Shown here: piece by piece, positions 1 through 64,000 of the stretch
Layout of the letters: each line of letters starts with the position of its first letter
How positions within the stretch are numbered: the stretch's first letter is position 1
Origin: an uncultured Opitutia bacterium
GTDB lineage: Bacteria > Verrucomicrobiota > Verrucomicrobiia > Opitutales > Opitutaceae
NCBI GenBank assembly: GCA_903877135.1
Contig: CAIRCN010000020.1
Location: forward strand, 1 to 64,000
DNA length: 64,000 bases
Direction of reading: 5' to 3'
Translations under genes and position numbers: made by a program
Notes under the pieces: generated by a model
The model's database searches: none
The model's input: only the letters and a program-made list of their open reading frames with translations
What the model was told of the DNA's origin: nothing

Positions 1-88
1 GGGCGGCAAACCTAGCTGGCTCGCGTCCTCACTTCAGTTTGACCTTGTCCTCCACCTCTTATCTCTCATGAAAACCATCCCCTCAGGG

Positions 89-133
89 TGGCTGGTTTTG
101 ACCCGGCCCGTCGTGGCTGGTTTTAACCCGGCC
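89..133. repeat. Two 20-bp direct repeats, possibly the end of a lost IS element
   Basis: TGGCTGGTTTTGACCCGGCC (89-108) recurs at 114-133 with one mismatch, a 25-bp period. Repeated motifs of this size at element ends are known from IS21-family insertion sequences. That link is inference; no transposase and no second end are visible here. Confidence 0.4.
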
Positions 134-134
134 G

Positions 135-341
135 GTGACACAATTGGTCAAACAAATGGCGGCGATCAAAAGCGTGGACGTGATCGTGCCAGTGCGCCGC
201 GCCGAGATCGCGACCGAACTACGGCTCCGCGTGGTCACCACCCCCGAACCGGCCACCGCCCAGCTCCTCGCCCACTTGCGCCTGCGCCTGCCCAAGGGCA
301 CCCGGGAAATCAGTCATGTAGTGCCGAAAATCACCCCGTAA
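135..341 (+). pseudogene. Possible C-terminal fragment of an IS transposase
   Basis: This 68-codon GTG-started frame ends with an LRVVTTPEPAT segment followed by a leucine/proline-rich LRLPKG stretch. That layout resembles the C-terminal tails of some IS4/IS1634-type transposases, but the resemblance is weak and from memory. It lies directly after two 20-bp direct repeats and next to a dispersed repeat, so the first 500 bases look like non-genic debris. It could equally be a spurious frame. Confidence 0.25.
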
Positions 342-433
342 ATTACACAAGTGCTTGCCTTATAATACATGCATTTTCCGAGCTGCGGAACTCAGGTTAG
401 CCGGTGCGCGAAGCACGCCGTGGCGATCCAGCT

Positions 434-466
434 GGATTGCTTCGCCGCTGCGCTCCTCGCAATGAC
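434..466. repeat. Dispersed repeat of the 'SLRGAKRR' type
   Basis: The core CGCTCCTCGCAATGAC preceded by GATTGCTTCGC forms the familiar dispersed repeat that produces spurious 'SLRGAKRRSNP' translations in many genomes. A second copy lies at 38484-38518. It sits just downstream of the hisI stop. Confidence 0.6.
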
Positions 467-521
467 CATCGGAATTTGATGGACTGTTGGTATGCTCCGC
501 TGCGTTCGGTGCGCCGGAAAC

Positions 522-977
522 CTATTTTTTCTTGTAGACCGTCGCGGGGTCGAAAAGACGCTGGGCGGTGAACTGGAGCTTGAGCGCAGTGTCGTCGAGG
601 TTGGCCAGCTGGCGGTAGAAACAGGATTTGTAGCCGTTGTGACAGGCGGCGTTGACCGCGCCGGTCTGCTCGACCTTGATCAGCAGCACGTCTTGGTCGC
701 AATCGGTGCGGAGTTCGCGGACGTGCTGGATGTTGCCTGACTCCTCACCCTTCACCCAGAGCTTGTTGCGCGAGCGGCTCCAGTAGGTGGCTTTTTTCGT
801 CGCGAGTGTGTGGGCAAGCGATTCGGTGTTCATGAACGCGAACATCAGCACCTCGCCGGTGTGGACGTCCTGCGCGATGCAGGGGATCAGCCCGTCGGGG
901 CCGAATTTCGGCTGAAGGGTGGTGCCGAGTTCGATGTCGGCGGTGGTGGTGCGGGCGGGGAAGGCGAACTGGCTCAT
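522..977 (-). CDS. hisI: Phosphoribosyl-AMP cyclohydrolase
   Basis: This 151-residue protein hydrolyses the adenine ring of phosphoribosyl-AMP in step three of histidine biosynthesis. The PRA-CH family signatures are present: YWSRSR (66-70), [10 protein letters not shown] (73-82), the metal-binding DCDQD (92-96) and the CH..C cysteine/histidine pair near 112-119. Length fits a stand-alone HisI without the HisE pyrophosphohydrolase domain. It is the last gene of an apparent gltD-DUF971-hisI minus-strand run, 18 bases after the DUF971 gene. It ends in TAG, which shows that TAG is a normal stop here. Confidence 0.95.
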
Positions 978-995
978 GGGGAGGAGTGGTGAGGG

Positions 996-1295
996 TTAAG
1001 GCGCGGCGATCCGGCGCAGGTAATCGTAGGCGTAAAGGCCGGTGTTGTGGCCGTCGCTGAAATCGAAGCGGATGGCGTAGTTGCCAACGCGTTCCCAGTG
1101 CACCACCGTCACGCCGGGGAATTGCTTCGGGCCGTCGCCGCCATATTGGTGGCCAAAGATGTCGCGCTCGCCCTGGTTCGACGCGCTGGGCGAGGCGGCG
1201 CGCAGGCGTTCGCAGGTCACGTAGCTCTCGGCGCCGTCGTCCCAGACGATGGCGATCTCTTCACCAATGAGTTGGATGTTGACGGGGGCGTGCAT
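996..1295 (-). CDS. DUF971 family protein
   Basis: A protein of about 99 residues matching the DUF971 domain (N-terminal domain of gamma-butyrobetaine hydroxylase-like proteins): a VNIQLIGEEIAIVWDDG strand pair, a central CERLR motif and a C-terminal GHNTGLYAYDYLRRI tail. Stand-alone DUF971 proteins are thought to take part in iron-sulfur or metal handling, but function is not established. I chose ATG 1295 because it places the conserved core at the usual distance from the N-terminus; ATG 1322 and 1382 are open alternatives. It lies between gltD and hisI on the same strand. Confidence 0.75.
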   Translation of the reverse strand: MHAPVNIQLIGEEIAIVWDDGAESYVTCERLRAASPSASNQGERDIFGHQYGGDGPKQFPGVTVVHWERVGNYAIRFDFSDGHNTGLYAYDYLRRIAAP

Positions 1296-1388
1296 GTGGC
1301 GTGCCGGATGAGTAACCGGCATCGCCCAGCGTTGAACAGCAAAATTCTCCGGCACGGCTGCTGACACGCGACGGCCCGGCACAAATGA

Positions 1389-2810
1389 CTACGACTTCAC
1401 CGACAAATACTGGTGGATGCTGTTGGCGGCTTTGCGGGCGTCGCGCACGGCGTGGACAACCAGGCTCGGACCGCGCACGGAGTCGCCGCCGGAAAACACG
1501 CCTAGGACGCTCGTCATCTGCTGCTGGTCGACGATGATGCCGCCCCAGTCGTTGACGGTGACCTGCGCGAGGTCGCTGCCGGGCGGGAAGGGCACGGGGT
1601 CGAAGCCATAAGCCACGAGCACGATGTCGGCAGGCACAGTAAATTCCGAGCCCGGCACGGGGCGGGGTTTGCGGCGGCCAGAGGCGTCGGCGGCGCCGAG
1701 CTCCATGCGCACGCAGCGCACGGCGGCGACGGCGCCGGCGGCGTTGCCGACGATTTCGACGGGGTTGGTCAGGAACTGAAACTCGGCGCCTTCCTCGAGC
1801 GCGTTGGCGTATTCCTTGCGGCTGCCGGGCATGTTCGCAAGGTCGCGGCGGTAGAGGCAGACGGCGGACTGCGCCCCGGCGCGAACGGCGGTGCGGAGGC
1901 AGTCCATCGCGGTGTCGCCGCCGCCGAGGACGGCTACGCGTTTGCCCGTGACGTCGACCGGCGGAAACTCCATGAGAGGGGAGTCGACGTTTTTCTGGAT
2001 GAGGAAGGGCAGCGCGGCCACGACGCCGGTGAGCTGGTCGCCGGGGACGTCGGCGGACTTGGGTTTCTGGGCGCCGACGCCGAGGAAGACGGCTTCGAAG
2101 TCGCGCAGGAGGTCGGCGAGGGTCTTGTCGTGGCCGATGGTGACGCCGAGCCGAAACTCGACGCCGCGGCGGGCAAGCAGGTCGATGCGGCGCGAGATGA
2201 CGGATTTCTCGAGCTTGAAGGCCGGGATGCCATTCACGAGCAGCCCGCCGGGGAGCGGTTGCGACTCGAAGACGGTCACGCCATAGCCGAGCTTGGCGAG
2301 TTCGTCGGCGCAGGCGAGGCCGCCCGGGCCGGAACCGATCACTGCGACGCGGTAGCCGTTGGGCGGGGCTTGCACGACCTCGACGCCGCCGTGCCAGAAG
2401 GCGTATTCGTTGACGAAACGCTCTAGGGCGCCGATGGCGACCGGGTCGGTCTTGCTGGAAAGGATGCAGGAGCCTTCGCAGAGGCGTTCCTGCGGGCAGA
2501 CGCGGGAGCAGACCTCGGGCAGATTGCTGGTGAGCCGGCTGATGGCGGCGGCTTCGAGGAACCGGCCCTGCGCGATCAGCCCCAGCCACTCGGGGATGCG
2601 GTTGGTGAGTGGGCAGGCCGACGCGCACAGGGGCTCGGGGCACTGGATACAGCGACTGGCCTGGGAACGGGCAGTCTCCTCGTCGAAACACGCGTAAATC
2701 TCGCGATAGTCTCCGATGCGCTCGCCTGGCAGGCGTTTGGGGGCTGAGGCACGTGCGATCTCCGCCCAGGCGTGCTTGGGATTCGCAGGGTTGTCAGAGG
2801 TGGCGGGCAT
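1389..2810 (-). CDS. gltD: Glutamate synthase small subunit-like NAD(P)H oxidoreductase
   Basis: A 473-residue protein of the GltD family. The N-terminal domain has two cysteine clusters for [4Fe-4S] centres (C54, C57, C62, C66 and C101, C105, C111, C115). An FAD-binding GSGPGG motif lies near 159 and a second dinucleotide-binding GGGDTAMD motif near 295. In glutamate synthase this subunit passes electrons from NADPH to the large subunit GltB. No gltB is adjacent, so pairing with a distant gltB or with another flavoprotein partner (as in NfnB/PreT relatives) remains open. It begins the minus-strand run that continues through DUF971 and hisI and ends in TAG. Confidence 0.85.
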   Translation of the reverse strand: MPATSDNPANPKHAWAEIARASAPKRLPGERIGDYREIYACFDEETARSQASRCIQCPEPLCASACPLTNRIPEWLGLIAQGRFLEAAAISRLTSNLPEVCSRVCPQERLCEGSCILSSKTDPVAIGALERFVNEYAFWHGGVEVVQAPPNGYRVAVIGSGPGGLACADELAKLGYGVTVFESQPLPGGLLVNGIPAFKLEKSVISRRIDLLARRGVEFRLGVTIGHDKTLADLLRDFEAVFLGVGAQKPKSADVPGDQLTGVVAALPFLIQKNVDSPLMEFPPVDVTGKRVAVLGGGDTAMDCLRTAVRAGAQSAVCLYRRDLANMPGSRKEYANALEEGAEFQFLTNPVEIVGNAAGAVAAVRCVRMELGAADASGRRKPRPVPGSEFTVPADIVLVAYGFDPVPFPPGSDLAQVTVNDWGGIIVDQQQMTSVLGVFSGGDSVRGPSLVVHAVRDARKAANSIHQYLSVKS

Positions 2811-2984
2811 GACGGAATCAGGATTCAGGCAGATTGGGAAAGTGACCTCGCGGTCACGGTTCCATTATGCCCCATCCCGGACCCGAGTGCTCGGCGGTTA
2901 TTGCGATACGATCCGCATCCGTTGGCCAGCCACGGAAGGTGCTGGAGCGAGACGGGGCGATTGAAACGGAGCGCGGGCATCGCC

Positions 2985-3836
2985 TCAGCCCTTGATGGCG
3001 CCTTGGGACAGGCCGCGGACAAACAGCCGCATGGTGAACAGGAAGAGCACGATTAGCGGGATCGCCGCGAAGAAATACGAGGCCATGATCTGGCCCCACT
3101 GTTTCACGTATTCGCCGTCGAGGTAGATGAGGCCGACGCCGAGGGTGAAGAGTTCCTTGTCGCGCAGGATGATCAGCGGCAGGAGGAAATCGTTCCACAT
3201 GCCGAGGAAGGCTAGGATCGAGAGCGTGCCGAGGATCGACGACGACATGGGCAGCACGACGTGGAAGATGCGTTGGAGGTGGCTCGCGCCGTCCATTTCG
3301 GCGGCTTCGAAAAGGTCTTTCGGAATGTCCTCGATGAAGCTGCGGAGCACGAAAAGGTTGAACGCCTGCCCGCCAGCGACGCTCACTATGATGATCGCGT
3401 AAAGGGTGTTGAGCAGGCTCATCTCCTTCAGCAGCGAGAAGAGCGGCACGATGTTGGCGATGCCGGGGAGCAGCATCAGCACCATGAATGCCGACCAGAG
3501 CAGCCCGGATCCGGGCATCTTGTAGCGGGCGAAGAAGTAGGCGCCGAGCACGGCGACAGCGAGCATCGCCACAGTGCCGGTGACGGCGACAAACACGGTG
3601 TTGGCAACGTAGGGCAGGATCAGCTTGGCGGCGAACGCCCAGTTTTCCCAGTGCCAGTGCAGCGGGTTTGCCGGGAGCCAGGGGTTCTGGATGAACTCGG
3701 CATTGTTCTTAAAGCTGACCTGCGCCATCATGTAGAGCGGCAGCAGCTCGATGCAGAGAAACGACCAGATGATGAGGTGCTTCGGCCAGTCCTTGCGGCG
3801 ACGGGAGCCGACGGCGTCGGAGAGGGCGGCGCTCAT
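2985..3836 (-). CDS. Carbohydrate ABC transporter permease, MalG type
   Basis: This 283-residue inner-membrane permease has about six hydrophobic segments. Its EAA loop (EAAEMDGASHLQRIF, about 178-191) contacts the ATPase. Residues 40-75 form the periplasmic P1 region typical of MalG-like subunits of CUT1 sugar importers. Its start overlaps the stop of the MalF-type gene by 4 bases (ATGA, 3833-3836), which indicates translational coupling. No ATPase or substrate-binding protein is next to it, so a shared MsiK-like ATPase and a distant binding protein are likely. The substrate is unknown. Confidence 0.9.
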   Translation of the reverse strand: MSAALSDAVGSRRRKDWPKHLIIWSFLCIELLPLYMMAQVSFKNNAEFIQNPWLPANPLHWHWENWAFAAKLILPYVANTVFVAVTGTVAMLAVAVLGAYFFARYKMPGSGLLWSAFMVLMLLPGIANIVPLFSLLKEMSLLNTLYAIIIVSVAGGQAFNLFVLRSFIEDIPKDLFEAAEMDGASHLQRIFHVVLPMSSSILGTLSILAFLGMWNDFLLPLIILRDKELFTLGVGLIYLDGEYVKQWGQIMASYFFAAIPLIVLFLFTMRLFVRGLSQGAIKG

Positions 3837-4780
3837 TTTTCAACCCGCACGTAGCGGTTGTTGATGACGGTGAGCACGAGGATGAAGACGAACAGCACCA
3901 TGCCGATGGCGCACGCGTAGCCAAACTCGCCGGCGATAAACGCGCGGTTATACATCCATAGGCCGGGCGTCATGCCGCGGCCGCCCGGGCCGCCCGAGTC
4001 ACCCAGTAGGAGCAGTTGCAGACCGTAGCCTTGGAAGGTGGCGATGATAAGCAGCGTGAGCGACAGGCGCACCTGCGAGAGGATGAGCGGCAGCTCGATG
4101 TAAAAAAATTTCCCGATCGGGCCGATGCCGTCGAGTTCGGCGGCCTCGTAGACTTCCTGGCCGATCGACTGCAGGCCGGCGAGGTAGATCAGCACGCCGA
4201 CCGCGCCGATCCACGGAAAGCCCCAGATGAAGAGCGAGGGAAGGATGAGCTCGGGCTGCGCCAGCCAGCCGATGGGGACGTTGTCGAAGAATACGCCCCA
4301 GTTGAAAAAATGGTCGAGGCCGACCAGCGCGGCCTTAAGGCCGGTGAAGTCGAGCACGTGGTTCAGCACGCCGAGATTGGGATCGAAGAAAAACTTCCAG
4401 ATGAAGAGCGTGACGAGCCCGGGCACTATCATCGGCACCACGAGGAGCACGCGGTAGGCATATTGCCACTGGTCGCTCCGGAGCCGATGGATCAGCACCG
4501 CCAGCAGGATGGACGGGATCATCTTGAACAGGTTAAACACGATCAGCACCGAGACGGTCTTGAACGCGTCCCAGAGCACCTGATCGTGGAAGGCGCGGGT
4601 GAAGTTGTCGAAGCCGATGAGCTGTTTCGTGTAGCCGCCCGACCATTCGAAGAAGCTGTGGTAAACCGCGCTGGCCGCCGGGTAGTAGGCGAACGTCAGC
4701 ACCAGCGCGAGCGAGGGCAGCACGAAGAAATACAGGCGCCACTCCTGCCGGATTTTTTGTCGGGAAAGTGAGAGGGACAT
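3833..4780 (-). CDS. Carbohydrate ABC transporter permease, MalF type
   Basis: A 315-residue permease with six predicted membrane segments and the EAA motif EAAELDGIGPIGKFF near 212-226. It pairs with the overlapping MalG-type permease to form the membrane channel of a CUT1-type sugar importer. About 135 bases separate it from the upstream sugar isomerase/epimerase gene on the same strand, which suggests joint uptake and metabolism of one sugar or sugar acid. The usual neighbouring solute-binding protein is missing from this locus. Confidence 0.9.
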   Translation of the reverse strand: MSLSLSRQKIRQEWRLYFFVLPSLALVLTFAYYPAASAVYHSFFEWSGGYTKQLIGFDNFTRAFHDQVLWDAFKTVSVLIVFNLFKMIPSILLAVLIHRLRSDQWQYAYRVLLVVPMIVPGLVTLFIWKFFFDPNLGVLNHVLDFTGLKAALVGLDHFFNWGVFFDNVPIGWLAQPELILPSLFIWGFPWIGAVGVLIYLAGLQSIGQEVYEAAELDGIGPIGKFFYIELPLILSQVRLSLTLLIIATFQGYGLQLLLLGDSGGPGGRGMTPGLWMYNRAFIAGEFGYACAIGMVLFVFILVLTVINNRYVRVEK

Positions 4781-4915
4781 GGGGGAACTGGCGGGGCGGT
4801 CGTCGAGGGGCGTCGGGCTGCGTGGTGGGAACGGTGGCTATGAAGAAGTCGGACACCCGGTGCGTCCAGACTTTAACTTGAGGGGCGTGACGGAGCGCAT
4901 GTCGGCTGAGGGGTT

Positions 4916-5653
4916 TCAGGCCTTGCCCCAGCGGCGGAGCTGCGCGAAGTCGAGCCGCACGCATTCGAGCGGCGCGTAATTGTATTGCTCCTGCTCGACC
5001 ACATACCACTCGACCGCGCCGGCACTTTCGGCGGCGGCGAAGACCTCGGCGAAATCCACCGGGCCGCCACCGAGCTCGGTCTCATCCTTTAAGTGGATCA
5101 GTTTCACGCGGGCGCCGTGATTGCGGATAAACCTCGCCGGCGAATAGCCGCCGACGTGCACCCAGTAGACGTCGGGCTCCGCTGCGAGATTGCGCGGCTC
5201 GCTGGCGCCGAGCAGCCAGTCAAATACAGGGCGGCCTTCGAGCAGTTTGAATTCGCTGTTATGATTGTGATAGCTGAATTGCAGGCCGAACACGCGGAGG
5301 CGGGCGCCGATGGAGTTGAGCTCTTCGCCGATTTTTTCCACGGCGGTGACAGAGGTAAAAAGTGCAGGCGGCAGCCACGGCACGATTACATGCCGCGTGC
5401 CGAAGAGCAGCGCGTCTTGCACCACCTGATCAATATCGGTGCGCAACGCGGCGATGCCGGCGTGGGTGCCGGAAACCTTGAGGCCGGCAGCATCGACCGC
5501 GGCCTTAGCGCCCTTGGCGTCGAGATTGCCGTAGCCCGCCAGTTCGACACCGGTATAGCCGATGGCGGCGACCTCGGCGACGGTGCGGGCGAAGTCTTTT
5601 TGGGTGTCCTGGCGGACCGAGTAGAGTTGCAGGGAGACAGGGATAGAGTTCAC
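4916..5653 (-). CDS. Sugar phosphate isomerase/epimerase, TIM barrel
   Basis: This 245-residue protein belongs to the xylose isomerase-like TIM-barrel family (IolE/YcjR group). It starts with SLQLYSVRQD, followed by a GYTGVELAGYG strand and a GTHAGIAAL strand. A central FSYHNHNSEF segment and the KLIHLKDET segment supply likely metal ligands, and a C-terminal EWYVVEQEQY carries the usual acidic ligand. The start is GTG at 5653. Such genes commonly sit with sugar ABC permeases, as here; substrate and exact reaction cannot be told from sequence. Confidence 0.85.
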   Translation of the reverse strand: MNSIPVSLQLYSVRQDTQKDFARTVAEVAAIGYTGVELAGYGNLDAKGAKAAVDAAGLKVSGTHAGIAALRTDIDQVVQDALLFGTRHVIVPWLPPALFTSVTAVEKIGEELNSIGARLRVFGLQFSYHNHNSEFKLLEGRPVFDWLLGASEPRNLAAEPDVYWVHVGGYSPARFIRNHGARVKLIHLKDETELGGGPVDFAEVFAAAESAGAVEWYVVEQEQYNYAPLECVRLDFAQLRRWGKA

Positions 5654-5787
5654 GTGGGGCGGAACTGGAGTTGAGATGCGGTAACTTCCAACCAGTGACA
5701 GGAAACGCCGCTCACGGGCAATAGCGCACTTCGTCTTTTGTCTCGAAAATTCAGCCGCGGCGTTGCCATAGCTGCGCGCCAGCGCGG

Positions 5788-6075
5788 CTACGCGGCGCGG
5801 GTCGTCAACAGAATCCTGCGGCAGAGGATTTCGCCGCGGTTGAAGTCGCGACAGGTCTGTGGGCGGGTTTCGTAGATGGTGCAGAGCTGCGTCGCGGGGT
5901 CGAGGGCGACGCAGGCGCCGTTGCCGCGCTGTTCCAGGCAGCGCACGCCGTCGTGTTCGACAACAAACTCCTCAGGCACCCGGTCGCCGGCTCTGAGCTC
6001 AACCACCAAGTGGCAGCAGCGGCCGCAGCCGGCACACGGTGGAAGATCGGAATAGGTGGTGATGGGAACGACCAA
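5788..6075 (-). CDS. YkgJ family cysteine-cluster protein
   Basis: A small protein of about 95 residues with nine cysteines (14, 17, 20, 21, 46, 55, 65, 75, 85) in the YkgJ/Fli(B)-type pattern CAGCGRCC...C...C...RPQTCRDF. The family is thought to bind zinc or iron-sulfur; function is unknown. No ATG exists in frame, so the start is taken as TTG at 6075; an ATG at 6107-6109 is in another frame. Nothing nearby hints at a partner. Confidence 0.8.
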   Translation of the reverse strand: MVVPITTYSDLPPCAGCGRCCHLVVELRAGDRVPEEFVVEHDGVRCLEQRGNGACVALDPATQLCTIYETRPQTCRDFNRGEILCRRILLTTRAA

Positions 6076-6300
6076 GACGGCACGGCCGGCGGTTGGCGAT
6101 CATGAACGAGGCGCGCCGGCGTCTAGCGTGTAGGTGCGAAAGTTTAGCTTTCTGCGTGGCTCTGGCGATGGACTGGTCAGCCATTGACCGTCAGGTGGCA
6201 TCGCAGCGACCGAAGTGTTGCGCCAGAGGTTGTGCCAGTTTGCCTTAAAAGATTTTCAAACAACCGCTTAGGAAACACCTGCCGGTGGCATGATCTAGGC

Positions 6301-6795
6301 ATGAGCCGGGGTGTGTTGACCCATCCAATCCTTCCCCCCGGACCGTCTGTGCCCCCCCGTGATGCTGTGGTCCCTTTGAGCACGGCTGCAGACGCGCCGA
6401 AAAAAACCGGGCCCATTATTCTGCTGGTCGACGACGATGCCGCGGTACGGAACAGCGTCGGGCGTGTGCTGACCTCGGAAGGGCTGCACATCGTCACGGC
6501 TAGAGGGGCTAAGGACGCGCTCGAATATATCTATGGTAACACGCCCGATCTGGTGGTGACGGACCTGTGCATGGCCCCACTCACCGGTTGGGATCTGATC
6601 AAGCACTTGCACGACCGCCATCCGGCGCTCCCGATAATCGTAATCACGGCGCTCTCCCCGCAAACCGCTGGAGTGGCGAAGCGCGACACCGCTGCGTTTT
6701 TCCAGAAACCGCTCGATCTCGACGCACTGCTGGCCGCGATCCGGCGCCAATTCCGCACTCCGAGCTGCGGTCCCGCCGCCATCAGTCCTGCATGA
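6301..6795 (+). CDS. Single-domain response regulator
   Basis: A 164-residue protein with a proline-rich N-terminal tail of about 38 residues and one receiver domain. Acidic pocket DDD at 44-46, phospho-acceptor D88 (VVTDLCM), switch T116 and K136 (FFQKPLD) are all present. There is no output domain, so it probably acts by protein contact or as a phosphate relay. It closely resembles the receiver protein at 12102-12590, including the FFQKPLDLDAL end. Start taken at ATG 6301; the frame extends upstream to 6184. Its TGA overlaps the start of the aspartyl protease gene (ATGA, 6792-6795), so the two are coupled. Confidence 0.85.
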   Translation: MSRGVLTHPILPPGPSVPPRDAVVPLSTAADAPKKTGPIILLVDDDAAVRNSVGRVLTSEGLHIVTARGAKDALEYIYGNTPDLVVTDLCMAPLTGWDLIKHLHDRHPALPIIVITALSPQTAGVAKRDTAAFFQKPLDLDALLAAIRRQFRTPSCGPAAISPA

Positions 6796-8036
6796 AACCT
6801 CATTTTCCCGGGTGGAGCGCCGCTGTCTCCCTGGTGGGCTTGGCAGGGCAAACGATGCGAACCGTTCGTGCGCTCGGTCTGGCCGGACTGGCGGTCGCAC
6901 TCGTTCCGCTCCTTCCTGCCAGCTCTATCAGCGAGGGCGCCCCGCTCTTCACTCGCGTGAACGCGCCGGTTTCTGTCCCGGCGGAAATTGCCGACCATGT
7001 GATGTTCGTCTCCGTGATGATCAACGACCAGGGGCCGTTCCGCGTTATGGTGGACACCGGGTGCTCCCGCAGCGTCGTGTCGCCGCAACTCGCGGACGCC
7101 GTGGGCGCGCTGGTCGCGGAGAACAGTTTCGGCTTGGCGGTTAACGGCCTGGGCGACCCGACCGAGGTGCAGCGGGTGGAGCTGAACTCGATCAGCCTCG
7201 GTGGCGTGCGTTTCGAGGGCGTGGAGGCCATCGTCACCAATTCCTTCGATGGGATCTCGGCCCTCGATGGGCAACGCGTCGATGCCATTCTCGGCTACCC
7301 GCTTTTCCGCGACGTGTTTCTCGCCCTGAATTTTTCCAACCACAGATTGCTTCTCGGCAGTGCGTGGCCGGCGAACCTCCCGGCGATTCGCGCGACGCTG
7401 CCGGTCGTCGAGCACGCCGATGTGCCCTATGTGCAAGTGCAGCTGCAGGGCAAGCCGCTTGAAGTGATGATCGACACGGGCGCCAACCAGGCGCTGCAAC
7501 TCACCGCCGGGCTCGCCGCCTCGTTTGACTGGAAAACGGCGCCACGGGCCGGCCCACTGGTGGCGGTGGTCGGCGAAATTGCGCGGGAGATGATCGGCCG
7601 GTTGTCCGGGAATCTGTAGGTCGGGAGCATCCAGCAGATTGCGCCGACCGCCGTCGTCACGACCGGCCCGTCGAGCCTCGGGCTCCGTTCGCTGGAAAAA
7701 TTCTGCGTCGTCTTCCATCAAACCGAGAACCTGATGTGGCTATGCGGCTCCGACCCGGCGCCGATCGTGTCTACCGCTGAGCGCAGCATCGGGCTCAGCC
7801 TCTATTCGGAGCAGGGTGGCTGGCGGGTGGCCGGCATCATCCCGGGCAGTCCGGCCGAAGATGCGCACCTGACCTCGGGATCGCTCGTGACGCAGCTCGA
7901 AGGCCGGGCGGCCAGCAGTTGGACGCGCGACCAGATGCAGCAGTGGATCGATTCGCACGCCAACGTCGCGCTGGTCATCAACGATATCGCCGGCGAACAC
8001 ACTCTGACGCTGCCGGTCTGGAACCTCGTGCCGTAA
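6792..8036 (+). pseudogene. Retropepsin-like aspartyl protease with PDZ domain, split by one in-frame TAG
   Basis: One 414-codon frame is interrupted only by TAG at 7617-7619 (codon 276). Before the stop are a hydrophobic N-terminal export signal (about 22-45) and two retropepsin-like lobes with catalytic triplets VDTG (87-90) and IDTG (227-230). After it the same frame continues as a PDZ-like domain (about codons 330-405: GLSLYSEQGGWRVAGIIPGS, then GSLVTQLEG). The family normally joins these as one secreted aspartyl protease. CAG to TAG is the simplest cause. The first part could still fold as a shortened protease; the second part has only a poor internal ATG (7734). Coupled to the upstream receiver gene. 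Confidence 0.75.
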
Positions 8037-8058
8037 AAGCGCGGCCGCCCTGCGCGCT

Positions 8059-9501
8059 TCAGTCCTGGGCCACCGGCTCGCCTCCAGTCCCCGGACGGAG
8101 CACGTGCAGTTTGAGTTTCTCGCGCACGGTGAGCCGCGACCAGCCGAGGATCTGCGCCATCTGGGTGATGTTACCCGCCGTCGTGGCGTGGGCCTGCACG
8201 AGCAACTCGCGCTCGACCATTGCGAACACGCTGGCGATCGCACCCGCGCCGAGCTCGCGTCGGGCCTTTTCCAACGCCTCCTGACAGACCGCGGCAAGGA
8301 CACGGCCGCTGGCATCCCCGGCTTGGGCGGAAGGCCCCTGACTAAGCGCGCTCCGCGCCATTTCCTCGGTGATGGCGTAGCCATGAGCGCTCAGCAACAT
8401 GCGCTTCACCACGTTTTCCAACTGGCGTACATTGCCGGGCCACGGCTGTGCGGAAAGAAACTTCACCGCAGCCGGCTGCACCGCCGCCAAGCCGCCGAGC
8501 TCGGCGCCGTGGCGTTCGGCAAAGTATTTTAAGAGCGCTGGGATGTCCTCGCGTCGGTCGCGCAGCGGCGGCAGCGGGATGACGACCGCATTCAGCCGAT
8601 ACCAGAGATCCTCGCGGAATTTCCCCTCGGCCACAAGCGCGGGCAGGTCGCGATGCGTCGCCGCGATCACGCGCACATCGACTGGGATGGACTCGCGCCC
8701 GCCGACGCGGGAAATTACCCGCTCCTGCAGCACGCGCAGCAGCTTCGACTGCGTTTCCAGTGAGAGGTCGCCAATCTCGTCGAGGAAAAGCGTGCCGTGG
8801 TCGGCCTGTTCGAATCGGCCGATGCGGCGCGTCTCCGCCCCGGTGAACGCGCCGCGCTCATGCCCGAACAGCTCGCTCTCGAGCAGGTTCGTCGGGATGG
8901 CGGCGCAGTTGACGGCGACGAACGCCTTGCCCTTGCGCTCGCCGTGTTGCCACAGCGCGCGGGCCACCAGTTCCTTGCCCGTGCCCGTCTCGCCGAGGAT
9001 CAAAATCGAAACCGGTTTGCCGGCGACGCGGCCAATCTCCTTGTAAACGCCCTGCATGGCGCGGCTCTGGCCGACGAGCGCGACCTCGCGCGGCGGTTCG
9101 GCGCCCAGCGCGACTTTCTCCCGGCCGCGGCGGCCGGCACTGGCGGCCCGCGCCAGCACGGGTAACAATTCCTCCATTTCGAAGGGCTTGAGAATGTAGT
9201 CGAACGCGCCGCGCCGGGTCGCCTCGATCGCCGTCTCGGTCGTGCCGTGCGCCGTCATCAGCACCACCGGGAGGTTCGGCAGTTCGTCGCGCAGCGTGTC
9301 GATCAACTCGAGACCGGACACGTTCGGCATGCGCAGGTCAGTGAGCACGCAGTCGAAATCCTCCTCGAGCGCCGCGGCGAGTCCGCGCATCCCGTCGGGG
9401 TAGGTGACGACCTCGTAGCCTTCGCCGGCGAGGACGCGCTCCAGCCCCCCCCTGGCGGAGGCGTCGTCGTCGATCAGGCAAATCCGCAGCGGCGCACTCA
9501 T
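8059..9501 (-). CDS. NtrC-family sigma-54-dependent response regulator
   Basis: A 480-residue protein with receiver, AAA+ and DNA-binding domains. The receiver has DDD at 11-13, phospho-acceptor D55 and K105. The AAA+ domain has Walker A GETGTGKE (170-177), the sigma-54-contacting GAFTGA loop (218-223) and Walker B DEIG (near 241). A Fis-type helix-turn-helix lies near 445-472 (NITQMAQILGWSRLTVREKL). When phosphorylated it should activate sigma-54 promoters. Its start overlaps the stop of the upstream kinase gene by 4 bases, making it the partner regulator. I found no convincing sigma-54 site in the surrounding intergenic DNA. Confidence 0.95.
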   Translation of the reverse strand: MSAPLRICLIDDDASARGGLERVLAGEGYEVVTYPDGMRGLAAALEEDFDCVLTDLRMPNVSGLELIDTLRDELPNLPVVLMTAHGTTETAIEATRRGAFDYILKPFEMEELLPVLARAASAGRRGREKVALGAEPPREVALVGQSRAMQGVYKEIGRVAGKPVSILILGETGTGKELVARALWQHGERKGKAFVAVNCAAIPTNLLESELFGHERGAFTGAETRRIGRFEQADHGTLFLDEIGDLSLETQSKLLRVLQERVISRVGGRESIPVDVRVIAATHRDLPALVAEGKFREDLWYRLNAVVIPLPPLRDRREDIPALLKYFAERHGAELGGLAAVQPAAVKFLSAQPWPGNVRQLENVVKRMLLSAHGYAITEEMARSALSQGPSAQAGDASGRVLAAVCQEALEKARRELGAGAIASVFAMVERELLVQAHATTAGNITQMAQILGWSRLTVREKLKLHVLRPGTGGEPVAQD

Positions 9502-10883
9502 GCCCGGTCAGTCTGACGTGCGGGTTCGCGGAGGGGCAAGCGCACAGCAAAGCGCGTTCCCGCGCCGGGCATGCTCTGAAACTTGATTTCACCGCCCTGA
9601 TTTTCGACGAGCCGCGCTACGATCGAAAGTCCGAGCCCGGTGCCGGCCGGCTTCGTGGTGAAAAACGGATCGAAGAGCCGCTCCTGCACTTTTAGCGGGA
9701 TGCCCGGCCCGTTGTCGGTCACGGTCAGCTCGGCAACCGCCGCGATTTTGCCGCGCAGCGAGGCCCGCTCGCACCGCAGCGCCAGCTCAATCCGGCCCGC
9801 GCGATACTCGAGCGCCTCCTGCGCGTTGCGCACCAGATTCAGCATGATTTGCCGGAGCTGCTGCGCATCGATCTGCACGTCGGCCGTCACCGGTGCATCG
9901 ACCGCCAGCTCGATTTTCGCGGTGGCCAGCGTGGGCTCCACGAACGTCGCGAACCCCCGCAACCACGCCGACAGCTCCACTCGACTGAGTGTGGCGTCGG
10001 CCGGCCGGGCGTAACCGAGCACGTCGCGCACGATGCGCTCCAACCGGTCCACCTCGCCGGTGATCGCCTGCAAATCCTCCCGGTTCTCGTCCGACGAGAG
10101 GGCGCGCCGCAGCGTGTAGAGGCGTGCTTTGATTGCCGTGAGGGGATTGCGAATTTCGTGGGCCACGCCGGCGGCGAGCGTGCCGAGCGCCGCGAGTTTT
10201 TCGCGCTTGGCGAGGAGCGCCTCGCTGTCGACGAGTTGCTCGCGGAGAGGGCGCACGAGATGGAGATAGAGCAGCGCCACCACCACCACGATGGCGGCCA
10301 GCAGCAGGCACAGACACACGAATACCAGATTCCGCAGCCAGATCAGCGAGCCTAGTGAAGCCGCCAGCAGGCTGCGCACCTCGTCGTCGTGCGCCGCTGC
10401 GAAATCGTCTGCCATGCCCTCCAGGCGGTTCGCGCTGTCGTCGAACATCACCACGGTGTCGCGGTCGAGCGGCGTGGCCAGACCGCCGAGGCGTGCAGTG
10501 AGCCCATCCAGCTTAGTGAAATAGGAGCGCATTTCTGCCGCGATCTGCCGCAGGACTTTGCGCTCGATTGCGCTGCCACCGGTCACCTGCCGCGCATTCA
10601 GCCAAGCACTCATCACTTCCCGCCGTTGCCCGATCACCAGAGCGCTGTCCGCCGCCGAATCGGTCCCGATGCGCAGCAGCGCGCCGTGCAAATCGTCGAT
10701 GGCGGCGCGAAACTGCCGCGCCTGCTCCGCGACTTCGAGTTCCACGTGCGCAAGCTGCCGGAGCTTGTCGCTGGCGTCGCGCTGCACGGCCAACGCCAGC
10801 GCAATGAAGACCAGCACCGTGGCGGCGAGCCCTGCGATCAAGGACATGAGCCGGCGACGAAAAGTGCGGGAGGGAGGGTTCAT
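9498..10883 (-). CDS. Membrane sensor histidine kinase (NtrB/ZraS type)
   Basis: A 461-residue kinase with membrane segments at about 13-33 and 184-208 enclosing a helical periplasmic sensor of about 150 residues. The HisKA domain has phospho-acceptor H242 (GVAHEIRNPLTAIKAR). The ATPase domain has N box NLVRNAQEAL, G1 DNGPGIP and G2 GTGLGLSIV. It precedes and overlaps the NtrC-type regulator, so the pair forms one two-component system. The signal is unknown. It is transcribed divergently from the receiver gene at 11027, across about 140 bases. Confidence 0.93.
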   Translation of the reverse strand: MNPPSRTFRRRLMSLIAGLAATVLVFIALALAVQRDASDKLRQLAHVELEVAEQARQFRAAIDDLHGALLRIGTDSAADSALVIGQRREVMSAWLNARQVTGGSAIERKVLRQIAAEMRSYFTKLDGLTARLGGLATPLDRDTVVMFDDSANRLEGMADDFAAAHDDEVRSLLAASLGSLIWLRNLVFVCLCLLLAAIVVVVALLYLHLVRPLREQLVDSEALLAKREKLAALGTLAAGVAHEIRNPLTAIKARLYTLRRALSSDENREDLQAITGEVDRLERIVRDVLGYARPADATLSRVELSAWLRGFATFVEPTLATAKIELAVDAPVTADVQIDAQQLRQIMLNLVRNAQEALEYRAGRIELALRCERASLRGKIAAVAELTVTDNGPGIPLKVQERLFDPFFTTKPAGTGLGLSIVARLVENQGGEIKFQSMPGAGTRFAVRLPLREPARQTDRA

Positions 10884-11026
10884 GGGTGGTCAGCCATTTA
10901 CCAGTCGTTGATAATCAAACGCGCAGATAGTGCGATCCTCATTCGGGCTGATAATGCGCAACTAATTTCATCACAGCTAGGTGCAGGTTTTCAGCTGGGA
11001 GGCACAATAGTAGCAAGCCGGTGGGC

Positions 11027-11452
11027 ATGAATTTCCGACACGCCGAGCCCGCCGCGAGTGCCACGACAATTGAATTTCCCAGCGAAAAACTGCCACCCCA
11101 AGTGCTGGTGGTGGATGACACCAATGAAGTGCGCAGCTTTCTGACTGCGGCCCTGCGCCGCAGTGGCTACCGGGTGCTGGAAGCCGAAGACGGTCTGATC
11201 GCACAAATTCTCTTGATGAGTGAGCATCCCGCGCTGGTGATCAGCGACCTCGAGATGCCGGTTTGCGACGGTTGGGATTTGCTCACGCATTGCCACACCC
11301 AGTATCCCGGCATGCCCGTGCTACTTATTTCCGGCAACAGCCCGGGCAAGCGGCCCGAAATCGAGCGCTGGGCGGCCGGCTTGCTCCGCAAGCCTTTTGA
11401 CGTCGTGCAACTCCGCACGGAAGTCCAGCGCCTCGTGCGCCGAGCCGCCTGA
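11027..11452 (+). CDS. Single-domain response regulator
   Basis: A 141-residue receiver domain with no output domain: D30/D31 (VVDDTNE), phospho-acceptor D74 (VISDLEMP), S102 and K122 (LLRKPFD). ATG 11027 is preferred to the in-frame GTG 11021. It lies opposite the histidine kinase gene and ahead of the secreted repeat protein and another receiver gene, so it may act in the same signalling block. The three receiver proteins here differ in the switch residue (S here, T in the others). Confidence 0.85.
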   Translation: MNFRHAEPAASATTIEFPSEKLPPQVLVVDDTNEVRSFLTAALRRSGYRVLEAEDGLIAQILLMSEHPALVISDLEMPVCDGWDLLTHCHTQYPGMPVLLISGNSPGKRPEIERWAAGLLRKPFDVVQLRTEVQRLVRRAA

Positions 11453-11515
11453 AACTTATTATCCACCACCGGTCGGACTGTGCCTGCGGCAGGTCGACCG
11501 ATATTTTCGTCTTCC

Positions 11516-12100
11516 ATGCTTCTTTTTTCCATTCTGTCGCGGCCTTCGGTCTCGAAATTTGCCGCCGCCGTGTTCATCGCCACGCAACTGCTCGGCTGGG
11601 TCACGTGCGCCCGGGCCGGTGATCTTGCGGGCACAGCGGTGCCTCCGCCAGCCCCACCACCCAACTCGCGGACCGCGGTCCGCCGGGCCCTGCGGGAATT
11701 TGACCGCTTTCTCGATCATCACCCTTTGCTGGAAGAACAACTGCGCCTCAATCCGCACTTGGCCGCAAGCACCGGCTACCTGACGGCGAATCCCGAGTTC
11801 GGTGATTTTCTCCACGCGAATCCCAACGTCATGGCAGGGCTGCAGACTTATCCGCGCTACTTTCTCAACCGCGCGTTGCTGCGGCAGGCCAGCACCCCGG
11901 TGTCGTTTGCCGAATTGGCTCCGTTCAAGGAGTTGTTCCAAGCCGAACCTAAGTTGGAACACGAGCTAACCGTGACGCCTGAAGCTATCCGTGATCCGAA
12001 GTTTTTAGCCTCGCATCCAGTGTTGCACGAAATGCTCAAGACGCATCCTGCGCTCGCCCGGGGTTTTCTCCCCTCCACCTTCGCACCCGGCATCCAATAA
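11516..12100 (+). CDS. Secreted protein with degenerate 'L.HP.L...L...P' repeats, unknown function
   Basis: This 194-residue protein has an N-terminal signal peptide (hydrophobic about 10-28, likely cut after CARA). A proline-rich linker (PPPAPPP) follows, then a domain built from imperfect units: FLDHHPLLEEQLRLNP, YLTANPEFGDFLHANP, LFQAEPKLEHELTVTP, FLASHPVLHEMLKTHP. Each unit is about 16 residues and looks like two short helices. I do not recognise the family. It sits between two receiver genes, 1 base before ATG 12102, so it is probably co-transcribed with the regulator. Start ATG 11516 is chosen because it begins the signal peptide. Confidence 0.75.
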   Translation: MLLFSILSRPSVSKFAAAVFIATQLLGWVTCARAGDLAGTAVPPPAPPPNSRTAVRRALREFDRFLDHHPLLEEQLRLNPHLAASTGYLTANPEFGDFLHANPNVMAGLQTYPRYFLNRALLRQASTPVSFAELAPFKELFQAEPKLEHELTVTPEAIRDPKFLASHPVLHEMLKTHPALARGFLPSTFAPGIQ

Positions 12101-12101
12101 C

Positions 12102-12590
12102 ATGCCCAAACCATCCGCTGTCACCGCCTCACTCTGGCGCCAAGCTGCCATTCCCGGCAACTGCGCAGGTCCGTCACGCCCACTGGCATTGGCTCCCGCC
12201 CAGCCGCCGACCCAAGCTACCATACTCTTGGTGGATGACGATACGGCCGTGCGCAAAAGTCTCGGGCGCCTCATCACGGCCGAAGGTTGGCACGTGGTCA
12301 GCGCCGCAAGTGGAGAAGAAGCGCTGGAACGGCTGGCCGAACGGCAACCGGACCTGATGATCACCGACCTGCGGATGGCCGATGTGAGCGGCCTGGACCT
12401 GCTCTACCACGAATACCTGCAACACCCCGACTTGCCGATCTTCGTGATTACAGCGCTCCCGCCGGATGAAGCCGGCGGCGCGGAGCATTTCGCCATGGAA
12501 TTTTTCCAGAAACCGCTGGACCTCGACGCCTTGGTATCCGCAATCCGGCGATGCCTAGGCAAGGCCCAATCCACGACCTTCGCACGGTAA
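12102..12590 (+). CDS. Single-domain response regulator
   Basis: A 162-residue receiver protein with a 40-residue disordered N-terminal tail. It has DDD at 45-47, phospho-acceptor D89 (MITDLRM), T117 and K137 (FFQKPLD). It is very similar in order and end (FFQKPLDLDALVSAIRR) to the receiver at 6301-6795, suggesting duplication within the cluster. It directly follows the secreted repeat protein. No output domain is present. Confidence 0.85.
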   Translation: MPKPSAVTASLWRQAAIPGNCAGPSRPLALAPAQPPTQATILLVDDDTAVRKSLGRLITAEGWHVVSAASGEEALERLAERQPDLMITDLRMADVSGLDLLYHEYLQHPDLPIFVITALPPDEAGGAEHFAMEFFQKPLDLDALVSAIRRCLGKAQSTTFAR

Positions 12591-12605
12591 CCTCCCCTTC
12601 CCACT

Positions 12606-12677
12606 ATGCTCATCGAATGCCTCCTCTTCGCCCTGCTTACGGTGCTCGGCGCCAGCGATACACAGGAAATCGGATGA
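12606..12677 (+). other. Possible 23-residue hydrophobic peptide
   Basis: ATG at 12606 opens a 23-codon frame (MLIECLLFALLTVLGASD...) with a strongly hydrophobic core, 15 bases after the receiver gene stop. It may be a small membrane peptide or the leftover start of a lost membrane protein. There is no clear ribosome binding site, so support is weak. Confidence 0.2.
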
Positions 12678-12763
12678 TCCCTGCGTTTGCTCCTGTCTCG
12701 GTCGTGGCGCTGCGGGAGTCCGGCTTGCACATTCGGCGCCCGGGCACCTGCGACTAATCAATT

Positions 12764-12791
12764 TTGGTATCATTTCGGTAAAAAATATAAA
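12764..12791 (+). promoter_or_regulatory. Candidate sigma-70 promoter of the pilin gene
   Basis: TTGGTA (12764-12769) and TATAAA (12786-12791) are 16 bases apart in an AT-rich patch just before the pilin start at 12806. If real, the transcript would begin only about 8 bases before ATG and lack a normal ribosome binding site. Confidence 0.35.
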
Positions 12792-12805
12792 AACATTAGC
12801 TTCTT

Positions 12806-13159
12806 ATGCAAACTGCCCACCAATCCACCAAGGGTTTTACTCTGGTCGAAATCATGATCGTCGTCGTCATCATCGGACTGCTGGCGGCCATGGCCATTCC
12901 CGCGTTCGCAAAGGTCCGTCAGGCCTCCCAGGACAAGGCCGTCATGAACAATGCCCGTCAGCTCGCAGCCGCCGCTGACCAGTATTTCCTGGAAAACGGC
13001 GTGTCGTCCTGCTCACTGAGCGATCTTGTCGGCTCAACGAACTATGTGAAGGCGCTGAACCTCGTGGCCAACGAAACCTATCCAAGTAATTTCGCACAAG
13101 GTCAGACGATCACCATCTCCGGCGTCGCGGGAGCGCGCACGATCACTTACGCGCCGTAA
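12806..13159 (+). CDS. Type IV prepilin-like protein
   Basis: A 117-residue protein with a class III signal: leader MQTAHQSTKG cut by prepilin peptidase at G10/F11, methylated F11, glutamate at +5 (E15) and a hydrophobic helix to about residue 32. The helix continues as an amphipathic KVRQASQDKAVMNNARQ stretch typical of major pilins and type II secretion pseudopilins. The C-terminal domain is short. No other pilus gene is adjacent, so its assembly machine must be encoded elsewhere. It follows a response-regulator block, which may hint at control of surface behaviour. Confidence 0.88.
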   Translation: MQTAHQSTKGFTLVEIMIVVVIIGLLAAMAIPAFAKVRQASQDKAVMNNARQLAAAADQYFLENGVSSCSLSDLVGSTNYVKALNLVANETYPSNFAQGQTITISGVAGARTITYAP

Positions 13160-13292
13160 TTGTCATTCAGAAGCAAGGAGGGTAAGTGTAGTTGCTAGCG
13201 GGACCGCTGGAAACGGAGCCGGTGCCAGTTCGACAAGGCTTCGGTTTCTTCTGCAACGAAACAGAGTGGCAACGGCGCGTGCGTGATGGTGC

Positions 13293-14732
13293 TCAGGCCG
13301 CCTCGGCGGCTTCGGGGGTGCCGGGGCGGTTGCTGACGTTGTTGCCGTCGTTTGGCCGCAGCCGCCAGAAGATGAAAGACGAGAGGATGGTGACGGTGCC
13401 GAGCATCAGATAAGTGTGGTGCAGGGCGCGGGTGAAGCTGACCGTGTCGGTTTGCCGAGTCGAGCCGATGAACCACCCGGCCAGCAGCGAGGCGAACGCG
13501 ACACCGAAACTCAGCGCCATCATTTGCGCGGTGCTCGCGATGCTGTTCGCCATGCTGGCGTCGCGGTCATCGATGTCGGCATAGACCAACGTGTTCATGC
13601 TCGTGAACTGGAGAGCGGAGAAAAATCCCTGCGTGAAGCTCAGTAGCAAGATTCCCCAGATGGGCGTGGTCGGACCGACAAGGGAAAATACCATGATGGT
13701 GGCGCCGAAGGACACGGTGTTGAGGATCAGCACCTGGCGATGCCCGAAGCGGGCGAGGATGGATTTGCTCATCATCTTCATCGTTATGGCGGCGGCGGCC
13801 TGCGGCATCGTGAGCAGGCCGGCCTGCCACGCGGGATATCCCAGTCCGACCTGGTAGAGTAGGGGCAGCAGGAACGGCATGCCGCCGATGCCGAGGCGCG
13901 TGATGATGCCGCCGAGCACGGCGATGTTGAAGGTGCGGACATCGAACAGCGCCAGGCGCATCACCGGATTGGGCACGCGTCGGCCGTGCCAGTAATAGGC
14001 GCCGAGCAGGCCGAGCGAGAGCGCGAGTAACGTCAGGATGGGGCCGGGCGGGAGGCGGTGTTCGCCAAAAATTTCCAGCACGTAGGAAAGGAGCGCGATG
14101 CCGCTGCCGAAAAGCAGAAAGCCCCAACGGTCGAGCGGGGCCACGGTAGCGTCGCGATAGTCCGGCATGTGACGTTTGATGAGCCAGAGCCCGAGCAGTC
14201 CGATGGGCAGGTTGACGAAAAAGATGGTGCGCCAGGGCAGCCAGTGGACAATTATGCCGCCGACGAATGGGCCGAGCAGCGGGCCGATGAGCGCGGGAAT
14301 GACGACGAAGTTCATCGCGGCAAGCATCTCGGAGCGGGGAAACGTGCGCACGAGCGCCAGCCGGCCGACAGGCGTCATCATCGCGCCGCCGATGCCCTGT
14401 AGCACCCGCGCCGCGACGAGCGTTGGGCTGTTTACGGCCAGCCCGCAGAGCAGCGAGCCCAGCGTGAACAGCGAGACGGCCCAGGTGAACACCCGCTTGG
14501 TGCCGAAACGGTCGGCCATCCAGCCGCTGATGGGGATAAACACGGCCAGGCACAGCGTATAGCTCGTGAGCACTCCCTTCAGGCTGAGCGGCGTCACTGC
14601 CAAGCTCGTCGCCATCGTGGGCACCGCCGTGTTGACGATGGTGGCGTCGAGATTCTCCATGAACAGCGACACCGCCACGAGCCACGGCATGAACCGTTTG
14701 ATCTGGCGGGTGGTATCGTGGGCCTCGGGCAT
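13293..14732 (-). CDS. MFS exporter of the DHA2 (EmrB/QacA) family
   Basis: A protein of 479 residues with about 13-14 membrane segments. Family features include the first-helix motif NLDATIVNTAVP, the loop motif GWMADRFGTKRVF and the motif C-like ARVLQGIGGAMMTPVGR. It is expected to export drugs or other toxic compounds using the proton gradient. ATG 14732 is chosen; the frame opens at 14753. No MarR/TetR regulator or EmrA-type adaptor gene is adjacent. Confidence 0.9.
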   Translation of the reverse strand: MPEAHDTTRQIKRFMPWLVAVSLFMENLDATIVNTAVPTMATSLAVTPLSLKGVLTSYTLCLAVFIPISGWMADRFGTKRVFTWAVSLFTLGSLLCGLAVNSPTLVAARVLQGIGGAMMTPVGRLALVRTFPRSEMLAAMNFVVIPALIGPLLGPFVGGIIVHWLPWRTIFFVNLPIGLLGLWLIKRHMPDYRDATVAPLDRWGFLLFGSGIALLSYVLEIFGEHRLPPGPILTLLALSLGLLGAYYWHGRRVPNPVMRLALFDVRTFNIAVLGGIITRLGIGGMPFLLPLLYQVGLGYPAWQAGLLTMPQAAAAITMKMMSKSILARFGHRQVLILNTVSFGATIMVFSLVGPTTPIWGILLLSFTQGFFSALQFTSMNTLVYADIDDRDASMANSIASTAQMMALSFGVAFASLLAGWFIGSTRQTDTVSFTRALHHTYLMLGTVTILSSFIFWRLRPNDGNNVSNRPGTPEAAEAA

Positions 14733-14831
14733 GGACCATAGACAGTCCGCCAAAGGGAGCGAGGCAAGCCGGGGCTGACCGGTGTCGAGATTTTCCGGGG
14801 GATCAGCCTGGCGAGCTGCGTTGGCCGGGCT

Positions 14832-15380
14832 TCACCCTGTCTTCAGCAGACCGGTGGCGCGGACGCGGCTGTAGAGGTCGTTCATCGCTTCCTGAGCCGA
14901 GCGGACCAAGCCGTCGGAACTGATCCGGTGCTCACCGTCGGAGGTGACGATCAGGTTGTCGCCAGAGAAATATCCCAGATCCTTATCGCCTTCATTGGTG
15001 CGGAGCGACGCCGTGAACGTGCAATCGGCAAATCCATCCTTGGCCGTCCAGGAGTTCAGCCGGACAAACAGGACCGACGCGCGGCTGGAGGCGGAGTCTT
15101 CGGGGCGCAGCGTGCCGATTTTTCCCTTGAAGCCCTGGGCGCGGAGCGCGCTGGCGACCGCGTCGGCAAACGTCGCGGCCATGTCGTCGCGGACCCAGTT
15201 GGCCTAGGTAACGTTGGGCAGATTCACCGCGATCCACAACCGGCCGGCTTCTTCGTCAATTTTGCACGGTGTGGTGGCCGAGGCGGAATCGGCCTTTGGC
15301 GACGCGGGCATGGATTTGCTGGCGGGACCGGCGAAGGCGATAACCGGCGTGAGAGCGAGGAATAAACTAAGATGACTCAT
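14832..15380 (-). pseudogene. Exported protein of unknown function, split by one in-frame TAG
   Basis: Reading from ATG 15380, the frame encodes a signal peptide (MSHLSLFLALTPVIAFAG) and about 40 further residues. It meets TAG at 15204-15206 (codon 59), then continues in the same frame for 123 codons to TGA near 14832. The second part (SVLFVRLNSWTAKDG..., SSDGLVRSAQEAMNDLYSRV) looks like a compact periplasmic domain. I do not recognise the family. A downstream in-frame ATG (15182) could make a signal-less product, but a broken gene is more likely. The IS1380 transposase fragment abuts its start, so its promoter may also be disrupted. Confidence 0.6.
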
Positions 15381-15781
15381 GCAATTGAGGGCGGGATGAG
15401 TTGGAGAGGGCCGACTCGGGCCGCGAGCGCGGCAACTGCATAGCTGTCGTCGTTGGCGCTCATTTGTCGAAGGAGAACGTGCCACCAATGGCGGCGTTGG
15501 GGCGTGGCGACGGCGAGTTTGAGCGTGGGCTTGCCGGCCGTGTGGCTGAAGACCGCGGCACAGGAAAACAGGCGCCAGCGCAGCGTGGTGAGCTCGGCGC
15601 GCTGGGGCTGGCCGAGCCGACGCTGGAGACCGACGCACAGGTTGTAGGCGCAGATGGCGAGGTGACAGGCCGCTTCGGTCGCCCAGAACGAACGGCAGCA
15701 CAGGCCCTTCAAGCCAAACTGGGTGCCGAGTTCCTTGATCCGATTTTCGATGTCGGCGCGGCCGTGGTAGCGGCGCCACAC
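15377..15781 (-). mobile_element. IS1380-type transposase, C-terminal remnant
   Basis: The 134-codon frame matches the C-terminal DDE region of IS1380-family transposases: WRRYHGRADIENRIKEL carries the final catalytic glutamate, followed by SFWATEAACHLAICAYNL and LTTLRWRLFSCAA. The N-terminal two thirds are missing, so the element is dead. Its stop overlaps the start of the exported-protein pseudogene. DNA from about 15782 to 16186 has no recognisable gene and may be element-related filler. Confidence 0.75.
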
Positions 15782-16186
15782 CTCGAGGGCGCTGACGAAG
15801 AACCGTCATCAGCGCTACACGCTCTTCGGGCTGGCCAACGTGGTGAGCGGAGCGCGGACGCGGGCCGCGGCGTGAAAAAAACGGGCCGGGCGCCGCCCAG
15901 CCGGATCGAAAAAGGAGGCACACGACCCCGACCCGACCCATGGGCTCCTCCAAACTGGAGACTCCAGTCGTCCGCTCCGCTGCCAAACCTCCGCAATCCG
16001 ACCCGCAGCAACCGGAATTTGAAAAACCGCTTTGTTCAGCGCTTCTATAGGGGGAGCCTTCCCGCCCTCACTTCCCAACAATTTACCTGCCCGTTCCTGC
16101 ATAACCTCCTATGACAATTATGCCACTACGGAATGGCCTAAGATCACTACACCTATGAAGCCAAACGGCAAAATCTCCGGTCATCA

Positions 16187-16211
16187 GATTCGAGTCCCGT
16201 TGGCCGCCCCA
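16187..16211 (+). other. tRNA-3'-end-like sequence, possible attachment-site scar
   Basis: The 25 bases begin GATTCGAGTCCCGTTGGCC and end in GCCCCA, resembling the T-loop, acceptor strand and CCA of a tRNA. The DNA 5' of it cannot form the matching T stem or acceptor strand, so it is not a tRNA gene. Integrases that target tRNA genes leave such 3' fragments; here it sits beside an IS remnant. The reading is tentative. Confidence 0.3.
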
Positions 16212-16302
16212 TTTTAGCATCGAATCAGGGCTGTTTTGCCCAAAGTTGTAACGATCCGCTCCCCCGCCCCATGCCGACACCCCAACCCTGTTCTCCGGCC
16301 CC

Positions 16303-17427
16303 ATGATGACGCGGCGCGAACGGCTCATGGCCACGCTGCACGGCCGGCCCGTCGACCGGCCGGCAGTCAGTTTCTACGAGGTCGGCGGCTTCGAGATCGA
16401 TCCGCGTGATCCGGACCCGTTTAACATCTACAACGATCCCTCGTGGCAGCCGCTGCTGACCCTGACGGAAGAGCAGACTGACCTGATCCGGATGCGCCCG
16501 CCGCTGCTCCGAACCCCGGCCAACCCCTACTTCACGACCGAAATCAGCGACGATGGCGCGTCGCGGCTCACCCGCACGACGGTCCGCGTGAGCAGCCGCA
16601 CACTCACCTCGCTGACACGCCGCGACCGCGAGGTGAACACGATCTGGGTGCTCGAACACTTGCTGAAGGATCTCGACGATCTGAAGGCTTATCTGGAAAT
16701 CCCCGACGAAGTGTTCACCGAGGAAGTGGACGTGTCCAACCTCGTCGCGACGGACCAACAGCTCGGCGACCGCGGCATCGTGATGGTCGACACGCCGGAC
16801 CCGATCTGCCTCGCAGCGGCTCTGTTTTCGATGGAAGATTACCTCGTCGTCGCGTTCTCCGAGCCCGTCTGGTTTCATCGCCTGCTCGAGAAAACGGCGC
16901 GCGTGCTCCACCGCCGCACCGAGATTGTCGCGCGGGAATTTCCCGGCCACCTCTGGCGCATCTACGGGCCGGAATACGCCTCCGAGCCGTTCATGCCGGC
17001 CCGGTTGTTCGAGGAATTTGTGAGCCGTTACACCGGGCCAATGGTCGAGGTGATCCAGCGCCACGGCGGGTTTGTGCGGCTGCATTGCCACGGCCGGATC
17101 AGGAACCTGCTGCCCCACTTTGTCCGCATGGGTGTCACCGCCACCGACCCCATCGAGCCGCCGCCGCACGGCAACATCCCACTCGCCGAAGTGCGCCGCG
17201 ACTACGGCCGCGACCTCGTCCTCTTCGGCAATCTCGAGATCACTGACATCGAGAACCTGCCGCCGGCGCAGTTCGAGCGCGTCGTGGCGCAATCCCTGCA
17301 CGACGGCACGGCGGGCGCGGGCCGGGGCTTCGTGTTGCTGCCGTCCGCGGCACCCTACGGCCGCACGATCACGCCCACGACGCTGGCCAACTACGAAACC
17401 ATGGTGCGGCTAGCGAACCGCGGGTAG
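16303..17427 (+). CDS. Uroporphyrinogen decarboxylase-fold protein (MtaA/UroD superfamily)
   Basis: A 374-residue TIM-barrel protein. The opening TRRERLMATLHGRPVDRPAV is the usual start of UroD-superfamily proteins found outside haem synthesis. GGFVRLHCHGRIRNLLPHFVRMG and the late DLVLFGNLEI strand fit the barrel end. Members include methyltransferases that move methyl groups between cobalamin proteins and coenzymes, but no corrinoid protein is adjacent. It is unlikely to be HemE because the haem-substrate motifs are absent. A second, only distantly similar member lies at 20355. Confidence 0.8.
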   Translation: MMTRRERLMATLHGRPVDRPAVSFYEVGGFEIDPRDPDPFNIYNDPSWQPLLTLTEEQTDLIRMRPPLLRTPANPYFTTEISDDGASRLTRTTVRVSSRTLTSLTRRDREVNTIWVLEHLLKDLDDLKAYLEIPDEVFTEEVDVSNLVATDQQLGDRGIVMVDTPDPICLAAALFSMEDYLVVAFSEPVWFHRLLEKTARVLHRRTEIVAREFPGHLWRIYGPEYASEPFMPARLFEEFVSRYTGPMVEVIQRHGGFVRLHCHGRIRNLLPHFVRMGVTATDPIEPPPHGNIPLAEVRRDYGRDLVLFGNLEITDIENLPPAQFERVVAQSLHDGTAGAGRGFVLLPSAAPYGRTITPTTLANYETMVRLANRG

Positions 17428-17484
17428 GCCGGGTCGGAATCGCGCTTTCCTCGCCACCCACAACCACCTTATCCTGATGTCATC

Positions 17485-18186
17485 ATGAAAATCGCCCTCT
17501 CTGGTATCGCTGGTGTTCCACTGGGAACCCACAAGGTGAAGGATCCGCGCATGGACCAAGCCGACAAATTGGTCGAGGCCGACAAGAAAACCTATGCGCA
17601 CGTCGAGGTGGTCGGTGAAGACGAGGCGTTGACCGCCGACGCCATCGTCGCGTCGCCCGATGGCCGGCTCGAACTGATCCTGAAGGATCTGGAATTCGTG
17701 GAAACGCGGCTGGCGCGCCAGCCCACCGCGGCGGAGCAGATTGTGCTGGAAAAAATCAAGGCGCGCCTCGAGGGCGAGCAGATCATCGCGCAAGCGGGCC
17801 TGACGCCGGAGGAATTGCAGGCCGTGGGTGCGCACGCCTTTATCACGGCCAAGCCGGTGGTGCTGGCCGAGGCCGCTGATGTGGCGAAGTTCGACGAGTT
17901 TTTGCCCCGGGTGTTGAGCGAGAGCGGCTACATCAGTTTCCTGACCGTCGGCGGACCCGAGAATCGCGCCTGGCTGATCCGGAAAGGCACTACTGCCGCG
18001 GAGGCGGGCGGGGCGATTCATACCGACATTCACAAGGGATTCATCCGCGCCGAGATCATCAGCTACTCCGACTTTATCGCCGCCGGCGGTGAAAAACAGG
18101 CGAAGCATGCGCAAAAGCTGCGCATCGAGACCAAGACCTATGTGATGCAGGACTATGACTTGGTGAATTTCCGCTTCAACAAGTAG
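17485..18186 (+). CDS. YchF-like protein lacking the GTPase core (DUF933/TGS only)
   Basis: This 233-residue protein carries the A-domain helices and C-terminal TGS-like domain of YchF. The ELILKDLEFVETRLARQP helix is near 63-80, then TAKPVVLAEAADV near 121-133. The TGS signature runs from SFLTVGGPENRAWLIRKGT (151) to AIHTDIHKGFIRAEIISYSD and ends in VMQDYDLVNFRFN. YchF proteins are usually about 363 residues. The N-terminus here resembles the strand after switch I (VKDPRMDQADKLV), but the P-loop GxxxxGKS and the G3 DxxG region are absent, and the NxxE base-recognition site is lost. It therefore cannot bind nucleotide as YchF does. Confidence 0.85.
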   Translation: MKIALSGIAGVPLGTHKVKDPRMDQADKLVEADKKTYAHVEVVGEDEALTADAIVASPDGRLELILKDLEFVETRLARQPTAAEQIVLEKIKARLEGEQIIAQAGLTPEELQAVGAHAFITAKPVVLAEAADVAKFDEFLPRVLSESGYISFLTVGGPENRAWLIRKGTTAAEAGGAIHTDIHKGFIRAEIISYSDFIAAGGEKQAKHAQKLRIETKTYVMQDYDLVNFRFNK

Positions 18187-18208
18187 CGCCTGGCGAACGC
18201 ACGGTCAC

Positions 18209-18213
18209 CCAAG
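18209..18213. repeat. Left target-site duplication CCAAG
   Basis: CCAAG directly precedes the left terminal inverted repeat and recurs directly after the right one at 20324-20328. A 5-bp duplication is typical of DDE transposition. Confidence 0.8.
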
Positions 18214-18302
18214 TGGTAGCACTCATTAAAGATGAGTCTCGAACAATAAACATGAGTCTCGGATATTAAAGTCGAGTCGTCCTGTTAAATGAGTTGAGTC
18301 TC
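18214..18302. repeat. Left end: terminal inverted repeat plus array of TGAGTCTC motifs
   Basis: The inverted repeat occupies 18214-18238. TGAGTCTC occurs at 18233-18240, 18253-18260 and 18295-18302, with a variant CGAGTCGT at 18273-18280, so spacing is 20, 20 and 22 bases. The first three are preceded by ATTAAA or AATAAA. Regular spacing of about two helical turns suggests transposase binding sites. Confidence 0.8.
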
Positions 18303-18340
18303 ATCCAACTAGCGGTTGTAGAGGTTAATTCTGTTTTCGA

Positions 18341-18365
18341 GGCCCAGCCGTAAGCTGGGCCTTTT
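18341..18365 (+). terminator. Rho-independent terminator inside the element's left end
   Basis: GGCCCAGC (18341-18348), loop CGTAA and GCTGGGCC (18354-18361) form a perfect 8-bp stem followed by TTTT. It reads on the plus strand, so it would stop transcripts entering the element from the upstream YchF-like gene, opposite to the nuclease gene. Confidence 0.75.
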
Positions 18366-18432
18366 CATTTCCTGATCGAGAGTAGGCAGGAGCATGCCTT
18401 GTGCCCGCCCTCGATCCCCTGAACGCCGGAAT

Positions 18433-19359
18433 CTACTGCTTATCCCACTTGGGAAACTGTTGCTTCAGGCGTTCGACGGTGTGCCGCCACTTGGGAGTGG
18501 TCGGTTGGCAGACGGTGTTCTGGTTGCCGAACAGCCCCACCTCGTTGAACGCCTTGTCTTCCGCAACCGTGTCGAGCCATTGCACCCGCACGAAATGCTC
18601 GGCCTTTTCAGGGTCGGCGGCACGTTCGCGCAGTCGATCGGCGGTCTTGAGCACCTCCAGGCAGGGCCTCTCTCCAGTCGGCGTCATCACCTTGAAGTCG
18701 TTGACCGCTTGGACTGGCTCGATGACCCGCCCAACGCCGACGTATCCGGTGCCAGGGATTTTGACCCAGACACGGTCGTCCGGTGACAGCAGCTTGAGGG
18801 TCTGACTATACCAACTGCCTCCGCCTGCGCTGATGTAGCCGTATTTGCGGGCATCCTCCCATGACCGGGATGACTCGCCACCGAAGGAAACATAAAACTC
18901 ACCGTTCCAAGGCTCCTTCTCGCCGGTGCGCTTCGCGGCCGTGGCAACGTTGGCCTGGGTCTCGCCGGGGTCGATCAACCACGCACGACTGAGGAATTGG
19001 TCGGGACCATGTTGGAAGACCTGAAAGAACAGGACGTTGATCGCGATATCGCGGTCATTGAGGTATTGGATGATCCGCTCGGTCGCATCGTCGAGTTCTG
19101 CGGCCACGAGGACGATCTGATGCGACTCGTTCAGGGTCTCCTCGTCCAGCTTGGCGCCGAAACGCTCCTGAAAGGCGACATCCAGGCTGCCGCCACCGGA
19201 ATAGCGCTGGTAGATTTGGGCAATGCGGTCGGCGGTCAGGTTCTCCACCCAAGCTGCGTAGTCGAGGGCTTGGGCTACAATATCACGAGGCGTGCGATGG
19301 CGCTTGCCTTCGCCTCGCAATATCTGACGCCTGAAGACGTAGAATCTAGGGCTCCCCAC
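18433..19359 (-). pseudogene. 5'-truncated PD-(D/E)XK-type nuclease with C-terminal EVE/PUA-like domain
   Basis: The 308-codon frame matches a common family of nuclease-like proteins of about 380-400 residues. Present are GKRHRTPRDIVAQALDYAAW (normally just after the catalytic E-x-K strand; EGK here at 17-19), SHQIVLVAAELDDATERI, INVLFFQVF and a C-terminal module with ISAGGGSWYSQTLKLL and PGTGYVGVGRVIEP. Missing are about 70-80 N-terminal residues with the catalytic aspartate and the proper IELKR strand; the first 15 residues look foreign. The only start is GTG 19359, 15 bases after the helix-turn-helix gene. A deletion joining the two genes would explain this. Probably inactive as a nuclease. 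Confidence 0.7.
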
Positions 19360-19374
19360 GACGGGGCCCGCCGG

Positions 19375-19758
19375 TCAATCCTGATCGCGGCACGTCATGA
19401 GCTTTCTGTCGGTTTCCGCGCAGCGGACGTAGGTAAGCAGCGAGTCTAGGTCGATCAGCCTGACGCCTCTCATGGTGCCGCGGCGACGTAGCGAAATAGT
19501 TCGGATCTTCCCCTCAGTCGCCAACCCGTAGAGAAAACTGCGGCTCAGGCCCGTGTAGGGACAATGCCCTTTGCTGACTGGCATCCGAATGAATTCCGGA
19601 CGCGAGGGGTTTACTGGATCGGTTTCAGCCTTAACTAGGGATCGGGTCAACGACGGCACCTTTTCGGCAAGCAGCCTGATGGCACCCGCCATCTCGAACT
19701 GCGAGGCTGTATGGCGGTCGATGGCATCTGCGATGGATTTCAGTGCATTTGTGTTCAT
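19375..19758 (-). CDS. Excisionase-like helix-turn-helix protein
   Basis: A 127-residue protein with an N-terminal helical part (residues 1-45) and a C-terminal winged-helix segment of the HTH_17/AlpA type: GHCPYTGLSRSFLYGLATEGKIRTISLRRRG (64-94) followed by GVRLIDLDSLLTYV. Proteins of this shape often control excision or expression in mobile elements. It is divergent from the second HTH gene, with a palindrome between them, and is followed after 15 bases by the truncated nuclease gene. Confidence 0.75.
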   Translation of the reverse strand: MNTNALKSIADAIDRHTASQFEMAGAIRLLAEKVPSLTRSLVKAETDPVNPSRPEFIRMPVSKGHCPYTGLSRSFLYGLATEGKIRTISLRRRGTMRGVRLIDLDSLLTYVRCAETDRKLMTCRDQD

Positions 19759-19777
19759 GGTGGGGTTTCAACTAACA

Positions 19778-19792
19778 CAGTCAGATTGACTG
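19778..19792. promoter_or_regulatory. 15-bp palindrome between two divergent HTH genes
   Basis: CAGTCAGATTGACTG is a perfect inverted repeat (6-bp arms, 3-base centre) in the 68-base gap between the starts at 19758 and 19827. It overlaps a possible -35 box TTGACT (19787-19792) for the plus-strand gene. Likely an operator for one of the two HTH proteins; this is inference. Confidence 0.6.
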
Positions 19793-19826
19793 CCAATCTT
19801 CACCGGCTACAGCTCGATTACGACCC

Positions 19827-20207
19827 ATGGGACGAACACTCTCTGACGAAGACATCGATGCCATCGCTTCGCGCGTCGTGCAAATAATCGCGACGCGGCT
19901 GAATGCAGCGGAGCCTCGCCATGAGGCAACGTCACCGGCGCCACCACCCGCGCAACCCCTGAAGCCAAAACTCGCCTACACCCTCAAGGAGCTGAGCGAG
20001 GAGCTGGGTATTTCAAAGGTGACGCTATACCGACTAGAGATCCGCGGCCTCCTCAAGCCACTTCCCTATTTTCGGCACAAGGTTTTTAGCCAAGAAGAGG
20101 TGGCACGATTTTTGGCCGGTCAGGGAGGAGATCCCAGGCGACTTGAAAAAACCAGTGGCCACACATCTACTGTTCGGAGACCGAGACATCTCACGACTCA
20201 ACAATAA
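19827..20207 (+). CDS. MerR/HTH_17-like DNA-binding protein
   Basis: A 126-residue protein. Residues 51-96 (YTLKELSEELGISKVTLYRLEIRGLL...RHKVFSQEEVARFL) form a MerR-like winged helix-turn-helix of the kind seen in excisionases. It is preceded by a helix (LSDEDIDAIASRVVQII) and a proline-rich linker. The basic C-terminal tail has no recognisable domain. Located inside the transposable element, 68 bases from the divergent HTH gene. Together the two could regulate each other or aid mobility; neither has transposase features. Confidence 0.75.
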   Translation: MGRTLSDEDIDAIASRVVQIIATRLNAAEPRHEATSPAPPPAQPLKPKLAYTLKELSEELGISKVTLYRLEIRGLLKPLPYFRHKVFSQEEVARFLAGQGGDPRRLEKTSGHTSTVRRPRHLTTQQ

Positions 20208-20298
20208 TACACCTGAGACTCATCACATTTACACGGTCAGGACTCATCTCATTTGTTGGCAAGCGCTCCGTGTCAGAGGGAGCTTCCCTACCGGTGAG

Positions 20299-20323
20299 GA
20301 CTCAACTTTAATGAGTGCTACCA
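20299..20323. repeat. Right terminal inverted repeat of the element
   Basis: These 25 bases are the reverse complement of 18214-18238 except for one base. CCAAG follows at 20324-20328. Further inward copies of GACTCA start at 20195, 20217 and 20241. Confidence 0.85.
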
Positions 20324-20328
20324 CCAAG
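20324..20328. repeat. Right target-site duplication CCAAG
   Basis: Matches 18209-18213 and directly follows the right inverted repeat. Confidence 0.8.
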
Positions 20329-20354
20329 AGTCATCCCCAGATCGGCGATCAAAC

Positions 20355-21518
20355 ATGCGTTTTGAGCTCAACATTGATTATCCGCCTGAGAAAATGGAGC
20401 GGAGCCGGGCGCGGATGGCGGCGTGGCAGAAGTTCCGGCATGTCGACCGGGTGCCGGTGCAGTATTGCGTGGTGCCGCGGTATTTCGCGCCGCTGTTCAA
20501 GCTGCGCTACCTGGACTTTTTCCACGACGCCGAGACGCATTACCATTGGCTGCTACAATTCGCCAAATACCGGTTCGAAAACATCCCCGAGGATGTCTGC
20601 ACCGCCCCGGCAGTCTGGGTGTGCCCGTATTTCGACAACGTGATCCCGCCGAGCGGCCACGGCGGCGAAATCAGTTGGTCGGCCGACGAGACGCCACGGG
20701 CGATTCCCGTCATCCACACCATCGAAGAGATGGAGCGTTTTGAAGTCGCCGCGCCCGACACCGGGCTGCGCGGCACGGCCATCAAATGGTGGGCCATAAT
20801 GAAGGAGCTCGCCACACAAACCAAGGTGACGTTCAACGGCCAACCGGGCCGCGTGGACACCGGGCTAAACGTCGGGGGCCTAAGCCCGCACATGATCGCG
20901 GTGGATTTGGTGGGCGAGGATTTTTACTGGTGGATTCTGGAATATCCGGAGGAGTGCCACCGCTTCCTGCAGAAGATCACGCAGGGCGAAATCGCGGCCG
21001 AGGAGCACGCACGGCGGCTGCAGGGCCTGCCGCTCACCGGCGATTCCCACGCGCTGGCGGAGGACTCGGCGCAGATCATGTCGGCCGCGCAGTTCAAGGA
21101 ATTCTGCGTGCCCTACAGCCGGGCGATCTTCGAGCGGTTTGGCCAAAATGAGCGCGGCGTGCACATGTGCGGCAACAGCACCCACCTCCATCAGGTGCTC
21201 AAGGACGATTTGAAGATGACCATGTTCGCCTACTTCGGCTACATGGTCCCGCCGAAGGTCGCCGCGGCGAATCTGGGCGGCATTTCTCGCCTGATGGGAA
21301 ACCTCAGTCCGATGCTCATGAAGGACTGCAGCTATCAGCAGGTCAAACAGGCGGCGCACGAGTGCATCGAGGCGATGGGCCCCTGCGGCGGCCTGCTGCT
21401 GGCCGACGGCGCCAACGTCTGCCCCGGCACGCCCATCGAAAGCTTTCGCGCCATCATGGATGCAGCCGAAGAATATGGCCTGGGCGAGGGCAAGCTGCCG
21501 CGGGAAAACTCACCTTAA
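20355..21518 (+). CDS. Uroporphyrinogen decarboxylase-fold methyltransferase-like protein
   Basis: A 387-residue TIM-barrel protein. ERSRARMAAWQKFRHVDRVPV is the UroD-superfamily start. The HMCGNSTHL segment (about 274-282) gives an H-x-C pair like the zinc ligands of cobamide methyltransferases (MtaA/MtbA group), and the end GGLLLADGANVCPGTPIESF supplies another cysteine. It may therefore be a zinc-dependent methyltransferase; substrate unknown. The transposable element ends only 27 bases before its first flank base at 20350, so its native promoter has probably been displaced from the upstream gene. Confidence 0.8.
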   Translation: MRFELNIDYPPEKMERSRARMAAWQKFRHVDRVPVQYCVVPRYFAPLFKLRYLDFFHDAETHYHWLLQFAKYRFENIPEDVCTAPAVWVCPYFDNVIPPSGHGGEISWSADETPRAIPVIHTIEEMERFEVAAPDTGLRGTAIKWWAIMKELATQTKVTFNGQPGRVDTGLNVGGLSPHMIAVDLVGEDFYWWILEYPEECHRFLQKITQGEIAAEEHARRLQGLPLTGDSHALAEDSAQIMSAAQFKEFCVPYSRAIFERFGQNERGVHMCGNSTHLHQVLKDDLKMTMFAYFGYMVPPKVAAANLGGISRLMGNLSPMLMKDCSYQQVKQAAHECIEAMGPCGGLLLADGANVCPGTPIESFRAIMDAAEEYGLGEGKLPRENSP

Positions 21519-21551
21519 CCGATTTTCTCCGCCTGCCCAGCGCAGAAATAA

Positions 21552-22907
21552 TCAGGGCTTCTTGCTGCGGCGAAACTGCGCCTTGAGTTCTTTCCAACGT
21601 GCGAGGCGGTCGGCGATCTTGGCTTCCCAGCCGACGGTTTTTGGGGTGTAGAGCGTGAGCGGTTTTTCGAGGTAGTCCTGGCCGGAAATGTTTTCCGGGA
21701 AATCGTGCGAGTAGTCGTAGCCCTTGCCCTGGCCGATGCGTTTGTTGGCCTGACCTTGGTTGCTGCGGAGGGCGGAGGGGATGGTCTGCACGGGCGATTC
21801 TTTCAACGCACGGTGCGCTTCGCCGAGCGCGAGCGTGGCGGAGTTGCTCTTCGGCGCGGTGGCGATGTAGAGCGTGGCATGCGCGAGTGTTAGCTCGGCC
21901 TCGGGCAGGCCGATGAAATCGCACGCGTGGTGCGCGGCGACGGCGAGCGGCAGCGCCTGCGGGTCGGCGAGGCCGACGTCCTCGCTCGCGAGGATGACGA
22001 GGCGGCGCGCGATGAAGCGCGGGTCTTCCCCACCGGCGAGCATCTTTGCGAGCCAATACATCGCGGCATCAGGATCGCAACCGCGGCAGCTCTTGATGAA
22101 CGCGGAAATCGTGTCGTAGTGCTCGTCTTCGTCGGCGTCGTAGCGGTTGCGGCGCTCGCGGGCGAAGATTTCGAGTTCGGCGGCGGTGAGCGCGGCGCGC
22201 TCGGGCAGGCCGAGCACGAGGACTTCGAGGGCGTTGAGCGCGCGGCGGAGGTCGCCGTCGCAGAGCATGGCGAGGTCGGCGAGGAGTTTGTCGTCGGCCG
22301 TGACGCCGCGCGCGCCGAGGCCACGTTCGGAATCCGTGAGAGCGGCGCGCAGCACGCCGGTGATTTCGGCAGGCGCGAGCGGCTCGAGCCGGAAGAGGTG
22401 GCTGCGCGAGAGGAGCGGCGGGTTGACGTAAAAGCCGGGGTTGTGCGTGGTCGCGCCGATAAGGCGGACCGAGCCCTCCTCTACGTCAGGGAGAAGGAGG
22501 TCTTGCTGCGATTTGTTGAAGCGATGCAGCTCGTCGATGAAGAGAATGGTCGCCGCCACGGGCCGGCGGCGCGCGGTCGTGAGGATGTCGCGCAGCTCGG
22601 CGACGTTGGACATGACGGCGTTGACGCGGACGAAGCGGCTGCCTGTCTCGCCCGCGATAGCCTCGGCAATGGAGGTTTTGCCGCTGCCGGGCGGGCCGTA
22701 GAAAATGAGCGAGCCGAAGCGGTTTTGCGCGACCAGCCGTGGGAGGAGGCTGCCGGGTTTGAGGATGTGCGTTTGGCCGACGACCTCGCTGAGCCGGCGC
22801 GGGCGCATCCGCGCGGCGAGCGGCTGCGCGGCAGATTTCACCGACGTGGGCCACTCAGCGCGGGGGGCGTCGGCGGCGAAAAGATCGGATTGGTCGGGGG
22901 CAGGCAT
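21552..22907 (-). CDS. rarA: Replication-associated recombination protein A (AAA+ ATPase)
   Basis: A 451-residue AAA+ protein of the RarA/MgsA/WRNIP1 family, which acts at stalled replication forks. Features are RPRRLSEVVGQTHIL (36-49), Walker A GPPGSGKTS (71-79), Walker B ILFIDELHRF (about 115-124), sensor GATTHNP and the C-terminal clamp-loader-like and tetramerisation domains ending YEKPLTLY-type sequence (YLEKPLTLY). Start ATG 22907 precedes an N-terminal DLF motif (QSDLFAADAP) typical of the family; the frame runs further upstream through repeat DNA. Single gene, no operon partner. Confidence 0.95.
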   Translation of the reverse strand: MPAPDQSDLFAADAPRAEWPTSVKSAAQPLAARMRPRRLSEVVGQTHILKPGSLLPRLVAQNRFGSLIFYGPPGSGKTSIAEAIAGETGSRFVRVNAVMSNVAELRDILTTARRRPVAATILFIDELHRFNKSQQDLLLPDVEEGSVRLIGATTHNPGFYVNPPLLSRSHLFRLEPLAPAEITGVLRAALTDSERGLGARGVTADDKLLADLAMLCDGDLRRALNALEVLVLGLPERAALTAAELEIFARERRNRYDADEDEHYDTISAFIKSCRGCDPDAAMYWLAKMLAGGEDPRFIARRLVILASEDVGLADPQALPLAVAAHHACDFIGLPEAELTLAHATLYIATAPKSNSATLALGEAHRALKESPVQTIPSALRSNQGQANKRIGQGKGYDYSHDFPENISGQDYLEKPLTLYTPKTVGWEAKIADRLARWKELKAQFRRSKKP

Positions 22908-22918
22908 GGAGGACGAAC

Positions 22919-22987
22919 CACGAATGAACACGAATCGGCCCGAATGAAAAGGTTTCAAAAATTCGTGATCCTTCGTGTCAATTCGTG
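22919..22987. repeat. Imperfect inverted repeat of CACGAAT type
   Basis: CACGAATGAACACGAAT (22919-22935) and the complement of 22971-22987 match at 15 of 17 positions around a 35-base centre. It separates rarA from the comEC pseudogene and looks like a dispersed palindromic element. Confidence 0.6.
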
Positions 22988-23001
22988 ATTCAAAAAGCTC
23001 C

Positions 23002-24619
23002 ATGATCAGGCGCAGCCTCGGACACCGTGCGCCATTGCTGTGACTGGTGTTGCCGTTTGCCGGCGGACTCGCGGCGGGACGAGCGGGCGTGGAGTTTGCC
23101 CCCGCATGTCTGCTGGCCGGTGCGCTCGCGGCGGTGCTTCTGGCCGTCTGGGCGGCGGGGCGTGACACACACCACGGGGATGGATGCCGGCGGTTTGCGC
23201 CGCGATGTTTTTGGCCGGCACGGCCAGCTACATCCTACACCGGCAACGGCTGCCGGCTTGGGACGCTTTACCGCCGCGCGAGGCGCGCGTGGCTTTGCGG
23301 TTGGACCGCGTGTTTCCCCAGGCGGACGTGAAGCGCGCCGCGGGACTCGCGACAGTCGTGCGCACAGAAGGGCACTTGGGCGACCTGGCCGGACAGCGGC
23401 TGTATTTCTCGCTGACGCTGGGCAAAGGGGAGCCGCCGCCAGTGCGCAGCGCCATCGTGTCCGCCGTCGGCGTGCTAATGACGCTGCCAACAAATCCGCC
23501 AGCCGACACGTTCGACAGCTACCTCGCCAACGCGGGGATGAACTTCCGGCTCTCACGCGGTCGGAGCCTCGCCGTGGAGCGGCCCCCGACGCGCTACCAT
23601 GCATTTCTGGAGCGCATGGCGGTGAAGTTGAACACGCTGCTGAGCGCGGGCTTAGCGGTGAAGCGGCCGGCGCTGGCGGCGGTATATCGCGCGATGATGC
23701 TCGGGCAGAAACACGACCTGAGCGACGAGCAGGACACGTTGTTCATGCATAGCGGGACGATGCACCTATTTGCGATCAACGGGCTCCACATCGGCGTGGT
23801 GGCGGCGGCATTGCACGCACTGCTGGCGGTGCTGCGTTGTCCGCGGCCGGTGACAGCACTCGTGACCCTCGCGGTGTTGTGACTGGATGTGGATGCGACC
23901 GGCGCGACGCCGTCGGCGGTACGGGCGTTCATCCTCGTGACGTGTTACGAGACGGCGTTCGTGCTATGACGGCCCGGCAACGGGATCGCGGCGCTCGCGG
24001 CGGCGGCGCTCATCGTGCTGCTGGTGGAGCCGATGGCGCTGTTCAGCGCAAGTTTTCAGATGAGTTACGGCGTGGTGTTGGCGATTTTGAGTTTCGGACT
24101 GCCGCTAGCCTACTGGTTGGCAGCGCAATTCACGCCGTTCCGGAATTTGCCCGAAGTGACGTGGGCGTGGTGGCAGAAAATGCTCGCGACGGCGCTGCGG
24201 TGGTTCTGGCCGGTGCTGGGAATCGGGCTGGCGGCGGCATTGGTGAGCACGGTGACCGGGCCCGAGTTTTTTCGCGTGTGGGCGCCAGCGGGATTGGTCT
24301 CGAATCTCGTGATCGTGGCGGGGTTCGCAGCGGTGGCGGCGGGGCTCGTGGGCGCAACGGGGCTCGGCACCTTGTTCAATCACGCGGCGATCGTCATCCT
24401 GTGGGCATCGATGCGCTCGTGCAGCTCGGCGTACGGGTGCCAGGTGCGTGGTGGGCGGCAAACTGGCGCGCGCCGTGGGTGGCTTCGGTTACGCTGGCGT
24501 TATTGTTGGCGGCCTTGCTTGCAAGCTATGCGGGCGGATGGAGGAAGGCGCGCGGGGGTTGGTGGCCGCCGTTTGCGGTGGCGACACTCGGGTTGCTTTT
24601 GGGCATGAAGTTTGGATAA
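23002..24619 (+). pseudogene. comEC: comEC/rec2 competence channel, multiply disrupted
   Basis: Pieces of one ComEC-type DNA-uptake channel lie in order across three frames. They are an N-terminal membrane part (LPFAGGLAAGRAG), the OB-like DUF4131 part (RLPAWDALPPREARVALRL), the signature HSGTMHLFAINGLHIGVV (about 23748-23800), LDVDATGATPSAVRAF, and late membrane helices ending LLLGMKFG. In-frame TGA occurs at 23041 and 23880 (both where tryptophan is expected) and near 23967. Frame changes occur near 23160 and 24412. The C-terminal metallo-beta-lactamase domain is absent. Natural transformation through this copy is not possible. Confidence 0.85.
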
Positions 24620-24644
24620 ACTGCCCGACACTCTCAAACATGCC

Positions 24645-24935
24645 ATGAAAAGCGCCTACGAACTCGCGATGGAACGTCTCGCCAAATCCGATCCAGACTC
24701 GGCCCGGCCCCTGACGGCCGAGCAAAAGACCCGGCTCGCGGAGGTCGACCGTGTTTATCAGGGCAAACTCGCCGAGCGGGAGATTTTCCTGAAGAAGCAA
24801 CTCAACGATGCGCTCGCCGACCAGAAGTCCGACGAGGTAAAAAAAATCCAGCAGCAGCTCGCCAACGAGCGCGCCCGGATCGAGGAAGAACGCGAGGACG
24901 AGAAGGAACGGGTCCGGCGCGCGGCGCGTGCCTGA
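24645..24935 (+). CDS. Small charged coiled-coil protein, unknown function
   Basis: A 96-residue highly charged protein (MKSAYELAMERL...) predicted as a long coiled coil: AEREIFLKKQLNDALADQ and VKKIQQQLANERARIEEERE. It has no signal peptide. I recall similar small proteins in related bacteria, but none with a known role. Start ATG 24645 is chosen; a TTG at 24612 is in frame. It is followed by a 7-base tandem repeat. Confidence 0.65.
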   Translation: MKSAYELAMERLAKSDPDSARPLTAEQKTRLAEVDRVYQGKLAEREIFLKKQLNDALADQKSDEVKKIQQQLANERARIEEEREDEKERVRRAARA

Positions 24936-24939
24936 AAGC

Positions 24940-24967
24940 TCCAAGGTCCAAAATCCAAGATCCAAAG
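24940..24967. repeat. Four tandem copies of a 7-mer, TCCAARR
   Basis: TCCAAGG, TCCAAAA, TCCAAGA and TCCAAAG follow each other without gaps between two convergent genes. Probably a dispersed heptanucleotide repeat. Confidence 0.75.
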
Positions 24968-25006
24968 CTGTCTGCTCAGCGGTGAACTCGTTCGGGCGCT
25001 TTGTCG

Positions 25007-25777
25007 TCAGGCGAACTCGAAGTCCGCCACCAGCGCGTGGTGGTCCGAAGCGAGGGTTGGCACGACGGCATGGCTGATGGTGCGCAGCGGAGCGTTATAA
25101 AAAATATGATCGAGCACGAAGGGGCGGCGGCGCCACGTGATCTCCGTCTGTTGAACCGTGCTGTAACCCTTCTCGGCAAACTGCGCAACGAGCGGCTGGT
25201 GATTGCTGACGTTAAAGTCACCCGTTAGGATCGTTGGGCCGCGCGAGGCGCCGAGCTGCTTGGCGACGAGGTTGCGCTGGGAGAGATTCGCGGCGCTGCT
25301 TGTGCCAAGCATGAAAAAAGCGAGCAGGTGCGTGTTAAAGAGCTGCACCTCGCGGCCAAGAACCGTGGTTTTCGCGCCGATCATCACGCGGTCGGTCGGC
25401 GTCTTCTTTTCACCGAAAAAATCGAACTCGATCGGAGGTGATGGCAGATCGAGCCGCAGTCGGTCGCGAAGCGGGGTGCGGGAGAAAATAGCCAGCCCAA
25501 TGCCAAAAGGCAGCTCTCGTGGATCGGCCTTCGGGTAGGAAAACCAACTGTCGTAGTCCGCCAGTTCGGTGCACAGCCTAGAGTAATTGGGCGGCGGATC
25601 GGCTTGTGCGCCGCCCTCCTGCGCATGCTCGACCTCCTGCAATAACATGATGTCGGCGTTGTGCTGCCGGATCTCCGCGAGCGTCGCGTTCAGCCGGATG
25701 GGTGCGCGGTCCGGATAGGTCTCGTCCCAGATCTGACCGAACTGCATGTTGAATTGAAGCACACGAAAGCTGTTCAT
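25007..25777 (-). CDS. Endonuclease/exonuclease/phosphatase (EEP) family protein
   Basis: A 256-residue EEP-fold protein with the family's catalytic set: N10 (LQFNMQF), E48 (LLQEVEH), D and N in LTGDFNVSN (about 190-198) and SDHHAL near the C-terminus. The family includes exonuclease III, sphingomyelinases and phosphodiesterases; the substrate cannot be chosen from sequence. No signal peptide is present with start ATG 25777, which matches the family start. Confidence 0.85.
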   Translation of the reverse strand: MNSFRVLQFNMQFGQIWDETYPDRAPIRLNATLAEIRQHNADIMLLQEVEHAQEGGAQADPPPNYSRLCTELADYDSWFSYPKADPRELPFGIGLAIFSRTPLRDRLRLDLPSPPIEFDFFGEKKTPTDRVMIGAKTTVLGREVQLFNTHLLAFFMLGTSSAANLSQRNLVAKQLGASRGPTILTGDFNVSNHQPLVAQFAEKGYSTVQQTEITWRRRPFVLDHIFYNAPLRTISHAVVPTLASDHHALVADFEFA

Positions 25778-25787
25778 TGGGCCAGCG

Positions 25788-26348
25788 TCAGGGTTGTGCA
25801 GACTTTCTAGCATTCACCGAGACAACCGGGGCATCGGTCACCGGGGTGCGGTTACGTTGAAAAACAAACCGGTTCAACCGGGCAAACAATCCCTGTTTCT
25901 CGATCACGGGATATCGGCCGGGGTTGATGGCAGTGGCGCACCGCAGACTGTCCTGATATTTTGTGACTAGCGGGGGGCTCGCCATGCGGTCCTTCGTATC
26001 AAACGAAGAAACGCGGTGCGCGAGTGTGTTCATCGGCAGAGTCCGCACAGCGGGCTGCTGCGCGACCGCCGGCAGAACGGTTTTCGGCCGTGGCTCGCTC
26101 ACCGCAAGGGGTGAGCGGCGGTCGGCGACGGACGCCGGTTTCATCGGCATGGCGGGGTAATCGACCCGGTGGGTCTGCAGGGATTCAGCCTGCTCCTTCG
26201 CGCGAACTTCGGGACGAATCGTGGGCTCGACCGCAAACGGTTCGTTGCGTTGCGCGTAGTCGACCGTGTTGCTAGTACCGAATACAGGCATGGGCGAGGC
26301 ACCTACGAAAAATGCGACCATCGCGGTGATGCTGCGAAAGGACTTCAT
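25788..26348 (-). CDS. Secreted protein of unknown function
   Basis: A 186-residue protein with a signal peptide (hydrophobic 6-20, likely cut near VFG/TS). The rest is low-complexity, proline- and basic-rich, without a recognised domain. The stretch VSSFDTKDRMASPPLVTKYQDSL (split here only by the linker) appears the most ordered part. Start ATG 26348 is chosen over the upstream ATG 26360. It lies 10 bases before the EEP gene on the same strand. Confidence 0.6.
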   Translation of the reverse strand: MKSFRSITAMVAFFVGASPMPVFGTSNTVDYAQRNEPFAVEPTIRPEVRAKEQAESLQTHRVDYPAMPMKPASVADRRSPLAVSEPRPKTVLPAVAQQPAVRTLPMNTLAHRVSSFDTKDRMASPPLVTKYQDSLRCATAINPGRYPVIEKQGLFARLNRFVFQRNRTPVTDAPVVSVNARKSAQP

Positions 26349-26398
26349 GGGGCGAAGCAAAAGAAGCGCAGCATCAACTTTGCGGCAAACCTATTCCC

Positions 26399-27745
26399 TC
26401 ACTCCGGCTCGGCGGTGCCTTCAGCTACCCAGTCGCGCGCCTCGGGAACTTGCCTGAAAAACTCCCGCAGGGCGGCGCCCAAGTGCTCGGCATAGCGGAA
26501 GTGCGCGCCCATGCCCGTGCGGAGCTCAGCCTCGTAGATGAACTTGTCGGCGTGCGTGCTGTGCTCGAACGGCGTCTGCGCGCCGAGGAGCAACGAATAG
26601 ACGTAGGCGGGCGAACCGCGGCGCATGAGCTCGCGGGTGAGTTCGAGCTGCCGACTGAGAAGCGCGGCGTGCGGGGCGCGGTCGATCTCGGACGGCAGGT
26701 AAAAACCGGCTTGGATCAGCGGTGTAAAGCGGTGGCCCGTGCGGTGGCGATTGAGGTCGCGGAGCTCGGCGAGCGCCAAGTTGTTCCACGCGAAACTCAC
26801 CCGCATGCGCCGCGTGGCAGTGCCCTGGTAGCCGTAGCGGTTGGTGCGATGGCTCAACGCCTCAGCGACCGACTGAGTTTCCGTCAACCACGGTGGCGTG
26901 GCGCGGTCGACGTGCACCCAGACCTCGTCGGCCAGCTGGGCTGACGAGAGGCGCTCAAGCCCAAGAAGGAGCGAGGTTGCGAGTTCCTGCGCGGCCTGTG
27001 CCTCGCAGGATTTGTCCGCCGCGCTGTGCCGCATCAGCCGCGGCGACTGCTTGAGCAATTCGTTGCGAATGAGCTTCGCGGCGGCGCGGGCCTCGGGCTG
27101 CGGGAGCGAGTCGAGCTGCTTGACCATCGCCGCCCACATGCGCGAGGACTGAACGAGGCCGAGGTTGGTGCGCGTGGCGAGGGGAATGAAATAGCGGGCG
27201 CGGTCGAGGGCGTAGTTCTTGCGTAATCGCGTGACGACGGCGGCGTTCGCGCCGTGCGGCAAGCGCACGAGCGTGGGGTTGGCGGTCGCAATCGCGTCGA
27301 GCCGCGTATACTCGGCGTGGTAGGCGGCAAACGCCGCCGCCAACACCTCATGCCACTCGTCCGCGAGATCGTCCGGGACGCCGGTTTCGGCAGCCGTGGG
27401 CAGGTTGGCCGCGTCCATTGTGATGTAGCGCGTGCTCGACTCCTGGCCGTCGGCCATGGTCGCAATCTCAAAAATTTTATACGCGAGCCACATCGAGACG
27501 CCGTCGAGTGCGATGGCGAGGCCGCCGGTAAGCCCGCCAATGGAAGCGTGACCGTAATCGACGAATTTCAGGATGCGGTCGATGGAGGCGTCGGGATTGG
27601 CTAGATCGACCTTTGCGAGGATGGACGCGATGCCCTCGTTACTGCGCGAATAGCGGGCAAGCACGGACGCGAGCAACTCGGGGGTGACTTTGGGCAGATC
27701 GGCCGCAGTCAGCGGTGGAACAATGGCAAGTCCGGTGATTCTCAT
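26399..27745 (-). CDS. Two-domain ThyX-like (FAD-dependent thymidylate synthase) protein
   Basis: A 448-residue protein built from two ThyX-like halves. In the first, HASIGGLTGGLAIALDGVS is followed by QESSTRY, the serine end of the ThyX motif, but the RHR part is replaced. In the second, LRDLNRHRTGHRF carries the RHR but lacks the usual serine. ThyX is normally about 220-260 residues and active as a tetramer; here the parts of one site seem shared between halves. It may make dTMP from dUMP using folate and FAD, or have diverged. Divergent from the YXWXGXW gene, 134 bases apart. Confidence 0.75.
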   Translation of the reverse strand: MRITGLAIVPPLTAADLPKVTPELLASVLARYSRSNEGIASILAKVDLANPDASIDRILKFVDYGHASIGGLTGGLAIALDGVSMWLAYKIFEIATMADGQESSTRYITMDAANLPTAAETGVPDDLADEWHEVLAAAFAAYHAEYTRLDAIATANPTLVRLPHGANAAVVTRLRKNYALDRARYFIPLATRTNLGLVQSSRMWAAMVKQLDSLPQPEARAAAKLIRNELLKQSPRLMRHSAADKSCEAQAAQELATSLLLGLERLSSAQLADEVWVHVDRATPPWLTETQSVAEALSHRTNRYGYQGTATRRMRVSFAWNNLALAELRDLNRHRTGHRFTPLIQAGFYLPSEIDRAPHAALLSRQLELTRELMRRGSPAYVYSLLLGAQTPFEHSTHADKFIYEAELRTGMGAHFRYAEHLGAALREFFRQVPEARDWVAEGTAEPE

Positions 27746-27879
27746 GCGTGCTGCCATGCACTGAGGCAGCATTCCCCGGCAGAAACAATTTTCTTTTGCA
27801 CTGGTCACAGAGTCGGACAGTCCCGCGGCTCTGTAACCCGGCTGCCATGCAGGCGTCTGACAATCAAAACACTTCCCTC

Positions 27880-28488
27880 ATGAAATCCAAAGTCGTCCTT
27901 TTCTGCGTCGCCCTGCTCGGCGGCGCGTTTTCCGCCCAAGCCGGCACACAAGTCGGCCTGAGCCTCAACATCGGCGTGCCCGCCCCCATCGTCGTGCGGC
28001 AGGAACCGCCGCGTCCGGTTTTGGAACAGGTTATGGCCGCCCCTGGACCTGGTTTTGTTTGGGTCGCAGGCCATTATTCCTGGATGGAGGGCCGTTGGGT
28101 TTGGGTGCGCGGCTCGTGGGTGCTACCACCCCAACCCGGCGCTTTTTGGGTCACCGGACGCTGGGAGCGCCACCACCGCACCTGGATGGAGGGACACTGG
28201 GAGGTGCCGGTGCAAGTGGTCGCAACCGCCCCCATGTCGCCACCGCCGCTCGGCACCACCGAAATTTATGTCGAGGCCGCCCCGCCACTGCCGCAGAGTG
28301 ATGTGATCTCCGTGGCACCCGCGCCGGATTACGTCTGGATCGGCGGCTATTGGGGCTGGAATATGGGTCGGCATGTGTGGATCGCCGGACACTGGGAGCG
28401 TCCGCCGCATGGCTTTCATGGGTGGGTCGCGCCGCGCTGGGAGCGGCGGGGGCGCGGTTATGTGTTCGTGCGTGGTTTCTGGCGGTAA
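27880..28488 (+). CDS. Secreted YXWXGXW-repeat protein
   Basis: A 202-residue protein with a signal peptide (about 1-22, cut after SAQA) and at least six aromatic repeats of the form [FY]-x-W-x-x-G-x-W: FVWVAGHYSW, WVWVRGSW, AFWVTGRWE, YVWIGGYWGW, HVWIAGHWERP and a final YVFVRGFWR. Family members are exported proteins of unknown role in Gram-negative bacteria. Start ATG 27880 is chosen because it begins the signal peptide. Confidence 0.85.
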   Translation: MKSKVVLFCVALLGGAFSAQAGTQVGLSLNIGVPAPIVVRQEPPRPVLEQVMAAPGPGFVWVAGHYSWMEGRWVWVRGSWVLPPQPGAFWVTGRWERHHRTWMEGHWEVPVQVVATAPMSPPPLGTTEIYVEAAPPLPQSDVISVAPAPDYVWIGGYWGWNMGRHVWIAGHWERPPHGFHGWVAPRWERRGRGYVFVRGFWR

Positions 28489-28575
28489 GCCGGTGCCATA
28501 GCGCCGGAGCGAACCCACCGGCGCACTCGACAGACGGCGAGCCGAGGGTTACCTTTACTGCACTGGATTTTTTTC

Positions 28576-29844
28576 GTGAAACACGTGTTTGCAGTTCTCC
28601 TGGCGGGCGGCGAGGGCAAGCGGCTGGAGCCTCTGACCAAGTATCGGGCCAAGCCCGCCGTGACGTTTGGCGGCATTTACCGGCTGATCGATTTCACGCT
28701 GTCCAACTGCATCAACTCCGACATCCGCAAAGTCGGCGTGTTGATGCAGACAAAATCCACGTCACTTAACCGCCACCTGCATCTGGCGTGGAACATATAC
28801 CGGCCCGAGCTTGGCGAGCATATTTTCCCCATTCATCCCGCGCTCAGCCGGGACGGCGACCTGTTTCACGGCACCGCGGACGCGGTGTTCCAGAACCTGC
28901 GCATGATCGAGGGCGACATTACCGAAGTGCTGATCGTGGCGGGCGACCACATCTACAAGATGGATTACTCGAAAATGGTGCGCCATCACCGTGCGCACCA
29001 TGCCGAGACGACGGTGGCGGTGACCGAGGTGGAACGGTCGCGAGCCCATGAATTCGGAATTGTGGAGACGGACGCCGAGGGGCGCATCGTGGGTTTCCAG
29101 GAGAAGCCCGAGATGGCCAGGCCGTCGGTGCGCCACCCAGACATGGCGCTGGCCTCGATGGGCGTTTATGTGTTCGACCGCGAACGGCTGATGGCGGCGT
29201 TGTCGCCGGAGGCCATGGCGAAAGGTGACGTGGATTTCGGCAAAAACATTCTGCCGAAACTCATCCACGACCACCGTGTGATGGCCTACGACTTCGTGGA
29301 CGAAAACAAAAAGTTGTCTGTTTATTGGCGGGACGTGGGGACGCTCGAGGCGTTTTACGAGGCGAACATGGACCTTGTGGGAGTGGACCCCCTCTTCAAT
29401 CTCTACGACCCCAAATGGCGGGTGCGCACGCACCACTCTGCCGACCCGCCGGCGAAATTCGTCTTTGCGGATGATACGCCGGGCGGGCGCTGCGGTAAGG
29501 CTGTGGATTCCATCGTGTCGCCAGGCTGCATCATCAGCGGCGGGCGGCTTAACCGCTGCGTACTGTCACCCCGGGTCTGCGTGCACAGTTGGGCACAGGT
29601 GGAGGAATCCGTCCTGATGGACGGCGTGGAAATTGGGCGTCATTGTAAGATCCGCCGTGCCATCCTTGACAAGGGCGTGGTGATCCCTCCTCACTCGGTG
29701 ATTGGTTATGATTTGGAGCAGGACCGGGCGCGTTTCACGGTGACTGAGTCCGGCATCGTGGTGATTCCGAAATACGCGCACGTGGCTAACCCCGCAGGCA
29801 TCGTCTGCCTGACGCACACCCTGCCGGAACCACACAAGGCCTGA
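28576..29844 (+). CDS. glgC: Glucose-1-phosphate adenylyltransferase
   Basis: A 422-residue enzyme that makes ADP-glucose from glucose-1-phosphate and ATP, the committed step of glycogen synthesis. Motifs are the N-terminal VLLAGGEGKRLEPLT nucleotide loop, KPAVTFGGIYRLIDF, the GDHIYKMDY metal site, FGIVETD substrate region, and a C-terminal beta-helix (CVLSPRVCVHSWAQVEESVLMD). The start is GTG 28576. No other glg gene is nearby. Confidence 0.95.
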   Translation: MKHVFAVLLAGGEGKRLEPLTKYRAKPAVTFGGIYRLIDFTLSNCINSDIRKVGVLMQTKSTSLNRHLHLAWNIYRPELGEHIFPIHPALSRDGDLFHGTADAVFQNLRMIEGDITEVLIVAGDHIYKMDYSKMVRHHRAHHAETTVAVTEVERSRAHEFGIVETDAEGRIVGFQEKPEMARPSVRHPDMALASMGVYVFDRERLMAALSPEAMAKGDVDFGKNILPKLIHDHRVMAYDFVDENKKLSVYWRDVGTLEAFYEANMDLVGVDPLFNLYDPKWRVRTHHSADPPAKFVFADDTPGGRCGKAVDSIVSPGCIISGGRLNRCVLSPRVCVHSWAQVEESVLMDGVEIGRHCKIRRAILDKGVVIPPHSVIGYDLEQDRARFTVTESGIVVIPKYAHVANPAGIVCLTHTLPEPHKA

Positions 29845-29926
29845 CGGTTCGGTGGAAGGGTTGCATGGGATGACGTGGCACCGACGGCGCCGTTCCCGGG
29901 TTTCTCAAGCAACTGAACCCGTCCCC

Positions 29927-30583
29927 TCAGACGGCCGGCTTGGCGCGCAATTTCACCCACAGCTTGGTCAGCACCCGGGCGCCTTCAAAGCGATTTTCCG
30001 TGCCCGCCCGCAGCCGGCGCAGGTTGCTGCGGTGCGTAAAGATGATGAAGGCTGCGATTGCCACGGCCGCCACGACCCACGTCAGCCGGTGTGGCTCGGG
30101 GGCGAACAGCGCCGCCACCGGAATCAGCGCCACGCCAGCCAGCATCGAGCCGAGCCCAACGAATCCGGTGGTGGTCAGCACCAGCAGCACGACCCCGACC
30201 ATGAAAGCCACCGCGGCGGGCCAGAGCACCAGCAACACTCCCACCACCGCTCCCACGCCCTTTCCCCCGCGAAATCCAAAATACAGCGGCCAGACGTGGC
30301 CGACCGCGGCGGCGGCACCAGTTAGCAAAGCGATGTGCAGGGCATGGCCGCGGTCAGCGATCCCATACCCACCCAGCCACGCCGCGAGCGCGGATTTGCC
30401 TATGTCGACCAGGGCGACACTGAACGCAAACCAGAAGCCCTGCGTGCGAAAGGCGTTCGTGCCGCCGGCATTCCCGCTACCCTGCTGGCGAATATCGACG
30501 CCGCGCAGCCGGCCCAGCAGCAAGCTGCCCGAGATCGATCCGAGCAAATATCCCGACAGGATTCTGGCGATGTCCCATATCAT
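29927..30583 (-). CDS. plsY: Acyl-phosphate:glycerol-3-phosphate acyltransferase
   Basis: A 218-residue membrane enzyme with about five membrane segments. The three PlsY motifs are visible: SGNAGGTNAFRTQG (36-49), GHVWPLYFGFRGGKGVG (about 95-111) and the late THRSNLRRLRAGTENRF. It transfers the acyl group of acyl-phosphate to glycerol-3-phosphate to start phospholipid synthesis. Its start overlaps the stop of the FakA-FakB fusion gene by 4 bases, which links acyl-phosphate production with its use. Confidence 0.95.
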   Translation of the reverse strand: MIWDIARILSGYLLGSISGSLLLGRLRGVDIRQQGSGNAGGTNAFRTQGFWFAFSVALVDIGKSALAAWLGGYGIADRGHALHIALLTGAAAAVGHVWPLYFGFRGGKGVGAVVGVLLVLWPAAVAFMVGVVLLVLTTTGFVGLGSMLAGVALIPVAALFAPEPHRLTWVVAAVAIAAFIIFTHRSNLRRLRAGTENRFEGARVLTKLWVKLRAKPAV

Positions 30584-32391
30584 GGCAAAGGTGGTTCGTA
30601 GTCTTGCACTCCCAGCACCAGCGAGCCTGGCCCGGCGTGAGCGCCGATGGCAACGCCTGTTTCGACCAGCCAGATGCGGTCAATCCCGCGCACACTGGCC
30701 AGCAAAGCCCTCTTCATCCGCTCCGCGTCTCCAGCGCAGTCGCAATGCCCCACCATCAGCCGGTAGCGGCGCGCGGGATCGAGTTGGCGAGCAATTTTGC
30801 GGGCAAACCGCTCCGGCAAATTGTCCCGCCCCCACAACCCGCCCGCCAGTCCAAGTCGGCCGCCCGGTCGGCTGCGCAACATGAGCGAAACCCGCAGTAG
30901 GCGTGTCAGCGGCAACGCCACCCGCGGCACCCGCCCACCGCGCACCGCATACCGGATGTCGCGGATGACACCAAACAGCAACGTCCGGGCCCGCATGCGC
31001 TCCAGCCCCGCGAGGATTTTCGGAGTGTCGAGCCCGGCCAGCGCCGCCTCCGCTGCCCAGATAGCCAGCAGTCCTTGACCGGTCGCTGCCTGCTCGCTGT
31101 CGAACACGCTCACGCGCTGTGGATCAGCTCGCCCTGCGGCGCTCGCCGCCGATTGAAACGTGCCCGACAATTTCCGCGCCACTGAGACATCGATCACACG
31201 TTCGTGCTGCGACAGTAGAAACTCGAACATCCGCCGGAAGTCTCCCGGCGGCGGTTGCGACGTGCGCGGCAGCACTGGGCCGGTGCGCATCGCCTCGTAG
31301 AATTCGGACCCCGAGATCGTGACTCCATCCACGAAATCGCGCCCGCCGATCGAGACCCGCTGCGGCACCAGATGGAGGTTCAGCCGCTCCACCGTCTCAA
31401 CCGGCAGGTCAGCCCCGGAGTCGGTGACAATCGCCACTTGGCAGCGCCGCGCCTCCGCCGCCGGCGAGGGCGCGAGGGTGTCTTCCGTCTCAGCCTGTGA
31501 CACCACGCCGAACCGCGCCGCCGTCGCGAAGAACGGTGCGGGATCGTCGAGATGGGCATAGAGTCGCACTTGGTCGCGTAAACCGGCCAGCACAGCATGG
31601 GAAAGCGGCAGCACGCACAGCGCCGCCTTCAGTGCGGCGCGATCCACGACACTGGCACTGACCACGCAGTGGGCGAAGTATCGATGACCGGCGGCACTCG
31701 TGCTGCCATCGAAAGCGTCCACACCGGCCGTCGCGAGTTCCTGGGGCAGTTCTTCGCGCACAACCCCACGTCCGCGCGCGATGTAGTCAGCCATGCCCTC
31801 CAGCAGTTCGACAAACCCGCGCGCGCCGGCGTCGACCACTCCGGCCGAACGCAAGACCTTGAGTTGCTCGGGCGTTCGGCGCAGCGCTTCGCGGGTCCGC
31901 TCCAAGGCGCGCTGGAACCCCACGCGGAGGTCACTTCCTCCCGCATCGGCCTGCGTTTGCATTTCCTCCGCAAAGGCCCGCATCACGCTCAGGATTGTGC
32001 CCTCGCGCGGCTCGGTGACAGCCGCGCGCGCCCGCGCCGACCCGCCGAAGGCGGCATGGGCCATAACCGCCAGCGTCAGGGGCCGACCGGGGGGCAGAGT
32101 CTCGGCAACCCCCTGAAAAAAATGCGCCAGAATCGCGCCGGAATTACCCCGCGCACCGTCACTCGCCTCCACCGCCGCGCACCGAAATATCTCGTCCGCG
32201 CTGGCGAACCGCGTCGTGCGCAGTCCTTGCAGCACCGCACCAAGCGTGAAGGCGAGGTTGGTGCCGGTGTCGCCATCGGGCACGGGAAATACATTGATGC
32301 GGTTGATCTCGTCGCGTTGCGCCACCATGCGCTGGATACCGGCGATAAGCGCCTGGCGCAACCCCTGGGTCGGGAGATGCTGGGCGCTCAT
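30580..32391 (-). CDS. FakA-FakB fusion: DAK2-type fatty acid kinase joined to DegV fatty-acid-binding domain
   Basis: A 603-residue protein. Residues 8-200 are a DhaL/DAK2 kinase domain with the Mg-ATP motif VFPVPDGDTGTN (34-45). Residues about 225-300 resemble the FakA middle domain (HAVLAGLRDQVRLYAHLDDP). Residues 313-600 are a DegV/FakB domain: VTDSGADLP, PRTSQPPPGDF, KLSGTFQSA and the acyl-phosphate-site GAHAGPGSLVLG. In Firmicutes FakB presents a fatty acid to FakA for phosphorylation; PlsY then uses the product. Here the chain is fused and overlaps plsY. Confidence 0.88.
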   Translation of the reverse strand: MSAQHLPTQGLRQALIAGIQRMVAQRDEINRINVFPVPDGDTGTNLAFTLGAVLQGLRTTRFASADEIFRCAAVEASDGARGNSGAILAHFFQGVAETLPPGRPLTLAVMAHAAFGGSARARAAVTEPREGTILSVMRAFAEEMQTQADAGGSDLRVGFQRALERTREALRRTPEQLKVLRSAGVVDAGARGFVELLEGMADYIARGRGVVREELPQELATAGVDAFDGSTSAAGHRYFAHCVVSASVVDRAALKAALCVLPLSHAVLAGLRDQVRLYAHLDDPAPFFATAARFGVVSQAETEDTLAPSPAAEARRCQVAIVTDSGADLPVETVERLNLHLVPQRVSIGGRDFVDGVTISGSEFYEAMRTGPVLPRTSQPPPGDFRRMFEFLLSQHERVIDVSVARKLSGTFQSAASAAGRADPQRVSVFDSEQAATGQGLLAIWAAEAALAGLDTPKILAGLERMRARTLLFGVIRDIRYAVRGGRVPRVALPLTRLLRVSLMLRSRPGGRLGLAGGLWGRDNLPERFARKIARQLDPARRYRLMVGHCDCAGDAERMKRALLASVRGIDRIWLVETGVAIGAHAGPGSLVLGVQDYEPPLP

Positions 32392-32559
32392 CGCGACCGG
32401 CCAGGCGGAGGCCGTAATTTCTGGGAAATGCGGGGTATGGCAAACAAAACGCCGTCATTCAAGACCAGCCGCCCCCAGAGCATCCAGCCCAATTTTAGCC
32501 CCGTCTCCATCATTGGGTGCCACTTGCCTTGGACTTTTTTTTGGCTTAGTTGACAACCG

Positions 32560-33567
32560 ATGTCTGCTGACACGCTCAACCCCAGGGCCGATCCACCCCC
32601 ATCCGACGGACGCAACGCCAAAGGCGAGTGGCGTCCGCCTTATCCCATCCGTTACCCGCCGCTGTTCTCGTGGCCGGTGCAACTTGCCGGGCTCGGCAAA
32701 TGGTTTTTCGGCTATCCCGGTTTCCTGTGGCCGCTGAACTCGCTGCTGCTTCTGATCACGGCGGTCTCGTGGTATCTGACAGAGCCCGCCGTCGCGCGCT
32801 GCGCCCAGTTCGAGGTCGGTTGGATCGCGCAAATCTACCTGCGAAATCTCGTGCTGATGTGGCTTTTCTACGGCGCCTACCACTTTTACCTCTACATTCT
32901 CAAACGCGAGGGCACGCACACCAAATACGACCCCAACTGGCCCGCGCGCGACAGCCGCATCTTTCTTTTCCACGACCAAGTTCTCGACAATATTTTCTGG
33001 ACCAGTGGTGTCGCGCTCCTCGTGTGGACCGGTTACGAAGTCGTCACGCTCTGGTTCTACGCCAACCACCGCATCCCGTGGCTGGAGTGGTCGCGGCACC
33101 CGGTGTGGTTTGTCCTGTGGTTTTTCCTCATCCCACTCTGGCGCGAATTCCATTTCTACTGGGTCCACCGGCTCATCCACTGGAAACCGCTCTACAAACA
33201 CGTCCACTACCTGCACCACAAAAACATCAACCCGAATCCTTGGTCAGGCATGGCGATGCATCCGGTCGAAACGATCCTGTATCTCAGCGTAGTGCTGATT
33301 CACTGGGTGGTGCCGTCGCACCCGATTCATTTCCTTTTCGACTTGCAGCACGCCGCGCTTGGGCCGGCGAGCGGCCACCACGGTTTCGAAGGTCCGATCG
33401 TCAAGGGCAAGTTTCCGACCGGCTCGTATTTTCACTACCTTCACCACCGGTACTTCGAGTGCAACTACGGCGAGCGCACGATCCCGCTGGACCGCTGGTT
33501 CGGCACCTTCCGCGACGGCCTCCCCGATGGCGAAGGCGCGAAACTGGCCGAAGAACACCGGGACTGA
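32560..33567 (+). CDS. Sterol desaturase/fatty acid hydroxylase family membrane protein
   Basis: A 335-residue protein with four to five membrane segments and the histidine boxes of the di-iron hydroxylase family: HFYWVHRLIH (about 201-210), HVHYLHHKN (217-225) and HYLHHRYFE late in the chain (about 303-311). Such enzymes hydroxylate or desaturate lipids or carotenoids in the membrane; the substrate is unknown. It is divergent from the FakA-FakB/plsY pair (168 bases), so a lipid-related role fits. Confidence 0.88.
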   Translation: MSADTLNPRADPPPSDGRNAKGEWRPPYPIRYPPLFSWPVQLAGLGKWFFGYPGFLWPLNSLLLLITAVSWYLTEPAVARCAQFEVGWIAQIYLRNLVLMWLFYGAYHFYLYILKREGTHTKYDPNWPARDSRIFLFHDQVLDNIFWTSGVALLVWTGYEVVTLWFYANHRIPWLEWSRHPVWFVLWFFLIPLWREFHFYWVHRLIHWKPLYKHVHYLHHKNINPNPWSGMAMHPVETILYLSVVLIHWVVPSHPIHFLFDLQHAALGPASGHHGFEGPIVKGKFPTGSYFHYLHHRYFECNYGERTIPLDRWFGTFRDGLPDGEGAKLAEEHRD

Positions 33568-34261
33568 GTCGGGCTCTACGCGATGGAAAGGTTTCAGGCC
33601 TGGAGCCGCAGCGACCTCGCAGCGGATTTCCGACGAGTGTGGGTCGCCCGCGCTCTTGGCCGCCCGGCGTTGCGATTCCAAGCGGGTTGGTTGCGAACCG
33701 CATCCCGCGCAGCTATAAGCTGAGCCCAAACTCGTGCTGTTCCCCTTACGCCAGCCAGCTGTCTCCGCGACCCAGTGCCGTATAACACCCCATCGCGGCG
33801 CGCGTCTGTTTATCGTATTCTCCACGCGTCCCACTCCAATCATGTCTTACTTGCTTCCACCCTGGCGTTCATTCCGCACCTTGGACTCGAATAACGAGGC
33901 CGCCTGCGCCTCGGTTTGCTGCAGCTTTTCTTTTGCCACGCTCGAGATCGCCTGCTGCCACCCTGGCACGGCGAGTTTTGCTCTGACCGAACAGAGACAG
34001 ATTGACGCCTGGCGCTGGGCGATCTGCAGCACCACAGGTTTGATCCTGCGCGCGGGTTGCGAGCCCTCCCAGACTAGCGCGAGAAGAGTCGCCCAAGAAG
34101 CACTGCGACTGGAAGAACCTGACCCCGCTTGCACACAGGTGGCTTGATGAACTAGTGGGAATCCAAGGACAAGCAAGCGACCCCTGCGCACTTACTGTCG
34201 CCAGACGGCAGCCGGCGTGGATCAAGACTGGAAGCGTTACACGATGAACCCAGCCCTCTCG
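33568..34261. other. Intergenic region of about 690 bases, no gene recognised
   Basis: Open frames on both strands (33734-34147 plus, 33869-34225 minus) have serine/cysteine/arginine-rich translations without domains, unlike the neighbouring genes. I see no tRNA, terminator or clear repeat. It may contain decayed genes. Confidence 0.5.
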
Positions 34262-35299
34262 TCACCGATGGAGTTTGGGCGCGAGGGCCAGACGGAAACC
34301 GATGAACTGCGAGCGGCTGTCGGGTGTGCTCCACGCGCGATAGGCCGCACGGCAGGCGGTAGCGTCGCTGTGCCAGCTGCCGCCGCGGACGATGCGGTCC
34401 ACGCCTGCAGCGGGCCCGGAGGGATCGGTAACGCTGTCATCGGGTAGCGCGTCAGACGAGAAATCGCGGCACCACTGGTAAACGTTGCCAAGCATGTCGC
34501 ACAGTCCCCAGGCGTTGGGCACCTTTAGCCCAACTTGGCGGGGGCCCGCCCGCCCGCCGGAAGAACGTTTCCCGGCCCCGCCCACGTTGTCCCAGCCGGG
34601 ACCCTCGTAACCCGCGCTGCTGTTGCCGGCATACCATGCAATCGCGTCGAGAACCGTAGCGGTGCCCTCGCCCGTGAGGACCAGAGGCCTGGCGTAAGTG
34701 GCGGTCGTCCCTGCGCGGCAGGCATATTCCCATTGGGCCTCAGTCGGCAGTGTGAACTCGTAGCCCGTAGGCAGGGAGCCTTCCGCCTCGGCCCGCGCGT
34801 TCAATTTTTCGCAAAACGCCATCGCCTCGCGCCAGCTCACCAGATGCATCGCGACGTTGTCGTCGGCGCCCGCGAGGAGTTGGGCGAGGTGCGTATTGCC
34901 GGGAAAGGCCTTCCTCGCCTGTGCCGCGAGATCCGTGCCCATGAGGATCCGCCACTGGGCATGCGTGACGGCCGTGCGACCGAGCCAGAAGGGACGCGAA
35001 ATGATCACCACCGTCTGCGGACCTTCGACAGCGGTTCGGCCCGGCTCATCGAGGGGGCTGCCCATGCGGAAGGTTCCAGCCGGAATGGGTTGCATCTCCA
35101 ACGAAAGCTCGGCGAGCGTGAATGGCACGCCGACGAACGGCCGCGCCGACATCAGGCTGCTTCGTCCCGGAGTGTGCCCTCCTTTGGGCGGCCCGGTTTC
35201 CCGGGTGCAGGCTGCGAGCGCCAACGCGAGTCCCACCGTGAAGACACAGGCGTGTAGACTGGAGGAAAATTTCGGGTGGTGCATCATCGCCTCGTTCAC
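34262..35299 (-). CDS. SUMF1/FGE-fold lipoprotein without the catalytic cysteine pair
   Basis: A 345-residue protein with a lipoprotein signal (lipobox LALAAC near residue 26) and a formylglycine-generating-enzyme fold. It has AGTFRMGSPLDEPGR, HAQWRILMG, LPTEAQWEYACRAG, NAWGLCDMLGNVYQWCRD and RGGSWHSDATACRAAYR, ending IGFRLA. True FGEs have C-x4-C in the last motif (GGS-x-x-C...C); here the first cysteine is absent, so sulfatase activation is unlikely and a binding or structural role is more probable. Its start overlaps the stop of the lipase-maturation-factor gene by 4 bases. Confidence 0.85.
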   Translation of the reverse strand: MNEAMMHHPKFSSSLHACVFTVGLALALAACTRETGPPKGGHTPGRSSLMSARPFVGVPFTLAELSLEMQPIPAGTFRMGSPLDEPGRTAVEGPQTVVIISRPFWLGRTAVTHAQWRILMGTDLAAQARKAFPGNTHLAQLLAGADDNVAMHLVSWREAMAFCEKLNARAEAEGSLPTGYEFTLPTEAQWEYACRAGTTATYARPLVLTGEGTATVLDAIAWYAGNSSAGYEGPGWDNVGGAGKRSSGGRAGPRQVGLKVPNAWGLCDMLGNVYQWCRDFSSDALPDDSVTDPSGPAAGVDRIVRGGSWHSDATACRAAYRAWSTPDSRSQFIGFRLALAPKLHR

Positions 35300-36906
35300 T
35301 CGCCCCCGATGATCTCGCCGTTTTCGCTCGCATACATCATCGGCGCATACTCGCCTTGGTATTCCTTCCGCCAGTAATTTCCCGTCGCGAGGTGGGTTCT
35401 AATGTCGGTGAACTTGAGCCGGGAGGTCACCATCCGCACCATCATCGCCGGGCGATCGGCAAACGGGTCGCTCTTGAAGAGTTTCAGCACTGCCGGGTCA
35501 CGCCGAATCAGGTGGGCCGCCACCGCCTGGTAGAGCGTGGAGTCCGTCGTCACGAGCATGGTGTTTTGCAGAATCGCCTCGAACCGCGGATACCACGGGG
35601 CGATGAACGGGCTGATTCGGTCCTCCCGGTGCGCAAGATAGCGGTATTCGTAGGTGCGCCACGTCTCGCCGCCGTCGTTCGAGCCGACGAACTCAACCAC
35701 GTCGCGGACCGACTTCAGGCTGCCGAAGAGCGGATAGGCGTTGGCACTGCGCCAACCGCCGAAGAGCAAAACGATCGGCTGGGCAATCGCCGCGGGGACA
35801 CTTTCGATCGAAATCCGCGCAGGGGCGACGAGGTAAAAAAAAATCGCCAAAGCGAACTGCGTGCCCAACGCCACGCGCAGCCCCCACCGCGCCCAAGGTT
35901 TCACCGCGGGGGCCGAGACAACCGCCACGCGGGCCGCGAGGAATTTGGCCAACATTCCGAGCCTCAGCCTCCGGGTCGCGTCAACCAGCATCCCGTCGTC
36001 GAGGATGACGATGCAGAGCGCGATGGCGGCGACGTTGAGCCAGCCGAAGTTGTTCGTCACCTCGATGCCGAGTTGAAAGACGGCCCAGACCCCAAACGCG
36101 AACCACCGCCACCGCCGCCCGCCGAAGATCATCAGCAGCGGCGCCGGGATTTCCGCCACGAAGGTCAGCGCGATTTCCAGCAGATGCCAGAAATGCGGCA
36201 GATGAAAATCCCAGTAGCCCAGCACTGTCGGAAACGGCGACGTCTCATACATGACGTCCATCACTGTGAGGTTCGTCCAGAGGGTGTTGCCGAACGCGAA
36301 TTTCGACAAGCCCGCCTCGAACATGAGGCGGAACAGCATCCACCGCAGCGCAAACACGGCGATGCGACGCGGTGGGGTCTTTGCGCCCAAGCCCGGGAAA
36401 AAGCCCGGCGGCGCGAGCGGGATGCACAAAAACGCCACCTCGATCATCAGCGGGTCGGGCGCCGTCTCGGAAAAGAAGTGCCCCAAGGCGACGAAAGAGA
36501 GAAAGAGCAGCCAGCAGGCGGCCATTGCCACCCGCGGCCACACGTTCAGAACCACGGCCACGGCCGCAGCCAGCCCCAGCCACTCCAGTGTGCCGGTCAT
36601 GCCGGGACCCGTGCTGATCCAGAACAGGCTCGGCGCCCGCAGGAACGCCTCGACGGGATTCGGATACTGCTTCGCCAGGGAATCCAAGATGTCTCGGACC
36701 GGGGCGATGCCATCGGGACCGATCAGGGCGTGGCTCTCCGCGATGATGCCGCAAAAGATGAGAACATAGACGAGGCCGACCGCGCGCAGGATAATCCAGC
36801 GCGGCCAAAGGTAAGTGGCAGTGCCGCCGACTGCGCAGAAATCCTTGAACTCCCCCCATGCCCTGCCCAGCAGTCGCGGCATGATGCTTGGTGGTGGCAA
36901 AGTCAT
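35296..36906 (-). CDS. Lipase maturation factor (LMF) family membrane protein
   Basis: A 536-residue membrane protein with about eight to ten hydrophobic segments and the LMF C-terminal beta domain, including FVGSNDGGETWRTYEYRYL and ISPFIAPWYPRFEAILQ. LMF1 in animals helps fold lipases in the endoplasmic reticulum; the bacterial role is unknown. It has few cysteines, so disulfide chemistry is not implied. Coupled by a 4-base overlap to the SUMF1-like lipoprotein, which suggests a joint envelope function. Confidence 0.88.
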   Translation of the reverse strand: MTLPPPSIMPRLLGRAWGEFKDFCAVGGTATYLWPRWIILRAVGLVYVLIFCGIIAESHALIGPDGIAPVRDILDSLAKQYPNPVEAFLRAPSLFWISTGPGMTGTLEWLGLAAAVAVVLNVWPRVAMAACWLLFLSFVALGHFFSETAPDPLMIEVAFLCIPLAPPGFFPGLGAKTPPRRIAVFALRWMLFRLMFEAGLSKFAFGNTLWTNLTVMDVMYETSPFPTVLGYWDFHLPHFWHLLEIALTFVAEIPAPLLMIFGGRRWRWFAFGVWAVFQLGIEVTNNFGWLNVAAIALCIVILDDGMLVDATRRLRLGMLAKFLAARVAVVSAPAVKPWARWGLRVALGTQFALAIFFYLVAPARISIESVPAAIAQPIVLLFGGWRSANAYPLFGSLKSVRDVVEFVGSNDGGETWRTYEYRYLAHREDRISPFIAPWYPRFEAILQNTMLVTTDSTLYQAVAAHLIRRDPAVLKLFKSDPFADRPAMMVRMVTSRLKFTDIRTHLATGNYWRKEYQGEYAPMMYASENGEIIGGE

Positions 36907-37330
36907 CGCGTGCTTAGATGGGAGCTGGACTCACAGCTGGCAATATTTTCCACACGCAACGGCCACGACCCTCGCGCCCTCCGTGCCCAGCGGTTTCGCC
37001 GAAAGGGCATCGCCCTCATTAGCTGCAAGACCTGATGCCAGCGTCCATTCGAATATGGACTACCTCGCCACTCGCCTATGACCTTCACCCTTCACTCTTA
37101 ACCCTTCTCCGTTCTTCCTTCGCTTCAATCCCCTCGACTTAGCCTCCCGCGCGGCTCTTGCTGTCCTTAATCGAAAGACAAAACCAGCGCGGCTGACCTC
37201 ACCATGGCTTACACCAGAATTTTACCCCGGAACATTGGCGAGATTTCGTCTTGCCGGTGGTTGCGTAACGCAGCGGTAAGGCAACAGGCTGATTAATACC
37301 GTTAGCGAGAAAGATGACGCTCACCAACGC
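36907..37330. other. Intergenic region of about 420 bases, no gene recognised
   Basis: Between two diverging genes. It contains a pyrimidine-rich stretch (37080-37130) with repeated CTTCAC/ACCCTT words and no supported gene. The last part leads into the hairpin at 37331-37361. Confidence 0.5.
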
Positions 37331-37361
37331 CGACGTAGCTAGCGATGACACTCCTACGTCG
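37331..37361 (+). promoter_or_regulatory. Hairpin immediately upstream of the HDOD gene start
   Basis: CGACGTAG (37331-37338) and CTACGTCG (37354-37361) are a perfect 8-bp inverted repeat around 15 bases. The downstream arm ends 5 bases before ATG 37367 and covers the ribosome binding region. It may be a protein operator or an RNA hairpin that limits translation. Confidence 0.5.
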
Positions 37362-37366
37362 ATTAA

Positions 37367-38221
37367 ATGAATTCTGTCTTCAACATTACCCCTGCCCGAA
37401 TTCTCAAGGTGTCGGAAACCCTGCCCGGCGCACCCAAGTTGCTGATTGAATTGGACCGACTGTTGCGGGATCCGAACAGCGATATAGAAGGAGTGGCCTC
37501 GGTGTTGCGGCGCGATATGGCGCTGACCGGGCGAATCATCCGAATCGCCAACGGCGTGGTGTATTCACGGGGCGAACCAGTGGGCGAACTGGAGGAAGCG
37601 TTAACCCGCGTCGGATTCGGCGAGGTCTTTCGGCTCATCGGCCTCGCGAGCATGCTTCAGATGACCGATGTGCAATTTCGATTCTATCCCATCACGCCAA
37701 AGACGCTCCGAGAAAATGCCCTTTTCTGCGCCCTGATGATGGAGACGTTGGCCCCCTTTATCAGGATCGAGCCTCGAATGGCTTACACGGCGGGACTGAT
37801 TCGGTCCATCGGACGGGTCTTATTGGATCTGGCTGCCCAGCAGGACTTTCGGAAATTTGAGACTCCGGCGCTGCCACTAGACAACTTGATTGCTTGGGAA
37901 CGTAGTCTATTCGGGATGACCAACTATGAAGCGAGCACTCTTGTGCTAAAGCAATGGCGCTTCCCGGTGGATATCTTGGTCGCGGTGCGCGATCAACTGC
38001 TGCATGACCTTTCTGTTGATCCGTTGCCCATGGCGAAGTTGCTGCATGTGTCGGTAGCTGCGGCGTATGGCGCCGGTCATGCGATGATGGGTGGCCAAGT
38101 CTTTCTCGACCGCTATTCCCCCAAGGCGCGTGCCGATCTGGGAATAACAGACGAACAGGTGGCTAGGGCTGTCGCTCAGGTGAATAAACGGTTCGAGCAG
38201 ATGAAGGCCGCGCTAGCTTGA
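37367..38221 (+). CDS. HDOD domain signalling protein
   Basis: A 284-residue protein consisting of one HDOD domain, related to HD-type phosphohydrolases but usually non-catalytic. It opens with ILKVSETLPGAPKLLIELDRLL (12-33), then VLRRDMALTGRIIRIANGVVY, and later EALTRVGFGEVFRLI. The HD pair is replaced (GLIRSIGRVLLDL in place of GLLHDIGK). HDOD proteins act in signalling and stress control, often with c-di-GMP proteins. No receiver or GGDEF domain is attached. Confidence 0.9.
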   Translation: MNSVFNITPARILKVSETLPGAPKLLIELDRLLRDPNSDIEGVASVLRRDMALTGRIIRIANGVVYSRGEPVGELEEALTRVGFGEVFRLIGLASMLQMTDVQFRFYPITPKTLRENALFCALMMETLAPFIRIEPRMAYTAGLIRSIGRVLLDLAAQQDFRKFETPALPLDNLIAWERSLFGMTNYEASTLVLKQWRFPVDILVAVRDQLLHDLSVDPLPMAKLLHVSVAAAYGAGHAMMGGQVFLDRYSPKARADLGITDEQVARAVAQVNKRFEQMKAALA

Positions 38222-38259
38222 AGCAATACTGCTTCCGCAGTTTGGCGGCGACGAAGCGA

Positions 38260-38385
38260 GCTACGAGGTTCCCCGCACGAGCAATCGGGTTCTTCGCACG
38301 AGCTTCCAGGAACCCGGCAGAAGTGCGCAGGTTCTCTGCTAGCACCCACAGGTTCCGTGCTGCGGCAATCGAGATCCGAGCAGCC
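38260..38385. repeat. Six degenerate 21-bp tandem units
   Basis: Units start at 38260, 38281, 38302, 38323, 38344 and 38365, exactly 21 bases each. Positions 7-12 read AGGTTC, GGGTTC, AGGAAC, AGGTTC, AGGTTC and AGATCC. Units 1 and 2 end CGCACGA; units 2 and 6 begin GCAATCG. It begins 39 bases after the HDOD stop. Confidence 0.65.
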
Positions 38386-38483
38386 GGTTATGCCAATGTA
38401 CATTGATCTCTTGCCTCCGGATTGAGTAGTGGCACCCCGCGGGAGGCAGGCGCGGCGGGCCAAAGCCGGAAAAGCAGAGCGAT

Positions 38484-38518
38484 ATGGATGGCCACGTCGC
38501 TTCGCTCCTCGCAATGAC
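38484..38518. repeat. Dispersed repeat of the 'SLRGAKRR' type, second copy
   Basis: TCGCTTCGCTCCTCGCAATG shares its core with 451-466. Reverse translation gives the familiar spurious MSLRGAKRRGHP sequence. Confidence 0.6.
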
Positions 38519-38646
38519 AAAGTCGAGCAGCCGCGTTGCAGGCCAACTGTGGCGATCAGTCACCTTCGGTTCAAGCGCGGCTACGCGAGACAGCTCGGCA
38601 AACAAGCGCGTTAGGGATAACACGCTCTACCTGCGGTTGAGAGAGC

Positions 38647-40668
38647 TCAGGGTAACTCGTAAACTTCGACGAGGGCGACGCCGGTGGTGGCGTTTACGCC
38701 GTTGACGGTGACCGTGTAGCTGCCAGGGGGCAGCGTGACGATCAGGGCAGAGTCCTTGCTGCCGGCCGCGAGCGCGAAGGCGCCGGTCGTCTGGGCGGCG
38801 CTCGTGATCAGGGCCGCGTCGCCGACGGTGCCCCAGTTGTCGTTTTGGTTGATGACCGTGCCATGGGAGTCGTTCAGATAGATGATCGGGTCGGCCAGAG
38901 TTCCTGTGACGTTATAGGGCGCCAGAGCTAGGGTTGGGCCCACGCAGCGGATCAGCACGGTCTTGGCGGTGGCGCCAGTGATCACAAACCCGGGGATCAT
39001 GACGCTGGCGCCGGTGCCGACGACGCCGCGGGTGGAGATGTTCACCAGCCGCGGCGAGGTGTTGTCGAGGGTGACGGTGGCGTCGTAGATTTCCACGATG
39101 GCCACGCCGGTGTTGGCGGCGCCGTTGCCGGAGAGGGTCGCCGTATAGGTGCCGGGGGCGAGGGTCGTGGAGATGACGGAGTCGAGCGAACCGGTGGGCA
39201 GGGCGAAGGCGCCGACCCAGGCCATCGCAGCGGTGACCGTGGCGGGATCGCCTGCGGTGGCCCAGTTGTCGTTTTGACTGACCACACTGCCGTCTTTCGT
39301 GAGCTGGAGCGTGAGCAGCGGGTCGGGCAGCGTGCCTGTGACACCGTAGGCGGGTAGGCCAAGGGTTGGACCAACACCGCGGATGATCACCGGCTTCGAG
39401 GCAGAGCCGGTGATGACAAAGCCCGCGATCAGGACGTTGCCGCCGGTGCCGACCTGGCCGCGGGTCGAGAGGTTGACGAGGCGGCCGGGCGTGGTGGTAG
39501 CGAGCACAGTGAGCGCGGCGGCGGTGCTGCTGGTGGAGCCGCTCGAATTGGTCACGGTGACGTTGTAATTGCCGGAGTCGGTGGGCTGGGCGTTGGCGAG
39601 CAGGAAGGAGGCGGTGGTGGCGCCGGGGAGGTTCACGCCGTTCTTGGCCCATTGGTAGGTCAGGCCGGTGCCGGTGGCCGCGACGCTGAACACCACGGTA
39701 GAGCCGGTGGCAATTGTGCTGGCCTGCGGCTGCGTGGTGATGGTGGGAGAAGAAGGCTGAACGTTAACGGTGAACGTTCCGGTGGCGACATTGCCGTTCA
39801 CATCGGTGGCCGTGACCGTGATCGTGGCGGAGCCTGCGGCCACCGGGGTCACAGTGAGCGCACTGCCAGCGATGGCCACAGTGGCGATACCGGTGTTGCC
39901 GCTCGTGGCGCTGAACGTGGCCACGGCATCATCGCCGGGGGCGGCAGGAAACAAAGGCACGACCTTGATGCTGTAAATGGTGATCAGGTTGGCGGTGGTC
40001 AGGGCCGAACCGAGCAGCGGCAACTGGTTGAACGTGGCACCGATGGTCGCGCTGGCATCATAAACCGTCACTGCGGCGATCGCGTCGGCCACCGTCATCC
40101 CCGTGCCAAGGACGCTCGCGAAGACGGTGAAACCGCCATTCTGGTTGTCGAGGTTGCCGCTGTTGTCGGCGAGATTCACGAACCACTGGTTGGTGGCAGT
40201 GTCGGGGCCGGCTGAGGTCTTGGCCATCGCAAGCGTGCCGCGAGTGTTGGAGACTTTGAACTCGTTTTGCACGGGCGGGTCGGTGGGGATGGCCGTGAGG
40301 GCGTTGTTGACGACGCCAAAGCCGCCGCCTTGGATCACGAAGCCCGGCACCGAACGGTGGATGAAGCTGTTCGTGTAGGCCCCGCGGTTCACGTAATTCA
40401 GGAAATTCGTGACATTCTTGGGCGCAGCGGAAGCGAGCAGCACCGCGTCGAACTTGCCGAGCACGGTGTTGAATTGTGCGACCTGGCCAGTGATGCCGGA
40501 AACCGTGAAATAGTTGCGCAAGTCGACCGTCGCTCCAACTCCGCCTGAACTCATGGTCTGATTGGGCAGAGTTTGATTAAGCGCGGGCAGGGCGGTGCTC
40601 TGCGCCCACAGCGAATGCACGGCAATTAAGGTAAAAACAATGGCACCGAACCGGTGGACAAGACTCAT
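38647..40668 (-). CDS. Secreted cyclophilin-type peptidyl-prolyl isomerase with Ig-like and C-terminal repeat domains
   Basis: A 673-residue secreted protein. A signal peptide (1-22, cut after WAQ) is followed by a short linker and a cyclophilin domain (about 63-235: NVTNFLNYVNRGAYTNSFIHR, FVIQGGGF, RGTLAMAKT, NQWFVNL, FTVFASVLG). A bacterial Ig-like stretch (about 245-300) and an Ig domain (310-390, TYQWAKNGVNLPG...DSGNYNVTV) follow. Two repeats of about 130 residues begin RLVNLSTRGQVGTG and RLVNISTRGVVGTG and end in VALVEVYELP. The same C-terminal repeats occur in the next gene. Likely an envelope or secreted chaperone; the cargo is unknown. Confidence 0.9.
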   Translation of the reverse strand: MSLVHRFGAIVFTLIAVHSLWAQSTALPALNQTLPNQTMSSGGVGATVDLRNYFTVSGITGQVAQFNTVLGKFDAVLLASAAPKNVTNFLNYVNRGAYTNSFIHRSVPGFVIQGGGFGVVNNALTAIPTDPPVQNEFKVSNTRGTLAMAKTSAGPDTATNQWFVNLADNSGNLDNQNGGFTVFASVLGTGMTVADAIAAVTVYDASATIGATFNQLPLLGSALTTANLITIYSIKVVPLFPAAPGDDAVATFSATSGNTGIATVAIAGSALTVTPVAAGSATITVTATDVNGNVATGTFTVNVQPSSPTITTQPQASTIATGSTVVFSVAATGTGLTYQWAKNGVNLPGATTASFLLANAQPTDSGNYNVTVTNSSGSTSSTAAALTVLATTTPGRLVNLSTRGQVGTGGNVLIAGFVITGSASKPVIIRGVGPTLGLPAYGVTGTLPDPLLTLQLTKDGSVVSQNDNWATAGDPATVTAAMAWVGAFALPTGSLDSVISTTLAPGTYTATLSGNGAANTGVAIVEIYDATVTLDNTSPRLVNISTRGVVGTGASVMIPGFVITGATAKTVLIRCVGPTLALAPYNVTGTLADPIIYLNDSHGTVINQNDNWGTVGDAALITSAAQTTGAFALAAGSKDSALIVTLPPGSYTVTVNGVNATTGVALVEVYELP

Positions 40669-40736
40669 GGGAGAATATGGCAGGAAAGATCCGGCGCTCG
40701 AGCCAGCCCAATCATTCCGGCCAGCGTTTTGGCTGG

Positions 40737-42923
40737 CTACGGAAGTTCGTAAACTTCGACGAGGGCGATGCCGGTAGTGTTGTTCACGCCGCTGACGGTG
40801 ACCGTGTAGCTGCCGGGTGGCAGCGTGACCAGCAGGGCGGAGTCCTTGCTGCCGGCCGTGAGCGCGAAGGCCCCAGTCGTCGTGGCGGCACTCACGATCT
40901 GGGCCGAGTCGCCGGCGGAGCCCCAGTTATCGTTTTGGTAGATGACCGTGCCATGGGAGTCGTTCAGATAGATGATTGGATCGGCCAAGATTCCTGCGAC
41001 GCCATAGTTCCCCAGGGTCGGGCCCACGCACCGGATCAGCACGGTTTTGGCAGTGGAGCCTGCGATCACAAATCCGGGAATCATGACGCTGGCTCCGGTG
41101 CCGACGACGCCGCGGGTCGAGATGTTCGCCAAGTGCGGTGAGGTGCTGTCGAGGGTGACGGTGTTGTCGTAGACTTCCACAATCCCCACCCCCGTGTTGT
41201 TGACGCCATTGCCGGAGAGCGTCGCCGTGTAGACGCCGGGGGCGAGGGTGGTGTAGATGACGGAGTCAAGCGAACCGGTGGGCAGCGGGAAGGCCCCCAG
41301 CCGCGCCATCGCGGCCGTGACCGTGGCGGGATCGCCCGCAGTGGCCCAATTGTCGTTTTGCGCGACCACATTGCTGTTGCCCGAAAGCTGGAGCGTGAGC
41401 TGCGGATCGGGCAGAGTGCCGGCCACCCCGTAGCTGACTAGGGTCGGGCCGACTCCGCGGATGATCACCGGCTTGGCTGCGGTGCCGCTAATCACAAAGC
41501 CCACAATCATAGCGTTGGCCCCAGTGCCGACCTGACCGCGAGTCGAGAGGTTGATGAGACGGCCGGGAGTGGTGGTCGTAACGACGCCCAAAGTGGCGGG
41601 ATTGCTGGTCACGGAGCCGCCCGAATTGGTCAGGCTGACCGTGTAACTTCCAGCGTCGCTGGGCTGGGCATTGGAAATAATTAGGCTTACAGCCGTCGCT
41701 CCGGCGATAGGGACGCCGTTCTTCATCCACTGATAGGCCAGGGAGGTTCCAGTCGCCTGCACATCCAAAACCGTCGTCGAACCAATTGCAACGGTGTGGC
41801 TGACGGGGCCAGCGGTGATAGTCGGCGCAGCCGGGTTGACCGTCAGCACGGCAGGGTTACTGGTGATACTGCCGCCGGCATTTGACACCACTACGGTGTA
41901 GTTGCCGGCGTCTGTGGGCTGCACGGAGGAAATCACGAGTGTGTTACTGTTGGCCCCGGGGATATTCGTGCCGTTGTCCTGCCATTGGTAGGTCGGGGCG
42001 GGCGCGCCGGTCGCCGTGACCATGAAGATCGCCGCCGCACCTACCGGGTCCGTTTGGCTCTGCGGTTGCGCCGTGATTGCGGGGGGAGAGGACAGGACCG
42101 TGAGCACGGCCCCGTTGCTGGTGACATTGCCAGCCGAGTTGGAGGCGGTCACCGTATAGGTGCCGGCATCGGTGAGCTGGACGTTGGCTAGGGAAAGGTA
42201 GGTGCCGATCGCACCGGGGATATTAACTCCGCCCTTGCTCCATTGGTAGGTGGGGGACGGCGTTCCGCTCCCCACGACGGTAAATTGCACATTGCTCCCG
42301 ACCGGGACCGTCTGGGATTGGGGCTGCGTGGCGATTACCGGAGCCGTCGCAGCCGCAGGGGCCACGATGATATACGATGATCCCGGGGTGACCGGTCCCG
42401 TGCGGTTAGGATACTGGTAGCCTTCCGCAGTAAATGAGTATGTGCCGGCAGCCGTCGGAGTGCCAGAAAATGTCAATGTGCCTGTTGATATATTGATAAC
42501 CAACAAACTGCCCTGAACCGTAGCTCCCCCATGCCCCCCTCCGCCATCGGCTGTGACACCAGGTGGCAGCGTGTTGGATATATCCCATGATTGGGCGAAA
42601 CTCACACCCGTGCCCGTGATGTAGATCGCCATGGTAAACGGCTTGCCTACTGTCGCAAGTGCCGGGAGAGTCGACGTGGTCTGCAATTGTGTCGTGGCTC
42701 CCGCGACGGAATCGATTGTGCCCAGCGTCGCGGCAGTCGCGATCACCGCCTTCAGCACCGTCCCAACCGGCGACGCCACCATAAACTCTCCTGCCGTCGC
42801 GGCCACCCGCAGAACCGGAGTGCGCTGGAGCAACATGACAAGGAGGCCGGCAGGCACATTAAACCCGCGGGCGACCTTCCCGAAAAAACGAGAACGCGCG
42901 GTCAGGGATAGAAGGGAATTCAT
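40737..42923 (-). CDS. Large secreted Ig-like domain protein
   Basis: A 728-residue protein. Its N-terminal hydrophobic region (FNVPAGLLVMLLQRTPVLRV...AVIATAATLG) acts as an export signal with a long n-region. A putative Ig-like part (80-190) follows, then three Ig domains (about 205-460), each with an xYQWxxxGxxIPGA core and a DAGxYTVxxxN strand. Two C-terminal repeats begin RLINLSTRGQVGTG and HLANISTRGVVGTG and end VALVEVYELP. These are nearly identical to the neighbouring cyclophilin gene's, also at DNA level. Probably a surface adhesin-type protein. ATG 42923 is chosen as start. Confidence 0.88.
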   Translation of the reverse strand: MNSLLSLTARSRFFGKVARGFNVPAGLLVMLLQRTPVLRVAATAGEFMVASPVGTVLKAVIATAATLGTIDSVAGATTQLQTTSTLPALATVGKPFTMAIYITGTGVSFAQSWDISNTLPPGVTADGGGGHGGATVQGSLLVINISTGTLTFSGTPTAAGTYSFTAEGYQYPNRTGPVTPGSSYIIVAPAAATAPVIATQPQSQTVPVGSNVQFTVVGSGTPSPTYQWSKGGVNIPGAIGTYLSLANVQLTDAGTYTVTASNSAGNVTSNGAVLTVLSSPPAITAQPQSQTDPVGAAAIFMVTATGAPAPTYQWQDNGTNIPGANSNTLVISSVQPTDAGNYTVVVSNAGGSITSNPAVLTVNPAAPTITAGPVSHTVAIGSTTVLDVQATGTSLAYQWMKNGVPIAGATAVSLIISNAQPSDAGSYTVSLTNSGGSVTSNPATLGVVTTTTPGRLINLSTRGQVGTGANAMIVGFVISGTAAKPVIIRGVGPTLVSYGVAGTLPDPQLTLQLSGNSNVVAQNDNWATAGDPATVTAAMARLGAFPLPTGSLDSVIYTTLAPGVYTATLSGNGVNNTGVGIVEVYDNTVTLDSTSPHLANISTRGVVGTGASVMIPGFVIAGSTAKTVLIRCVGPTLGNYGVAGILADPIIYLNDSHGTVIYQNDNWGSAGDSAQIVSAATTTGAFALTAGSKDSALLVTLPPGSYTVTVSGVNNTTGIALVEVYELP

Positions 42924-43096
42924 CGCGACAAGAATGGTGGACGCTTGGTTCGCTAATGCGCAGAACAGTTCCACTAATTTGACACAATACAAAAACAAAT
43001 ATGACACGGTTCAGCCGCGTGGCCCCCGGCAGTCACTCGGTTCACCTTGGGCAACTCCCGGATTGCGGTGGCGACCCGGGCCCTTGATTTTTCGGC

Positions 43097-43885
43097 ATGT
43101 TCTTCTGGCTGAAAAAATTTGTCGCTTTCTGGCTGATGCCGCTGCCCCTGTGCCTCGTGTTGCTCATCGGCGGTCTGGTGCTGCTGCGTTCCCAGCGGCG
43201 CAGGCGCCTCGGCCACGGCCTGATCGTGACCGGGGTTTTGTTGCTGCTGCTGTTGGGCAACAAGACCATCAGCACGGCGTTGTTCAGGCCGCTCGAAAGT
43301 TTCTATCCGGCCGTGCCGGAATTCGTCGTGGGCCATCCGCTGCCACCTAATCTCGCAGCCTGCCGGTTTGTCGCTGTGCTTGGCGGTGGTCATGGCGACA
43401 CTTTCGGTCTCTCCGCCGTCAACCAGCTCAGCAGCTCCGCGCGTGGCCGGTTGATGGAGGCTGTGAGACTGTTGCGCGCTCTGCCGGAAGCCCGGCTCAT
43501 CGTCAGCGGCGGCGGCGAAGAAGGCCGGCCGAGCCACGCCGCGGTGCTGGCCCAGGCAGCCGTGTCGCTCGGGGTCGATCCCACCAAAATCATTCGCCTC
43601 GACACCCCGCGCGACACCGAGGACGAGGCCCGGGAGTTGCGCCGCGTCGTCGGCGAAGCGCCGTTCGCCCTCGTGACCTCCGCCTGGCACCTGCGCCGCG
43701 CCGCGGCCCTGATGCACGGCGCCGGCCTGCACCCACTTCCCTGCCCCGCCGATTACGCCGCGCGCCCCAGCCCCGGTTTCAGGATCAGCGATTACACCTG
43801 GGACACCGAATCCCTCGAACGCAGCACCAAAGCCGTTTACGAACGGCTCGGTTACCTCTGGGTCCGGCTGCGGGGCAAAACCTGA
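43097..43885 (+). CDS. YdcF/ElyC family membrane protein (DUF218)
   Basis: A 262-residue protein with two N-terminal membrane helices (about 10-32 and 39-58) and a DUF218 domain: FVAVLGGGHGDTFG (92-105), EARLIVSGGGEEGR, DTPRDTEDEARELR and ALVTSAWHLRRAAALM. ElyC/SanA relatives act in envelope or lipid-carrier metabolism. The gene lies 53 bases before the DUF47 gene on the same strand but is probably an independent function. Confidence 0.88.
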   Translation: MFFWLKKFVAFWLMPLPLCLVLLIGGLVLLRSQRRRRLGHGLIVTGVLLLLLLGNKTISTALFRPLESFYPAVPEFVVGHPLPPNLAACRFVAVLGGGHGDTFGLSAVNQLSSSARGRLMEAVRLLRALPEARLIVSGGGEEGRPSHAAVLAQAAVSLGVDPTKIIRLDTPRDTEDEARELRRVVGEAPFALVTSAWHLRRAAALMHGAGLHPLPCPADYAARPSPGFRISDYTWDTESLERSTKAVYERLGYLWVRLRGKT

Positions 43886-43938
43886 GCGCGCGTAAATTTG
43901 TTTCGCCATTGTAACCCACCCCGTTACTCAGAAACCAT

Positions 43939-44577
43939 ATGCAGTGGCTCAAAAGAATCTTAGGCAAAGACGACAAATTTTTCGACCTGCTCGAGGCCGG
44001 CGCCGAGGAGGCCAAGACAAGCGTGAACCTGCTCGCCCAGTATCTGCACACGCTCAGCAGCGGCGGCCCGCCGGCGAATCTCGACGACTTCGTGCAAAGC
44101 CGTCGCAAGGAGAAGCGCATCCGCTACCAGATGACCGAGGAGCTGAGCCGCACCTTCGTCACCCCACTGGAGCGCGAGGACATCGAGGCGCTTTCCTTCG
44201 CCCTCTACCGCATCCCGAAATCGGTCGAAAAGATCGTCGAACGCCTCTCGATCTACCCGGGCCGCGTGCCGCACTCGGCGTTTGCCCGCCAGGCCGAGCT
44301 GATGAAACAAGCGGCTGACGCCGTGGCGTTCATGGTCCGGCAGCTTCGCGGTGGCACCCACATCGAGAAGATTCGCGAGGCCAATGACCGCCTTCAATAC
44401 GCCGAGGGCGAGGCAGATAAAGTGATGCTCACGCTCCTCAAGGACCTTTACACCGGCCCCTACGATCCCCGCGAACTGATCATCCTCTCGGAAATCTACG
44501 AGATGGTCGAGCAGGCGGTCGACCGCTGCCGCAACGCCGGCAACGTCGTCGTCCAAATCGTGCTCAAGCACTCGTGA
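43939..44577 (+). CDS. DUF47 (PhoU-like) phosphate transport regulator
   Basis: A 212-residue all-helical protein of the DUF47/PhoU-like group (KRILGKDDKFFDLLEAGAEE, TPLEREDIEALSFALYRIPKSVEKI, ILSEIYEMVEQAVDRCRNAGNVV). Such proteins pair with low-affinity Pit phosphate transporters and are encoded upstream of them, as here: the pit gene starts 85 bases later. It probably controls transporter activity. Confidence 0.92.
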   Translation: MQWLKRILGKDDKFFDLLEAGAEEAKTSVNLLAQYLHTLSSGGPPANLDDFVQSRRKEKRIRYQMTEELSRTFVTPLEREDIEALSFALYRIPKSVEKIVERLSIYPGRVPHSAFARQAELMKQAADAVAFMVRQLRGGTHIEKIREANDRLQYAEGEADKVMLTLLKDLYTGPYDPRELIILSEIYEMVEQAVDRCRNAGNVVVQIVLKHS

Positions 44578-44662
44578 AGCCGTTGGTGAACCACCTGCCG
44601 GGTGTCCCGCTCGCGGCAAGCGTCCACACCCGTCGACCACCGTTCCGAGAATTGCCTTCGCC

Positions 44663-45730
44663 ATGACCCTGTTCCTGATAGTTCTGCTGGCCGCGCTCGT
44701 TTTCGAATACATCAACGGCTTTCACGACACGGCCAACGCCATCGCCACCGTCGTCTCGACGAAAGTGCTCACGCCGCGGCAGGCGATCGTGTGGGCGGCG
44801 GCGTGGAACCTCGTCGGTGCGCTCGCCGGCACCGCCGTCGCGAAGACCATCAGCAGCGGCCTCGTCGACGCGCACGCGGTCGACATGTATACTGTCCTCT
44901 GCGCACTGCTCAGCGCCATCGTTTGGAATCTCTTCACCTGGTGGCTCGGCCTTCCTTCAAGCTCGAGCCACGCGCTGATCGGCGGGCTGTGCGGCGCGGC
45001 GCTGGCGACGGCACAGGGTAACTGGGCCGTGCTTATCTGGTCCGCCACGGATGCCAAAGGCGCCCACGCGGGCCTCTGGCCAAAGGTCGTCCTACCGATG
45101 GTCTCATCGCCTCTCCTCGGCTTCGCTGGCGGCGCGCTGCTTATGTGGTTGCTCACAATCATCCTGCGCAAAGTCACGCCGCGCGTGGTGAACTTGATCT
45201 TCGGCAAGGCCCAACTGCTCAGCGCGGGCTTTATGGGCTTTGGCCACGGCTCAAACGACGCGCAAAAAACAATGGGCATAATCACGCTGGCCCTGTTCAC
45301 CGGCACGACGTCAGGTGCGTTCAAGGACTTGCCGGAGTGGGCCTCCTTTCTGCGTCTGACGGAATTCAAAGCCATCCCGCTCTGGGTCGTCTTCACCTGC
45401 GCGCTTACGATGGCCGCGGGCACGGCGGCCGGCGGCTGGCGCATCATCCGCACAATGGGCCATAAGATGGTGAAAATGCAGCCTGTGCACGGTTTTGCCG
45501 CCGAGACCACCGCCGCGACCATTCTCTACGCCACTGCCTCTCTGGGCGTGCCGGTCTCGACGACTCACGTCATCGCCACTTCGATCATGGGCGTCGGTGC
45601 GTCGAAACGCCTGAGCGCGGTGAAATGGGGCGTGGTCGGTCGCATCGTCTGGGCCTGGGTGCTCACGCTACCGGTGACCGGTCTGCTCGGCTACACGTTC
45701 GTGCAGCTCATGCGCACGATGGGGCATTGA
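44663..45730 (+). CDS. pit: Low-affinity inorganic phosphate transporter
   Basis: A 355-residue membrane transporter of the PiT family with about ten membrane segments. The duplicated signature is present in both halves: VFEYINGFHDTANAIATVVSTKVL (residues 13-36, the classic GFHDxANA) and FGHGSNDAQKTMGIIT (193-208). Phosphate-metal complexes enter with protons. It forms an operon with the DUF47 gene. Confidence 0.95.
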   Translation: MTLFLIVLLAALVFEYINGFHDTANAIATVVSTKVLTPRQAIVWAAAWNLVGALAGTAVAKTISSGLVDAHAVDMYTVLCALLSAIVWNLFTWWLGLPSSSSHALIGGLCGAALATAQGNWAVLIWSATDAKGAHAGLWPKVVLPMVSSPLLGFAGGALLMWLLTIILRKVTPRVVNLIFGKAQLLSAGFMGFGHGSNDAQKTMGIITLALFTGTTSGAFKDLPEWASFLRLTEFKAIPLWVVFTCALTMAAGTAAGGWRIIRTMGHKMVKMQPVHGFAAETTAATILYATASLGVPVSTTHVIATSIMGVGASKRLSAVKWGVVGRIVWAWVLTLPVTGLLGYTFVQLMRTMGH

Positions 45731-45762
45731 CGCCCCGCTGGCACCTGAGGCCGGGAGTGGGT

Positions 45763-47091
45763 TCATCCACTCTTCGCCAATACTTCCAGCAAAGCCAGCG
45801 GCGGCACTTCCGCCAGACGCTGGAGCAATTCTTCCCCGCCAATCAGCAGCATACCGTGCTCTGCAGCAATCTTGCGCGCTTCGGCGGTGAATCCACCCGG
45901 CGAGACCACCCAACCCGTCGCCACGCCTTCGGCGATGACCGTGCCAAACAATTCGCGCACCACCCGCGGACCCGCCAAACCCACGGTGCCGGAGCGGCAG
46001 TGCACCAATATTTCCGGTTTGTCCTCGCTGCCGCGGTGTAGTGCGAGTTCGGCACCGCTCTCGGGCGGCCGCAATTTAGCGAGATAGCCCTCCACCTCGA
46101 ACACCGCCACGCACACCTCGCGCAGCCGCACCTGCGACCAACCGGCCACCTCCACCGGCGTGGGCAGTTGCCGGACGACCGACCTCGGTTCGGGCTCGCT
46201 CTCCTCCTCGAAGCTTCCGCGGCGCAGCAGCCACCAAAGAAAGGCCAGGACCGCCACTGCGCCCAACAGCAGCCACGGATTGTAGCCCTCCTCCGGTGGC
46301 TCAAAAAACGTTGCCGATGCCGCCCCGGTCGCCTCCGCGGGCTTTGGCAGTCTCGGCGACGGCGCCAGCAGTTTGCGCACCTCGGTGATCGCGCTGACTA
46401 CCTGTTCGCGATACGGCCCGGCAGGATTCACCTTCGCCAAATCCACTATTGCGACCTGCGCTCCGGCGGGGGACAGCACCAGCAGCGTCGGATAGATCGT
46501 CACTCCGAAACGCGCCCGCAACCGGGCATTTTGCGCGCGCAACTCCGGTGGCTGGCTCGCATGTGCCGGGTAATCGAGCCGCAGCAGCACGAAATACCCC
46601 AGCACCGCGTTGACGAAATCGGAGGTAAACTCGACCTCATCATGGAAACGTTTGGAGGGTGGAGACCAGTCGCTACCGGAAAACAGCACAAGGATGCGGG
46701 CACGGCGAGCAGTGGCCTCGCGCACCGCCGCGTCGAAGTCCGTGCCCCAGTAATCCACCGGCGGCATCGCCTTCTCGCCTGGCATGCCGGGACGTGCCTT
46801 CACCGCTGTCGGTTCGGCCGGCCGGGGTTTGGGCGCCGGCCATTCCTTGTTGGGCGAGAAATCCACCTGCTCCACCCGGCCGTTCACCAACGTCACCTGC
46901 CCCTGCGCATAGGTCAGAATCTCCCGCGCCCCGGACTGCGACTGGCCGTTGGGCCAGCCGTAGGCCGCGATCACCTCGTCGCGCGTGGCCCCCGGCCCCA
47001 CCACCGGCCGGCTTTCCGCACCGGTAACGAGACCCGCGCCCGCGCAAAGCAGCACGCCGGCGAAAAACCATCGCCGCCAGGAGCGCGCCAA
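45763..47091 (-). CDS. Membrane protein: BamE-like, cysteine-less thioredoxin fold and degenerate Mrr-like domain
   Basis: A protein of about 442 residues. A signal peptide is followed by a SmpA/BamE-like segment (ATRDEVIAAYGWPNG...YAQGQVTLVNGRVEQV), then a thioredoxin-fold segment (YWGTDFDAAVREATARRARILVLFSGSDW) whose active site reads SPPS in place of CxxC. A single membrane helix (WLLLGAVAVLAFLWWLL) follows, then a C-terminal restriction-endonuclease-like (Mrr) domain: FEVEGYLAKLRPPESGAELAL, VHCRSGTVGLAGPRVVRELFG, GGFTAEARKIAAEHGMLL. The usual D and QxK residues appear as E and CR, so catalysis is doubtful. Start TTG 47091 is preferred (GGAAG 11 bases upstream); TTG 47160 is possible. Confidence 0.7.
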   Translation of the reverse strand: MARSWRRWFFAGVLLCAGAGLVTGAESRPVVGPGATRDEVIAAYGWPNGQSQSGAREILTYAQGQVTLVNGRVEQVDFSPNKEWPAPKPRPAEPTAVKARPGMPGEKAMPPVDYWGTDFDAAVREATARRARILVLFSGSDWSPPSKRFHDEVEFTSDFVNAVLGYFVLLRLDYPAHASQPPELRAQNARLRARFGVTIYPTLLVLSPAGAQVAIVDLAKVNPAGPYREQVVSAITEVRKLLAPSPRLPKPAEATGAASATFFEPPEEGYNPWLLLGAVAVLAFLWWLLRRGSFEEESEPEPRSVVRQLPTPVEVAGWSQVRLREVCVAVFEVEGYLAKLRPPESGAELALHRGSEDKPEILVHCRSGTVGLAGPRVVRELFGTVIAEGVATGWVVSPGGFTAEARKIAAEHGMLLIGGEELLQRLAEVPPLALLEVLAKSG

Positions 47092-47248
47092 GTGCGCGAT
47101 ATCTTCCGAGAAAAACACAGGCCATGTTTTCGCCGACTCGTCGACGCTTGGCAACGCCAAGGTGCAGCTTCGGCGAAAAATCGTTCAGCTCCGCCGTCCT
47201 AGTTTCTTATGGGCAAGCCACCCGCCCGGGCTTCATCGTCGCGCACCT

Positions 47249-49075
47249 TTGGCCACTCTTTCCCAACTCCTCAAGTCCACCTTCGGCTACGCCTCCTTCC
47301 GCCCGCTTCAGCGCGAGATCATCGAGGCGTCGCTCGCGGGGCGCGACGTCTTTGCGCTCCTGCCGACCGGCGGCGGCAAATCCCTCTGCTTCCAGCTCCC
47401 CGCCCTCGCCCGCGAGGGCCTCACTGTCGTCGTCTCGCCGCTCATCGCGCTGATGAAGGACCAGGTCGATGCGCTCCAGGCCAGCGGCGTCGCGGCCACC
47501 TTCCTCAATTCCACGCTCGGCGAAAAGGCCGCCCGCTCGCGTCTCGCCGGCCTGCACCGCGGCGAGTTCAAGCTCCTCTACGCCGCCCCCGAGCGCCTCA
47601 TGCTCGACGGCTGGGACGAAAACCTGAAGGCCTGGAACGTCACCTGCCTCGCAATCGACGAGGCGCACTGCGTCTCCGAATGGGGCCACGACTTCCGCCC
47701 CGAATACCGCCAGCTCGCCAGACTCCGCGCCGCCCTGCCCGGCGTGCCCGTGATGGCGCTCACCGCCACCGCCACGACCCGCGTGCGCGCCGACATCATC
47801 ACGCACCTGCAGCTGCGCGAACCGGTGACCTTCGTCGCCAGCTTCAACCGCCCCAACCTCACCTACCGCGTCGTCCCGAAGGACCAGCCGCTAAAACAAA
47901 TCGTCGAGTTCGTGAAAAAGCGCGAACACGAGAGCGGCATCATCTACTGCGCCAGCCGCGCCACCGCCGAGCGCGTCGCCGAGGGACTCGCCAGCCGCGG
48001 CTACTCCGCCCGCGCCTACCACGCCGGCCTGACCGGCGGCGAACGCTCGGAGAACCAGGAGCAGTTCCTCCGCGACGACACCCGCATCATCTGCGCGACG
48101 ATCGCCTTCGGCATGGGCATCAACAAGCCCAACGTCCGCTGGATCGTCCACCACGACCTCCCGAAAAACATCGAGGGCTACTATCAGGAAACCGGCCGCG
48201 CTGGGCGCGACGGGCTGCCCGGCGACTGCCTCCTGCTCTTCAGTGCCGGCGACGTCGCGAAGCAGATGCACTTCCTCGACGAGATTACCGACGCCCACGA
48301 GCAGCAGGTTGCACGCAACCAACTCCGCCAGATCGTCCACTACGCCGAAAACTCCGCCTGCCGCCGCGCCGAGCTGCTCGCCTATTTCGGCGAAAAATTC
48401 CCCCTCGACAACTGCGGCGCCTGCGACAACTGCCTCGAGCCGCGCGAGACCTACGACGGCACGCTCGTCGCGCAGAAATTCCTCTCCTGCGTCTATCGCA
48501 TCCGCCAGGCCGGCCGCTTTGGCGTTGGGCTCAACCACATCGTCGAGGTGCTCACCGGCGCCGACACCGACAAGATACGCCGCTGGGGCCACGACCGCCT
48601 CACCACCTACGGCATCGGCGGCGAACTCTCCCGCCCCCAGTGGGCCGCCGTCGGCCGCGAACTCATGCGCCTCGGCTACATGAACGTGGACGAGGGCGAG
48701 TTCGCCACGCTCTCGCTCACCGACGAAGGCCTCGCGGTCCTGAAAGCCCGCACCGCCATCACGCTCACCAAACCGATGGACCTGCCCAAGGCGAAGCGCG
48801 TCGTCCGCCGCGAAGGCGACATCGCTTGTGACGAGATTCTCTTCGAACGCCTACGCACGCTCCGCAAAAAAATCGCCGACGAGCGCCACGTCCCCGCCTA
48901 CATCGTCTTCGGTGACACCACGCTACGCGCGCTGGCGCGCTACTACCCCGCGAGCGCCGATGCGATGGAAGGCATCCCCGGCATGGGCGAGAAAAAGCGC
49001 GCCGAGTTCGCCGAGATTTTCGCCGCCGAGATCGCCACCTACCTCGCCACCAACTCCCGCCAGGCCTTCGACTGA
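47249..49075 (+). CDS. recQ: ATP-dependent DNA helicase RecQ
   Basis: A 608-residue superfamily 2 helicase that unwinds DNA 3' to 5' in recombination and repair. It has motif 0 GYASFRPLQREII, motif I LLPTGGGKSL, motif II DEAHC, motif III LTATAT and motif VI QETGRAGRDG. Zinc-binding cysteines follow (YAENSACRR ... CGACDNC), then a winged-helix RQC domain and a C-terminal HRDC domain (ERLRTLRKKIADERHVPAYIVF). The start is TTG 47249 (MATLSQLLKSTFGY), which fits the family N-terminus; the frame runs upstream without an alternative that keeps the usual length. Confidence 0.95.
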   Translation: MATLSQLLKSTFGYASFRPLQREIIEASLAGRDVFALLPTGGGKSLCFQLPALAREGLTVVVSPLIALMKDQVDALQASGVAATFLNSTLGEKAARSRLAGLHRGEFKLLYAAPERLMLDGWDENLKAWNVTCLAIDEAHCVSEWGHDFRPEYRQLARLRAALPGVPVMALTATATTRVRADIITHLQLREPVTFVASFNRPNLTYRVVPKDQPLKQIVEFVKKREHESGIIYCASRATAERVAEGLASRGYSARAYHAGLTGGERSENQEQFLRDDTRIICATIAFGMGINKPNVRWIVHHDLPKNIEGYYQETGRAGRDGLPGDCLLLFSAGDVAKQMHFLDEITDAHEQQVARNQLRQIVHYAENSACRRAELLAYFGEKFPLDNCGACDNCLEPRETYDGTLVAQKFLSCVYRIRQAGRFGVGLNHIVEVLTGADTDKIRRWGHDRLTTYGIGGELSRPQWAAVGRELMRLGYMNVDEGEFATLSLTDEGLAVLKARTAITLTKPMDLPKAKRVVRREGDIACDEILFERLRTLRKKIADERHVPAYIVFGDTTLRALARYYPASADAMEGIPGMGEKKRAEFAEIFAAEIATYLATNSRQAFD

Positions 49076-49082
49076 GCGCGCG

Positions 49083-50981
49083 TCACGGGGCGCGCTTGAG
49101 CCACACCGCCATCGCCGCCGGGCCGCGGTTGCTCCAGGCAAAATAGGGGATTGCCGTGATCGGCGCAGCACCGCTTTCGATGCTCAACACCGTCATGCCG
49201 TCGGGAAAATCCGGCGACGCCTTGGCCTCGACCTGCGCCCCCGCCGGCACAGTCAGATCCGCCGGCACGATTTTCCGCTCCGGATCCTCCACGCAGTAGA
49301 GCATCGGCCCGCGCTCGAAGGCCACCCGCCCTTGCGTCGCCGCAATCTTCCTGTGGCCGCGCACCGCACGGACCGGCATCGGCAGATCGAGCTCGACTAC
49401 GTCGCCCTCGCGCCATTCGCGTGTGATCACTGCATAGCCGCGCTCAACCGTCGTGTTTACCACGGCGCCGTTCATACGCACCGTCCACGGCGTCGGCGTC
49501 GCGTCGTCATAGGTATAAAGGTCGGATGGCACCGGCCGGCCCTGTGCCCATCCCGGAATTCGCAACCGCACCGCAAATGTCGCTGGCGCGGCCGGCGCGA
49601 CGCCGAGGCACACTCGGCCCTGCCAAGGATAGTCCGTCGTCTGTATGAGTTTCACCGCCGTGCCCACTACGGTTGCCTCGCCCTCGCTCTGCGCGTAGAA
49701 ATTCACATAAAGCGCCTCGCCGCGCACCGCGTAGAAACAGCCGGTGAGCGCCGCCAACGTGCGCATGAGGTTGGGCGGACAGCACGCGCAGCCAAACCAC
49801 GGCGCACGTCCGGCGAAGCCGTGGTTATTCTCCGCCACGCCATCGTAGACGAGCGGGTTGGGATAGAAAAAACGGTCGCCGGTGAACGAGACGCCACTGA
49901 GGAAGCCGTTGAAACAGGCGCGCTCCAGCACATCCATGTAGCGCGCGTCGCCAGTGAAGAGGAACATCCGGTGGTTCCACATCATGAACGCGATCGCGGC
50001 GCAGGTTTCGTTGTAACCGTCGTTCGGCAGCTCGTAGTCGGCGCCATAAGCCTCGCCATGCCGCAACGCCCCCACTCCGCCCGTGAGATACATTTTCCGG
50101 CCGGCCGCGCTGTCCCAGATTTTCGTGATCGCCGCCGTGTAGCGGGCGTCGCCCGTCAACGCGGCGACATCCGCCATGCCGGCATACATGTAGTTCGCAC
50201 GCACCGCGTGACCAACCGCCTCGTCCTGCTCGACAGCGAGTTTGTGCTGCTGGCTGTATTCCTTGCCGCCGGGTCCGCGCGCCTCGAGGAAGATGCGCGC
50301 GAGCTCGAGCCAGCGGACGTCGCCCGTCACGCGGTAAAGTTTCGCCAGCCCCATCTCGATCACCTGGTGACCCGGCGCGATGCGCAGCCGGCGGTCGCCG
50401 AAATCGCGCCAGAGAAGTTCGGCGCTCTTCAGGCACACGTCGAGCAGCGTGCGTTTGCCGGCGGCCTGATGGTGCGCAACACCCGCCTCGTAGAGGTGGC
50501 CGAGGTTGTAGATTTCGTGGCTGAGGTCCGGATCCTTCAGCCAGCGTTGCGGGTCGATCCACTCGTGCGCCGGCGTGTCCGGGTGCATCGTGCGGAACGT
50601 GTAGAGATAGCCGTCGGGCTCCTGCGCCGCCGCGATGCGCGCGATCCACGCATCGAGCCGCCGGTCCAGCGCCGCATCGGGCGCCACGCTCAGGACGTAG
50701 GCCGCGCCCTCGATGACCTTGTAAACGTCCGAGTCGTCGAACGGATAGATCGTCGCCGGCGTGTTTTGAAACGTCGCCTCGCCCGCCGCGCGGCGGCGCA
50801 GCGTCTCGGCCGCAAGGTCAAAGTTGCGCAGCCGGTTCGTCTCCTCGCACTGCTGCAGCGCGAAGGGCAGTGTGACGGCACGGTTGATCTCCTGGCGCTT
50901 TTGCCAGAAACCGCCTGTGACTCGCACCGCAGTGAACGGCACAGGGCGCACCGCGTAATCGGAGGCAACGGTCGGGTTCAT
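49083..50981 (-). CDS. Beta-L-arabinofuranosidase, glycoside hydrolase family 127
   Basis: A 632-residue GH127 (DUF1680) enzyme: an (alpha/alpha)6 barrel followed by beta domains. YNETCAAIAFMMWN and WFGCACCPPNLMR hold the glutamate and cysteines that bind zinc and form the unusual cysteine nucleophile site in HypBA1-type enzymes. It removes beta-L-arabinofuranose from plant or glycoprotein sugar chains. No signal peptide is seen, suggesting a cytoplasmic enzyme. Its ATG overlaps the TGA of the DUF885 gene by 4 bases. Confidence 0.9.
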   Translation of the reverse strand: MNPTVASDYAVRPVPFTAVRVTGGFWQKRQEINRAVTLPFALQQCEETNRLRNFDLAAETLRRRAAGEATFQNTPATIYPFDDSDVYKVIEGAAYVLSVAPDAALDRRLDAWIARIAAAQEPDGYLYTFRTMHPDTPAHEWIDPQRWLKDPDLSHEIYNLGHLYEAGVAHHQAAGKRTLLDVCLKSAELLWRDFGDRRLRIAPGHQVIEMGLAKLYRVTGDVRWLELARIFLEARGPGGKEYSQQHKLAVEQDEAVGHAVRANYMYAGMADVAALTGDARYTAAITKIWDSAAGRKMYLTGGVGALRHGEAYGADYELPNDGYNETCAAIAFMMWNHRMFLFTGDARYMDVLERACFNGFLSGVSFTGDRFFYPNPLVYDGVAENNHGFAGRAPWFGCACCPPNLMRTLAALTGCFYAVRGEALYVNFYAQSEGEATVVGTAVKLIQTTDYPWQGRVCLGVAPAAPATFAVRLRIPGWAQGRPVPSDLYTYDDATPTPWTVRMNGAVVNTTVERGYAVITREWREGDVVELDLPMPVRAVRGHRKIAATQGRVAFERGPMLYCVEDPERKIVPADLTVPAGAQVEAKASPDFPDGMTVLSIESGAAPITAIPYFAWSNRGPAAMAVWLKRAP

Positions 50982-52771
50982 TCTGCGAAACGCCACGACG
51001 CCTTGTAGTCGGCCGGCAACTTGTCGCCGCGCAGCCGGGCCCGCACCATCTCGATCGGCATCGCGCCGCCTTGCATGATGCGGTCGTGGAAATCGCGCAG
51101 GTTCATGCCGCCCTTTTCCACCAGCTCGTGGTGGAGCGCACGCAGCTGCAGCGCGCCCATCATGTAACCGACCTGGTAGAGTGGCGACCAGGAGCCGTTG
51201 AACGAGCGGCGCACCTCGCCCGTCGCAGTGTGGCGGTCGTGCCCGACGCGCTCGACGAGAAAGTCGATGCATTGCTGCGGCGTCCACTTGCCGAGGTGGA
51301 AGTTGAGCGAGAAAATGATCCGCGCGCACCGATGCGAGCGCCAGAACAGCGCGCCGGCGCGGTCAAGCGGATCCTGCGAGGTGTAGCCGCGCGCGTAGAG
51401 CTGAAACTCCCACCACAACGCCCAGCCCTCGACCCAAAACGGCGTGCTGAAAATTTTCCGGTGCGGCTGATACCGCTCCGTCATAAAAAACTGCAGGCTG
51501 TGCCCAGGCACCAGCTCGTGAAACACCGTCGCCTTCGCCAAGTGGGTGTTGTTCGCGCGCAGGCTGTTCAGCTTGTCCTCGTGCGACATTTCCGCGGTGG
51601 GGAACGACACATAAATCTCTTCGCCACCAAGGAAGAACGGACTCGTTTTCTGCGCCTCCGCCGTCATCATCCTCATGCGCCACGTGTCGGCGGCGAGCGG
51701 CGGCACGGTGATGAGGTCGTTCTTCTGCAGATAATCAATCGCCTCGCGCGCGAGGTCTCGGATCAGTTCCGGCTGCCGGCCGGGGGCAACGTAGTCGTTC
51801 TTGGATTTTTCGAGCGCAGCCTTCCAGGCGTCACCGAGCCCGAGCTCGCGCGCCGTGCGCCGCCACTCCGCGTCGCACCAGGCAAACTCGCGGTTGGCGA
51901 TCTCGAGCAACTCCTCGGGCGTGTAGGCGATCATCTCATGCTCCAACTCCTCCATCAACCCGTCGCGGCCCACCGGATCGCCGACGATCGGCTCGTCCTC
52001 ACCCTTTTTCACACCCACGATTTTTTCACGGAGCATTTGCTGATAGGCCTTCAGCGCGTCACTGAGCTGCATATGCGGTTTGTCGGCCCACCAGCTGAAC
52101 AGAGGGTCGTAGCCATCGTAAAATTTAAACCAGCCGTCGAGCGCGGCGCTCAACGTCTCGATCCGTCCCGCCGCACGCAGCGCGATGGTTTTTGTTGGAC
52201 GCAACGGTTTCACCGTTGCGTCCGCTGGCGTTTCCTTTTCCAAGCCGGCCTCGATCGCCTTGCGGGCGTCGGTCAACTGGCGGTTGAGCTGGTTGAGCGT
52301 GGTCGCGGCGGCCTTTGGATCGACCGGTTCCAGCAGCCGGCGCGACTCCTGCAACTGCGCGATGCCCTCAGCAAACGGCAGCAGCGCCGCCAGCTCGTCG
52401 CATTTTTTTCGTTCCCTCGCGAGCACGCGCAGCTCGTAGGTGAGCTCGGCCCGCAAAAGCGTGCGATCGATCCGCCCCTCGACGCCAAGGCCGTCCACAG
52501 GCAACGCCGCAAGTTTCGTCTGCCATGTCTCGTAAAATGCCCGGAACGTGCGGTCATAGCGCTCGGAGTTCGGCACGCTAAAAAACCGCTGGAACCGCTC
52601 GCGGTCCTCCGTGTAGCGCTCGACCAGCTCTCGCAGCTCGCTCGACTGCGGCTTGGCGAGCACAGCCAGATCGGGCACGTAGGTCGCGGGGTCGCGCGTC
52701 GCCAGAGTGTCGCCGGCGGAAGCCACGGACGAGAATGTGATCAGGGCGAGGGCCAGCCGGGGAGAAAGCAT
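50978..52771 (-). CDS. Secreted DUF885 family metallopeptidase-like protein
   Basis: A 597-residue protein with a signal peptide (1-19, cut after ASA) and a helical DUF885 domain. The zinc motif HELVPGHSLQ and the downstream catalytic region WVEGWALWWEF give the two histidines and distal glutamate of an M32-like carboxypeptidase/dipeptidase fold. It is likely a periplasmic peptidase. Start ATG 52771 is chosen for the signal peptide. It is coupled to the GH127 gene that follows, although a functional link is unclear. Confidence 0.85.
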   Translation of the reverse strand: MLSPRLALALITFSSVASAGDTLATRDPATYVPDLAVLAKPQSSELRELVERYTEDRERFQRFFSVPNSERYDRTFRAFYETWQTKLAALPVDGLGVEGRIDRTLLRAELTYELRVLARERKKCDELAALLPFAEGIAQLQESRRLLEPVDPKAAATTLNQLNRQLTDARKAIEAGLEKETPADATVKPLRPTKTIALRAAGRIETLSAALDGWFKFYDGYDPLFSWWADKPHMQLSDALKAYQQMLREKIVGVKKGEDEPIVGDPVGRDGLMEELEHEMIAYTPEELLEIANREFAWCDAEWRRTARELGLGDAWKAALEKSKNDYVAPGRQPELIRDLAREAIDYLQKNDLITVPPLAADTWRMRMMTAEAQKTSPFFLGGEEIYVSFPTAEMSHEDKLNSLRANNTHLAKATVFHELVPGHSLQFFMTERYQPHRKIFSTPFWVEGWALWWEFQLYARGYTSQDPLDRAGALFWRSHRCARIIFSLNFHLGKWTPQQCIDFLVERVGHDRHTATGEVRRSFNGSWSPLYQVGYMMGALQLRALHHELVEKGGMNLRDFHDRIMQGGAMPIEMVRARLRGDKLPADYKASWRFAE

Positions 52772-52958
52772 GCCTCGAACAAGAGCACACGATGCCTGCA
52801 CGTCAAAACCGTAGCGACGATGGCGACAACTGCCCCGCCATCCGGCTTTCCCGGCAGTGACACCAATTAATAACACGCATCAACGCATAAGAATTATTGG
52901 ATATGTGTCTTGCCAAGCCATGCCGTCCACGTTGTCGTGAAATATTCATTCATCCGCC

Positions 52959-54056
52959 ATGTCCTCCCACAGCCCGCATCCAACCGCTCCACTGGCGCAC
53001 CCGGCCGTCGGGTTTGGACCGTTCCACGAGCTGTTCCAGTCGCGCGTCGCCATCCTCGACGGCGCGATGGGCACGATGATTCAGTCGCATGCGCTGACCG
53101 AGGCGGATTTCCGTGGCGCGCGCTTCGCGGCGCATCCCCACGACCTGCGCGGCAACAACGATCTGCTCTGCCTCATCCGCCCTGACATCATCGAGGGGAT
53201 TCACCGGGAGTATTTCGCCGCCGGCGCCGACATCGTCACCACCAACACTTTCAATAGCACCACAATTTCCCAAGCCGATTACCACGCCGAGTCCGTCGTC
53301 CCGGAGATCAACCTTACCGCCGCCCAGATCGCAGGCCGCGCCGCGCACCAAGCAGAGGCCGCGACCCCAGGCCGCCGTTGCTTCGTCGCCGGCGGCATCG
53401 GGCCCACTAACCGCACCGCGTCGATGTCGCCCGACGTCAACCGGCCCGATTACCGCGCCGTCACTTTCGACCAGCTCGCCGCCGCCTACCTCGAACAGGC
53501 GCGCGCCCTCGTCGCCGGCGGCGTCGACGCCCTGCTGATCGAGACGATTTTCGACACACTCAACGCCAAGGCCGCGCTCTTCGCCCTCGAGACGCTCTTC
53601 GACGAGATCGACCGCCGCCTCCCCGTGATGATCTCCGTCACCATCACCGACGCCTCCGGCCGCACACTCTCAGGCCAGACTATCGCCGCCTTCTATCGCA
53701 GCATTGCGCACGCCCGACCCTTCAGCGTCGGCCTCAACTGCGCCCTCGGTGGCAAACAGATGCGTCCCTACCTCGAGGAACTTTCCGGTTTGGCCGAGTG
53801 CTTCGTCACCTGCCACCCGAACGCCGGTCTACCCAACGCCTTTGGCGGCTACGACGAGTCGCCCGCCGACATGGCCGCCGTGCTCGGTGAGTTTGCCCGC
53901 GCCGGTTTCGTCAACCTCGTCGGCGGCTGCTGCGGCTCCACCCCCGCGCACATCGCCGCCATCGCCGCGGCTGTGCGCGCCTGCCCGCCGCGCGCACTTC
54001 CCGCTCTGCCCCGCCACCTCCAACTCAGCGGCCTCGAGGCGCTGACCGTCGCCTGA
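52959..54056 (+). CDS. metH: Methionine synthase, homocysteine-binding subunit (split MetH, N-terminal part)
   Basis: A 365-residue homocysteine S-methyltransferase domain: [11 protein letters not shown] (33-43), [22 protein letters not shown], then the zinc cysteines in GLNCALG and [11 protein letters not shown]. In most bacteria this domain is fused to the rest of MetH; here it is separate, with the folate/B12/activation part starting 5 bases later. The two products should assemble to methylate homocysteine with methyl-tetrahydrofolate. Confidence 0.93.
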
Positions 54057-54061
54057 TCGCC

Positions 54062-56779
<2,718 letters not shown>

Positions 56780-56857
56780 CCCTGAAGATTCCCCACGAAG
56801 AACCGAAGGGCGTCATGAAGTAAGAAAGGTAAAACACATCAGGCTCTAATTTTTCAG

Positions 56858-56879
56858 CCGAGCAGTTGCTCGGAATTTT
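56858..56879 (+). terminator. Rho-independent terminator after metH
   Basis: CCGAGC, loop AGTT, GCTCGG (56858-56873) is followed by AATTTT. It lies 79 bases after the metH stop and ahead of the phosphofructokinase gene. Confidence 0.55.
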
Positions 56880-57041
56880 GCACGAGGGCTGCGAGCTAGA
56901 TGGTAGTGATGGACCAGCATCAAGGGAAACCGGTCTTTTCGTGCTCCTCGCGGTCGGCGACGGTCCACTGGCTGACAGATTTCTACCCCAAAAATGACTA
57001 TGGGTCGCCCGGTTTCGTGCCGATGGATGTGTTCCCAAAGC

Positions 57042-58148
57042 ATGAAAACTCGTATCGGCATTCTTACCGGCGGCGGCGACTGTCCCGGCCTCAACGCTGT
57101 TATTCGAGCTGTCGTAATCGCTGCGGCCAAAAACGGTTGGACTACTTTTGGCTTCCTTGGCGGTTTTGAGGGCTTGCTCAACCCGGTGCGCACGCGCGTG
57201 CTCGACCCGGACGACATGGACGGCCTTCTCTTCCTCGGCGGCACCATCCTCGGCACGAGCAATTCCGGTCGGTTTGCAGCGAAAGTCGGCCACGGCGAGT
57301 CCCGCGAGATTGATCCCGGCATCATTGCCGAGGCCAAGGGCAATTTCGACCGGCTCGGCCTGCGCGCCCTCGTGGTCGTGGGCGGCGACGGCTCCCTCTC
57401 CATCGCCCAGCAACTCCTCGACGGCGGCGTGCCGGTGGTCGGCGTCCCCAAGACGATCGACAACGACATCGCGGGCACGACGGTCACGTTTGGGTTCGAC
57501 ACTGCGGTGTCGTTTGCCACCGACGCCCTCGACCGTCTCCGCTGCACCGCCGCGAGCCACGAGCGCGTGCTGGTCTGCGAGATGATGGGCCGCTACGCCG
57601 GCTGGATCGCCGCGCACAGTGGCATCGCCGGCGGCGCCGATGCCATTTTGATCCCCGAAATTCCCTTCAGCCTCGAGCGTGTCTGCGACAAGATCCGGGA
57701 ACGCGAGCAGGACGGCAAACACCACTCGCTGGTCGTCGTCGCCGAGGGCGCCCGGCAGCAAAACGGCGAGTTCGTCACCAAGGAAACACCTTCACCCGGC
57801 ATCGGGCCGGGCGGCGGCGCGTTTCGCGAAGCGAGGCTGGGTGGCGTGGCGACGATGGTCGCCGAAGAAATCCAAAAACGCACCGGTAAGGAGACGCGCG
57901 TCTGCGTGCTCGGCCACCTGCAACGTGGCGGTGTGCCCACCACGTTCGACCGGATGCTGTGCACGCGTTTCGGCGTAGGCGCCGTGCGCCTGATCTCCGA
58001 GGGCAAGTTTGGCGTGATGGTAGCCTACATCCCGCCCGACACCGTCGGCATTCCCCTGCCCGAGGCTATTGGCCGGCTCAGCACCGTGCCTCCCAACGGC
58101 GACATCGTGCGCACCGGACGTGCGCTCGGCATCAGCTTCGGCGACTGA
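57042..58148 (+). CDS. pfkA: 6-phosphofructokinase, first of a tandem pair
   Basis: A 368-residue PfkA-family enzyme: nucleotide loop GILTGGGDCPGLN (6-18), GGDGS (114-118) and PKTIDND (136-142). Glycine in GGDGS is the ATP-type residue, whereas lysine in PKTIDND is typical of PPi-dependent and mixed-type PFKs. This G/K pair marks the mixed-substrate (group III) PFKs, usually ATP-dependent. An insertion before FREARLGGVA (TKETPSPGIGPGGG) distinguishes it from the downstream copy. Start ATG 57042. Confidence 0.92.
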   Translation: MKTRIGILTGGGDCPGLNAVIRAVVIAAAKNGWTTFGFLGGFEGLLNPVRTRVLDPDDMDGLLFLGGTILGTSNSGRFAAKVGHGESREIDPGIIAEAKGNFDRLGLRALVVVGGDGSLSIAQQLLDGGVPVVGVPKTIDNDIAGTTVTFGFDTAVSFATDALDRLRCTAASHERVLVCEMMGRYAGWIAAHSGIAGGADAILIPEIPFSLERVCDKIREREQDGKHHSLVVVAEGARQQNGEFVTKETPSPGIGPGGGAFREARLGGVATMVAEEIQKRTGKETRVCVLGHLQRGGVPTTFDRMLCTRFGVGAVRLISEGKFGVMVAYIPPDTVGIPLPEAIGRLSTVPPNGDIVRTGRALGISFGD

Positions 58149-58298
58149 GTTAGCGCGAGCGACGCGCGTGCCGTAGGCCACTCAGAGTTTCGCGACTGCG
58201 CTCCTGCGCCTCGTGCCACGAGTGCGGAGGCAATTTCTCCCGCCCGCTGCGCAGACAGGCTTATCGACAAACACCGCCATCACCGCCAGAGTCGTCAC

Positions 58299-59381
58299 AT
58301 GACTACCCGCATTGGCATCCTCACGGGCGGTGGAGACTGCCCCGGTTTGAACGCGGTAATTCGCGCAGTTGTGAAGTCCGCCGCCAAGCGCGGCTGGGAG
58401 ACGCTCGGCATCCTAGGCGGCTTCGAAGGCCTGTTGCAGCTGACGAACACCCGCGTCCTCGACTACCACCAGATGGACGGCCTGCTCTACCTCGGCGGCA
58501 CGGTGCTGGGCACGTCCAACAAGGGCCGTTTCTCCGGCAAGGCCGGCCACGGCGAAACGCGCCAGATCGATCCGGCGGTGCTCGCCGAGGCGCGGGCCGG
58601 TTTCGAGTCGCTCGGGCTGCGCGCGCTAGTGGTCGTCGGCGGCGACGGCTCGCTGACGATCGCGCAGCAGTGTTTCGAGGCGGGCATTCCTGTGATCGGT
58701 GTGCCGAAGACCATCGACAACGACATCGAAGGCACGGTGGTCACCTTCGGGTTCGACAGCGCAGTAGCTTTTGCGACCGATGCGCTCGACCGGCTTCGGA
58801 CGACTGCGCAGAGCCACGAACGCGTCATGGTCGGCGAGGTCATGGGCCGCTACGCGGGCTGGATCGCCGCGCACGCGGGCATCGCTGGCGGGGCCGACGT
58901 AATTTTGATTCCCGAGATTCCGTTCAGCTTCGATTCCGTCTGCCGCGTCGTCACCGAGCGCGAAGCGCAGGGCAAACACTTCACGCTGGTCGTCGTCGCC
59001 GAGGGCGCGCGCGAGGCGGGGCGCGACTTCGTCACTGTGGGCGAAACCGGCGCGATCCGCGAGGCGCGACTCGGCGGCATCGGCGCTGTGGTCGCCAGCG
59101 AGATTGGCAAGCGCACCGGCAAGGAAACGCGCGTTTGCGTCCTCGGTCATCTCCAGCGCGGCGGTTCGCCGACGACCTTCGACCGGCTGCTGTGCACGCG
59201 CTTTGGCGCGGGTGCGGTGCGCCTGATCGCCGAGGAGAAATACGGCTACATGGTCGCCCACCGACCGCCCGATACCGATGCGATTCTCATCACCGAAGCG
59301 ATCGGCCGGCTGCGTACGGTGCCACCGGACTGCGATATCCTGCGTACCGGCCGCGCGCTGGGCATCGGCTTCGGGGATTGA
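58299..59381 (+). CDS. pfkA: 6-phosphofructokinase, second of a tandem pair
   Basis: A 360-residue paralogue of the upstream enzyme, largely alignable along its whole length. It shares GILTGGGDCPGLN, GGDGS and PKTIDND and differs in the mobile loops. The two lie 150 bases apart on the same strand, a tandem duplication. Separate regulation or different effectors would explain keeping both; neither sequence shows an obvious defect. Confidence 0.92.
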   Translation: MTTRIGILTGGGDCPGLNAVIRAVVKSAAKRGWETLGILGGFEGLLQLTNTRVLDYHQMDGLLYLGGTVLGTSNKGRFSGKAGHGETRQIDPAVLAEARAGFESLGLRALVVVGGDGSLTIAQQCFEAGIPVIGVPKTIDNDIEGTVVTFGFDSAVAFATDALDRLRTTAQSHERVMVGEVMGRYAGWIAAHAGIAGGADVILIPEIPFSFDSVCRVVTEREAQGKHFTLVVVAEGAREAGRDFVTVGETGAIREARLGGIGAVVASEIGKRTGKETRVCVLGHLQRGGSPTTFDRLLCTRFGAGAVRLIAEEKYGYMVAHRPPDTDAILITEAIGRLRTVPPDCDILRTGRALGIGFGD

Positions 59382-59461
59382 TTCGCGAAAGTTTGCGGCC
59401 GACTTGCGATCCGGCTAATTCGCGTTTGCGTGCGTGGTTCCGCTCAAGCCCACCACGCAGA

Positions 59462-60880
59462 GTGCTGTTCAACTCCCTCACGTTTGTCGTTTTTTTTGCC
59501 GTCGTCCAGATTGCATACTGGACACTGCGTGAGTGGAACGCGCGTAAAAATCTGCTGCTCATTGCGAGCTACATTTTTTATGGAGCATGGAATCCGCCAT
59601 TCGCCCTGCTGCTCTTCGCGACAACCACGATGGATTACTGGCTCGGCGCGCGCATCGCCGCCGCACCGGCGGCGACCCGCCGAGTCTGGCTGGTCGCGAG
59701 CGTGACCGTCAACCTAAGCATGCTCGGGTTCTTCAAATACGGAAACTTCCTGCTCGAAAACTTCCAGTGGCTGCTTGCGCGTGTCGGCGTCGACTACCAG
59801 CCGCCGCACCTCGATATTTTCCTGCCAATCGGAATCTCGTTCTACACGTTTCACTCGCTGTCCTACACGCTGGACGTGTATCGCGGCGCGACGCAGCCGA
59901 CGCGATCGTTGCGTGATTTCCTGCTTGCAGTGTCGTTTTTTCCCCAGCTCGTCGCCGGGCCAATCGTGCGCGCGGCGGATTTTCTCCCGCAATGCGACGC
60001 GCCGCCTGCTCCGCGTCCCGGGCGCTTCGGCTGGGGCCTGTTTCTGATGACGCTCGGCCTGTTTGAGAAGGTCACTCTGGCCGACACCCTGCTCGCCGGC
60101 TCGGCCGATCGGATATTCGGCTACGCCGGTCCGCTCGCCTCGCTGGATGCCTGGACCGGTGTGCTGGCGTTCGCCGGCCAGATCTTTTTCGACTTCTCCG
60201 GCTACTCCACCTGCGCGATCGGCGCTGCGCTCTGCCTCGGTTTCGAGTTGAAGGACAATTTCCGCTTCCCCTACGGCGCCGTGGGCATGTCCGATTTTTG
60301 GCGGCGCTGGCACATCTCGCTCTCCACGTTCCTGCGCGACTACCTCTATTTTCCGCTCGGCGGCAACCGCACTGGCCCTGTTCGCGGCGCGATCAACCTC
60401 GTGATCGTGATGTTCCTCGGCGGCCTCTGGCATGGCGCGGCGTGGACGTTTGTTGTCTGGGGCCTGCTGCACGGACTCTGCCTCGCGGTGGAGCACGCGT
60501 TGCGCAACCTCTACAAGAACATCGAATGGACCATGACGCTCGGCGGGCAGTTGCTGCTGTCGGCGCTCACCTACCTCACGGTGTGTTTCGCCTGGGTGTT
60601 CTTCCGGGCTGCGGACTTTCCCACGGCGGCACGGCTCATCCGCGCGATGGTCGGCGTGCTGCCCGGTGGCAACGCCATCCTGACCACCCGCGAAATCATT
60701 CAGGTCGCCTGCGTTACCGCCGGACTGCTTTTCGCGCACTGGAATCTCCGCGACATCTCCATCGAGGCCGCGGTCGCGCGCCTTCCCCGTCAGGCTGTGA
60801 TCGCACTCTGGACGGTCATGCTCTGCGCCATCATCCTCACCCAAGGGAGCGGCAATGCCTTCATCTACTTTCAATTTTGA
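59462..60880 (+). CDS. MBOAT family O-acyltransferase (AlgI-like)
   Basis: A 472-residue polytopic membrane protein of the MBOAT family. Features are LIASYIFYGAWNP, DIFLPIGISFYTFHSLSYTLDVYRG, the RWHISLSTFLRDYLYFPLGGNR segment and the active-site histidine in FLGGLWHGAAWTFVVWG. AlgI-type members move acetyl groups across the membrane to acylate surface polysaccharides. The start is GTG 59462, giving the usual MLFNSLTF N-terminus. It overlaps the SGNH gene by 26 bases. Confidence 0.93.
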   Translation: MLFNSLTFVVFFAVVQIAYWTLREWNARKNLLLIASYIFYGAWNPPFALLLFATTTMDYWLGARIAAAPAATRRVWLVASVTVNLSMLGFFKYGNFLLENFQWLLARVGVDYQPPHLDIFLPIGISFYTFHSLSYTLDVYRGATQPTRSLRDFLLAVSFFPQLVAGPIVRAADFLPQCDAPPAPRPGRFGWGLFLMTLGLFEKVTLADTLLAGSADRIFGYAGPLASLDAWTGVLAFAGQIFFDFSGYSTCAIGAALCLGFELKDNFRFPYGAVGMSDFWRRWHISLSTFLRDYLYFPLGGNRTGPVRGAINLVIVMFLGGLWHGAAWTFVVWGLLHGLCLAVEHALRNLYKNIEWTMTLGGQLLLSALTYLTVCFAWVFFRAADFPTAARLIRAMVGVLPGGNAILTTREIIQVACVTAGLLFAHWNLRDISIEAAVARLPRQAVIALWTVMLCAIILTQGSGNAFIYFQF

Positions 60881-61925
60881 ACGGGTAATCCCCGCCCTGC
60901 CTTGGCGCAGACTCACGCTCGCCACGGTCCTGCTGACGGCCCTCGCAACGGTGGCGTGGGAAATCCGCGTCCGGTCCTGGGGCTACGGGCCGACACTAAA
61001 CGATACTGACGACCTCTGGGCACAGCAGCGCGACGCCGTGAAACCTGATTCCATCGTCATCATCGGCGACTCGCGGGCGCTCTACGATTCCGACCTCAAC
61101 ACGCTGGAGCGCGGCCTCGGACAGCGGCCCATCCAACTGGCCATTGTGGGAAGCTGCGCCTATCCGATTCTGGCCAATCTGGTCGCAGACGAGAAATTCC
61201 ACGGCACGATAATCTGCAGCGTGTTGCCGGCCATCTGGCTAGCTCCGGCCGGTCCGCCAATTGCCAATTCGGAAGAAGCCCTCAAACGCTGGCGCAAACG
61301 GACGCCTGCCCAGCGCGCCAGCCACAAGCTCGGCATGCTCCTTGAGGAGCGCGTCGCTTTCCTCAAGCAGGAGGATCTGACACTGCAAAAGCTGCTGCTG
61401 AAGCTGCCGATTCCCAACCGGGCCGACTCACAAGTGCCGCCGCGCCTCCCGCCTTATTTCCAGACCGTAGACCCCGACCGCCGGACTTGGATGACCGCGC
61501 AGTGTGCTGAACCGGGCCCGCTGCAAACCCGGGTTGAGACTGGCTGGATCCCGCTCTTCACTCCGCCGCCACCGCCAAATTACATGCCCAGGGAAGCCTT
61601 CCTCAAAGGCGTGGGCCAGGCCATTGAGCAACGCTTCAAGGACACCGCCACCGCGGTGCACAAATTCCGTGCCCGCGGCGGGAAAATCGTCTTTATCCGC
61701 TTCCCCATGTCCGGCGAGTTGAGAAACCTCGAGGATATCGCCACGCCGCGCGCCGGCCCGTGGAACCGGATCATCCGCGAGTCGGGCGCGCCGGGCATCT
61801 ATTTCGCGGACTACCTCGAGTTGGCCAGCTTCACCTGCCCCGAGTGGTCCCACCTCTCCGCGCCTGATTCCGTGGAGTTCACGAAGCGCCTCGTGCCGCA
61901 CTTGAAAGTGGCCTTGGCCCAGTAG
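60855..61925 (+). CDS. SGNH-fold acyltransferase partner (AlgJ/AlgX-like)
   Basis: A 356-residue protein with one N-terminal membrane anchor (about 21-38) and an SGNH hydrolase-like periplasmic domain: IVIIGDSRALYDSDL supplies the GDS serine, and PEWSHLSAPDSVEF near the end supplies the histidine. Such proteins receive acyl groups from an MBOAT partner and put them on a polysaccharide. The 26-base overlap with the MBOAT gene supports this pairing. The target glycan is unknown. Confidence 0.8.
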   Translation: MPSSTFNFERVIPALPWRRLTLATVLLTALATVAWEIRVRSWGYGPTLNDTDDLWAQQRDAVKPDSIVIIGDSRALYDSDLNTLERGLGQRPIQLAIVGSCAYPILANLVADEKFHGTIICSVLPAIWLAPAGPPIANSEEALKRWRKRTPAQRASHKLGMLLEERVAFLKQEDLTLQKLLLKLPIPNRADSQVPPRLPPYFQTVDPDRRTWMTAQCAEPGPLQTRVETGWIPLFTPPPPPNYMPREAFLKGVGQAIEQRFKDTATAVHKFRARGGKIVFIRFPMSGELRNLEDIATPRAGPWNRIIRESGAPGIYFADYLELASFTCPEWSHLSAPDSVEFTKRLVPHLKVALAQ

Positions 61926-62000
61926 CCGGCGCCGCGCGCTGATTTGCGGCGCGAGATGCCGCTTTCAATCGCAGGCAAACGGGATTATGTCTGTGGCGTC

Positions 62001-63482
62001 GTGAACACACTGCTGCTCTATCCGCAGTTTCCAGACACGTTCTGGAGCTTCAAACACGCGTTGAAATTCATCCGCAAGAAGGCGGCACTGCCGCCGCTGG
62101 GCCTGCTCACCTTTGCCGCGATGCTACCACCGGAGTGGAAGAAGCGGCTCGTGGACACCAACGTGCACCCGCTGCGTGACAAGGACATCGCGTGGGCTGA
62201 TGTCGTATGCATCAGTGCGATGATCGCCCAACAGGAATCCGCGCAGGCGCTGATCGCGCGTTGCCGCGCGGCTGGCAAGACCATCATCGCCGGCGGACCG
62301 CTGTTCACAAGCGCGCACGAACAGTTTCCCAGCGTCGATCACTTCGTGCTCAACGAGGCGGAGGAGACGCTGCCTGAGTTCCTAAGCGACTTCGCGGCCG
62401 GTTGCGCCCAGCGCGTTTACTCCACATCGAAATTCGCCGACATGAGCCAGACGCCGGTGCCGCTCTGGGAACTGGCCGACCTGTCGCGCTACGGCTCGAT
62501 GAGCCTACAGTTCTCCCGCGGCTGCCCGTTCGACTGCGAGTTTTGCGACGTGACAGCGAAGTTCGGCCACCGCCCGCGGATCAAGTCCGCCGCGCAGGTA
62601 ACCGCAGAGCTCGACCGGCTGTGGGCAGCTGGCTGGCGCGGCTCGGTGTTTTTCGTCGATGACAACCTCATCGGCAACAAACACGCGCTGAAGACCGAGT
62701 TGCTGCCCGCACTCATCGCGTGGCAGCGCGCCCGGCGGCGCGGCCTGCCCTTCTACACCGAGGCCTCGATCAACCTTGCCGACGACGCAGAACTCATGCG
62801 GTTGATGAGCGAGGCGGGGTTCGACACGGTGTTCATCGGCATCGAGACGCCCGATACCGCCAGCCTCGCCGAGTGCAACAAGCGCCAGAACCAAAGCCGC
62901 GACTTGGTCGCCGACGTGAAGCGCATCCAGCGCGCCGGGTTGCAGGTGCAGGGCGGCTTTATCGTCGGGTTCGACAGCGACGTCGCCAGCATCTTCCAGC
63001 GGCAAGTGGATTTCATCCAGCAGAGCGGCATCGTGACCGCGATGGTCGGCCTGCTCAACGCCCTGCCAGACACAAAGCTGCACGCGCGCCTGAAACGCGA
63101 AGGCCGGCTGAGCGGGCAGAGCAGCGGCAACAACAGCGACGGCTCGCTGAACTTCATCTCCCGCATGCCGGCCGCCCAGCTCATCGAAGGCTACAAGAGC
63201 ATCCTGCGTCGCATCTATGCGCCGCGGCCGTATTACCAGCGCGTCCGCACCTTCCTGCGGGTATACCGGCGGCCCAAAATCACCGTGGCGTTGGAATGGC
63301 GGCAATGCGTCGCGCTCGCTTACTCGGGACTACGGCTGGGGGTCTTGGGCCGCGAGCGCTTCCAATATTGGCGCCTGCTCGCCTGGACGCTGTTCCGCCG
63401 TCCTCGGCAGATGCACCTAGCGGTGACGTTCGCGATCTACGGCCATCATTTCCGGAAATGCTGCGCCGCCCTCGGCGTGTGA
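62001..63482 (+). CDS. B12-binding domain radical SAM protein
   Basis: A protein of about 493 residues. An N-terminal B12-binding-like domain (about 1-150, with the IIAGGPLFTSAHEQFPSVDHFV strand) precedes a radical SAM core with the cluster cysteines C175, C179 and C182 (CPFDCEFC). A C-terminal DUF4070-type domain follows. Members include enzymes that methylate hopanoids (HpnP) and others of unknown substrate. GTG 62001 is chosen because NTLLLYPQFPDTF matches the usual family start; ATG 61956 and TTG 61944 are alternatives. Confidence 0.85.
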   Translation: MNTLLLYPQFPDTFWSFKHALKFIRKKAALPPLGLLTFAAMLPPEWKKRLVDTNVHPLRDKDIAWADVVCISAMIAQQESAQALIARCRAAGKTIIAGGPLFTSAHEQFPSVDHFVLNEAEETLPEFLSDFAAGCAQRVYSTSKFADMSQTPVPLWELADLSRYGSMSLQFSRGCPFDCEFCDVTAKFGHRPRIKSAAQVTAELDRLWAAGWRGSVFFVDDNLIGNKHALKTELLPALIAWQRARRRGLPFYTEASINLADDAELMRLMSEAGFDTVFIGIETPDTASLAECNKRQNQSRDLVADVKRIQRAGLQVQGGFIVGFDSDVASIFQRQVDFIQQSGIVTAMVGLLNALPDTKLHARLKREGRLSGQSSGNNSDGSLNFISRMPAAQLIEGYKSILRRIYAPRPYYQRVRTFLRVYRRPKITVALEWRQCVALAYSGLRLGVLGRERFQYWRLLAWTLFRRPRQMHLAVTFAIYGHHFRKCCAALGV

Positions 63483-63506
63483 CGCCGCCCTGCGCTGCCG
63501 CCGCGC

Positions 63507-63998
63507 TCAGGGTTTCCACGGTGCGGTGGGGTTCACCGCGATTAGCTCGACCTCGAAAATTAGGCCGGAGTTGGGCGGGATATTGCCCGCGTGCATGTTA
63601 CCGTAGCCGAGCGACGGCGGGATGAAAAACTCGGCCTTGCCGCCGGGTTTGAGCGCCGGCATCGCCGCCGCCCAGCCGGCGATGACCCGGCTGACGGCGA
63701 GATCGTTGGGTTGTCCGCGCGCCCGGGAGCTGTCGAACACCGTGCCATCCCTGAGCCGGCCGACGTAGTGCACGCGGACGGTGTCCGTAAGTTTCGGTGC
63801 CACTCCCTCGCCCGGTGTGATGATGCGGATGCCAAGTCCGCTGCTGCGCCAGACGATGTCCTTGGCTTTTGCGGCATCACCAAAAAGTTTCGCGCGTAGC
63901 AGGGCGTCTTCATCCTGCACCGGCAGCGTCTCCTCCTTCGGGCTGCAGCCGCTGAGAAACAACCCCAGACTCACAGCCAATATCAGAATGCGCTTCAT
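63507..63998 (-). CDS. FKBP-type peptidyl-prolyl isomerase lipoprotein
   Basis: A 163-residue lipoprotein (lipobox LFLSGC, about 13-18) with a C-terminal FKBP domain: VRVHYVGRLRDGTVFDSS (75-92), VIAGWAAAMPALKPGGKAEFFIPPSLGYG and GLIFEVELI. It assists folding of exported proteins in the envelope. It is convergent with the radical SAM gene, 24 bases apart. Confidence 0.95.
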   Translation of the reverse strand: MKRILILAVSLGLFLSGCSPKEETLPVQDEDALLRAKLFGDAAKAKDIVWRSSGLGIRIITPGEGVAPKLTDTVRVHYVGRLRDGTVFDSSRARGQPNDLAVSRVIAGWAAAMPALKPGGKAEFFIPPSLGYGNMHAGNIPPNSGLIFEVELIAVNPTAPWKP

Positions 63999-64000
63999 GG

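Follow-up and report, generated by a model that had tools for sequence, protein, structure and literature searches.

Anatomy of the element and its insertion site

The DNA analysed here is a 64-kb stretch (hereafter the window) of contig C20 from the genome of an uncultured Opitutia bacterium (4.2 Mb in 87 contigs, 97% complete), referred to below as the host genome. At positions 18214-20323 the window contains an element of 2,110 bp whose first bases are TG and whose last bases are CA, with the pentanucleotide CCAAG directly outside both termini (18209-18213 and 20324-20328). Together with these duplications, it lies in the interval that separates a short YchF-like gene from a co-directional URO-D gene, starting 27 bp past the stop codon of the former and finishing 31 bp ahead of the start of the latter. 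Its features are as follows:

18209..18213, no strand: left 5-bp duplication, CCAAG
18214..18238, plus strand: left terminal inverted repeat, 24/25 complementary
18220..18306, plus strand: left array of four inward repeats, cores at 18233, 18253, 18273 (CGAGTC) and 18295
18339..18363, plus strand: terminator-like hairpin, inward-facing, just inside the tandem-repeat end (hairpin count not above shuffles)
18433..19359, minus strand: relative of the PDC-S11 defence-candidate nuclease without its N-terminal part (PADLOC)
19375..19758, minus strand: hth2, weak HTH_17/excisionase-like ORF (Pfam)
19827..20207, plus strand: hth3, HTH_17 protein; last gene before the right end, outward (Pfam, PHROGs, PADLOC)
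20189..20317, minus strand: right array of four inward repeats, cores at 20299, 20241, 20217 and 20195
20299..20323, minus strand: right terminal inverted repeat, 24/25 complementary
20324..20328, no strand: right 5-bp duplication, CCAAG

The initial annotation had described 25-bp inverted repeats, alike at 24 of 25 positions and bordered on both sides by CCAAG, and recounting and resampling confirmed this description. The terminal pairing also scores as 26 nt at 96%, with the outer G and C of the duplications pairing too. When the whole window was searched for TG...CA pairs separated by 500-15,000 bp and flanked by the same 5 bp, scored over 26 positions, the terminal pair of the element reached 24/26 and the next-best pair 18/26; in 60 first-order Markov resamples of the window, the best pair scored at most 19/26. 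The terminal structure is thus far above chance.

Both ends also carry arrays of repeats, which confirms that an end motif is repeated. Eight repeats of approximately 20 bp, four per end and all pointing inward, share the core TGAGTC (CGAGTC once). The cores are spaced by 20, 20 and 22 bp on the left and by 58, 24 and 22 bp on the right, where the 58-bp step directly follows the terminal repeat. Counting both strands, the window contains 16 TGAGTC words, seven of them within the two ends of the element. The looser word ATGAGTCTCR with two mismatches was not enriched window-wide (62 found vs. 73 expected), so that the clustering of the repeats alone counts as evidence. With two such arrays, and a terminal pair that no resample approached, it is extremely improbable that the region is not mobile and that chance inverted repeats merely surround resident genes, even though neither another copy nor an empty site was found.

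With regard to the surroundings, the element lies inside a co-directional group (window 16303-21518) in which two URO-D family genes flank the YchF-like gene; the latter encodes 233 aa, of which Pfam matches the C-terminal domain only. A transposase fragment matching the last quarter of the Pfam profile DDE_Tnp_1_4 (E 1e-14) is located on the minus strand at 15377-15781, 2.4 kb upstream of the element.

A 4-kb query of the region matched in 8 of 36 genomes, the host genome included. The matches in G001 and G018 extended over 34-36 bp only, those in G011 and G002 fell in the nuclease gene (with an additional 41-bp piece in G002), and G010, G017 and G004 carry the YchF-like gene, with no URO-D gene in their examined stretches. 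Empty sites with a single CCAAG, proposed as a check on the initial annotation, were not found in these 36 genomes, and in none of them other than the host genome was the 2.1 kb in place.

Cargo genes and absence of a recognised transposase

The nuclease ORF matched PADLOC PDC-S11 with an E value of 2e-126 over profile positions 73-355; the first 72 positions are absent and 16 unrelated residues stand in their place. A relative in G011, of 358 aa and 71% identical over 290 residues, covers PDC-S11 positions 1-356, bearing out the earlier view of the gene as truncated, with its 5' part gone. The N-terminal part present in the G011 protein and missing from the window nuclease includes IDLLAIAPDASLVLIELK, which we take to resemble a PD-(D/E)XK core, and because this part is lost the cargo nuclease is probably dead. 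The G011 relative matched nothing among solved structures. In the plasmid collection, it has 50 relatives, all below 60% identity and some annotated as NucS or DUF91.

The two remaining main ORFs had both been described as helix-turn-helix genes. This held for hth3, which matched Pfam HTH_17 above the cut-off (E 6e-7), and weakly for hth2, whose match to the same family stayed below it (E 0.06). Profiles close to the hth3 product also include PADLOC mad1 (E 8e-7) and PHROG 66 (E 3e-10), the latter annotated 'excisionase and transcriptional regulator'. Solved structures gave no match to this protein, and the 3' end of its gene overlaps the innermost right repeat.

In line with the earlier statement that no transposase lies inside the element, neither a transposase nor a recombinase was matched in the three main ORFs by Pfam, NCBIfam, PHROGs or PADLOC, and no tnsB/tniA, tnsC/tniB or tniQ was present among the ORFs between the ends. 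For this reason, the element is classed not as an autonomous member of the Tn7/Tn5053 superfamily, only as working like one.

Further copies, candidate helpers and a second element

Within the host genome, a search for the end with up to three mismatches in 25 positions returned only the element's own two ends, and BLAST of the left end gave nothing additional better than E 0.9. A 17-mer of the end with one mismatch matched two of 57 genomes (the host and relatives), one being the host and the other a chance match. An end pattern matched 3 of 384 class genomes: the host and two chance matches. Candidates rejected in these searches comprised G588 (a chance match, no repeats), G584 (inside a 536-aa ORF), G030 (no repeats) and L040 (a chance match at the start codon of an AbrB-like ORF, judged by eye). 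A 15-base end pattern retrieved at least 119 stretches across genome contigs and was too short to discriminate; two or more TGAGTC within 150 bp were present, among 124 loci examined, only at those of the host genome. In viral contigs, a 16-base end pattern gave 12 matches, none followed by repeats, and a longer pattern one match, inside a 907-aa ORF. The plasmid collection yielded nothing convincing for the ends, with four E. coli records at E = 4. Further copies bearing these ends with other cargo, which the initial annotation had proposed to look for, were thus not found in the genomes searched.

Nor did the host genome reveal a helper. TniQ occurs in 16 of 180 family genomes and is absent from this one. 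The host genome has two IS21 loci and further rve genes on contig C21, and an rve-based search of it would miss a TnsB that diverges from Pfam rve as strongly as does the one encoded by the G741 element described below. The matrix of the window repeats, run over the TniQ regions of relatives, scored at best 24.5, compared with 27.9 on reversed sequence. No autonomous element with the window ends was found in the host genome, the set of 57, the 384 class genomes or the TniQ regions. The suggestion of a partner elsewhere in the same genome is not supported, though not disproved: only the element's own two ends were found, TniQ was not detected, and the one whole IS21 copy has ends unlike those of the window element and no repeat array.

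A search with the hth3 protein matched 7 of 387 phylum genomes, the host genome included. In G398, the homologue (52% identical) is part of a second element of 4.1 kb (L155:5512-9624) with TG...CA termini, inverted ends identical at 26/26 positions and TAAAC on both sides; terminal pairs in 40 resamples peaked at 17/26. This element carries four tandem repeats at one end, spaced by 20, 23 and 23 bp, while the terminal repeat is the only clear one at the end next to hth3. Its hth3 homologue is the outermost gene, faces outward and lies at the end opposite the tandem repeats, 172 bp from the terminus (116 bp in the window element). No recognised transposase was detected in it; two larger cargo ORFs lacked Pfam or PADLOC matches and a 157-aa ORF matched LmuB weakly (E 3e-4). 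In both elements, an inward terminator-like hairpin is located just inside the tandem-repeat end; hairpin numbers were not above shuffles in either, and only the common place and direction are of note. The G398 element reproduces the whole plan of the window element, with hth3 at the same place, and differs from it in end sequence, cargo and length.

A solitary remnant was observed in G805 (L262:667-885, C207), consisting of the hth3-side end of the G398 type and a 3' tail of hth3; it is 85% identical to G398 over 215 bp, and both genomes belong to the same genus. Within that genus, the G398 repeat matched 3 of 21 genomes, namely G398, the G805 remnant and G318, the last being rejected, its one match having neither repeats nor bounded ends. 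Two matches of the G398 repeat in viral contigs were also discarded, as they shared one context without repeats that looked coding by eye.

A wider profile search detected 34 hth3-like loci in 30 of 372 order genomes. When these were examined with 4-20 kb of surroundings, a span in which longer elements would be missed, only the window and G398 loci had duplication-bounded TG...CA ends clearly above chance. Pairs in G034 (L319; 20/26, both ends in long ORFs) and G180 (L323; 16/20) were judged to be probably due to chance. Overall, hth3 relatives are not bound to such elements, and hth3 does not serve as a general marker of them. Relatives of hth3 were absent from plasmids, phages and, by profile, viral contigs, in which two loci matched residues 1-34 only. 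Relatives of hth2 were present in 26 of 387 phylum genomes and absent from plasmids, and seven hth2 loci showed no bounded pair above 14/20.

These observations bear on whether the window element is a dead relic, i.e., a complete Tn7-like element that lost its transposition genes in place and never moved in its present form. The single copy in the genome, the cargo gene without its 5' part and the failure to find a helper all fit such a history. However, both ends and the duplication are intact, the ends still being alike at 24 of 25 positions, and the existence in G398 of an element of the same plan, shorter than an autonomous one, favours a transmitted form. We consider the relic unlikely, yet it ranks first among the remaining alternatives, ahead of an IS21 passenger and, lastly, of another DDE family. 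The absence of any other copy and of any empty site, which the initial annotation had named as grounds against its proposal, was largely what we encountered in the genomes searched, and the same 2.1 kb as fixed ancestral sequence in related genomes, also named there, was not. Given the G398 element of the same design, and the 2.1 kb not being in place in the other genomes searched with the 4-kb region, these negative results are not decisive.

Relationship to known transposons and proposed mechanism

A complete Tn7-like element of 15.7 kb was identified in G741 (C41:25249-40954; L327, L243, L328), with ATGGA on both sides and ends matching at 24/26 positions, compared with a peak of 18 in 40 resamples. 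It bears four tandem repeats at the left (19, 19, 25) and, at the right, the terminal repeat followed by steps of 68 and 36. Its TnsB matches Tn7 TnsB (7pik, E 1.2e-29), and it also encodes two TniQ, a TniB-like ATPase and, as cargo, a PDC-S39 defence candidate; TnsA was assigned by eye, with no Pfam match. The window element resembles it in the TG...CA termini, the inverted ends of approximately 25 bp, the 5-bp duplication, the defence-type cargo and the combination of four tandem repeats at one end with a gapped array at the other. It differs in lacking tnsABC and tniQ, in its length (2.1 kb vs. 15.7 kb) and in the sequence of the repeats.

A Tn5053-like element in G023 (L232:7391-11305, C87) shares the TG...CA termini and repeats of approximately 20 bp at both ends (Tn5053/Tn402 type). 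In contrast to the window element, it has three repeats per end and retains tniA and tniQ, and no 5-bp duplication was found for it. On the left, its outer end reaches into the beginning of an ORF for a tyrosine recombinase. Such arrays thus accompany TnsB/TniA elements in this bacterial family in two examples, G741 and G023. In G004, a TniQ-TnsB-TnsC-TniQ group (C1:645842-653800; L157, L190) was also observed, whose TnsB matches PDB 9bw1 'Integrase' (E 1e-113) and CAST TnsB chains, and which is adjoined by a partial hth3 homologue (57 residues matched). Ends were found neither for this group nor for the other TniQ regions of family genomes examined.

According to the available passages of PMC8649781, Tn7, Tn5090, Tn5053 and Tn552 have in common that each end carries an array of ~20-bp repeats. 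The window element combines such arrays with TG...CA termini and a 5-bp duplication, as expected of the Tn7/Tn5053 superfamily; end sequence in common with a known tnsB element was not found in the TniQ regions examined. When the ends of the window, G741 and G398 elements were compared with one another, 10 of 12 comparisons were no better than shuffles, so that the assignment to a class rests on the anatomy and the link through hth3. The two comparisons that stood out were the G741 right end with the window right end (0 of 300 shuffles as good) and the G398 array with the window left end (1 of 300), and we do not claim homology of the ends among the three elements from these similarities.

The evidence gives good support to the earlier description of the locus as a transposable element that is non-autonomous, has TG...CA termini and is flanked by a 5-bp duplication. 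We assign a probability of roughly 60% to its being a member of the Tn7/Tn5053 superfamily for which the transposase is supplied in trans. Transposase-free forms with intact ends have a precedent in tni-deleted Tn402 derivatives, e.g., class 1 integrons, which are thought to be moved in trans. The window element resembles these in form, and differs in its ends, its cargo and the absence of an integron. Mobilisation in trans and origin by deletion, between which the initial annotation had left the choice, are both inferred steps.

That annotation had also left open whether the element is Tn7-like or IS21-like, and the anatomy of the ends favours the former. In an IS21-based scenario, a non-autonomous passenger would be moved by IstA/IstB. 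IS21 elements, too, have TG...CA ends, a short duplication and end motifs in repeat, and the host genome contains two IS21 loci, one whole on contig C15 and one interrupted by the start of contig C21; IstB matches are located on C15, C21 and C58, none of them inside the element. Nevertheless, IS21 ends have two repeats each in the available text of PMC10122671, compared with four in the window element, which furthermore lacks istA and istB. The ends of the C15 copy, the one whole IS21 compared, share a single 10-mer with each other, have no repeat array and are unlike those of the window element, and neither C15 nor the initial 12 kb of C21 showed a TGAGTC array. The C15 contig (L133, 3,360 bp) apparently consists of a single IS21 copy and nothing else, with istA preceded by two additional ORFs. 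An IS21 passenger appears improbable in light of these differences. Even less likely would be an undescribed DDE family with its own type of array ends: the lack of a convincing plasmid-collection match and of a partner would suit it, whereas known Tn7-superfamily ends already have the anatomy seen here.

Under the preferred superfamily assignment, the repeat arrays would be the predicted binding sites for a TnsB/TniA-type DDE transposase provided by another element. Joining of the CA-3' ends by this enzyme to target strands cut 5 bp apart, followed by repair, would have generated CCAAG twice and left the element in the narrow space separating two co-directional host genes. The defence-type cargo would have been carried along and decayed later. 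The helix-turn-helix gene adjoins the gapped end and recurs at the same place in the G398 element; any part taken by its product would be hypothetical.

A further, more tentative idea, which we regard as rather doubtful, is that the two elements belong to a Tn7-superfamily lineage maintained in transposase-free form, whose end sequences would have diverged to follow different helpers and whose helix-turn-helix protein would aid mobilisation. The common plan would then consist of a tandem-repeat end, an inward terminator, variable defence-type cargo and the helix-turn-helix gene outermost at the opposite end. Its protein might, for instance, serve in regulation or as a directionality factor, acting on the end at which its own gene runs into the innermost repeat.

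Transposase-free derivatives of the Tn7/Tn5053 superfamily are already known in principle. The present case adds two independent elements with a common plan and the same helix-turn-helix gene, and we know of no name for the G398 element. Among titles and abstract openings of published work, a scope in which subscription papers are largely not included, no report of this design was found, and the words non-autonomous, orphan and helix-turn-helix did not occur in the available passages of PMC10293859. As far as the available passages of PMC8649781 indicate, the large survey of Tn7-like elements starts from tnsB, and elements without tnsB would therefore be invisible to such a survey. The common helix-turn-helix gene offers a handle for finding more of them, even if most relatives of hth3 lie outside such elements. 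Together, the window and G398 elements hint that a small lineage of hitch-hiking elements has gone unrecorded. If elements of this kind were common, each would represent a compact natural end pair naming the binding site of a transposase, and they would amount to a hidden traffic of defence genes.
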